Shown: positions 1-37,469 of the stretch, piece after piece
Position numbering within the stretch: position 1 is the first letter of the stretch
Layout of the letters: each line of letters starts with the position of its first letter
Source of the DNA: Candidatus Moraniibacteriota bacterium
GTDB lineage: Bacteria > Patescibacteriota > Minisyncoccia > Moranbacterales > GCA-2747515
Length of the DNA: 37,469 nt
Reading direction: 5' to 3'
NCBI GenBank assembly: GCA_947311515.1
Contig: CAMZLB010000026.1
Coordinates: 1 to 37,469, forward strand
The notes under the pieces: model-generated
Database searches by the model: none
What the model was told of the DNA's origin: nothing
What the model saw: the letters and a program-made list of their open reading frames with translations, nothing else
Program-made: the position numbers and the translations under genes

Positions 1-23
1 CACAAAACCCACAAAGCACCGTT

Positions 24-3000
24 GTGGCAAAATTCACGCCATCAAAAAAACGAGCTGAACATTATCAAAGTGAAGATGCTCTGGAAAAAGAGTTTATTAA
101 ACAACTCCAAGCTCAAGCTTATGAATATTTAAAAATCACTAAGGAAGAAAATTTAATTTTAAATCTAAGAAATCAATTAGAAAAATTAAATGATTATCAA
201 TTTACAGATAAAGAGTGGAAACATTTTTTTGATTTAGAACTGGCTAATTCAAATCAAGGTATTGTTGAAAAAACAACTACTATCCAAGAAGATCATATTA
301 AAATATTAAAGCGTGACAATGGCACAAGTAAAAATATTTATTTGATAGATAAAAAGAATATTCATAACAATAGCTTGCAAGTAATAAATCAATACGCAAC
401 AGGAGACGGACAGCGGGCTAATCGCTATGATGTGACAATTCTTGTAAATGGTCTGCCTTTAGTTCATATTGAGCTTAAAAAAAGAGGCGTAGCAATACAA
501 GAAGCATTTAATCAAATTAATCGCTATCAAAGAGAAAGTTTTTGGGCATCAAGTGGACTTTTTGAATATGTACAATTGTTTGTTATTTCAAATGGAACTC
601 ATACAAAATATTATAGCAATACAACTCGTTTTTCTCATATCAAAGAACAGAAAAATGGGGCAAAGAAGAAAGGTAAAAAATCAAGCAATAGTTTTGAATT
701 TACTAGCTGGTGGGCGGATTATACCAATAGGCCTATTACCGACTTGGTAGACTTTGCAAAAACATTTTTTGCCAAACATTCATTACTCAACATTCTTACA
801 AAATATTGTGTTTTTACAGCCGATAAACAGCTTTTAGTAATGAGACCCTACCAGATAGTAGCGACTGAAAAAATTATTAACAAAATTGAAGTAAGTGGTA
901 ACTATAAAAAATATGGAACCATCGAAGCAGGTGGATATATTTGGCATACAACAGGATCAGGAAAAACTTTGACGAGTTTTAAAGCTGCTCAATTAGCAAG
1001 CCAATTAGATGATGTTGATAAGGTTTTATTTGTTGTTGATAGAAAAGATTTGGATTATCAGACAATGAAAGAATATGATAAATTTGAAAAAGGTTCTGCA
1101 AATAGCAATACTAGTACCGCTAAATTACAAAAACAACTAGAAAATACAAATGCTCGTATAATTATTACCACAATTCAAAAATTAGACAGATTTATCAAAA
1201 AAAATAAAGATCATAGTATTTTCGATGGAGAAATTGTATTGATATTTGATGAGTGTCATCGCTCACAATTTGGTGATATGCATACCGCTATTACTAAATC
1301 ATTTAAAAAATATTATCTCTTTGGATTTACTGGAACTCCTATTTTTGCGATAAACTCTTCTTCTGGAACTCATCCAGACCTTAGGACAACAGAGCAAGCC
1401 TTTGGAGACAAACTGCATACCTATACTATCGTTGATGCCATTGCAGATAAAAATGTTTTGCCGTTTAAGGTAGATTATGTTTCTACGATGAAAGAGGCAG
1501 AGGATATTGAGAATAAAGAAATTAATGATATTAATAGAAAGAAAGTACTTTTTGATCCAGAAAGAATTAGCGAAATTGTGAAATATATCCGTGAACATTT
1601 TAATCAAAAAACAAAAAGAAATAGTTTCTATAAAGTTAAAGAACGTAGAGTTGCTGGATTTAATTCTCTATTTGCCGTCTCTTCTATCGATATGGCAAAA
1701 CTGTATTATGCAGAGTTTCAAAATCAAATGAAAGATTTGCCAAGTGATAAACAACTAAAAATAGCTACTATTTTTAGTTATGGGGCAAATGAAGAAGAGT
1801 CTGAAGATGGAATTATTGATGAAAACCCTGAAAGCACTGACGATCTTGATGTAAATTCAAGAGATTTTTTGGAAAATTCTATCAAAGATTATAATAAAAT
1901 GTTTGGGACATCATATGACACTTCATCAGATAAATTTCAAAATTATTATAAAGATGTAAGCGAAAGGGTAAAAAATAGAGAATTAGACCTGCTGATCGTT
2001 GTTAATATGTTTTTAACAGGGTTTGATGCTACAACTCTTAATACTTTATGGGTTGATAAAAGCTTGAGATTACACGGACTAATTCAAGCTTTTTCTAGGA
2101 CAAATCGTATTTTGAATAGCATTAAGACTTTTGGAAATATTATATGTTTTCGTAATTTAGAAAAAAGAACAAATGAAGCTATTGCTCTTTTTGGAGATAA
2201 AGAAGCAAGTGGTATTGTTTTGCTAAAATCTTATGAGGAATATTATAACGGCTACAAAGATGGTGATAAAGATATACGAGGATATAAAAACCTTGTTGAA
2301 GAGTTACAAAATAAATTTCCTATTGGAGAGAGAATATTGGGCGAACAGAAACAAAAAGATTTTATTAAGCTTTATAGTAGAATTTTACGAGTGCGTAATA
2401 TTTTGACTACTTTTGATAAATTTGCAGGAAACGAAATACTTACCGACCGAGATGTTCAAGATTATCATAGTTTATATATAGATTTATATAATAAATTTAG
2501 AAAAAGTGAAGATTCTGAAAAAGAAAATATTAATGATGATATTGTTTTTGAAATGGAACTTATTAAACAAATTGAGATTAATATTGATTATATTTTAACA
2601 CTTGTTAAAAAATACCATGAAGACCATACTAAAAATAAAGAAATTTTAATTGATATTAACAAAGCAATAGATTCAAGTGTTGAATTAAGAAATAAAAAAG
2701 ATCTTATCGAGCAATTTATTGCATCTCTTGAGATACGATCTGTAGTAAATGATGATTGGCAAAAATTTGTTGAGAAAAAGAAAATTGAAGAACTTGAGCG
2801 TATTATTGAGGAAGAAAATCTTAATAAAGAAAGGGCATATAATTTTATAGAAAATGCTTTTCGTGATGGTTCTGTAAATAGTACTGGTGGGGCTATTACT
2901 AGAGTTTTACCACCAATCTCAATGTTTACGAGAGATAATAAACGAGGTAAAAAACGAGAAGTTGTACTTAAAAAATTTAGAAGATTTTTTGAGAGATTCT

Positions 3001-3026
3001 TTGATATTTCTAAGCGTAGTTTTTGA
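24..3026 (+). CDS. hsdR: Type I restriction-modification system restriction subunit (HsdR), probably 5'-truncated by the window edge
   Basis: PD-(D/E)xK region 'YDVTILVNGLPLVHIELKKR', Walker A 'HTTGSGKT', 'DECHRSQFG' box, 'GFTGTPIF'. Frame stays open from base 3 to the GTG at 24 (QNPQSTV-VAKFTPSKKRAEHYQSEDALEKEF), so the true start is probably upstream of the window. Confidence 0.96.
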   Translation: MAKFTPSKKRAEHYQSEDALEKEFIKQLQAQAYEYLKITKEENLILNLRNQLEKLNDYQFTDKEWKHFFDLELANSNQGIVEKTTTIQEDHIKILKRDNGTSKNIYLIDKKNIHNNSLQVINQYATGDGQRANRYDVTILVNGLPLVHIELKKRGVAIQEAFNQINRYQRESFWASSGLFEYVQLFVISNGTHTKYYSNTTRFSHIKEQKNGAKKKGKKSSNSFEFTSWWADYTNRPITDLVDFAKTFFAKHSLLNILTKYCVFTADKQLLVMRPYQIVATEKIINKIEVSGNYKKYGTIEAGGYIWHTTGSGKTLTSFKAAQLASQLDDVDKVLFVVDRKDLDYQTMKEYDKFEKGSANSNTSTAKLQKQLENTNARIIITTIQKLDRFIKKNKDHSIFDGEIVLIFDECHRSQFGDMHTAITKSFKKYYLFGFTGTPIFAINSSSGTHPDLRTTEQAFGDKLHTYTIVDAIADKNVLPFKVDYVSTMKEAEDIENKEINDINRKKVLFDPERISEIVKYIREHFNQKTKRNSFYKVKERRVAGFNSLFAVSSIDMAKLYYAEFQNQMKDLPSDKQLKIATIFSYGANEEESEDGIIDENPESTDDLDVNSRDFLENSIKDYNKMFGTSYDTSSDKFQNYYKDVSERVKNRELDLLIVVNMFLTGFDATTLNTLWVDKSLRLHGLIQAFSRTNRILNSIKTFGNIICFRNLEKRTNEAIALFGDKEASGIVLLKSYEEYYNGYKDGDKDIRGYKNLVEELQNKFPIGERILGEQKQKDFIKLYSRILRVRNILTTFDKFAGNEILTDRDVQDYHSLYIDLYNKFRKSEDSEKENINDDIVFEMELIKQIEINIDYILTLVKKYHEDHTKNKEILIDINKAIDSSVELRNKKDLIEQFIASLEIRSVVNDDWQKFVEKKKIEELERIIEEENLNKERAYNFIENAFRDGSVNSTGGAITRVLPPISMFTRDNKRGKKREVVLKKFRRFFERFFDISKRSF

Positions 3027-3142
3027 AATAAATATCCTAAGAATAAACACTCTAACAAAGAATACAAGAGTTTTTGAATTAGAATAATAGTTTAGAAATG
3101 GTATAAGTAGTTTTGTATGTAATAAGTGTAATAAAAAAATAT

Positions 3143-3934
3143 ATGTTTAATGATAAAAAAAATTCAAATAAGAAAAATGATAGGAATGCTGATGATGATA
3201 CTGTATCAAGTAATCAAGCTGTATTAGAATCAATAACTGCTATAAGTGAGCAATTGAAATTAATACAAGAAGATAAAAAGAATCAAGAAAAAGAAAGTAG
3301 CAAAAAAAATGCAAAAAATAATGTTATTCCTTGGATTATTCTAATTATTGGAATTGTGGGCATTGGATTTTATAGTTTCAGGTCTGGTTTGGTAACTGAA
3401 CCACAGATTAGAGATATTAAAAATAAAGTTGAAGCAGAAGGATCGCGTGCAATGTCACTTCTAAAATTAAATCCAAATGATATAGAGGTACTTGCAAAGG
3501 CGATAAATAAACAAAGAAATATTAATGCTGAATATGAAAAGCTTTTTGTAGATATAGCAGATAAGACGAATGAAAATAAAAGAGAATTACAAATAGTTTT
3601 TGAAAAATTAAACAGACAAGAGGAGATGTATAAACAAAAAATAGTTGATAATAATAATTTTTTGATTAAGCAACTTTCAGGTCAAATAGAAGCTTTGGAG
3701 AAACAAAATTCTGAGTTACTTGGTACGGAAATTGATAGTATTTCAGTAAATAAAAAACAAGTTACTGAAAAAATAATTGTGCAAGACGTTGTAAATATCA
3801 GTAATCAAAAACCTACAAAGAGTACATCTACACAAGGAAATGGATATATAAATGTAACTGAAGAAGCTGTACTGGGCAATATGAAAAATACACAAGGCTC
3901 AGAAATGCAGGAACTTTTGACTGAATCTAGATAG
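3143..3934 (+). CDS. Hypothetical protein with one TM segment and a long charged, coiled-coil-like region
   Basis: ORF 3113-3934 begins at a TTG; the ATG at 3143 (MFNDKKNSNKK) looks more likely. TM 'NVIPWIILIIGIVGIGFYSF', then K/E/Q-rich helix-like sequence. Lies ~115 bp downstream of hsdR on the same strand. Confidence 0.7.
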   Translation: MFNDKKNSNKKNDRNADDDTVSSNQAVLESITAISEQLKLIQEDKKNQEKESSKKNAKNNVIPWIILIIGIVGIGFYSFRSGLVTEPQIRDIKNKVEAEGSRAMSLLKLNPNDIEVLAKAINKQRNINAEYEKLFVDIADKTNENKRELQIVFEKLNRQEEMYKQKIVDNNNFLIKQLSGQIEALEKQNSELLGTEIDSISVNKKQVTEKIIVQDVVNISNQKPTKSTSTQGNGYINVTEEAVLGNMKNTQGSEMQELLTESR

Positions 3935-4069
3935 TTCACAAGTTACGAATGAATAAAAAAGTAAATGAGAAAGCACACAGAGCTTAATATTTTTTACAAG
4001 CTATATAAAGTATATAATTATTATTTTAAATATAATGATTGCATATTGCTAAAAATTTCCCTATTTTTA

Positions 4070-4182
4070 CCATAAATTATTCAAATTTCGTCAGAATATC
4101 TCGATATTCTTCCTAAACTTTCATAATTTCTATTTAAAAATATGAAATTTAACAAAATCAATATATTTTAGATAGGTTCTAA
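4070..4182. repeat. Dispersed repeat family A, copy 1 (degenerate, MITE/IS-remnant-like)
   Basis: ATTCTTCCTAAACTTTCATAATTTCTATTTAAAAATATGAAATTTAACAAAATCAATATATTTTAGATAGGTTCTAA aligns with 11310-11395. Confidence 0.65.
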
Positions 4183-4444
4183 AAAGTTTTTGAATAATAA
4201 GGGTGAAAATAATTTAAATTTAACTTTGAAAGATAAAAATTTTTATAAAGTTCCGTAATCTTCTTTGGATGGATATTTAAGGAAAATTTTGAGTATAGTA
4301 GCTATTGTTGGATATGTTCTTTAGTTATTTTAGTGCTTGTTACTTTGTAAGAATAGGTGATTTAATTATATTACTTCAAAAGGGTATTGTAATTTATTAA
4401 TCTGTATAAGTTTTAATAATCATAAATTTTTTAAAAAAGTTGAT

Positions 4445-4990
4445 TTATACAATGACACATATTAGATAATCTATTTCTCTAATGTTTACCTTATAGTTAA
4501 CGTTAGAATAGGTTACATTAGTCTTATTTACAAAATGTATGCTTTTAAGGTCATTAAAAGTAAGGTTTAGTTTTTTTATTAAAGCTTCTTTAGTTGTCCA
4601 AATTTTATAAAAATTTAACCAGTTTTTTTTACCAAAAATTTTGTATTCTTTAGTAGAAAATATGTTCAATAATTCTTTAGAACGAGGTCTTATGTGTTCA
4701 ATATCTATTCCAATAGGTTCAGTGGAAATAATTGCACTAAGATAGATAGTATTTGAGATAGTTTTATGAGATACTGACCAGTACAAATTTTTTAAAGGTT
4801 TAGGAGCTCCATTTTTAAAAGTTTCCAAAAATTTAACATTTAAGCAAGTGGACTTTTCAATTAATTTTATGATTAGATATCTACTAGCTATGCTTTCATC
4901 TTTTAGCTTTTTTATATAAATATTGCCAAAAAAGTTTTTAGCTTCTTGTAATAAATTTTTATCACATTCTTGTATTGTATAACTAAACAT
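4445..4990 (-). CDS. 4'-phosphopantetheinyl transferase (Sfp/AcpT-like)
   Basis: PPTase motifs 'PIGIDIEHIRPR' and 'FYKIWTTKEALIKKL'. Start overlaps the upstream gene stop (ATGTTTAG, 8-nt overlap). Confidence 0.85.
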   Translation of the reverse strand: MFSYTIQECDKNLLQEAKNFFGNIYIKKLKDESIASRYLIIKLIEKSTCLNVKFLETFKNGAPKPLKNLYWSVSHKTISNTIYLSAIISTEPIGIDIEHIRPRSKELLNIFSTKEYKIFGKKNWLNFYKIWTTKEALIKKLNLTFNDLKSIHFVNKTNVTYSNVNYKVNIREIDYLICVIV

Positions 4991-7643
4991 TCAAAAGATT
5001 TTTTAAGGCCTTATAATTTGTTTTGCCAGTACCTAATGTTGGTATTGTTTTAATTATTTGGATATCATTAATTTTTACTATATTGGAGATACCTAACTTT
5101 TGTAAGTGAGCATTAATCTCATCGATAGTTAAATCTTTTATAGAAAAACATGTTATAATAGGTTTATTATTCACTTCTTTAGCTTCTATAGCTAATGCAA
5201 TTTCATCTTCATTTCCATATTTTTCAAGAAGGATAGACTCAATCATGGGTAAGCTTATCATTTCACCTCCAATTTTTACAAATCTTTTTAGTCGTCCTGT
5301 TATAAATAAATAGTTATCATTGTCTAAGTAGCCTAAATCTCCAGTTTTATAGTAGTTATTCCCATTTATTATTCTAAAGGGGGATTCTATATCTTTGTCT
5401 ATATAGCCTTCAAAAACGCTATCCCCACTTACATATATCATACCTTCTTCCAATGCTAAGCATTTTTTCTTAGTGCTTAGATTTTCGATATAAATTTTTA
5501 ATGTAGGAATCACCTTTCCGACACTTTGAAATTTAGGTTTACCATTAGGAGTTATGGATACTACTGGAGAACATTCTGTTATTCCATAGCCTTCTAAAAT
5601 TTCACCATGTGGAACTTTCTTATTAAATGAATAAATTAAATCTTTTGGACAAGCCTCTGCTCCAGTCATAGTAACTCTTAGTGAGGATAAATCACTTTCT
5701 TTTGAGTTTTTTAGTATTATTTTTAGAAAGGTTGGTGCAGTTGGTAGTAGTGTAACGTTGCAATGTTTTATTATATTTTGTATAGCTAGGCCATCAGTTG
5801 GATTTGGTGAATAAACGGCTTTTATATCAGATATAAGAGGTAAAATAATAGTTGTGGTAAATCCAAAACTATGAAATGGAGGCAGTATGCCAAGTATTAT
5901 ATCATCACTTTTAGCTGAAAATATAGATAAAGTTCCATGTAAATCTTGTATTATATTTTGGTGACTAAGTGAAACTGCTTTTGGATTAGATTCACTTCCA
6001 GATGTGAACAATATAACAGCTGTTTTTGGTATAGATATATTTTTTAGTAATTTTGGAACTTTTGATATAAATAATCCTTTTAGTTTTGTGAAAAGGGTTA
6101 ATTTTTCAATTTCATCCTCTAAGAATATAAATTTATTATGTAGCGAATTAGGTATGGAATCTTGTATTCTTTCAAAAAAGACCTTGGCTGTAAGTATTTT
6201 TTCTATACCACTTATATTTACACAGTTAATTAGTGATTTTTCTCCAACAGTCCAATTAAGCATAACTGGAATTTTACCACTTAAATAAGTTGCAGATATA
6301 AGTATGCTCGTGCTTTGTAGGGATGGAAGCATTATTCCAATTTTTTCATTTTTACTAACTTTTTTAATTATTAAACTAGATATTATAGATTTTAGTAAAA
6401 ATTCTTTGTATGTAGTTGCGCCTTTTATCTTGTCGAATGTAAACAATCCATTTTTTTTGTAAAAGTTTTCTATAAATAAATCACGAATATTAGTATTTGT
6501 ATTGTTGATGGAGACTCTTTTAATTTTATTTTTGGAAATATTTTCAAATAAACATTTAGGAAGAGTGTTTTCTGAGTAGTTTTTGCCTTCTGCTAAAATA
6601 CAAATATCTCTAACGGTTTTTAATTTTTTGAAATCAGGAGTAGAAGTATGTTTATATTTTTTTTGAATAATACTTACTAATTCAGCAAGTTGTATAGAAT
6701 CAAATCTTAAATCAACAGCTAGGCTTTTATCAAGATTAAGTGAATTTATATTTAGATTTTCATGAATTTTGAGGATTTGTTCATAAACAAAATTAATTGT
6801 ATTTTTTTCAATATAAACGTTGGAATAAGTAGTATTAGTTGATAAATTATCATCTATGGAACCAACTATAAAATTAGGTAATTTCTTTTTTAATTTAGGA
6901 ACAAAAAAGAAATGTTTGATATAAGTGACCTTTTCTGTACCGTTTATATTATAAAATGATTCTAAAAAATTGTTTAAAGATTGAATTGATTCTTTTGCTT
7001 TTATCTTTGAATTAGCTGTTATATCTAAAAATTCTAAGGAAACGTTTCGTTTTGGTACAAAAAATATAAAATTCGCAAAAATATAAAAAACACAACGAAT
7101 AAATGTGGTTATTAAATTTACACTTGTACCAGACCAAGCTCTACTCCAAATGCTGCCCCATAGACCCTCTATTCTAACGCCTATGACACGTGTATTTTTT
7201 GGCATTTTTTTTATTAGATAGTGAGCGGATTGTTTTCCGAGAATGACTTCATGCCCCTGACCTTGAGTTTGACCAGAAGGATATAATACAATACTTTTTC
7301 CATGTTTTAGATGTTTCAATATCTCACTATGCATCTTTTTTAATGCATTTTGTGCATCTTTGACTTGTGTAAAGTCAATTACAGGGATTGAATCTATAGA
7401 CTTAAGGATGTTACCTATTATGGGCATTTTAAGTACGTAGTCAGCTACTATAGGAGAGGCCTTAGAAGTTTCATAAATTTGACTAAATAGTATTTGAGGA
7501 TCGACAAAGGCTTGATGATTAGGTAATATCAAAAGAGGCTTGTCAGATTTAAGGATTTCAATGTTTTTTAAGATAACATTGTATCTTCTATTCAAAAAAA
7601 ATCTGTAAGTTTTTGTAAATAGACTTAGTAATACATCTTTCAT
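4983..7643 (-). CDS. Fusion protein: PlsC-type acyltransferase, acyl carrier protein domain, AMP-forming acyl-ACP/acyl-CoA synthetase (Aas-like)
   Basis: N-terminal 'LPNHQAFVD' (NHx4D) plus 'LYPSGQTQGQG' and 'RIEGLWGSIWSRAWSG'; ACP-like 'LAVDLRFDSIQLAELVSII' with candidate Ser316 (codon 6696-6698); adenylation motifs 'AVILFTSGSESNPKAVSLSH', 'EGYGITECSP', 'YKTGDLGYLD', 'GRLKRFVKIGGEMIS'. Confidence 0.9.
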   Translation of the reverse strand: MKDVLLSLFTKTYRFFLNRRYNVILKNIEILKSDKPLLILPNHQAFVDPQILFSQIYETSKASPIVADYVLKMPIIGNILKSIDSIPVIDFTQVKDAQNALKKMHSEILKHLKHGKSIVLYPSGQTQGQGHEVILGKQSAHYLIKKMPKNTRVIGVRIEGLWGSIWSRAWSGTSVNLITTFIRCVFYIFANFIFFVPKRNVSLEFLDITANSKIKAKESIQSLNNFLESFYNINGTEKVTYIKHFFFVPKLKKKLPNFIVGSIDDNLSTNTTYSNVYIEKNTINFVYEQILKIHENLNINSLNLDKSLAVDLRFDSIQLAELVSIIQKKYKHTSTPDFKKLKTVRDICILAEGKNYSENTLPKCLFENISKNKIKRVSINNTNTNIRDLFIENFYKKNGLFTFDKIKGATTYKEFLLKSIISSLIIKKVSKNEKIGIMLPSLQSTSILISATYLSGKIPVMLNWTVGEKSLINCVNISGIEKILTAKVFFERIQDSIPNSLHNKFIFLEDEIEKLTLFTKLKGLFISKVPKLLKNISIPKTAVILFTSGSESNPKAVSLSHQNIIQDLHGTLSIFSAKSDDIILGILPPFHSFGFTTTIILPLISDIKAVYSPNPTDGLAIQNIIKHCNVTLLPTAPTFLKIILKNSKESDLSSLRVTMTGAEACPKDLIYSFNKKVPHGEILEGYGITECSPVVSITPNGKPKFQSVGKVIPTLKIYIENLSTKKKCLALEEGMIYVSGDSVFEGYIDKDIESPFRIINGNNYYKTGDLGYLDNDNYLFITGRLKRFVKIGGEMISLPMIESILLEKYGNEDEIALAIEAKEVNNKPIITCFSIKDLTIDEINAHLQKLGISNIVKINDIQIIKTIPTLGTGKTNYKALKNLLNV

Positions 7644-8605
7644 TATAGTAAATTATATTTTTTAAATAAATCTTTCATATGTTTATTTGCATCCCTTGTT
7701 ACGTTTATTAACTTTTTTTGACTTGTTTCAATGGGAAATACATCATTTCCAGACCAGGCTATTAAATAGGGAATATTTTTATAGTTATCTCTTAGGTCTT
7801 TGAGCGAAGTATCGAATCTATCTTGCCATTTAAGTATGTCGGGCTGTAAATGTTTCATATCACGTACCATCCATTTTGCAATAATCCTGTGAATTGAAAG
7901 CATTCTTTCTTTTTCTGTTTTATTTGCTACTATAAGTATGTGTGTAGGATTAATTTTCTCAATAACATCTTTTTGAGGGAATGGCATAGATAATCCACCA
8001 TCTATATATTCTACTCCATTAATTTCTATATGATTAGAGGCTCCAACAATTGCAAATGATGCTTCTATCCCATCAACCACATCATTCAATTCTTTTAAAT
8101 TTAAGAGCTTTCTTTCTCCAGTTTTTTTACATGTTGTAACTGCAATTGTATTTACTCTTGAATTTTTGAGCTTTTTTTGATTTATTGATTTTTTGCCATA
8201 TCTTAAGATATTGGCCATATGATGAATATCTGCGAGATGACCACCTTTTATAGCTCTTATCACTGAAACTAGAGGTAAGTGCACACACTCTTCATGATAT
8301 ATACTAGTACCAAGTTCTGATTGGTGAGAAGCCGCATAGGCGATAATTCCTGCTCCAGTAGAGATACCAAGCATATTATCAAATGAATCTATAAGTCCAA
8401 GTTCCTCAAGTGCGGTTGTGCGACCACCTCCATCAGCTCCTCTCATTATTCCAGATAATACAATTAAGAGTGGTCTGATATGATTAGAGTCCATACTTTT
8501 GTCGAGTAAGTGCTTTTTTTCAATTAGAGCACGAAGGACTTTTTCAGGACAGCCCTCAAAAAACATTCCACTCTCTGTTTTTAGTATATGATTTGCCTTA
8601 GACAT
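7643..8605 (-). CDS. Patatin-like phospholipase
   Basis: Glycine-rich 'IMRGADGGGRTTALEELGL', nucleophile elbow 'GISTG', 'DGG' (YIDGGLSMPFP). Stop overlaps the next start as TAATG. Confidence 0.85.
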   Translation of the reverse strand: MSKANHILKTESGMFFEGCPEKVLRALIEKKHLLDKSMDSNHIRPLLIVLSGIMRGADGGGRTTALEELGLIDSFDNMLGISTGAGIIAYAASHQSELGTSIYHEECVHLPLVSVIRAIKGGHLADIHHMANILRYGKKSINQKKLKNSRVNTIAVTTCKKTGERKLLNLKELNDVVDGIEASFAIVGASNHIEINGVEYIDGGLSMPFPQKDVIEKINPTHILIVANKTEKERMLSIHRIIAKWMVRDMKHLQPDILKWQDRFDTSLKDLRDNYKNIPYLIAWSGNDVFPIETSQKKLINVTRDANKHMKDLFKKYNLL

Positions 8606-8731
8606 GATTGGTGCTTATTTTTAATAATCCACTAACCTTCTGAATTTCATTAATTTATCTTTTGTTTAAATTACATGCATTTTTAAAACCAAGATTTTAC
8701 ATAAGTTTTAAAGCTGATCTATTACTACTTA

Positions 8732-8747
8732 TACTATATGTATAGTA
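8732..8747. promoter_or_regulatory. Palindrome TACTATA-TG-TATAGTA upstream of the lipid operon
   Basis: Perfect 7-bp arms around 2 nt, ~127 bp upstream of the patatin start codon; operator function speculative. Confidence 0.3.
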
Positions 8748-8870
8748 ATCAACTTTTTTATTCAGTAAGGCTAATTAGTTTAATAGTTTTTTATAAAAGT
8801 CTACTAATTTAGTTTATATGTGATTTTCAGTAAATTCTTTAAAAGTTATCATATCTAATATAACATCATT

Positions 8871-9010
8871 AGGAAGAGGTCGCAAAACTAATTTATTGAT
8901 TAAAATTAAGAAAATGAATCTAAATATAGTTTTAAAGACCTGTATTTTGTAAAAAATAATAAAAAGTATAATTTCTGAAGTTGGGTATTTACTTCTTGAA
9001 TTTTACAAAT
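8871..9010. repeat. Dispersed repeat family C, copy 1
   Basis: AATTTATTGATTAAAATTAAGAAAATGAATCTAAATATAGTTTTAAAGACCTGTATTTTGTA...AAAAAATAATAAAAAGTATAATTT aligns with 10750-10915. Confidence 0.65.
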
Positions 9011-9200
9011 AAAATCGATATTGAATTATCTATGATACTATTCATAGATTTTTCTGTAATTTATATGATAGACTTCTTTTTAAAATTTTATAAAGTATAA
9101 TATTTTGTAATAGAACAAGGATAGTTTGATAGTTTTTTGAGTGGTTTATTTTTAAAGATAGAGGATTAATTATATGATAGGTCTAGGGAAGCATATTGTG

Positions 9201-9275
9201 TGCACTCGGCAGGACTCGAACCTGCGACTTCCTGGGCCGAAACCAGACGCTCTAATCCAACTGAGCTACGAGTGC
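9201..9275 (-). tRNA. tRNA-Arg (anticodon UCG)
   Basis: Reverse complement GCACTCG TAGCTCAGTTGGATTAGAGCG TCTGG TTTCGGC CCAGG AAGTC GCAGGTTCGAATCCTGC CGAGTGC A folds as a cloverleaf: 7-bp acceptor, GGTTCGAATCC T-arm, anticodon TCG. CCA not encoded. Confidence 0.95.
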
Positions 9276-9380
9276 ATATATACATTGTGCATTATCTAGG
9301 AATTAAAGTCAAGTTATAGTTTTAGATAGTTTATTGTGTCAATTGTAAATTATCAATAGTAACCTTTCTTATGTAGAGTT

Positions 9381-10574
9381 CTACTTTTTAAGTATATCAT
9401 TTATAATATTTATATCGGGGCAGCTGAAGTCATTATGTGGTGAATAAAAACTTTTTCTAGGTCCGTGGCAAGCAGTTTCATCTTTAGGAAGTGGTGTTAT
9501 AAGGGGTAACATAAACCCAATATTTTGTTCAGTTAAGGTTTTGTGTAGGTATTTAAGTGTTTCATGTCTTTTTTTTGTCGGAAATCTTGTGAATGTATTC
9601 ATATCATCACCTATTTCACCATTCCAATCTAAATAAGTTATTACATTGTAAGCTTTACTTTTGTAATCATTATGCCACATGAGTGGCCAACACCAATCTC
9701 CTTTCTTTTTGTGAAACTTTGAGTAACATGGACCGTTTTCAATACTACCATCATCATGGAGTCCTATTCCGCCATCTATAAAATCAAATAATCTCAAATA
9801 ACTTTTTCTAGTTATATCACCAGTCTGTGCACCTATGAATATTTCCATATTTATACTATAGGCGTATTCCCTCATTTCTCTTATTACATTATCGATTTTT
9901 GGGTGATTTTTGTAATCCTCTTCCTGATGTTTAATTTGACCAAATAAAAATACTCGGATCCCACTGTCCATTGCATCTCTAGTTATTTGTCTGAGATATG
10001 ACCTATATTCTTTTTTCTTAAAAGATGGTTTACAAGTATGTTCTCCCCAGAAATTTTTGCTACTTGATCTGCACATATCACTAAAGTTAAAATATCGTTT
10101 TTCATCTCTAAAGTAATAGTCCGATTTTTTATGAATTGCTTCAGCTATGAACATGCTGTACTGTGCATCAATTTTTCCGATTTCTTTAATTTTTTCTCTA
10201 ACTTCTCTGAAGTTTGGAGGGGCTAACCATGTTTCTACTGCTCTGTGAAAGTAATAGCAATTACTATTTTTTGCAATAGGTATATCAATAATTGGTTTAT
10301 TGTATCCAGATAAAAGGCCGTCAGCCACACATCCTTCAGTTTTCATTCTTTCCATATCTGGAGCAGTCCAAGCAAGTTCTAAAGCTTTACTAGGTTTAAC
10401 TAATGACATTTCAATAAGTTTGGGAGTTTTTATAAACGGAGTATTTTCGTCTGATGGTGAGATATCCTTGGAGAAAAGTATTAATCCTATATACAAAAAA
10501 CATAGAAACAGTAAGAGAAAAAAGATTACTTTTAAAAAGGTGATGATAATTTTTTTGAAATCAATTTGTAACAT
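9381..10574 (-). CDS. Membrane-anchored extracytoplasmic protein of unknown function, Cys-rich, possibly TIM-barrel/glycosidase-like
   Basis: N-terminal TM 'IIITFLKVIFFLLLFLCFLYIGLILF' then a ~350-aa domain with eight spaced Cys and barrel-strand-like segments (GIRVFLFGQI, NMEIFIGAQTGD, DFIDGGIG). Family not recognised. Confidence 0.7.
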   Translation of the reverse strand: MLQIDFKKIIITFLKVIFFLLLFLCFLYIGLILFSKDISPSDENTPFIKTPKLIEMSLVKPSKALELAWTAPDMERMKTEGCVADGLLSGYNKPIIDIPIAKNSNCYYFHRAVETWLAPPNFREVREKIKEIGKIDAQYSMFIAEAIHKKSDYYFRDEKRYFNFSDMCRSSSKNFWGEHTCKPSFKKKEYRSYLRQITRDAMDSGIRVFLFGQIKHQEEDYKNHPKIDNVIREMREYAYSINMEIFIGAQTGDITRKSYLRLFDFIDGGIGLHDDGSIENGPCYSKFHKKKGDWCWPLMWHNDYKSKAYNVITYLDWNGEIGDDMNTFTRFPTKKRHETLKYLHKTLTEQNIGFMLPLITPLPKDETACHGPRKSFYSPHNDFSCPDINIINDILKK

Positions 10575-10747
10575 ATCTTTTATATAGTTTCTTAGGCAGG
10601 ATTTGAAGTATAAGTTTATTATAGCAATTTTAGATGGGTTGTACTATAAAATGTGTGTAAATGTCAATTACAAATAAAAATGTTGTGAGTAATTTTTGGA
10701 TAGAGATACTACCTTTTTAAATTTATTAATTATTTAAATCCTTATTG

Positions 10748-10918
10748 AGAAGGAATTATAAAATTAACTTATTGGTAAAAAAAAGAAAATAAATACAAAT
10801 ATAGTTTTAAAGGTCTTTATTTGTAGGGTTTTTGTAAGTTGTCCTTTGCAAAAAATAATAAAAAGAGTAATTTTTAGAGTTTTGCAGGAACTCCTTAAAT
10901 ACAAAAATTTTATTATTT
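10748..10918. repeat. Dispersed repeat family C, copy 2
   Basis: AACTTATTGGTAAAAAAAAGAAAATAAATACAAATATAGTTTTAAAGGTCTTTATTTGTA...CAAAAAATAATAAAAAGAGTAATTT; has ~22 nt absent from copy 1. Confidence 0.65.
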
Positions 10919-11016
10919 TACTTGACTTACTAGAAACTTTATTTTTATTTAAAATGTTATTAATATCTAATAGGTGTTGTTCTTTTTTGCGATAAATTTA
11001 AAAAAAGGAGTCAATA

Positions 11017-11223
11017 ATGAAAAAAACATTATCGACAACAATCGCATTGCTTACAGTAATTAATTTTACAGGATGTAACGCTAGTAATATTTGGAATATT
11101 TCTCTAAAAAATGTAACTAGAGAGGTTACTAGGAGCGGAGTAAATACACAAAAACAGATCAGAAGATTTGGTAGGGATATCAGTGCTGAGTTTAGAAGAT
11201 TTAGAAGGAGAATATTAAAATAG
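11017..11223 (+). CDS. Small cationic lipoprotein (68 aa)
   Basis: Good SD (aaaaaggag, ~9 nt before ATG), signal peptide and lipobox 'MKKTLSTTIALLTVINFTGC', then an Arg-rich tail 'RRFGRDISAEFRRFRRRILK'. Confidence 0.65.
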   Translation: MKKTLSTTIALLTVINFTGCNASNIWNISLKNVTREVTRSGVNTQKQIRRFGRDISAEFRRFRRRILK

Positions 11224-11275
11224 ATATGATTATTCACAGAGTTCTATGAAAACATGGAGCTCCATTTACTTTTTG

Positions 11276-11396
11276 TAGGACCTGTTCAAGTATTTCATTT
11301 CAGATAAAAAATTCCAATATTCTTACTAAATTTCACAATTTCTGTCTAAAAATATGAAAATTTCACAAAAATCAATAGATTTTATATAGGTTCTAA
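11276..11396. repeat. Dispersed repeat family A, copy 2 (MITE-like)
   Basis: Shares ~80 bp with 4102-4182. Imperfect terminal inverted repeats: TAGGACCTGTTCAAG (left) versus TAGAACCTATATAAA (reverse complement of right end). Confidence 0.6.
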
Positions 11397-11533
11397 TAAA
11401 TTTTAAGTTTGACTATATTATAAAAATATAGTAATATACTACAGTAGTTTATTTTAATAATACTTAAAGACAGTTAAATTGTTTTGATTTAAAAATAAAA
11501 TATTCTAGTATACTTTTCATAAGGAGATGATTA

Positions 11534-12490
11534 ATGAAAGTAAAAAAATTTTATGATGAAGTAGTACAAATAACTACTAGTTATTTGACAAAAAAAGAAA
11601 AAGCGGTTAATTTAATTAATTTAATTAATGACAATAGGAATATTGATATTAGTGGAGTTATTGATTTTTTTATAAAAAGTAATTTTGAAAAATATTCGGA
11701 ATATAATAAGGTAGTATATGGTACTTTCTTAAGATTACAGATTATCTTTGAATGTAAAAAATATTTATTTTTACAAGAGTCTGTCGAAGGAATGATTCTT
11801 GGAGGTTCTATGTCGTATGGTCCATTTTATAATGTTAGACATTATGATAATGATAGTCTTTCTTCTGATATTGATTTAATAGTTATTACTACTGATAATT
11901 CGTATTCTGTGGATTTTGATTGTTTGAGTGGAATTATAAAGGATTCTTCTATAAAATCATTTAAAAATAGAAAAGAATTATGTGCAGAAGGTAAATCTTT
12001 TGTTTCAATAGATACGTTCAGTCATAGATTTATAATGAAAGAAGGAGGATTTTATGTAAGTGTACATTTCATAACAAAAGAAAAATTCAAGCAAATCTGT
12101 TCTTTGTCTGCAGAAAAACAAGGACATTTATATTTATCGGATTATAAAGAAGATCCATACAGAAAAGATAGGACTGTAGAATTTTCAGTTTGTGGAACAG
12201 AGGTTGTGTGTGAGACTCCTAGTAGAAAAGTTGATGGGGGATTCATTGCAAAAATACCTTGGTATGGAGTCGTAAATGGAGAGATTGCGCCTGGACTGTT
12301 TTTAAATAATATATCTCCTAGGTTCAACGTAATTGAGGGTTCAAGTTATTTAGTAAAAAAAAATGTTCAGATTTTAAATGATATCCTTGTAGGAAATGCA
12401 ACTTATAAAAATGGTAGTATATACAAGGCTCATATTAGAAGAGGTAGATTTATGGAAAATCTAGATAAAATTCCTAATTTATTTGTCTGA
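11534..12490 (+). CDS. Nucleotidyltransferase-fold (Pol-beta superfamily) protein, unknown substrate
   Basis: 'MILGGSMSYGPFYNVRHYDNDSLSSDIDLIVIT' matches the hG[GS]..Dh[DE]h pattern; SD 'aaggag' before the ATG. Confidence 0.7.
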   Translation: MKVKKFYDEVVQITTSYLTKKEKAVNLINLINDNRNIDISGVIDFFIKSNFEKYSEYNKVVYGTFLRLQIIFECKKYLFLQESVEGMILGGSMSYGPFYNVRHYDNDSLSSDIDLIVITTDNSYSVDFDCLSGIIKDSSIKSFKNRKELCAEGKSFVSIDTFSHRFIMKEGGFYVSVHFITKEKFKQICSLSAEKQGHLYLSDYKEDPYRKDRTVEFSVCGTEVVCETPSRKVDGGFIAKIPWYGVVNGEIAPGLFLNNISPRFNVIEGSSYLVKKNVQILNDILVGNATYKNGSIYKAHIRRGRFMENLDKIPNLFV

Positions 12491-12498
12491 ATATATAT

Positions 12499-12562
12499 AA
12501 AGTCTGTACCATATTTAATGCGTTAATATAAAACGTTATTAAAATGGTCAGGCTTTTTTATT
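12499..12562. terminator. Bidirectional terminator shared by convergent genes
   Basis: Long imperfect stem: AAGTCTGTACCATATTTAATGCGTT pairs with AACGTTATTAAAATGGTCAGGCTT, followed by TTTTT; lies between convergent ORF stops at 12490 and 12564. Confidence 0.75.
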
Positions 12563-12563
12563 T

Positions 12564-14051
12564 TTAGTAAAGTGGTATATCCATTTCTTTTGGAATTTTT
12601 AAATTTAGCAACTTAAGAATTGTTGGTGCTATGTTATTTAGTCCACCATTAGTTATTTTTTTTATATCTTTGTCAATCACAAAGCAATAAACATCATTTG
12701 TTGTATGTTTTGTAAGAGGTTTATTATCCAAGGTCTTCACTTCCTCACAATTTCCATGGTCACTAGTCAAAACTATTGAGTAATTTCCTTCTTTTGCTTT
12801 TTCTAAAATTCTACCAATTTGAGTATCTACACACTCCATAGCTTTAAGAGTCGCTTCATAATTTGCAGTATGTCCTACCATGTCACAGTTTGCAAAATTT
12901 ACTACGATAAAATCAGTATTTTCTGCCATGTATTCAAGGGTCTTATTACAAACTTCACTTGCACTCATTTCTGGTTGTAAATCATAGGTTTTTACAGAAG
13001 GACTTTGTACAAGTGCTCTCTTTTCTTCAGTAAAGGGAGTTTCAAGACCTCCATTAAAAAAGAAGGTAATGTGTGCATATTTTTCAGTTTCAGCAATTCT
13101 TGCTTGAGTTAAATTATTTTTTGATATTACTTCACCAAGTGTATTTTTTGACACTTCTTTGGGAAAAATTATATCACAATTAAATTTTTCATCATATTCC
13201 GTCATCGTAAGGCAATTTTTGATAATAAATTTTCGATCAAATTTATCAAAATTGTTTTGTGTTATTGCTTCTGTTATAGATCTTATTCTATCATTTCTAA
13301 AATTTATAAACATAAATCCATCAGATTTTTTTGCTCCAGTATAGTCCCTGAAGGATACAGGTTTTATGAATTCATCAAATATTCCATCCTTGTAAGAATT
13401 ATCGATATATTCTTCTATAGTTAAGTTTGTTTTAGGATTACAATTTATTATTGCTTCGTAAGCTTTTTTTATTTCATTCCATTTTTTATCTCTATCCATT
13501 GAGTAATATCTTCCTGATATCGTAGCGATTAGTATATTTTTATTATCGCCCAATTCATTATCCAGTAAAAGCAAATATTTTTTTATACTATCAGGAGAAA
13601 CATCTCTTCCATCGGAAAATATATGTAAATATACTTGTTTTTTATTTGCACAAAGTTTTGCAATGTGTAAAAAATGGTCAATGTGAGAATGAACGCCACC
13701 GTCACTTAAAAGTCCTGCTATATGTATAGAGTTACTATTTTTGATAAACTTAGCTATATTTTTATTATTTTTAAGTGTATTTTTTTTTATAGAATTGTTT
13801 ATTTTTATTATATTTTGATATAATACTCTACCACTTCCTATTACCTGATGACCCACTTCAGAATTTCCCATTTGCCCAGTTGGTAGTCCAATACACTTAC
13901 CAGAGGTTTTTAATAATGAATTTGGCACAGTTTCAAATAATTTATCATAAATCGGTGTTTTTGCATTTAGAAATGCATTGTATTTCTTCTGTTTGCTATG
14001 GCCAAGACCATCTGTTATTATAAGTATTACTTTTTTTTTCTTCTTTTTCAT
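12564..14051 (-). CDS. gpmI: 2,3-bisphosphoglycerate-independent phosphoglycerate mutase
   Basis: 'VILIITDGLGHS', 'GNSEVGHQVIGSGR', 'SDGGVHSHIDH', 'FSDGRDVSP', 'TSDHGNCEE', 'KHTTNDVYCFV'. Confidence 0.95.
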   Translation of the reverse strand: MKKKKKKVILIITDGLGHSKQKKYNAFLNAKTPIYDKLFETVPNSLLKTSGKCIGLPTGQMGNSEVGHQVIGSGRVLYQNIIKINNSIKKNTLKNNKNIAKFIKNSNSIHIAGLLSDGGVHSHIDHFLHIAKLCANKKQVYLHIFSDGRDVSPDSIKKYLLLLDNELGDNKNILIATISGRYYSMDRDKKWNEIKKAYEAIINCNPKTNLTIEEYIDNSYKDGIFDEFIKPVSFRDYTGAKKSDGFMFINFRNDRIRSITEAITQNNFDKFDRKFIIKNCLTMTEYDEKFNCDIIFPKEVSKNTLGEVISKNNLTQARIAETEKYAHITFFFNGGLETPFTEEKRALVQSPSVKTYDLQPEMSASEVCNKTLEYMAENTDFIVVNFANCDMVGHTANYEATLKAMECVDTQIGRILEKAKEGNYSIVLTSDHGNCEEVKTLDNKPLTKHTTNDVYCFVIDKDIKKITNGGLNNIAPTILKLLNLKIPKEMDIPLY

Positions 14052-14132
14052 ATAACTGATTTTTAGCGTTAGTTAATAATAAGTTCATTATAACATTAAA
14101 GATAATTCGCAAAACTATAAGTATTACTTTTT

Positions 14133-14178
14133 CTAAAACACACTTACAAAAACTATAGCTTTTGTAAGTGTGTTTTAG
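14133..14178. other. Perfect 19-bp inverted repeat (long hairpin) in a divergent intergenic region
   Basis: CTAAAACACACTTACAAAA - actatagc - TTTTGTAAGTGTGTTTTAG, arms 14133-14151 and 14160-14178. Confidence 0.9.
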
Positions 14179-14243
14179 ATTTATTTGTATTTTTTTACTA
14201 GTTTTAGTTTTATAATTTCTCCTTGAATGTATTTCAAAAATAC

Positions 14244-14272
14244 TTGATTGCAATAAGTAATAGGTATATAAT
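14244..14272 (+). promoter_or_regulatory. Sigma-70-like promoter, likely leaderless, for the alpha/beta hydrolase
   Basis: TTGATT (14244-14249), 17-bp spacer, TATAAT (14267-14272); ATG at 14280 falls about at the expected +1. Confidence 0.65.
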
Positions 14273-14279
14273 GTACTAT

Positions 14280-15122
14280 ATGAATAATCAGGTTAATATT
14301 GTAAACAAGGAAAAACTTGAAAAGGACGGATGTTTACCAGATCATATAAAAAAGTATTATAAAAATATTAACATTGTAAATGATTCTTTTTATTTTAAGG
14401 GAAATAACGGTAAGGGAATATTGCTTATACATGGATGGACATCTACTCCATATGAAATGAGAGCTTTTGGTGAATATTTAAATAAAGTAGGATTTTCTGT
14501 TTATGCACCGCTTTTATCTGGGCATGGAACTAGACCTGAAGATTTGGAGAATATTAGCTGGAAAGATTGGAAAAAAGATGTATTTAGAGCATATGATAAG
14601 CTTTTTGATGAATGTGAGCAAGTTTTTGTTGGAGGTATGTCTTTTGGTGGAACGCTTTCATTATTACTTGCACGTAAAAAGAATGTGGCGGGAATCATTC
14701 TTATGAGTACTCCGTATAAAATGAGATATGAGAAAATGTTTAGACATTTAGCAAAGGTGGTTTTATATTTTCGTGCATATAAAAATAAAAGTTATTTTAG
14801 GATACTTGGTAGTAATGAGATGTGCCTTACTCAAGTAGTAGCTTATCAAAAATATCCCATAATAAGTCTTTATGAAGTTCATTATGCGATAAAAATGTCG
14901 TTACAAAAATTGAATGAAATAATAAGTCCTACTATGATAATTCAATCTAGGAATGATCATGTAATTTCCAGAGGGAGCATGAAGGATTTAGGGAAAAGCT
15001 TAGGATCTAGATTTGTGAAAAAAAGAAAAATAAAAAATGCGTATCATAATTTTATAGGAGACACAAGGAATGAATATATTTTTGATGAAATTATTGAGTT
15101 CATGAGAGAATGTGATAAATAA
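14280..15122 (+). CDS. Alpha/beta hydrolase (carboxylesterase/monoacylglycerol lipase-like)
   Basis: 'GILLIHGWTSTPYEMRAFGEYL', 'GHGTRPEDL', nucleophile 'GGMSFGG', C-terminal 'NAYHNF'. Start chosen at ATG 14280 from the promoter position; the tracked ORF begins at 14223. Confidence 0.88.
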   Translation: MNNQVNIVNKEKLEKDGCLPDHIKKYYKNINIVNDSFYFKGNNGKGILLIHGWTSTPYEMRAFGEYLNKVGFSVYAPLLSGHGTRPEDLENISWKDWKKDVFRAYDKLFDECEQVFVGGMSFGGTLSLLLARKKNVAGIILMSTPYKMRYEKMFRHLAKVVLYFRAYKNKSYFRILGSNEMCLTQVVAYQKYPIISLYEVHYAIKMSLQKLNEIISPTMIIQSRNDHVISRGSMKDLGKSLGSRFVKKRKIKNAYHNFIGDTRNEYIFDEIIEFMRECDK

Positions 15123-15139
15123 TTATTTGTACTAAAGTT

Positions 15140-16300
15140 ATGCATATAGGAATATTTACAAACAATTACCTTCCAAATCCATATGGAGTGAGTACATCTG
15201 TAGAAGGGTTTCGAAAGGGATTGGAGAAAAAAGGACATAGGATTTCAATTTTTGCACCAACATGGTGTGACGAAGTTTATGAGGATTCATCTAATATCTA
15301 TAGATATCCATCGTTTAAAGTGCCTACAAAGGTTTCTTTTTCTATTGCAGTTCCATATTCTTCAAAAATAGACAAAGAGATTAGGAGTATGAAATTTGAT
15401 TTAATTCATGCACAGCATCCAAATTTGATAGGAGCTCAAGCAAAACGTTGGGCAAAAGAAAAAAATATTCCTTTGATTTATACATGGCATTCTATATACG
15501 ATAAATATGCACATTATGCTTCGCCTATTCCAGAAAAAATTGCAGCAAAATGGGTAATAGATAATGCTATAAAGTTTGCAAAAAATGCGGATCATGTAAT
15601 TGTTCCAACAAAATCAATGCTTGAAATAATTAAAGACAAAGGGTTTTCTCATGATAATGTTCATATTATACACTCTGGTGTTGATAAAGATCTTTTTTCT
15701 AATCCAGAAGGAAATAAGTTAAGAAGTGAATATGATATACCAGATGATGCAATATTACTCATGTCTATATCTCGAATGACTGAAGAGAAGAATGTTTGTT
15801 TTTTGGCAAGGGTAATTAAAAAGGTGCTAATACGTAATAAAGATGCGTATTTTTTATTTGGTGGAGAGGGAGATTTATTTTATGAGGTACGTGAAATTTT
15901 GAGAGATGAATTAATTAGTGGTAGGATTATATTCGTTGGTAAAATTGATAGAGAATTGATTAAGAATTACTTAGATGCGGCTGATATATTTGTGTATGCA
16001 TCAATCACGGAAACTCAAGGCACAATTATTTCAGAGGCAATGTATATGGGGTTACCAGTAGTCGCAGTAAAGGCTAGCGGGGTAAAAGATATGGTTATTG
16101 ATGGTAGAACTGGATATTTAACAGATGAGTCTATAGATGATATGGTTTATGCTGTTCTTAGATGTATAACTGAGGATTCTGATAGACAGAGTCTTGCTAA
16201 AGAGGCTGAACTATATGCAAAAGAAAACTACACTATAGAAGTATGTACAGAAAAATTATTGGATGTTTATAATCAAGCGATTCTTGGGAATAGGATATAG
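15140..16300 (+). CDS. GT4 glycosyltransferase, 1,2-diacylglycerol 3-glucosyltransferase-like
   Basis: 'MHIGIFTNNYLPNPYGVSTSVEGFRKGLEKKGHRISIFAP', 'TWHSIYDKYAHY', 'IIHSGVD', 'SITETQGTIISEAMYMGLPVVAV'. Confidence 0.85.
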   Translation: MHIGIFTNNYLPNPYGVSTSVEGFRKGLEKKGHRISIFAPTWCDEVYEDSSNIYRYPSFKVPTKVSFSIAVPYSSKIDKEIRSMKFDLIHAQHPNLIGAQAKRWAKEKNIPLIYTWHSIYDKYAHYASPIPEKIAAKWVIDNAIKFAKNADHVIVPTKSMLEIIKDKGFSHDNVHIIHSGVDKDLFSNPEGNKLRSEYDIPDDAILLMSISRMTEEKNVCFLARVIKKVLIRNKDAYFLFGGEGDLFYEVREILRDELISGRIIFVGKIDRELIKNYLDAADIFVYASITETQGTIISEAMYMGLPVVAVKASGVKDMVIDGRTGYLTDESIDDMVYAVLRCITEDSDRQSLAKEAELYAKENYTIEVCTEKLLDVYNQAILGNRI

Positions 16301-16343
16301 TTATGCTATTATTTAATTAATAAAATAATATGGATTAATTATA

Positions 16344-16799
16344 ATGATTATGAATGTGCAGGAATTTAGAGATAATGTTAATTTAGATTCAATAGTAAAA
16401 ATAAAAAATGAAGAGTTTGGAGTAGAAGAAATTATAGAGTTAAAAACAGATGAAGGATATATATATCAAGAAGTTTTTTTGGATGATGGAAGTGTTCTAA
16501 TAGACAATTTAGAGGAGGAATTATTTATTGTAGCTCATCAGGTAAATTTAGATATAGAAGAACCATTTCCAAAAAACATTGAGTTTGATTCAAAAAAATT
16601 TGAATTTAATAGTTCCATATATGTAATAGTAAATAATGTTATTTCTGGGGATTTATTTTCCAAAGGAGATGGAGAAAGTGTTTGGAATTATCAGTCTGAA
16701 GATGATAAAAGAATTATAATAATTATTGATTCTGATACTGAGGAAAGAATTGATTTATATGGAGATATTGTTTTATCTGATGAAATATCATTGATTTAA
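16344..16799 (+). CDS. DUF4178-like hypothetical protein
   Basis: 'YIYQEVFLDDGSVLIDNLEEELFI...SVWNYQSEDDKRIIIIIDSDTEERIDLYGDIVLSDEISLI' resembles the DUF4178 pattern. Confidence 0.55.
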   Translation: MIMNVQEFRDNVNLDSIVKIKNEEFGVEEIIELKTDEGYIYQEVFLDDGSVLIDNLEEELFIVAHQVNLDIEEPFPKNIEFDSKKFEFNSSIYVIVNNVISGDLFSKGDGESVWNYQSEDDKRIIIIIDSDTEERIDLYGDIVLSDEISLI

Positions 16800-16805
16800 T
16801 TTTTT

Positions 16806-17783
16806 GTGATGGATGGTATAAAGGCAAATAAATTGGAAAAAGGAGATTTTGTGGGTATTGTAGCCCCTTCTGCTCCTATTTTAAACGAGTCGATGAGTTT
16901 ATTTGATGATGGCATTAAATGTCTAAGAGAAGATTTTGGTTTAAATATTTTATATACAAATAAAATATTTAATAAATATTTTTATAGTGCAGGAAGCAAG
17001 GAATCTAGACTGAGTGATTTTTATGAAATTTGGGCAAATCCAAAAGTTAAAATGGTGCTTATGGCACAGGGAGGACATACAGCTAATCATTTATTGGATG
17101 ATTTGGATTATGATTTCATTAGAGAAAATCCAAAAATATTTGCAGGAATTTCTGATGGTACAAATTTATTAAATGCAATTAATAAAAAAACAGGACTTAT
17201 AACATATCATGGACCAGATTTATTGTTTACTTTCGGCAGGTCTATGACTGAACAGGTTAGAGAAAATATTCATAAAACTCTTTTTGAAGATAGAGAGGTT
17301 CAAGAATTAAGGGAAAATAAAAATTGGAATAATAAATACAATAAAAGTTTGATCAGTCCAGGATGGAATACTATTAAATCTGGAAAATCCAGTGGAAGGT
17401 TAATTGGTGGACATTTGAGAACTTTGATAAATTTGATTGCTTCGGGATATATGAGTTCATTTAAGGATAAAATACTTTTTTTAGAAGGAACTGGCGCAGA
17501 TTATGAAATTGATAAGTGTTTAACAATTTTAAAATTGAGTGGAGTTTTTGACGAAATAAATGGTTTGATTGTGGGATGGTTTGAGGATTTTTCAAATCAA
17601 GGTGAGTATCGTAGATCTGTAAAAGATATTGTTATAGAAGTTACAAAAGAATATAAATTTCCAATTCTTGAAATAGGAGATCTGGGTCATAATGTAGAAA
17701 ATTATATTTTCCCCATAGGAATCAATGTAAAATTTGATGCTGATAATAAGATAATTATTTTCTATGAAAAAACAGTTAAATGA
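16806..17783 (+). CDS. S66-family peptidase (LD-carboxypeptidase / MccF-like)
   Basis: 'KLEKGDFVGIVAPSAPI', 'MLMAQGGHTANHLLDDLDYDFIRENPKIFAGISDGTNLLNAI', 'ISPGWNTIKSGKSSGRLIGGHLRTL'. Start may be ATG 16809. Confidence 0.88.
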   Translation: MMDGIKANKLEKGDFVGIVAPSAPILNESMSLFDDGIKCLREDFGLNILYTNKIFNKYFYSAGSKESRLSDFYEIWANPKVKMVLMAQGGHTANHLLDDLDYDFIRENPKIFAGISDGTNLLNAINKKTGLITYHGPDLLFTFGRSMTEQVRENIHKTLFEDREVQELRENKNWNNKYNKSLISPGWNTIKSGKSSGRLIGGHLRTLINLIASGYMSSFKDKILFLEGTGADYEIDKCLTILKLSGVFDEINGLIVGWFEDFSNQGEYRRSVKDIVIEVTKEYKFPILEIGDLGHNVENYIFPIGINVKFDADNKIIIFYEKTVK

Positions 17784-18471
17784 TAAATTACCTGACAAGA
17801 TAGAAGGAATTTTTGCAATATATAAGCCAATTGGAATTAGTTCCCAAAAAGCAGTTCAGGAGATTAAATGGTGGGCAAGAAAAAAAAGTGGAAATAAAAA
17901 AATCAAAGTAGGACATGCTGGAACACTGGACCCATTAGCTGAGGGTGTTTTAGTTATAGCCATTGGAAGACAATATACAAAAAAAATAAATGATTATGTA
18001 AATTCTGAAAAAATTTACAATGCAGAAATTACACTTGGTAAAATTAGTGAAACTGATGATGCGGAAGGACCTTTTAAAATTATAAATTCTAAAATACCTT
18101 TACTTGAAGACATCAAAAAAGTTTTGAATAGTTTTGTGGGAGAAATAGAGCAAACGCCACCAGTTTATAGTGCTATAAAAATAAAAGGACAAGAAGCATA
18201 TAAAAGAATAAGAAAAGGTGAAAATATAAAAATGACTTCTAGAAAAGTATTTGTAAAAAAAATAGAGTTTCTAAGTTACATATATCCAAAAATAGATGTT
18301 AGAATTATTTGTGCAAAGGGTGTCTATATTCGTTCCATTGCTAGAGATGTAGGTAGTTTTTTAGGAACTGGAGCATTTATGTCTGCTTTAGTAAGAGAAC
18401 AAGTAGGAGATTTTACAATAGAAGAGTCTTATAATATAGATTTATTTAAAAGAAATGATATAGACACATAA
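17764..18471 (+). CDS. truB: tRNA pseudouridine(55) synthase
   Basis: 'GIFAIYKPIGISSQKAVQEIK', 'KVGHAGTLDPLAEGVLVIAIG', 'YNAEITLGKISETDDAEG', 'QTPPVYSAIKIKGQEAYKRIRKGE'. Overlaps the upstream gene by 20 bp. Confidence 0.95.
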   Translation: MKKQLNDKLPDKIEGIFAIYKPIGISSQKAVQEIKWWARKKSGNKKIKVGHAGTLDPLAEGVLVIAIGRQYTKKINDYVNSEKIYNAEITLGKISETDDAEGPFKIINSKIPLLEDIKKVLNSFVGEIEQTPPVYSAIKIKGQEAYKRIRKGENIKMTSRKVFVKKIEFLSYIYPKIDVRIICAKGVYIRSIARDVGSFLGTGAFMSALVREQVGDFTIEESYNIDLFKRNDIDT

Positions 18472-18667
18472 CAAACTTATCCTTAAATAAGATTTCAGTT
18501 AAATCTGACAATTTTCACTACAGCTTGTTAAAAAAAATTACCAATGCTACGGCATTTCTAAAATATCATTGGAATCTTCTCTGAATTCGTTATTCACCTC
18601 AATTTTTAATGATGTTGTATCAAAAAATCATCAAATTTCTTTTAAATCTTATTTAGGGACTAGTTTA
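18472..18667. repeat. Dispersed repeat family B, copy 1 (MITE-like)
   Basis: 23-bp terminal inverted repeats with 20/23 matches: AAACTTATCCTTAAATAAGATTT (18473-18495) and AAACTAGTCCCTAAATAAGATTT (reverse complement of 18644-18666). Interior aligns with 20692-20872. Confidence 0.8.
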
Positions 18668-18782
18668 ATGAAATTTTTAATTATCCTGGAATTTTGTCTA
18701 AATTTTTTGTTATAGGTTTATTGAATAATATAAAAATTAATCTATAATTTAAATTACAGGTGAATCAAGGTTAATAAATTGA

Positions 18783-18788
18783 TATAAT
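18783..18788 (+). promoter_or_regulatory. -10 box of a probable leaderless promoter
   Basis: TATAAT 18783-18788 with ATG at 18795; weak -35 GTGAAT at 18760-18765 (17-bp spacer). Confidence 0.5.
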
Positions 18789-18794
18789 AAAAAA

Positions 18795-19553
18795 ATGAAA
18801 ACTTTAAAAAATAAATTTATAAAAGAAATAAAAAAAGAATTAGGTTATTTTAATGTGTGGTTACCAGGAAAACCTATGAAATTGGGTGATGTTGGGATAG
18901 TAGAAAAAGGTAATTTTTTAAGAATTACAGATTTAAAAAATCTTGGTATAAAATTTGATATTAGAAAAGATAAAACAAAAAATGATATAAAATATAAATC
19001 TAAAAATTCTGTGAATGAATTTATAACAGTCGATGGAAAAGTGGTAGAAATACCAAATCCAATAGGAGAATCAGAAATAGCAATTGAATATAAATTTAAC
19101 AAAGAGGGTGCTATAGTTCTCGCTTTGAAGGGTGTTAACATAGATACTATTGATAATATTGTAGAGTTGGAAAAAAATATAAAAGAATTAAAAGAGTGGG
19201 AAAAGGATTGGTTTGTAGTGACTGAGGTTGTGAATTCAGATAGTGCAACTATATTGATATCCAATTCAAAATCATCAAAATCTAAGCTTGTAATTGGTGC
19301 AAAGGTTAAAATTTTGAATAGTATTGATATTGCAGATACTTCTTTAAAACTCTATTCTAAATCTAGTGACAATATGACATGTGAAATGATTGCAAAAGAT
19401 AAGTTAACACTTTTGTTTAATATGATGAAATTGAAAAAAAATTGGTTTAATGGTGATATGGGATTGAAAGCAAAAAATGTTACAATCAATGAAAAAATAG
19501 ATTTTGAATCAAATTTATCTTTAAAGAAAGTTGATATTGAAGATTTAAATTAA
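18795..19553 (+). CDS. Hypothetical protein, cytoplasmic, unknown family
   Basis: Long ORF with consistent -10 and start; 'LPGKPMKLGDVGIVEKGNFLRITDLKNLGI'. No confidently recognised domain. Confidence 0.75.
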   Translation: MKTLKNKFIKEIKKELGYFNVWLPGKPMKLGDVGIVEKGNFLRITDLKNLGIKFDIRKDKTKNDIKYKSKNSVNEFITVDGKVVEIPNPIGESEIAIEYKFNKEGAIVLALKGVNIDTIDNIVELEKNIKELKEWEKDWFVVTEVVNSDSATILISNSKSSKSKLVIGAKVKILNSIDIADTSLKLYSKSSDNMTCEMIAKDKLTLLFNMMKLKKNWFNGDMGLKAKNVTINEKIDFESNLSLKKVDIEDLN

Positions 19554-19571
19554 GTTTAAAATTTTTTCTAT

Positions 19572-20693
19572 ATGAAAATTGGCATCCATGGTACAGAACT
19601 TGATGAATTTAGAATTGATGGAACTAGGATATATTTAAGTGAATTACTTAAGCGTTTTTATAAATTTTCAAATTATAATTATACAATTTATCATAAAGCA
19701 AAATTTAACCCTATGTTTAGTGTACCAATTGAAAAATACAATATCAAAAAATTGGTAAAAATCCCAATGTGGACACAGATTTCTTTTGCTAGTTCTATTT
19801 GTAGAGATAAAATTGATTTATTATGGATGCCATTGCAGAATCTTCCAAGAATCAGAAGAAAAGAAATGAAAACAGTTGTTACAATTCATGATTTAGCTTT
19901 CAAAAAATATCCAGAAATGTTTCCAAATAAAGATGTTAAAAAGTTAAATTTGCATACAGATTATGCGGTCAAAAATGCAAGTGCTTTAATATCTGTTTCA
20001 GAATCTACAAAAAAAGATTTATTAGAAAATTATTCATATTTAAATAATAAAGATATTACAGTTATACACCATGGATTTTGTTCTAGTGAATGGAATATAA
20101 GCAAAAATTCACAAAAAATAAAAAATATTTTAAATAAATATAAGATAACTAAAGAATATGTAGTATATGTTGGAGCAATACAACCACGTAAAAATTTAAT
20201 GACTTTAATTGAAGCATTTGAAAAGCTTAGAGATAAAAATATATCTATGCAATTAGTTTGTGTGGGCGCTGATGCATGGATGGCAGAAGATATTCATTTG
20301 AGAGTAGATAATTCAAAATATAGAAAAGAAATAGTATTCACAGGAGGAGTTCTTTTTGAGGATTTGAAAATAATACTTGCAAATGCTAAAGTTTTTGTAT
20401 TACCTTCAATTCATGAGGGTTTTGGGATACCAATTTTGGAAGCATTTGCGTCTAAGGTTCCAGTTATCGCATCAAATAGTGGAAGTTTGCCAGAGATTGT
20501 AGGAAATGCTGGTAAACTATTTGATCCCAAGGATAGTAATGAGCTTTTTTTAAAGATTTTAGAAATAATAAGTTCACAAGGTATTAGAGAAAGAATGATT
20601 AGAAAAGGCATAGAAAGACTCAATAAATTTTCATGGGACAAAACTACAAGAGAAACAATTAAGTTATTTGATGAGATATTAAATATATACTAA
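19572..20693 (+). CDS. GT4 glycosyltransferase (mannosyltransferase-like)
   Basis: 'VVTIHDLAFKKYPEMFP', 'ISVSESTKKDLLENY', 'YVGAIQPRKNLMTLIEAFEKL', 'SIHEGFGIPILEAFASKVPVIASNSGSLPEIVGNAG'. Confidence 0.92.
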   Translation: MKIGIHGTELDEFRIDGTRIYLSELLKRFYKFSNYNYTIYHKAKFNPMFSVPIEKYNIKKLVKIPMWTQISFASSICRDKIDLLWMPLQNLPRIRRKEMKTVVTIHDLAFKKYPEMFPNKDVKKLNLHTDYAVKNASALISVSESTKKDLLENYSYLNNKDITVIHHGFCSSEWNISKNSQKIKNILNKYKITKEYVVYVGAIQPRKNLMTLIEAFEKLRDKNISMQLVCVGADAWMAEDIHLRVDNSKYRKEIVFTGGVLFEDLKIILANAKVFVLPSIHEGFGIPILEAFASKVPVIASNSGSLPEIVGNAGKLFDPKDSNELFLKILEIISSQGIRERMIRKGIERLNKFSWDKTTRETIKLFDEILNIY

Positions 20694-20872
20694 ACTTGTT
20701 TCTAAATAAGTTTTTAGTTAAATTTGCCAATTTTAGCACAGTTTATTAAAATTATTATCAATGCTATGGTATTTATAAGATGTATTAAGGTGTTTTCTGT
20801 CATTCGCCTCAATTTTTTGACGGAGCTGTACAGTAAAAGAAATTTTTTTAAGAACTTATTTGTGGGCAATTT
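20692..20872. repeat. Dispersed repeat family B, copy 2 (MITE-like)
   Basis: Ends AAACTTGTTTCTAAATAAGTTTT and AAATTGCCCACAAATAAGTTCTT (reverse complement of right), 15/23 matching. Interior TTAGTTAAATTTGCCAATTTTAGCACAG...ATCAATGCTATGGTATTT...CATTCGCCTCAATTTTT parallels copy 1. Confidence 0.75.
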
Positions 20873-20918
20873 CACTATCATAGTATAAATTTAAAAAAGA
20901 GTTTAATATGTATTAAAT

Positions 20919-21720
20919 ATGGTAAGTAGTGTAAATGAAAAAAATAATAAAAAGTCGATGGGTAATTTTAATAACAAAAGTTTTGAGAGTGGTAATATAT
21001 GGTACATTGAGATATACACAGAAAAAAATAATTTCTAAAAAATACAGAGAGAGACTAATAGATAGTATGATGGTAAAATTGAAGATGAAAGAAGAAACAA
21101 GGAAGATGAAAATACAGAGAACAATGAGAAATAAGAAGCAACAAATAAAAAAAATAATTAGGAAAAAGATTGTAAAAGTAGTACTTAATAAGATTATAAA
21201 AAAGTAAAAAAGATAATTTTATGACAAATAAGTTTAAATTAGTTTTTTGATGTATTATTATGGTAATATGATTACGAATTAGAAAGTAGAGCTTTTAGGT
21301 CTTTAGATATCGGACTTGGTAGAGACTTAATAGAATTCTTTAGAAATTTTCAAAAAAACGTTAAATTAATAGATTTAAGATGTAGCGTATATTAAATTAG
21401 ATTGATTTTAGTATAAATATAATTTTGAAAATAAAATTATAAGTAATGAAACAACAAGAGAAGATGTTCAAAAGGTAATAGTAGCAGAAACAAAAAAGTT
21501 TAAGCTACATATTTATAAGAACATAAGGATGTATTGGGTTCTCATTGGATTTCATGTACTAGTTGTAAGTCGGTTAAATGCAATTGTTGCAGGAATTCCA
21601 TAGGATGACTGAATGGCTTTTTAGTTGCTGTAGTGGTATCTAATCTTATTGAAAGAGCCTCTGGAATAGAAGATATTTATAGGATAGTTATGTAAAAAAT
21701 AGGAACTTGCCAGTTAAAGT
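20919..21720 (+). pseudogene. Degenerate coding-like region with many in-frame stops
   Basis: ORF fragments such as MVSSVNEKNNKKSMGNFNNKSFESGNIWYIEIYTEKNNF* and DYELESRAFRSLDIGLGRDLIEFFRNFQKNVKLIDLRCSVY* lie in one frame separated by stops. The 90-aa K/R-rich ORF at 20935 is in another frame and looks spurious. Confidence 0.35.
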
Positions 21721-21761
21721 AAAATAAAAATCTTTCTTGTCTTATGGAAAGGTTTTTAATA

Positions 21762-21770
21762 TGGTATAAT
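21762..21770 (+). promoter_or_regulatory. Extended -10 promoter element upstream of the surface cluster
   Basis: TGG-TATAAT at 21762-21770, 29 nt before ATG 21799. The 13-mer TATGGTATAATAT recurs before the 26228 gene. Confidence 0.5.
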
Positions 21771-21798
21771 ATCTAAGTAATCTTATAAGTTTGCGTAG

Positions 21799-22551
21799 AT
21801 GAGGTTTTCTTCTATTTTTCCATTATTGATAATGTTTTGCGTAATGTTGGTTGCGTTTTCTGTGAAAGCGGACATGTCTAGTAATCACTATTATATTTCT
21901 AGAGATTCTATTAATGCATTTGGAAATGATAATTCCATGTCTTCAAATTATAATTTATCAGATACTGGTGGAGAAATTGCTACAGGTTTCAGTGATAGTA
22001 CGTCTTATAGTTTGCATGCAGGATATAGGCAATTTGATGAATTCAGAATAAGTTTAGTTTGTGTTGAGGAAGATGTAGATTTGACACCTGTGAGGTTAAC
22101 AGGAAAATCAGATTTAAATGACAATTATGTAGATTGTACAATTACAACTAATCATCCAAATGGATATACTTTTCAATGGACATCTGATACAAATGAGTTA
22201 GTGCATACTATTGATTCTACTTATAAAATTGAAAAAATTACAAATAATACAACAAACTTTTGGCCAAATACTCTAACGAATGGTACTGGTTGGGGTGCTC
22301 ACTTAGGCACTGAAAGTGATAATTTTGATGTGGGTACATGGGGATCGTCTAATGATTACGATGCGGCTGGTGGAAAATGGGCAGCAGTGCAAAAGGATGT
22401 AGTATTTGATATAATTACAAGTAGCACAGCAACAGATGATAATGGTGATGTGGAAAGAGTTTATTTTGGTATGGAAGTTGATGAAAATACTGTTATTCCT
22501 CCAGGTGAATATGAGGCTGTTGTGCAGTTTATCGCTTTGCCAACATTTTAG
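21799..22551 (+). CDS. Secreted WxL-like surface protein
   Basis: Signal peptide 'MRFSSIFPLLIMFCVMLVAFSVKA'; 'SSNHYYISRDSIN...MSSNYNLSDTGGEIATGFSDSTSYSLHAGYRQ'; C-terminal 'PPGEYEAVVQFIALPTF', similar to the end of the next protein. Confidence 0.75.
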   Translation: MRFSSIFPLLIMFCVMLVAFSVKADMSSNHYYISRDSINAFGNDNSMSSNYNLSDTGGEIATGFSDSTSYSLHAGYRQFDEFRISLVCVEEDVDLTPVRLTGKSDLNDNYVDCTITTNHPNGYTFQWTSDTNELVHTIDSTYKIEKITNNTTNFWPNTLTNGTGWGAHLGTESDNFDVGTWGSSNDYDAAGGKWAAVQKDVVFDIITSSTATDDNGDVERVYFGMEVDENTVIPPGEYEAVVQFIALPTF

Positions 22552-22560
22552 TTTGTTGTT

Positions 22561-22601
22561 TGATAATTTTTTCTAAGTAAGAAATTTTAAGAAAATTATC
22601 A
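22561..22601. other. Intergenic hairpin
   Basis: TGATAATTTT ... AAAATTATCA, perfect 10-bp outer stem; not followed by a T tract on the plus strand. Confidence 0.5.
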
Positions 22602-22660
22602 GGCAATAAAAGTCTGAGACAAAGGTCGAAAATAAATTATAAATAATAAAAATAAAGATT

Positions 22661-23953
22661 ATGGTTAACTTTATGAAAGTAGTAGGTATTTTTGTACTGT
22701 TTGGTATGATGTCATTTACTGGGACAGTATTGGCATATGATGATATAACTACGGATATTTCAGCTTCTATTAATTCTCAAGTTATAGATGAATTATCTGC
22801 AAATATTACAGCAACTGATACAACGATAGCTACCACTAATACAAATATTCAAGCAGGATTAGCATTACTAGGAAATGAGGTTGTAAACGTTACAGCTGGA
22901 GGAGGAACTTCTTCTTTGACAGTTACTCGTGGAGCAAATAGTACTACTGCAGATGCTCACTCTGAGGGGGATAGTATAAGACAATTAATTCAAAATGTTG
23001 ATGTTGTGTTTACTCCAGAGAATATAGGTACATATGCTCTAGGAGATAAGGTAGTTGTATACATCCCAAATGTATCACCAAATAGTTTTGGTGCAATGCC
23101 TACAGCAGCTACAATCACAGAATCTGGAGCTGCAGTTTTTGGTGCTGCATCTTTTGACTCGGATGCTAGGACAATTACATTTACAGTTACTACAGCAGGA
23201 ACTGTGAGTCAAACAACTATCGCAATTTCAAGTGTGGTTATGCCCAATGTTCCTGGTCAATATTTACTTCCAGTGGAAATACGTTCTGCTTCTGAAACAT
23301 TGTTAGAGATGGGATCAGCTCCTCTTTCTTGGGCAAATCAGGTTAGAGTTAGAGCTATTATCCAACCTGCACTCATTTTTACAATTGATAAATCTAATAT
23401 TGATATAACAGCAAATCCATCTGTTAATGATGGTGAGAATTATGCTCAAAAGTCAATATTATCAGTTGCTACTAATGCACTTAATGGATATAATATTTCT
23501 GCAAAATTAGAAGGAAAGCAAACTCCGGCAAATGCACAATTGGATTCAGCTGCTACAACAACGGTAATTGTTTCAGGTGATGCAGAAAGTGTTGAAAATA
23601 CATTTGGATATGTTGCTTATAATGGAGATGGTACTGCTATGGAGCAACCAACAACTACTGTTGGTAGAACTGCTATGAATAATGCAACAGCACAAGATTT
23701 GGTACGTTCTAGGACTCAGATTCAATCTGATGCATCTGTAGTAACCGCTTTCGCAAATACTGATACAACCTTACTTCCTGTAACAGCTACTGGAGCAGAT
23801 GTGGTACCAGGAAATGGTTCTAATGAACTTGCATTTGATGCATTTATCAATATGGCAAGACATACAGTTTATTATGGATTGAATGTGGATTATTTGATGC
23901 CGTCAGCTGAATATGAGGGACTTATCACATATACTGCTACTCCATCATTTTAG
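22661..23953 (+). CDS. Secreted WxL-like surface protein
   Basis: Signal peptide 'VVGIFVLFGMMSFTGTVLAYDD'; Thr/Ala-rich beta-type sequence; C-terminal 'MPSAEYEGLITYTATPSF'. Confidence 0.75.
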   Translation: MVNFMKVVGIFVLFGMMSFTGTVLAYDDITTDISASINSQVIDELSANITATDTTIATTNTNIQAGLALLGNEVVNVTAGGGTSSLTVTRGANSTTADAHSEGDSIRQLIQNVDVVFTPENIGTYALGDKVVVYIPNVSPNSFGAMPTAATITESGAAVFGAASFDSDARTITFTVTTAGTVSQTTIAISSVVMPNVPGQYLLPVEIRSASETLLEMGSAPLSWANQVRVRAIIQPALIFTIDKSNIDITANPSVNDGENYAQKSILSVATNALNGYNISAKLEGKQTPANAQLDSAATTTVIVSGDAESVENTFGYVAYNGDGTAMEQPTTTVGRTAMNNATAQDLVRSRTQIQSDASVVTAFANTDTTLLPVTATGADVVPGNGSNELAFDAFINMARHTVYYGLNVDYLMPSAEYEGLITYTATPSF

Positions 23954-23965
23954 ATAGATGATTAA

Positions 23966-24000
23966 CATTGTTCTTGAAAATTTAAAATTTGAGAGCAATG
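23966..24000. other. Intergenic hairpin
   Basis: CATTGTTCT ... AGAGCAATG, 9-bp stem including one G-T pair. Confidence 0.4.
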
Positions 24001-24027
24001 ATTAGTAATTTAATTATAAACATTAAT

Positions 24028-25281
24028 ATGAAGAGTTTTTTTTTAATATTAGTTCTATTTTTTTTAATAGTTGATAATGTTTCTGCTACGGGAATTGGTT
24101 TGAGACCACTTCGCACAAACATAACAATTGATCCAGGAAATTCTAAAGACATAATATTGACAGTTATAAACAACGAAAACTTTACTCAAATCGTAAGACC
24201 AGAGTTTCAAACATATACCTCTCATAATGAAGCTGGTTATCCAGTGGCAAAAAAAATGGAAAAAGATGATCCAGATAATATAATTTCGTGGATTGAGTTT
24301 GAAAATGAAAAAATAGAAGTAGAAGGAAATTCTGAAATAAATGTGAAAGCAACTATTACAGTACCAAAAAATGCAGAACCAGGAGGAAGATATGGAGCTC
24401 TGATATATGGACCAATACTCCCTAATGCATCAGGTGTCTCTATTAGAACTAGAGTGGCTTCGCTTTTGTTATTATCAGTTTCAGGAGATGAAAAATTTGA
24501 TGGAGAAGTATTGGATTTTAAAGTTGCAAATGAAGGAAAAATTTATTCTGATAAAGGTATTAATTTTATAGTTAGTTTCAAAAATAATGGAAATGTACAC
24601 ACGAGTCCAAATGGTAACATATCAATATTAAATGAAAAAAGAGAGAAAATTGCTAGTATATATAAGGTAATTGATAATAATAAAAAAGAAATAATTTCAA
24701 ATGAGATACCAGTTAATTTATACGGAAATTTTGTCTTACCAAATTTAAAAAGGGACTATGAGAGTTTGTGGAAAGAAAATGTGGTAAATGGACAAATTAC
24801 AGCTAAGTTAAATTTTGTCTTTAGGAAGGGGGAGAGTGAGGAAATTGTAGAAAGAGAAATTAATGTGAATGTAAAAGATGATCTATTTGTTGAATCTTTT
24901 GATTTTATAAGTGATGATAATAAATCTTTTTTTAATGTAAAAATTAAAAACAATGGAACAGTGTATGAAAGGATAAAAGGTTCAATAGATATTTTAAATG
25001 AGTTTGATTATAAAATTGCTGAGGTGGTGATTCCAGATAAAATTGACTACATAGCACCAAAAGAAACTAGAAACTTTAAGTTAGATTTTTTAGATAAAAA
25101 ATTACCAGAAGGTAATTATACTATTAAGTCCAATGTTATATACGGCTTTGAAAATAAAAAGCTTGATATAAAATCAAATTTTGGTTCAAATAGTAATTTT
25201 ATGATAATTGGAGTAGTTGGAGGTAGTATCTTATTTATTATAAGTATCATTTTCTTAGTGAGAAGAAAAAATAAAAATTAA
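24028..25281 (+). CDS. DUF916/WxLIP-like surface protein with C-terminal TM anchor
   Basis: Signal peptide 'MKSFFLILVLFFLIVDNVSA'; 'IGLRPLRTNITIDPGNSKDIILTVINNENF...VPKNAEPGGRYGALIYGPI'; second beta domain; C-terminal TM 'FMIIGVVGGSILFIISIIFLVRRKNKN'. Confidence 0.7.
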   Translation: MKSFFLILVLFFLIVDNVSATGIGLRPLRTNITIDPGNSKDIILTVINNENFTQIVRPEFQTYTSHNEAGYPVAKKMEKDDPDNIISWIEFENEKIEVEGNSEINVKATITVPKNAEPGGRYGALIYGPILPNASGVSIRTRVASLLLLSVSGDEKFDGEVLDFKVANEGKIYSDKGINFIVSFKNNGNVHTSPNGNISILNEKREKIASIYKVIDNNKKEIISNEIPVNLYGNFVLPNLKRDYESLWKENVVNGQITAKLNFVFRKGESEEIVEREINVNVKDDLFVESFDFISDDNKSFFNVKIKNNGTVYERIKGSIDILNEFDYKIAEVVIPDKIDYIAPKETRNFKLDFLDKKLPEGNYTIKSNVIYGFENKKLDIKSNFGSNSNFMIIGVVGGSILFIISIIFLVRRKNKN

Positions 25282-25290
25282 TAAAAAAAA

Positions 25291-26157
25291 ATGTTTAAAA
25301 ATACTTTTATATTTTTGCTGATAATGGGGTTATTTGTAGAGACAAGCACTGTTTTTGCAGAAGATAAGAATTTAGCTGATAGTGAAAATTTTCATATAAA
25401 AGTAATAATAGAAAATGAAAGAATAGTAAAAAAGGAAGTAATATCAAAGAAAGATTTGGAGGAGGGTTATGATATTGAATTGTCAGATGATGATGAAGAA
25501 TTTTCTATAGTAACTGTAGACACAGATTCAACTGTGAGTGTGTCTGAGTATGATCAAATTTTAAATGCTTATAAAAAATGGAATTTTGAAATTTTGTTAG
25601 ATTCAGAATTTGAAAGTATTAATGTTGGAGATAAATTACTGACAAATATAAAAATATCGACAGTTTCTCAAAAAGAAATAGATTTAAGTAAATATGTCGT
25701 GGATTCTTATCTTATAGTTAGAGATAAAGATGGGAATATAATAGGCAAGCAAGATTTGTGGGATATAACTAGGAGTATAGACTTTCTAGGTCTATTGAAC
25801 GGAGGAAATATTTATAAAGCATTTGACTTACTTTTGAAACATAATTTTTTTGTATCACTTATACCAGGTGAATATTTGGTAGAATTAACAATAGTGTTTT
25901 CAGCAGGATTTTTAGATTTAGATAAAAGTATTACAGATAAATATCAGATAGAGGTTAGGTCAAATAAATTGAATGTTGTTATTGAAGAATCTTCGGAAAA
26001 ATGTTTGAAGAAAGGTCATGGGAATGAAATATTTCAGTCTGAATTGATATATATATTGATTTTTGTTGTAATGATACTTATTTGGTGGATATTGGTGATT
26101 CTTACAAAAGTTTTGTCATATTTTTTGATAGGAAAGTATAAAAATGAAGAGACTTGA
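25291..26157 (+). CDS. Secreted, C-terminally membrane-anchored protein of unknown function
   Basis: Signal peptide 'MFKNTFIFLLIMGLFVETSTVFA'; C-terminal TM 'LIYILIFVVMILIWWILVILTKVLSYFLIG'; 4-bp-scale spacing from the upstream gene suggests an operon. Confidence 0.75.
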   Translation: MFKNTFIFLLIMGLFVETSTVFAEDKNLADSENFHIKVIIENERIVKKEVISKKDLEEGYDIELSDDDEEFSIVTVDTDSTVSVSEYDQILNAYKKWNFEILLDSEFESINVGDKLLTNIKISTVSQKEIDLSKYVVDSYLIVRDKDGNIIGKQDLWDITRSIDFLGLLNGGNIYKAFDLLLKHNFFVSLIPGEYLVELTIVFSAGFLDLDKSITDKYQIEVRSNKLNVVIEESSEKCLKKGHGNEIFQSELIYILIFVVMILIWWILVILTKVLSYFLIGKYKNEET

Positions 26158-26177
26158 GTAAAGTCAATGAGTGAGTA

Positions 26178-26186
26178 TGGTATAAT
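26178..26186 (+). promoter_or_regulatory. Extended -10 promoter element before the giant surface protein
   Basis: TGG-TATAAT at 26178-26186; identical 13-mer TATGGTATAATAT as at 21760-21772. Confidence 0.5.
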
Positions 26187-26227
26187 ATATCTATATAGTT
26201 TTTATCCAAATATAAAAAATAATTAAA

Positions 26228-29200
26228 ATGATGGGTTTTATGAATAATAAAATAATTTCAGTATTGGTCTTAATTGTAAGTATTACTATTTTATTTTTTG
26301 CGTTATCTACGCAAGCTATTATTAATAAGCAAATTAATTATCAAGGAAAATTATTTAATTCGAATGAACAACCTGTAAATGATGGAGATTATAACATGGA
26401 ATTTAGATTATGTGTAACTTCTGATTGTACAGATGTTTCTGATCCAATTTGGGTAGAGACTAGAACAAATGCAAATAAAGTCTCTGTAAAAACAGGGCTA
26501 TTTTCAGTATTACTTGGAGAAGTTTCTTCTATAGCTACAGTAGATTTTAGTCAAGATTTATGGCTTGGAGTAAATATTGGAGGAATCGGTTCACCGTCTT
26601 GGGATGGGGAAATGATACCACGTAAAAAATTAGGATCTGTAAATGCCTCCATAGTTTCAGCATCACTTAAATCAGATGTTGACGGTAATGAAATTATAGC
26701 AAATTCAGCAAATAACTTACTAGAAATTACTCAGTCAGGTTCTGGGGATATATTCAGAGTAAATGATACTTTGGGTGATGTTTCACCATTCTTGATAGAT
26801 GCAAATGGCAATGTCGGGGTAGGAGATGATACTCCAGATGCTTTACTTGATGTTGCTGGTTCATTTAGACTTGATGGAACTTTTGGGGATAAAGATGGAG
26901 ATGTCGGAGTTTCAGGACAAATTCTTTCTTCAACAGTAAATGGAACTGATTGGGTGGAATTACAAGCGGGAAATGTAGCAGTTTTAGATGCTGGAGGGTA
27001 TTATGATGGAGTTGATGTGGAAGGCGTGCTTCAAAGTTTAGGAAAAAATGCAACGGATAGATGGTCTACAGGACTTGTTACGGGAGGGACTTTAAGTGAT
27101 GCAGGAGGGATTACCATTGATATAACTGCTGGAGAAGGATTTGTAAATAACTCTTCTAATCAGTTGAAAGAAGTTTCGTGGAATGCTATAAATGGAATTT
27201 CAATGACAACTAATGGAGATAACTATGTTTATATTGATTCTTCTGGTTCTGTTCATATTTCAAATACAGAAGAAGATGCAAATGATTATATTTTACTTGG
27301 CTATGTTTATACTATATTGAGTAACACTGATATAGGACTAGTTTCATCGAATCCATATTTAGCAGGAAATTACACAAAGCACAATAATCAATGGTTAGAT
27401 AAAGTAATGGGACCAATGATTGAAAGTGGTAATATTCTTTCTGAACATACTACAGACTTAGAACTTTATACAACTTCTGGAAAAATCTCTTCTAGATTAT
27501 CAGAATACACAACCAATAATACAAGTACAATAACTAAATGGTATAATACTGCTGATTATGGTTGGTATCAAGACTCCTCAGATCCAAATAAAGTAAATCC
27601 AAATAAATACAATGATCCAATTTTAAATCATGGCACAGCTCTGGTTGATATGACTGCTTTGTATTGGAAGAAAGATTTGGTCGTTAGAGGATTGGATGGA
27701 AGTGTTCATTATATCTACGGACAAGAAGAATATGATTCAGAGACAGAAGCAAAAGAGGCAGAATTACCTCCAATTCCTAGTGCAATTTCTAAGGGAGGAG
27801 CGGTGTATATTGCGACTATAGTTTCTCAAGAAGGAGCAACTTCGATTGAGAATAATATTTATGATATTCGCCCAAATATGGATAGAGTTTTTGGTTCGGG
27901 AGTTAGTGGAACAACGGGAACTGCAGCGTATCATGGAGATTTGACTGGTCTTGATGAGGACCATCATTTGCAATATTTACGAACTGATGGAGGAAGAGTT
28001 GTTACAGGTAATATGAGTTTCGAAGGAAGTAGTGTTGATAATTTTGAAACATTATTTTCAATCACAGACCCTACAGCAGACAGAGTTATAACTTTCCCAA
28101 ATCTAACAGGAGAAGTTTCTCTATTGGGTCAAACTATTAGCTCAGCTGAGCTTGAAAATACGATCTCATTGTCAAAATTTATCGATGATACAACTCACAG
28201 ATTAGTGACGGATGTTGAAAAAAATACTTGGAACGCAAAAGAAAATGCAATTACTTCTGGAACTGGATTACAATTTTGGCGAGGAGATAAAACTTGGCAA
28301 ACATTAGACACTTCTGTAGTGCCAGAAAATGGGAATTTGTATTTTACGAATACTAGAGCAGATAACAGAGCAGATAGTAGAATAGCAATTGCATCTATAG
28401 ATGATTTAAATGATGTAAATACTTCTGGAGTATCAAACGGACAAGTTCTTGAATGGAATGGTTCAGATTGGGTCGTAGGTAATAAAACTTCAAATACTGA
28501 CAATCAGGAAATTGAAACTTTTAACTTAGCTAACGGAATTTTGTCATTAGCACTTGAAGATGATGGACAATCTAATCAAACTGTAGATTTTTCAAATTTA
28601 TACACCTTTAATTCACCATTATCACTAGCTTCTAGGACAATATCTTTAAATTATGATGATGATACAATTGGGGTAAATGGAAGTAGTGAAATTTATGTAA
28701 AAGATGATGGAATTGATGATACAAAGATTAATTGGGGAACAGGAGCTAATCAAGTTTCAGCTAATGATATAGTAGTAGAAGATTCTGAGGGTTACTATAC
28801 TCAATCGGATGTAGAAGATATTCTTCAAGATTTAGGGAAGAATGCAACGGATAGATGGTCTACAGGACTTGTTACAGGAGGAGAGTTGACTGATAATGGA
28901 GATAATGACATAAATATTGCAGCTGGGAGTGGTTTTGTAAGTAATTCCGCATATAAGTTAGAATCTGTTTCGTGGTCAGCTATATCTGATGAAAATTTAC
29001 CATATGCAGGGAATAATTTTGTTTACATAGATAGAACGGGTAGTGTGTATATTTCTTCTGTAGAATCAAATATAAATGATTATATATATTTAGGATACGT
29101 TTTTACTATAAGTGGAAATACTGATATCGGGCTAATCTCATCAAATCCATACTATGTTGGGAATTATGCCAATAAAAATAATAAATGGATGAATGCCATT

Positions 29201-32059
29201 GTTGGTACAATGATTGAGGATGGAAATATTGTTTCTGAACATACTACAAATTTACAACTATCTATCAATGGAGGAACTATGTATTCAAGACTTAATGAAT
29301 ATAATTTTTCAGATACTACTAGTTTTATAAAATGGTATAAAAATGGTAATTGGACACAAGACACTTCCAACTTGAACACAGTAAATACTACTCAATACAA
29401 CAGTATGAGTAGCGGATTAGTTAATATGACTAATAATTATTGGAAAAAAGATTTAATACTTAGAACATTAGATGGAAATATACATTATATATATGGACAG
29501 ATAGAATATTCTACGGAAGATGCTGCGAAAAAAGCTCCTATGCCAGTAATACCTATTAATATCACACATGCAGATTCAGCTTATCTTGCAACAATTGTGT
29601 CTCAAAAAGGAGATACAACTATTGCTAATAGATTATATGATGTTCGTCCAAATATGAGTAGAGTCTTTGGATATGGAACTTCAGGTACAACTGGTTCTGT
29701 AGCTGATCACGGAAATTTAACTGGATTGGGAGATGATGATCATACGCAATACTTACTTGGAAGTGGAACTAGAGCTATGACAGGTAATCTAAATCTAGGA
29801 AATAATGCTATTACAAATATTGCAAGTCTAACAATGGCAGGGAGTCTTAAAAATACATCTACTACATCTGCACAATTAAATATAGGATATGATGTTTCAA
29901 ATTATTTTACAACTTCAGTTGCTTCAAATGGATTAGTGACGCTCGATGCTTTTGGAACTGGTGCAGGATTTAATTTTTCTGACAATGTGCAGTTATCAGC
30001 TGGATTATTAGATACTAGTGGGGACATAGGAACTAGTGGTCAAATTTTAAGTAGTACTGCTACTGGAACAAATTGGATTGATACTTTCGCTCCAAATGCT
30101 GGAACATCAAATAATAATACACTTAGATGGAATGGAGCTACATGGGTTGAATCTTCTGTTTTGCAAAATGATGGTACAAATGTTACAGTATCTGGTAATA
30201 TACTAGCAAGTTCTGCAACTTCTGATTTAGGATCTTCTACACAAGGATTTGATAATATTTATTCTGATCTAACACAGGGCTCAGCATTATTTATTGGTGC
30301 AAATGGACTTTTGACAGAAGATAATTCAAATTTCTTTTGGGATGATGGAAATGATAGGCTTGGAATTGGTACAAATTCTTCAGATTATACGTTGGATGTT
30401 GCTGGTGAAGTTGGAATTGATAGACATATATATCACAACGGAGATTCAAATACATATATGGACTTTACTTCGGATCGTTGGCAGCTATTCACAGGAGGGC
30501 AATCAATGATTGATGCACAATATAGTAGTAATGAGGTAACTATTAATGAAGGAGGTACTCAAACTGATTTCCGCATTGAAGGAGGAAATGAAGTTAATCT
30601 TTTGTTTACTGATGGCTCGGAGGATAGGGTTGGAATTGGAACAGATACTCCAAGTCAGATTTTGGATATTGTGGGAAATGTTGAGCTTAATGATTATTTA
30701 TATTTTAGAAATGGAAGTTCTGAGTATCTGAGACATGATAATTCTACTTTTGTGCTTAGTGATGATTTGTTGCCTAGTGGAAATGATACTTTGGACTTAG
30801 GTGCTACAGGAAGTAGATGGCAAGACTTATATTTAGGACCACAGACCTTACATATCGGCTCATCGCTTACAGATGAGGGAACAATAGGATATGATACAAC
30901 AAATAATATTCTATCTATTAATACTGATTCAACCACTAATGGTAATATTGCTTTCAACACAGATGACTTGTTTATAGACACTGTAAATTCAAGAGTGGGG
31001 ATAGGTGACACAACTCCTGATGCAGATCTAGATGTAGCTGGAAGTTTTAGAGTCGATGAAGAGTTCTATGATAAAGATGGAGATTCTGGAACTATGGGGC
31101 AAGTTTTGTCTTCTACTGCTACTGGAACAGACTGGATTACGAACTCAACAAATCCTATTCCGTATATTTCTACGGTAAATAAATATAGAATGTTGCCATC
31201 TACTACAGGCACGTTTACATTGGAAGGGGTAAACTTTACTCCTACAACAGCGGTTTCTATAACTAATCCTACATTTACGGGAACAGTAGATTCGGTAAAT
31301 GTACTTTCTCCGACAGAAATGGAAGTAACAGTAACTAGTGGTGCCACAGAAGAATTACATGATATTGTATTATCTAATTCAGGAGTATTAAATACTGCAT
31401 GGACTGGAAATGGAGTGGATTTGTTTGAAGTAGCCACTTCAACTTGGAAGGATTTACGTTCTGGAGGAGATTCATTTACCGATGGAAATGGAGCTGGAAA
31501 TGATATTAGGTACAGATCTGGTATGAGTATGAGTAGAGATGCTAATGGTATGTATTTCTCAGGAGCATCTCCTTGGTCATCTTGGGTTAAATTTGAAAGT
31601 TTAGGATGGACTAGAGGGACAAATCAAACAGTCCAATGGATATTTACTAATCCAGACGGAGCTATGATGATTGGTATAGGTTCAGATGCAACAAACGAGA
31701 CTAGCACAGCTCAATATGCAGAAGCAGAAGTAGAAGCTTATTTTAGTAGCTCTACGAATATGTGGGGTCTATATGGAAATAATGGAACGGTAGGAAGTGC
31801 AGGAAGTCAAAATTATTCAACAGCTATTTCATCAGGAGGGGTTTATAAAATTAAATTTGAAAATGACGGTGATGCAGGAGATACAGTTACGCTCTACCAG
31901 ATTCCATCAGCAGCTCCTGGTGATTGGGATAATGAAACAAATGTTATAATAACATTTAGCATTGGAGGGAGTCTTAATCCAGATGAAACAAATATCATGC
32001 CATTTATCATCCCTAGAAATGGTGGCACACAGAGATTTATTGCAGTTAAAGTTGAATAA
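26228..32059 (+). CDS. Giant (1943 aa) secreted phage-tail-fibre-like surface protein/adhesin with internal duplication
   Basis: N-terminal TM/signal then 'INKQINYQGKLFNSNEQPVNDGDYNMEFRL'; two ~350-aa copies beginning 'GYYxxxDVExxLQxLGKNATDRWSTGLVTGG' and ending 'HGxLTGLxxDxHxQYL'; several 'RVGIGxxTPxxxLDVxG' motifs; 'WRGDKTWQTLDTSVVPENGNLYFTNTRADNRADSRI'; TIG-like 'FTLEGVNFTPTTAVSITNPTFTG'. Confidence 0.88.
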   Translation: MMGFMNNKIISVLVLIVSITILFFALSTQAIINKQINYQGKLFNSNEQPVNDGDYNMEFRLCVTSDCTDVSDPIWVETRTNANKVSVKTGLFSVLLGEVSSIATVDFSQDLWLGVNIGGIGSPSWDGEMIPRKKLGSVNASIVSASLKSDVDGNEIIANSANNLLEITQSGSGDIFRVNDTLGDVSPFLIDANGNVGVGDDTPDALLDVAGSFRLDGTFGDKDGDVGVSGQILSSTVNGTDWVELQAGNVAVLDAGGYYDGVDVEGVLQSLGKNATDRWSTGLVTGGTLSDAGGITIDITAGEGFVNNSSNQLKEVSWNAINGISMTTNGDNYVYIDSSGSVHISNTEEDANDYILLGYVYTILSNTDIGLVSSNPYLAGNYTKHNNQWLDKVMGPMIESGNILSEHTTDLELYTTSGKISSRLSEYTTNNTSTITKWYNTADYGWYQDSSDPNKVNPNKYNDPILNHGTALVDMTALYWKKDLVVRGLDGSVHYIYGQEEYDSETEAKEAELPPIPSAISKGGAVYIATIVSQEGATSIENNIYDIRPNMDRVFGSGVSGTTGTAAYHGDLTGLDEDHHLQYLRTDGGRVVTGNMSFEGSSVDNFETLFSITDPTADRVITFPNLTGEVSLLGQTISSAELENTISLSKFIDDTTHRLVTDVEKNTWNAKENAITSGTGLQFWRGDKTWQTLDTSVVPENGNLYFTNTRADNRADSRIAIASIDDLNDVNTSGVSNGQVLEWNGSDWVVGNKTSNTDNQEIETFNLANGILSLALEDDGQSNQTVDFSNLYTFNSPLSLASRTISLNYDDDTIGVNGSSEIYVKDDGIDDTKINWGTGANQVSANDIVVEDSEGYYTQSDVEDILQDLGKNATDRWSTGLVTGGELTDNGDNDINIAAGSGFVSNSAYKLESVSWSAISDENLPYAGNNFVYIDRTGSVYISSVESNINDYIYLGYVFTISGNTDIGLISSNPYYVGNYANKNNKWMNAIVGTMIEDGNIVSEHTTNLQLSINGGTMYSRLNEYNFSDTTSFIKWYKNGNWTQDTSNLNTVNTTQYNSMSSGLVNMTNNYWKKDLILRTLDGNIHYIYGQIEYSTEDAAKKAPMPVIPINITHADSAYLATIVSQKGDTTIANRLYDVRPNMSRVFGYGTSGTTGSVADHGNLTGLGDDDHTQYLLGSGTRAMTGNLNLGNNAITNIASLTMAGSLKNTSTTSAQLNIGYDVSNYFTTSVASNGLVTLDAFGTGAGFNFSDNVQLSAGLLDTSGDIGTSGQILSSTATGTNWIDTFAPNAGTSNNNTLRWNGATWVESSVLQNDGTNVTVSGNILASSATSDLGSSTQGFDNIYSDLTQGSALFIGANGLLTEDNSNFFWDDGNDRLGIGTNSSDYTLDVAGEVGIDRHIYHNGDSNTYMDFTSDRWQLFTGGQSMIDAQYSSNEVTINEGGTQTDFRIEGGNEVNLLFTDGSEDRVGIGTDTPSQILDIVGNVELNDYLYFRNGSSEYLRHDNSTFVLSDDLLPSGNDTLDLGATGSRWQDLYLGPQTLHIGSSLTDEGTIGYDTTNNILSINTDSTTNGNIAFNTDDLFIDTVNSRVGIGDTTPDADLDVAGSFRVDEEFYDKDGDSGTMGQVLSSTATGTDWITNSTNPIPYISTVNKYRMLPSTTGTFTLEGVNFTPTTAVSITNPTFTGTVDSVNVLSPTEMEVTVTSGATEELHDIVLSNSGVLNTAWTGNGVDLFEVATSTWKDLRSGGDSFTDGNGAGNDIRYRSGMSMSRDANGMYFSGASPWSSWVKFESLGWTRGTNQTVQWIFTNPDGAMMIGIGSDATNETSTAQYAEAEVEAYFSSSTNMWGLYGNNGTVGSAGSQNYSTAISSGGVYKIKFENDGDAGDTVTLYQIPSAAPGDWDNETNVIITFSIGGSLNPDETNIMPFIIPRNGGTQRFIAVKVE
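26979..27990 (+). repeat. Internal coding duplication, copy 1
   Basis: Encodes VLDAGGYYDGVDVEGVLQSLGKNATDRWSTGLVTGG...YHGDLTGLDEDHHLQYLRTDG. A 35-nt run (AATGCAACGGATAGATGGTCTACAGGACTTGTTAC) is identical in copy 2. Confidence 0.85.
28768..29770 (+). repeat. Internal coding duplication, copy 2
   Basis: Encodes VVEDSEGYYTQSDVEDILQDLGKNATDRWSTGLVTGG...DHGNLTGLGDDDHTQYLLGSG, colinear with copy 1. Confidence 0.85.
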
Positions 32060-32072
32060 TTAATATTAATAT

Positions 32073-33014
32073 ATGTTATATAAAAAAAAATTTATAATTA
32101 CACTGAATTTAATAATTGTATTTGTATTTTTTGCTAATGTAGTTTGTGCAGAAGAAATGGAAACTTATGAGGTAGATAATATGGAATTTACAGTGGGTAA
32201 ACATGAACCAGAAAAAAGAGTAAATTCTAAAAAGAAAAAGGTGGAAATCATTACTCAAACAATAATTGTAGGTGAAGACGAGCAGTTACCTGAACTATCA
32301 GATGAATATTTAGAGGAAAATATTCTAGGTAGTAATAAGGAAAGTGAAAAAGAAAAAGAAAAAGAAAAAGAAAAAGAAAAAGAAAAAGGTGTTGAACTTG
32401 AAAAAGTAAAACTTGATAATGATGAGATTGTTCAAGAAAGAAGGGTGAATCCTATGGGAATTCTGACTAATGATGTCTGGAGAATTATTAAAGATGTAGT
32501 TTTCTCTGCTTCTGTGGTATTTGAAAATGTTGTTAGCTATTTAGATAGGGTTACATTTATGGATAGAGTGACATTTGCAGATAAGGATATGGCTGGTGAA
32601 GCTATTATAAAAAAAGGAAGTGGGGAGGTGCAAATTGTGTATGAAAAACAATTTATAACTAAACCAATAGTTACAGTAACAGCAAAAGACACTATGAATA
32701 ATTTCTTCATTCAAGATGAGACAGAAGAGGGGTTCACTATACGTACAGAAGAAGTTATTGAAGAAGATTTATTATTTTCATGGATTGCTATAAAAATTGT
32801 AGATCCTATAATATTTAAATCAGAGAAGGATACAAAAAAAGCTGAAAACATAATTGAAACACAAGATGAAAAAAAAGATGATATAAAAAAAATTAAAGAT
32901 GATATTGATGTAGAAGATAAGAGTGAAGGGATTAAAAATTTGGATGATGAAAATAAATTAGAAATAATTGAAGATGAAATTGGGGAGGATAATGAAGTGA
33001 ATATAGATAAATAA
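32073..33014 (+). CDS. Secreted protein with (EK)n linker and C-terminal lectin-like beta domain
   Basis: Signal peptide 'FIITLNLIIVFVFFANVVCAEE'; (EK)7 tract; 'GEVQIVYEKQFITKPIVTVTAKDTMNNFFIQDETEEGFTIRTEEVIEEDLLFSWIAIKI', resembling H-type-lectin-like fibre modules; acidic K/D/E tail. Confidence 0.75.
   Translation: MLYKKKFIITLNLIIVFVFFANVVCAEEMETYEVDNMEFTVGKHEPEKRVNSKKKKVEIITQTIIVGEDEQLPELSDEYLEENILGSNKESEKEKEKEKEKEKEKGVELEKVKLDNDEIVQERRVNPMGILTNDVWRIIKDVVFSASVVFENVVSYLDRVTFMDRVTFADKDMAGEAIIKKGSGEVQIVYEKQFITKPIVTVTAKDTMNNFFIQDETEEGFTIRTEEVIEEDLLFSWIAIKIVDPIIFKSEKDTKKAENIIETQDEKKDDIKKIKDDIDVEDKSEGIKNLDDENKLEIIEDEIGEDNEVNIDK
32346..32387 (+). repeat. Microsatellite (GAAAAA)7 inside CDS
   Basis: Seven uninterrupted GAAAAA units encoding (Glu-Lys)7. 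Confidence 0.95.
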
Positions 33015-33026
33015 AAATGTAAAATT

Positions 33027-33764
33027 ATGAGTAAATATAAATATTTAGTTATAGTAATATTTAGTATGTGTCCAACTGTTATATTTGCTATTTCATCATC
33101 TAATTATCAAATTAATCCTTTGAATGTTGGTGATGCTGGTGGAAATGGAAGTAATTCGGTTAATCATCAACTTAGTGAACAACAAATTGGAGATGTGACT
33201 GTGGATATTTCAAATAGCACTAATTATAAAATTCATCATGGGTATCTTTATCCTAAGGGAGATGTGACTATAGATTTTACGGTTATTCCGGAAAAGAGAA
33301 TTCCTTTGGTGGGAAATAATGGTACCAGGGTAACTATTGATGTTTACGCAGTGGGAGGTAATACTCCATTACATTCTTATTCTTATTATGACACGGACAA
33401 TAACGGACACTATACCGGGTTGCAGTTAACTGGGACTGGTCCAGGCACTTATGACATTGCGGTAAAAGGATATGCCCACCTCCGCAAGAGGTTAAATAAC
33501 GTTGTGCTTAGTGGTGGAGTGAATAATATTGATTTTACTTTTGTTGGTAGCGAGAAACTTCTTTGTGGGGATGTTTATACCAATGGTTCTTATCCGGATG
33601 GGGACAATATGGTTAATTCCGTTGATGTAACTTATCTTACTTCTAAGTGGGCAGTAAATGATGCTGGGGTTTCTGATGAGCGAGCAGATGTGGATGAAAA
33701 TGGGCAGATTAATTCTTTGGATATGACGAAGACTGTTAATAATTATGCAGTGGTGGGAGATTAA
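33027..33764 (+). CDS. Secreted dockerin-like protein
   Basis: Signal peptide; 'SSSNYQINPLNVGDAGGNGSNSVNHQLSEQ...STNYKIHHGYL'; paired Ca-binding-like repeats 'YPDGDNMVNSVDVTYLTSKW' and 'ADVDENGQINSLDMTKTVNNY'. Confidence 0.8.
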   Translation: MSKYKYLVIVIFSMCPTVIFAISSSNYQINPLNVGDAGGNGSNSVNHQLSEQQIGDVTVDISNSTNYKIHHGYLYPKGDVTIDFTVIPEKRIPLVGNNGTRVTIDVYAVGGNTPLHSYSYYDTDNNGHYTGLQLTGTGPGTYDIAVKGYAHLRKRLNNVVLSGGVNNIDFTFVGSEKLLCGDVYTNGSYPDGDNMVNSVDVTYLTSKWAVNDAGVSDERADVDENGQINSLDMTKTVNNYAVVGD

Positions 33765-33784
33765 AGCGCTCCGCTTTAATTTTA
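33760..33784 (+). terminator. Rho-independent terminator overlapping the stop codon
   Basis: ATTAAAGCG-CTC-CGCTTTAAT followed by TTT; the TAA at 33762-33764 lies inside the left arm. Confidence 0.75.
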
Positions 33785-33813
33785 AATGACTAAATATTTA
33801 AACTATAAAATTT

Positions 33814-34017
33814 ATGAAAAAGTTAATTTATTGGTTGTAGAAGTTGGGGATTTTGAGAACTTCAAAATATGTAGCTAAAAATAGTGGAGAGTTAAATAAG
33901 GCTGTAGCAAGTGACGGAGGGATGATACAAAGTCAAAAGGAAATTGATGAGAAATATAAACAAAAAGAAGAAAATGATAATAAAAATAAGAAAAGTTTTG
34001 GCAGAAAAGTTTTGTAG
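33814..34017 (+). pseudogene. Small ORF interrupted by one in-frame TAG, or a ~57-aa ORF from TTG 33844
   Basis: MKKLIYWL*KLGILRTSKYVAKNSGELNKAVASDGGMIQSQKEIDEKYKQKEENDNKNKKSFGRKVL*; TAG at 33838-33840. Confidence 0.4.
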
Positions 34018-34178
34018 TTTATTAATTGAGATATATTCTTTATAAAGTGATATTATATTGACATATATGAGTCTTTGTTTTATTTGATTGTTCTCGGTTC
34101 ATTATTTAATTCAAATATAATGCAGATATTCGTTACATTTCATGTTATACTAAAAATATCTAAAATAATTAAAATACT

Positions 34179-36752
34179 ATGCAAGGTTTATCAAAAAAAG
34201 AGGTTTTATTAAGACAACAAAGGTTTGGCTTTAATGAAATAAAGAAAAATAAAGAAAATTATTTTATCAAATTTTTAAAAAAGTTTTGGGCACCAATACC
34301 TTGGATGATAGAAATAGCCTTGATATTTTCAGCGATATTACATGATTGGATAAATTTTGTAATCATATTAATACTATTATTCGTAAATATAATAGTAGAT
34401 TATATACAAGATACTAAAGCAACTCACGCCTTATCAAAATTAGAAGAAACTCTCGCATCACAAGCCATCGTATTACGTGAAAATAAATTTATTCAAATAT
34501 TAGCGAGAGAATTAGTTCCTGGTGACATTATAAAATTAAAAATCGGAGACATTATTCCTGCAGATGTTGAACTATTGTCTGAAGGATATCTTTTAATAGA
34601 CCAATCTACGTTAACAGGAGAATCTTTACCGACAAGTAAAAAAAATGGAGATGTTGTTTATTCTGGTAGCAGTATAAAACAAGGTGATATGTTAGCTAAG
34701 GTAACCGCAACAGGATTCAATACCTTTATGGGTAAAAGTGCTCAATTGATCACAGAAGCGGAAGATGATAATGAGACTCACTTTCAAAAAGCAGTTTTAC
34801 ATATTGGAAATTTTTTGATACTTATTTCACTCATATTAGCTGTACTAATTTTAATTGCAGCATTTATCAGACATGATTCTATTATAGAAACTATCAGATT
34901 TATAATAGTATTGCTCATTGCTTCAATTCCAGTAGCATTGCCCGCTGTATTATCTGTAACTATGGCAATAGGTGCTCTAGAAATAGCGAAAAAGAAGGCA
35001 ATTATTAAAAATTTAACCGCTATTGAAGAAATGGCTGGCACTGATGTGCTTTGTTCAGATAAGACAGGGACATTGACCCAAAATAAACTGACTATAAAAA
35101 ATCCTATAACCTATTCCAAATATACTGAAGATGATTTATTTACCTGTGCAATCTTAGCTAGTACACAAGAAAATAATGACCCTATAGAGGCGCCTATATA
35201 TAAATATGCAAAAATTAATTTTTTAGCAAAAGATGTCAAAAAATATAAACTTTTATCATTTATTCCTTTTGATTCTTTATTAAAAAAAACAGAAGCTAAA
35301 TATAGTTTAAACAGTAAATTTATAAAAGTATATAAAGGCGCTCCTCAAGTTATAGCACAATTATCAAATAATTCTGAAATAAAGAACAAATTATTAAGTG
35401 ATGTGACAAAATTAGCTAATAGAGGCTACCGATCGTTAGCTGTAGCATATAGTATTGAATCCGATACTGAAGTTGATCTCGTAGGATTAATACCATTATT
35501 AGATCCACCTAGGACAGATTCTGTAACTGTAATAAAAAAGATACGTCAACTGGGTATAGATGTTAAAATGTTGACTGGTGATAATCAAGAAATAGCAAAG
35601 GAGATAGCGAATTTATTAAATATAGGCTCTAACATTTTACCAATTTCAGAGATGAGAACTAATGATAAATTTAATGAGCACATAATACTAACTAAAATCA
35701 TAGCGAAAGGATTGTATCACAAACTTAATAAAACAATAACACCTGAAGAACTTGAGATATTTAGCACACAAATAGCACAAGAAGTAAAAAAAACATTAAA
35801 AAATATCGATGTATCTACAAACTACATTAAGCAACATGAATCCGATATAATTGAACTTATAGAACGTGCTGATGGTTTTTCAGAGGTGTTACCTGAAGAT
35901 AAATTCTTTATAATTGATAAATTACAAAAGAATAATCACTTTGTGGCAATGACTGGAGATGGCGTAAATGATGCTCCTGCTTTAAAAAAAGCTGATATAG
36001 GCATTGCAGTATCTGGTGCTACAGACGCAGCTAGAGCTGCATCTGATATGGTTTTATTATCGCCTGGATTATCAGTCATAGAATCAGCAATCAAAATGTC
36101 TCGCGAAACCTTTGAACGTATGAAAGGTTATGCAACATTTAGAATTGCTGAAACAATACGAATTATGCTATTTATGGCTTTATCTATCATTGTGTTTAAT
36201 TTTTATCCGATTACAGCAGTAATGATAATAATATTAGCATTACTCAATGACATTCCTGTGATGATGATTGCTTACGATAATGCACCTGCAAACAACAATC
36301 CTGTTCACTGGGATATGAGAGAGGTATTAACAATTTCTTTTGTACTTGGAATTGCTGGGGTAATTTCATCTTTTTTGATATTTTATTATCTTAAAATTCA
36401 TTCATATTCAACAATATTCATTCAAGCTATTTTATTCCTTAAACTAGATGTCGCTGGACATTCAACATTATATTTAACAAGAACTGGAAAAAAACACTTT
36501 TGGACAAAACCATTTCCTTCATTTAAATTTTTTATACCAGCATTTACAACTCGTGTATTAGGAACATTCATTGCAGTCTATGGTATTTTTATGGAACCAA
36601 TCGGATGGAAAATGGCTGGTATTATTTGGATATATGCACTACTGTGGTGGATATTCAATGATTATCTAAAGGTGTGGACGTATAAACTAATAGAGAAAAC
36701 TTCCAAAACTAAAATGCATTATAAATCAATTAAAACATCTTCTGCTATATAG
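34179..36752 (+). CDS. Type IIIA (plasma-membrane proton) P-type ATPase
   Basis: 'GLSKKEVLLRQQRFGFNEI', 'DQSTLTGESLPTSK', 'CSDKTGTLTQNKLTI', 'MLTGDNQEIAKEIA', 'AMTGDGVNDAPALKKADIGIAVSGATDAARAASDMVLL'. Confidence 0.93.
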   Translation: MQGLSKKEVLLRQQRFGFNEIKKNKENYFIKFLKKFWAPIPWMIEIALIFSAILHDWINFVIILILLFVNIIVDYIQDTKATHALSKLEETLASQAIVLRENKFIQILARELVPGDIIKLKIGDIIPADVELLSEGYLLIDQSTLTGESLPTSKKNGDVVYSGSSIKQGDMLAKVTATGFNTFMGKSAQLITEAEDDNETHFQKAVLHIGNFLILISLILAVLILIAAFIRHDSIIETIRFIIVLLIASIPVALPAVLSVTMAIGALEIAKKKAIIKNLTAIEEMAGTDVLCSDKTGTLTQNKLTIKNPITYSKYTEDDLFTCAILASTQENNDPIEAPIYKYAKINFLAKDVKKYKLLSFIPFDSLLKKTEAKYSLNSKFIKVYKGAPQVIAQLSNNSEIKNKLLSDVTKLANRGYRSLAVAYSIESDTEVDLVGLIPLLDPPRTDSVTVIKKIRQLGIDVKMLTGDNQEIAKEIANLLNIGSNILPISEMRTNDKFNEHIILTKIIAKGLYHKLNKTITPEELEIFSTQIAQEVKKTLKNIDVSTNYIKQHESDIIELIERADGFSEVLPEDKFFIIDKLQKNNHFVAMTGDGVNDAPALKKADIGIAVSGATDAARAASDMVLLSPGLSVIESAIKMSRETFERMKGYATFRIAETIRIMLFMALSIIVFNFYPITAVMIIILALLNDIPVMMIAYDNAPANNNPVHWDMREVLTISFVLGIAGVISSFLIFYYLKIHSYSTIFIQAILFLKLDVAGHSTLYLTRTGKKHFWTKPFPSFKFFIPAFTTRVLGTFIAVYGIFMEPIGWKMAGIIWIYALLWWIFNDYLKVWTYKLIEKTSKTKMHYKSIKTSSAI

Positions 36753-36775
36753 ATATAATTTTTATTTATTATTTA

Positions 36776-37423
36776 TTACATTTCGACTATAGTCATCATT
36801 GCACTAAATAAATAACTGCCATGTTTCTTTGTTGAAAAAAATATTATTAAATACATCTTTCCGAGCGATACAGCATTTTCTTTTAGTTTTGAAAAAGCGA
36901 AAATTGTATAAATAATGAATGCAATGATTCCACCAAAGTACAAAACATCAAGGAATACTAAACTATATAGCCAAATATTTGTTAACCTAGTAGTTTCCAG
37001 CATAGATGAAATATTACTTATGCCAGTAATAAAATTTATAATTATAGAAACAAATAAACCAAAGAGAAATAATGAGAGCCAACCGCCCACCCCTTTTATC
37101 TTAACAGTTTCTTTTTTATCATTATAATTAGCAGGTATTTTTTGCTCTTTTTTAACTTTTGGATTATTCGATTTCCAACCAAGTGTATAAAAAATTAAAA
37201 CAGCGGGCATAAGCAAAAGTAAAATAATTGAAAATCCAGAAGGTGAATATTGATCAAGTGCATAAATTAAATCGCCAAAAATGAACAATAAACCAAATAT
37301 CCATAGTGTAATTAATTGCCCTTTTATGCAACTCGTTTTTATCCGAAGTTTATGTCGGATAAAAACTGTAATTTGTGATAAATGCGAATATATGATAATA
37401 TTTATCATACAATTCACATACAT
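36776..37423 (-). CDS. Membrane protein with DUF2569-like domain, start uncertain
   Basis: 'IKGVGGWLSLFLFGLFVSIIINFITG' resembles the DUF2569 start; several TM segments. The N-terminal ~45 codons of the tracked ORF overlap a terminator-like hairpin. Confidence 0.55.
   Translation of the reverse strand: MYVNCMINIIIYSHLSQITVFIRHKLRIKTSCIKGQLITLWIFGLLFIFGDLIYALDQYSPSGFSIILLLLMPAVLIFYTLGWKSNNPKVKKEQKIPANYNDKKETVKIKGVGGWLSLFLFGLFVSIIINFITGISNISSMLETTRLTNIWLYSLVFLDVLYFGGIIAFIIYTIFAFSKLKENAVSLGKMYLIIFFSTKKHGSYLFSAMMTIVEM
37336..37365. terminator. Terminator-like hairpin
   Basis: TTTTTATCCGA-agtttatg-TCGGATAAAAA, perfect 11-bp stem, lying in the 5' part of the 36776-37423 ORF. Confidence 0.5.
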
Positions 37424-37469
37424 ATATTATATATGAAAGATATATTATTACAAACAGAAAATTTGTTAA

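What the first reader, a model, noticed from the sequence alone, without database searches (positions are those of the whole stretch)
4445..8605. Candidate self-contained fatty-acid salvage / phospholipid-remodelling operon
Seen: three minus-strand genes with overlapping junctions (TAATG and ATGTTTAG) encode a patatin-like phospholipase, a PlsC-ACP-AMP-ligase fusion, and a phosphopantetheinyl transferase. Known: patatins release acyl chains, AMP-ligases load fatty acids onto ACP or CoA, PPTases activate ACP, PlsC-type enzymes acylate lysolipids. Inferred: one transcript could encode a closed cycle, releasing acyl chains from foreign or own lipids, loading them onto a cis ACP and re-esterifying. 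That would suit an organism lacking de novo fatty-acid synthesis.
Basis: partly seen in the sequence, partly recalled or inferred. Interest (0 to 1): 0.72.

Follow-up and report, generated by a model that had tools for sequence, protein, structure and literature searches.

The report
Self-sufficient lysolipid reacylation operon in CPR
A tiny-genome bacterium that has no detectable genes for making fatty acids or phospholipids carries, in one compact operon absent from every close relative searched, the parts needed to recycle scavenged lipids: a lipase, a three-domain enzyme that activates a fatty acid on its own built-in carrier and attaches it to a lysolipid, and the enzyme that switches the carrier on.

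Summary
Window 4445-8605 (-) has three overlapping genes: a patatin, an 886-aa PlsC-ACP-AMP-ligase and an Sfp-type PPTase, with catalytic motifs intact. The second partly succeeds: the fusion is absent from 141 relatives, patatin and PPTase orthologues from 112, and patatin linkage is seen nowhere else. A code-25 CPR contig, however, carries the fusion with a PPTase homologue directly behind it. Full-length fusions occur in Bacteroidota (45%), Chlamydiota and Planctomycetota; some in Bacteroidota sit beside LplT-like MFS transporters. The protein reads as E. coli Aas (also Chlamydia CT775+CT776) with the ACP built in. Best explanation: a horizontally acquired, ACP-in-cis lysophospholipid reacylation module for lipids taken from another organism. 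Fatty-acid loading and the PPTase step are well supported by homology; the acceptor and the patatin's role are inferred. New variant of a known kind; the closed cycle is plausible but unproven.

The parts
7643..8605 (-). patatin-like phospholipase, 320 aa, no evident signal peptide or transmembrane segment (by eye); catalytic dyad Ser82/Asp202, oxyanion DGGGR58-62
   Evidence: Pfam PF01734 41.3 bits, 2.6e-10; 20% identical to E. coli YjjU over 211 aa, 7e-8; motifs read from the sequence
4983..7643 (-). 886-aa PlsC-ACP-AMP-ligase fusion (acyl-ACP synthetase / acyltransferase with built-in ACP)
6951..7643 (-). PlsC-type acyltransferase domain, aa 1-231, HX4D at His43/Asp48; motif III YPSG instead of FPEG
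   Evidence: PF01553 39.8 bits; alignment with relatives and with Aas; model
6588..6821 (-). ACP domain, aa about 275-352, phosphopantetheine site Ser316 (codon 6698-6696)
   Evidence: PF00550 22.7 bits; Asp315-Ser316 invariant; helix 316-329 in the model
4989..6488 (-). AMP-forming acyl-ACP ligase domain, aa 386-885, catalytic Lys874
   Evidence: PF00501 177.4 bits; best named models are acyl-ACP/Aas-type; acyl-ACP synthetase structures 8i8d, 8i35, 8hsy among Foldseek hits
4445..4990 (-). Sfp-type 4'-phosphopantetheinyl transferase, 181 aa, GIDIE (94-98) and WTTKEA (131-136); the only PPTase found in the genome
   Evidence: PF01648 41.8 bits; Sfp 1qr0 2.8e-4; whole-genome search
9200..9275 (-). 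tRNA-Arg(TCG) directly upstream of the operon; no second copy of its 3' end in the window, so integration at this tRNA is not shown
9381..10574 (-). 397-aa gene of unknown function conserved in the lineage (70% identity in the same genus; the neighbour-gene query matched 90 of 113 genomes); anchors the contig to this lineage

Best explanation
This is a horizontally acquired lysophospholipid reacylation (lipid salvage) operon that works like E. coli Aas but carries its own ACP and PPTase. (1) The Sfp-type PPTase puts a phosphopantetheine arm on Ser316 of the fusion (inferred from homology and linkage; it is the only PPTase and this the only ACP found in the genome). (2) The ligase domain adenylates a fatty acid with ATP and transfers it to the cis ACP (supported by homology). 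(3) The PlsC-type domain moves the acyl chain onto a lysophospholipid taken from another organism, giving a bilayer-forming diacyl lipid (mechanism by homology; acceptor inferred, because no glycerol-3-phosphate acylation or headgroup genes were found that could feed or use phosphatidic acid). (4) The patatin supplies fatty acid and lysolipid by deacylating scavenged phospholipids (inferred from operon position only).
For: Intact motifs and three-domain architecture. Nearest named families are acyl-ACP--phospholipid O-acyltransferase (410 bits), long-chain fatty acid--ACP ligase (351) and Aas (258), although below their full-length cut-offs. Direct alignment to Aas in both enzymatic parts, with the ACP lying between them. 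In Bacteroidota the fusion can sit beside an MFS gene that is a distant LplT homologue, E 1e-11 to 1e-14, the E. coli LplT-Aas pairing; LplT/Aas reacylate lysophospholipids (PMC11416262), and CT775/CT776 use acyl-ACP to acylate lysophospholipids (PMC5693948). In G000 the fusion is the only PF00550 hit and the only PF01553 hit, and the operon PPTase the only PF01648 hit; no PF00109, PF01066 or PF02660; no FabH, FabD, FabZ, AccA, PlsX, PlsY, CdsA or PgsA by BLAST while the UvrC control was found. An independent code-25 CPR contig has the fusion followed 23 nt later by a PPTase homologue. CPR cells have acyl-glycerol lipids rich in lysolipids without complete lipid pathways (PMC7242380).
Against: No LplT-like transporter was found in G000, so lysolipid entry is unexplained. 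PlsC motif III has YPSG for FPEG, which may mean a different acceptor. Patatin linkage is unique to this genome, and its fold could not be modelled (pLDDT 33). The genome is a 96%-complete draft of 71 contigs, so each absence has an error of a few percent. CoA supply for the PPTase was not tested. No expression or biochemical data.
Confidence: 0.68

Rival explanations
1. The fusion feeds a non-membrane product: the ACP-bound acyl chain goes to an amino acid, sugar or protein (a signalling or antagonistic acyl conjugate), not to a lysophospholipid.
For: Four relatives of the same order hold an ACP + PPTase + PlsC-family cluster with ThiF and, in places, a FeeM N-acyl amino acid synthase and an ABC/HlyD exporter. 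PlsC motif III is atypical.
Against: No FeeM, exporter or biosynthetic gene beside this operon. Homologues in Bacteroidota sit beside LplT-like transporters. The nearest named families are phospholipid acyltransferases.
Confidence: 0.12
2. Detoxification or repair: the cell only mends its own membrane or removes harmful free fatty acids and lysolipids released by host or phage phospholipases; the patatin is a housekeeping lipase.
For: LplT-Aas protects E. coli against phospholipase attack (PMC11416262). Relatives without the operon survive, so it is accessory.
Against: This is the same chemistry as the best explanation and differs only in purpose. The patatin gene overlaps the fusion gene, which suggests joint translation.
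Confidence: 0.12
3. The contig belongs to another organism or is a chimera, so the genome-wide inference (no FAS) does not apply to the operon.
For: The operon lies 4.4 kb from the contig end, next to a type I restriction gene; the fusion is unknown in relatives.
Against: The adjacent 397-aa gene is a lineage gene, 70% identical in the same genus. Codon usage of the trio is about as close to other window genes (0.61) and to G001 genes (0.60) as single window genes are to each other, and further from the Bacteroidota homologue (1.01). Contamination estimate 0.09%. A second, code-25 CPR lineage has the fusion.
Confidence: 0.05
4. The operon is decaying or recently acquired and non-functional, with no stable role.
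For: Present in one genome only within the lineage.
Against: All motifs are intact and the frames open over 4.2 kb with tight overlaps. The fusion branch is long (0.86), yet residues invariant in the family are kept.
Confidence: 0.03

Closest known systems
Aas-LplT lysophospholipid remodelling system of E. coli (PMC11416262)
   Same: PlsC-type acyltransferase plus acyl-ACP synthetase in one protein; homology over both parts (28% over each aligned stretch); acyl-ACP as donor
   Different: The ACP is inserted between the two domains instead of supplied by fatty-acid synthesis; own PPTase in the operon; patatin in place of LplT; no LplT-like gene found in the genome
Chlamydia CT775 (lysophospholipid acyltransferase) and CT776/AasC (acyl-ACP synthase) (PMC5693948)
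   Same: Host fatty acid activated on ACP and esterified to lysophospholipid in a host-dependent bacterium; a long-chain fatty acid--ACP ligase model is the second best NCBIfam hit
   Different: Separate proteins using a stand-alone ACP in a genome with full fatty-acid and phospholipid synthesis
Uncharacterised PlsC-ACP-ligase fusions of Bacteroidota, Chlamydiota, Planctomycetota (loci L002-L080)
   Same: Same three-domain order and length, up to 45% identity
   Different: No PPTase homologue detected in the neighbouring ORFs of these loci by a model built here; no patatin seen there by sequence comparison; these phyla normally have AcpS and FAS (general knowledge)
Code-25 CPR contigs L033 and L036
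   Same: Full-length fusion (37-39% identity); L033 has a PPTase homologue directly downstream
   Different: TGA read as Gly; no patatin; no PPTase seen beside the L036 copy
YjjU-type patatins
   Same: GxSxG/DGG dyad, 20% identity to E. coli YjjU
   Different: Function of YjjU itself is only predicted; no solved relative found

Membership tests
Aas-type bifunctional acyltransferase/acyl-ACP synthetase | PlsC-type domain with HX4D followed by AMP-forming acyl-ACP ligase in one chain | tested here: met
Aas-type bifunctional acyltransferase/acyl-ACP synthetase | PlsC motif III FPEG | tested here: not met
   YPSG here; Ser, Ala or Gln in the aligned relatives; FPEG in E. coli Aas
Aas-type bifunctional acyltransferase/acyl-ACP synthetase | score above the curated equivalog cut-off (PRK08043 886 bits; PRK08633 1221 bits) | tested here: not met
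   258 and 410 bits
Aas-type bifunctional acyltransferase/acyl-ACP synthetase | linkage to or fusion with LplT | tested here: not met
   no LplT-like neighbour, none found in G000; seen for Bacteroidota homologues L002, L004, L009
Aas-type bifunctional acyltransferase/acyl-ACP synthetase | acylates lysophospholipid from acyl-ACP | not testable with these tools
   needs enzyme assay
Trifunctional PlsC-ACP-ligase family (Bacteroidota/Chlamydiota type) | full-length co-linear homology with conserved Asp315-Ser316 and ligase motifs | tested here: met
   69-sequence tree, alignment A1
Sfp-type PPTase | (V/I)G(I/V)D and (F/W)(S/C/T)xKE(A/S) motifs | tested here: met
   GIDIE, WTTKEA; Pfam PF01648; Sfp match
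Sfp-type PPTase | activates the cis ACP | not testable with these tools
   needs assay
Patatin-like phospholipase | GxSxG nucleophile, DGG/A catalytic Asp, glycine-rich oxyanion loop | tested here: met
   DGGGR, GISTG, DGG; PF01734 above cut-off
Patatin-like phospholipase | phospholipase A activity and fold | tested here: inconclusive
   single-sequence model pLDDT 33; activity not testable here

The most novel reading that the evidence does not exclude
A CPR bacterium that cannot make fatty acids or phospholipids builds or remodels its membrane by reacylating host-derived lysolipids with a self-contained acyl relay (ligase, ACP and acyltransferase in one chain plus its own PPTase and lipase). 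That would be a concrete enzymatic route for lipid acquisition in a group whose lipid source is unknown.
Probability: 0.5. Interest if true: 0.75.

Novelty: new variant of a known kind. Interest (0 to 1): 0.55.

Why it matters
How CPR bacteria obtain membrane lipids is an open question; a study of their lipids found no enzymes that make or need ACP in the CPR genomes it examined (PMC7242380). Here is a genome in which the only ACP, the only PPTase and the only PlsC-family enzyme found sit in one 4.2-kb operon with a lipase. That makes lysolipid reacylation directly testable in vitro and explains how an acyl-ACP reaction can run without fatty-acid synthesis. The recurrence of fusion plus PPTase in a distant code-25 CPR contig suggests that this solution arose or spread more than once.

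Tried and rejected
A tRNA-Arg integration site: no second copy of the tRNA 3' end in the window, so insertion at the tRNA is not claimed. Conserved trio: rejected. PPTase near Bacteroidota/Chlamydiota fusions: none with a model of seven PPTases. Clean Bacteroidota donor: the window sequence is sister to the Bacteroidota/Chlorobiota clade, not nested in it, and one clade of the three CPR sequences is not rejected (p-AU 0.134), so donor and number of transfers stay open. Patatin relatives in viral contigs: none. Patatin structure: model useless, no fold search made. LplT in the genome: none. A first slice of L036 was out of frame; it was corrected before the tree. The E. coli query carried seven extra residues between FabG and FabZ, which shift later query coordinates by 7 but do not affect the hits. 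FabI was not tested.
Full report
Observation. Three minus-strand genes lie at 8605-4445 in the order patatin, PlsC-ACP-AMP-ligase, PPTase, with overlaps TAATG and ATGTTTAG. All domain calls pass Pfam's curated cut-offs. The ACP call is the weakest (22.7 bits against 20.8), but Asp315-Ser316 is invariant in 14 aligned sequences and in the AlphaFold2 model helix 316-329 starts at that serine, between a PlsC-like part (1-231) and a ligase part (386-885) (mean pLDDT 78). Active-site motifs of all enzymes are intact. The patatin model (single sequence, pLDDT 33) is unusable, so that assignment rests on Pfam, motifs and a 7e-8 match to YjjU.

The organism. G000 is 1.20 Mb in 71 contigs, 96.1% complete, 0.09% contaminated. 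It belongs to a phylum from which 380 genomes were drawn; those listed have 0.5-1.4 Mb. Patescibacteria/CPR is inferred from that; no name is given by the tools. Window genes end in TAA, TAG and TGA, so the standard code applies. The gene next to the operon (9381-10574) is 70% identical in the same genus, and the query that holds it matched 90 of 113 genomes, nearly all in that part, so the contig belongs to the lineage. In the same-genus genome G001 a LytM-type gene and gyrA follow that gene instead of the operon (names by sequence reading). Codon usage of the trio is closer to other window genes and G001 genes than to the Bacteroidota homologue.

First refuter (complete FAS with AcpS). Not found. 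PF00550 hits only the fusion; PF01648 hits only the operon PPTase; PF00109 has no hit although it is found in all 14 control genomes. E. coli FabH, FabD, FabZ, AccA, PlsX, PlsY, CdsA and PgsA find nothing; a FabG-like short-chain dehydrogenase and the UvrC control are found. PF01553 hits only the fusion; PF01066 and PF02660 have none. So neither fatty acids nor phosphatidic acid or its headgroup derivatives appear to be made, and the fusion most plausibly works on preformed lysolipid.

Second refuter (no conserved linkage). Partly met. The fusion is in none of 141 relatives; five genomes matched, G000 itself and four with weak partial matches. It is in none of 379 other genomes of the phylum beyond partial ligase-type matches. 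No patatin or PPTase orthologue is found in 112 relatives; three have weak matches. But a public code-25 contig (L033; 40 in-frame TGA where relatives have Gly) has the full fusion and, 23 nt downstream, a gene matching the operon PPTase (51 bits, 26% identity) that keeps the D-x-E and KE positions, though Pfam does not recognise it. L036, 74% identical to L033 in the fusion, has no PPTase beside it. The patatin linkage is not seen elsewhere.

Relatives and origin. The GTDB contig scan kept 80 loci, mainly Bacteroidota (up to 46%), Chlamydiota and Planctomycetota. In a 69-sequence tree the window sequence is sister to the Bacteroidota/Chlorobiota clade (SH-aLRT 98-99), with L033/L036 just outside; one clade of the three CPR sequences is not rejected (p-AU 0.134). 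Horizontal acquisition is the simplest reading of this distribution; the donor is not known.

Mechanism. The fusion aligns to E. coli Aas over both enzymatic parts (28% over 488 and 159 aa), with the ACP lying between them. Aas makes acyl-ACP from holo-ACP and uses it to acylate lysophospholipids that LplT flips inward (PMC11416262). In Bacteroidota L002, L004 and L009 the fusion is preceded by an MFS gene distantly related to LplT. Chlamydia CT775 and CT776 do the two steps as separate proteins with host fatty acids (PMC5693948). Building the ACP into the enzyme and bringing a PPTase are what a cell without fatty-acid synthesis would need. Shown here: architecture, motifs, sole-copy status, distribution. 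Inferred: PPTase acts on the cis ACP; acceptor is lysophospholipid; patatin supplies substrates. Open: no LplT-like gene, motif III YPSG instead of FPEG, CoA source.

Known context. CPR cells contain acylglycerol lipids, enriched in lysolipids, without complete pathways, and lipid transfer from other organisms has been proposed (PMC7242380). Transfer of an acpP gene and a lysophospholipase gene to Patescibacteria has been reported (PMC12455944), and Saccharibacteria induce host lipid droplets (PMC10939385). The literature searches made here found no description of this operon or of the trifunctional protein; the library does not hold most subscription papers.

Verdict. A real and coherent candidate lipid-salvage operon.

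Noticed in passing
L221 (G054:C1:400000-415000), L224 (G021), L225 (G104), L226 (G088): Four relatives of the same order share a different cluster: PPTase and PlsC-family acyltransferase with stand-alone ACP, ThiF, ABC/HlyD/MacB-type exporter genes and, in L221 and its homologues, a FeeM-type N-acyl amino acid synthase. This looks like acyl amino acid synthesis and export in genomes where mostly no ketosynthase was found.
   Followed up: partly
L220 (G054:C1:20000-35000): A PKS-like cluster in a 1-Mb CPR genome: ketosynthase 689 aa, AT-ACP-KR-DH 1147 aa, PPTase and an AMP ligase.
   Followed up: partly
L033 and L036: Unnamed public contigs that use TGA as Gly (code 25) and carry the PlsC-ACP-ligase fusion.
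   Followed up: partly
L032, L034, L037, L038: In some Bacteroidales the fusion appears as two neighbouring ORFs, about 275 + 530 aa, matching its two halves.
   Followed up: no
window 9381-10574: 397-aa membrane-anchored gene without a Pfam or NCBIfam match, conserved through most of the order at 40-70% identity.
   Followed up: no
window 24-3026: Type I restriction HsdR gene at the contig end, near the operon; its partner subunits would lie off the contig.
   Followed up: no
window 26228-32059: 1943-aa protein with weak tail-fibre-like matches, followed by small secreted-looking genes.
   Followed up: no
L041, L047, L061, L067 (Chlamydiota): The fusion gene is followed directly, at times overlapping, by a gene of about 470 aa; the one tested (L041) is cysteinyl-tRNA synthetase.
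   Followed up: no
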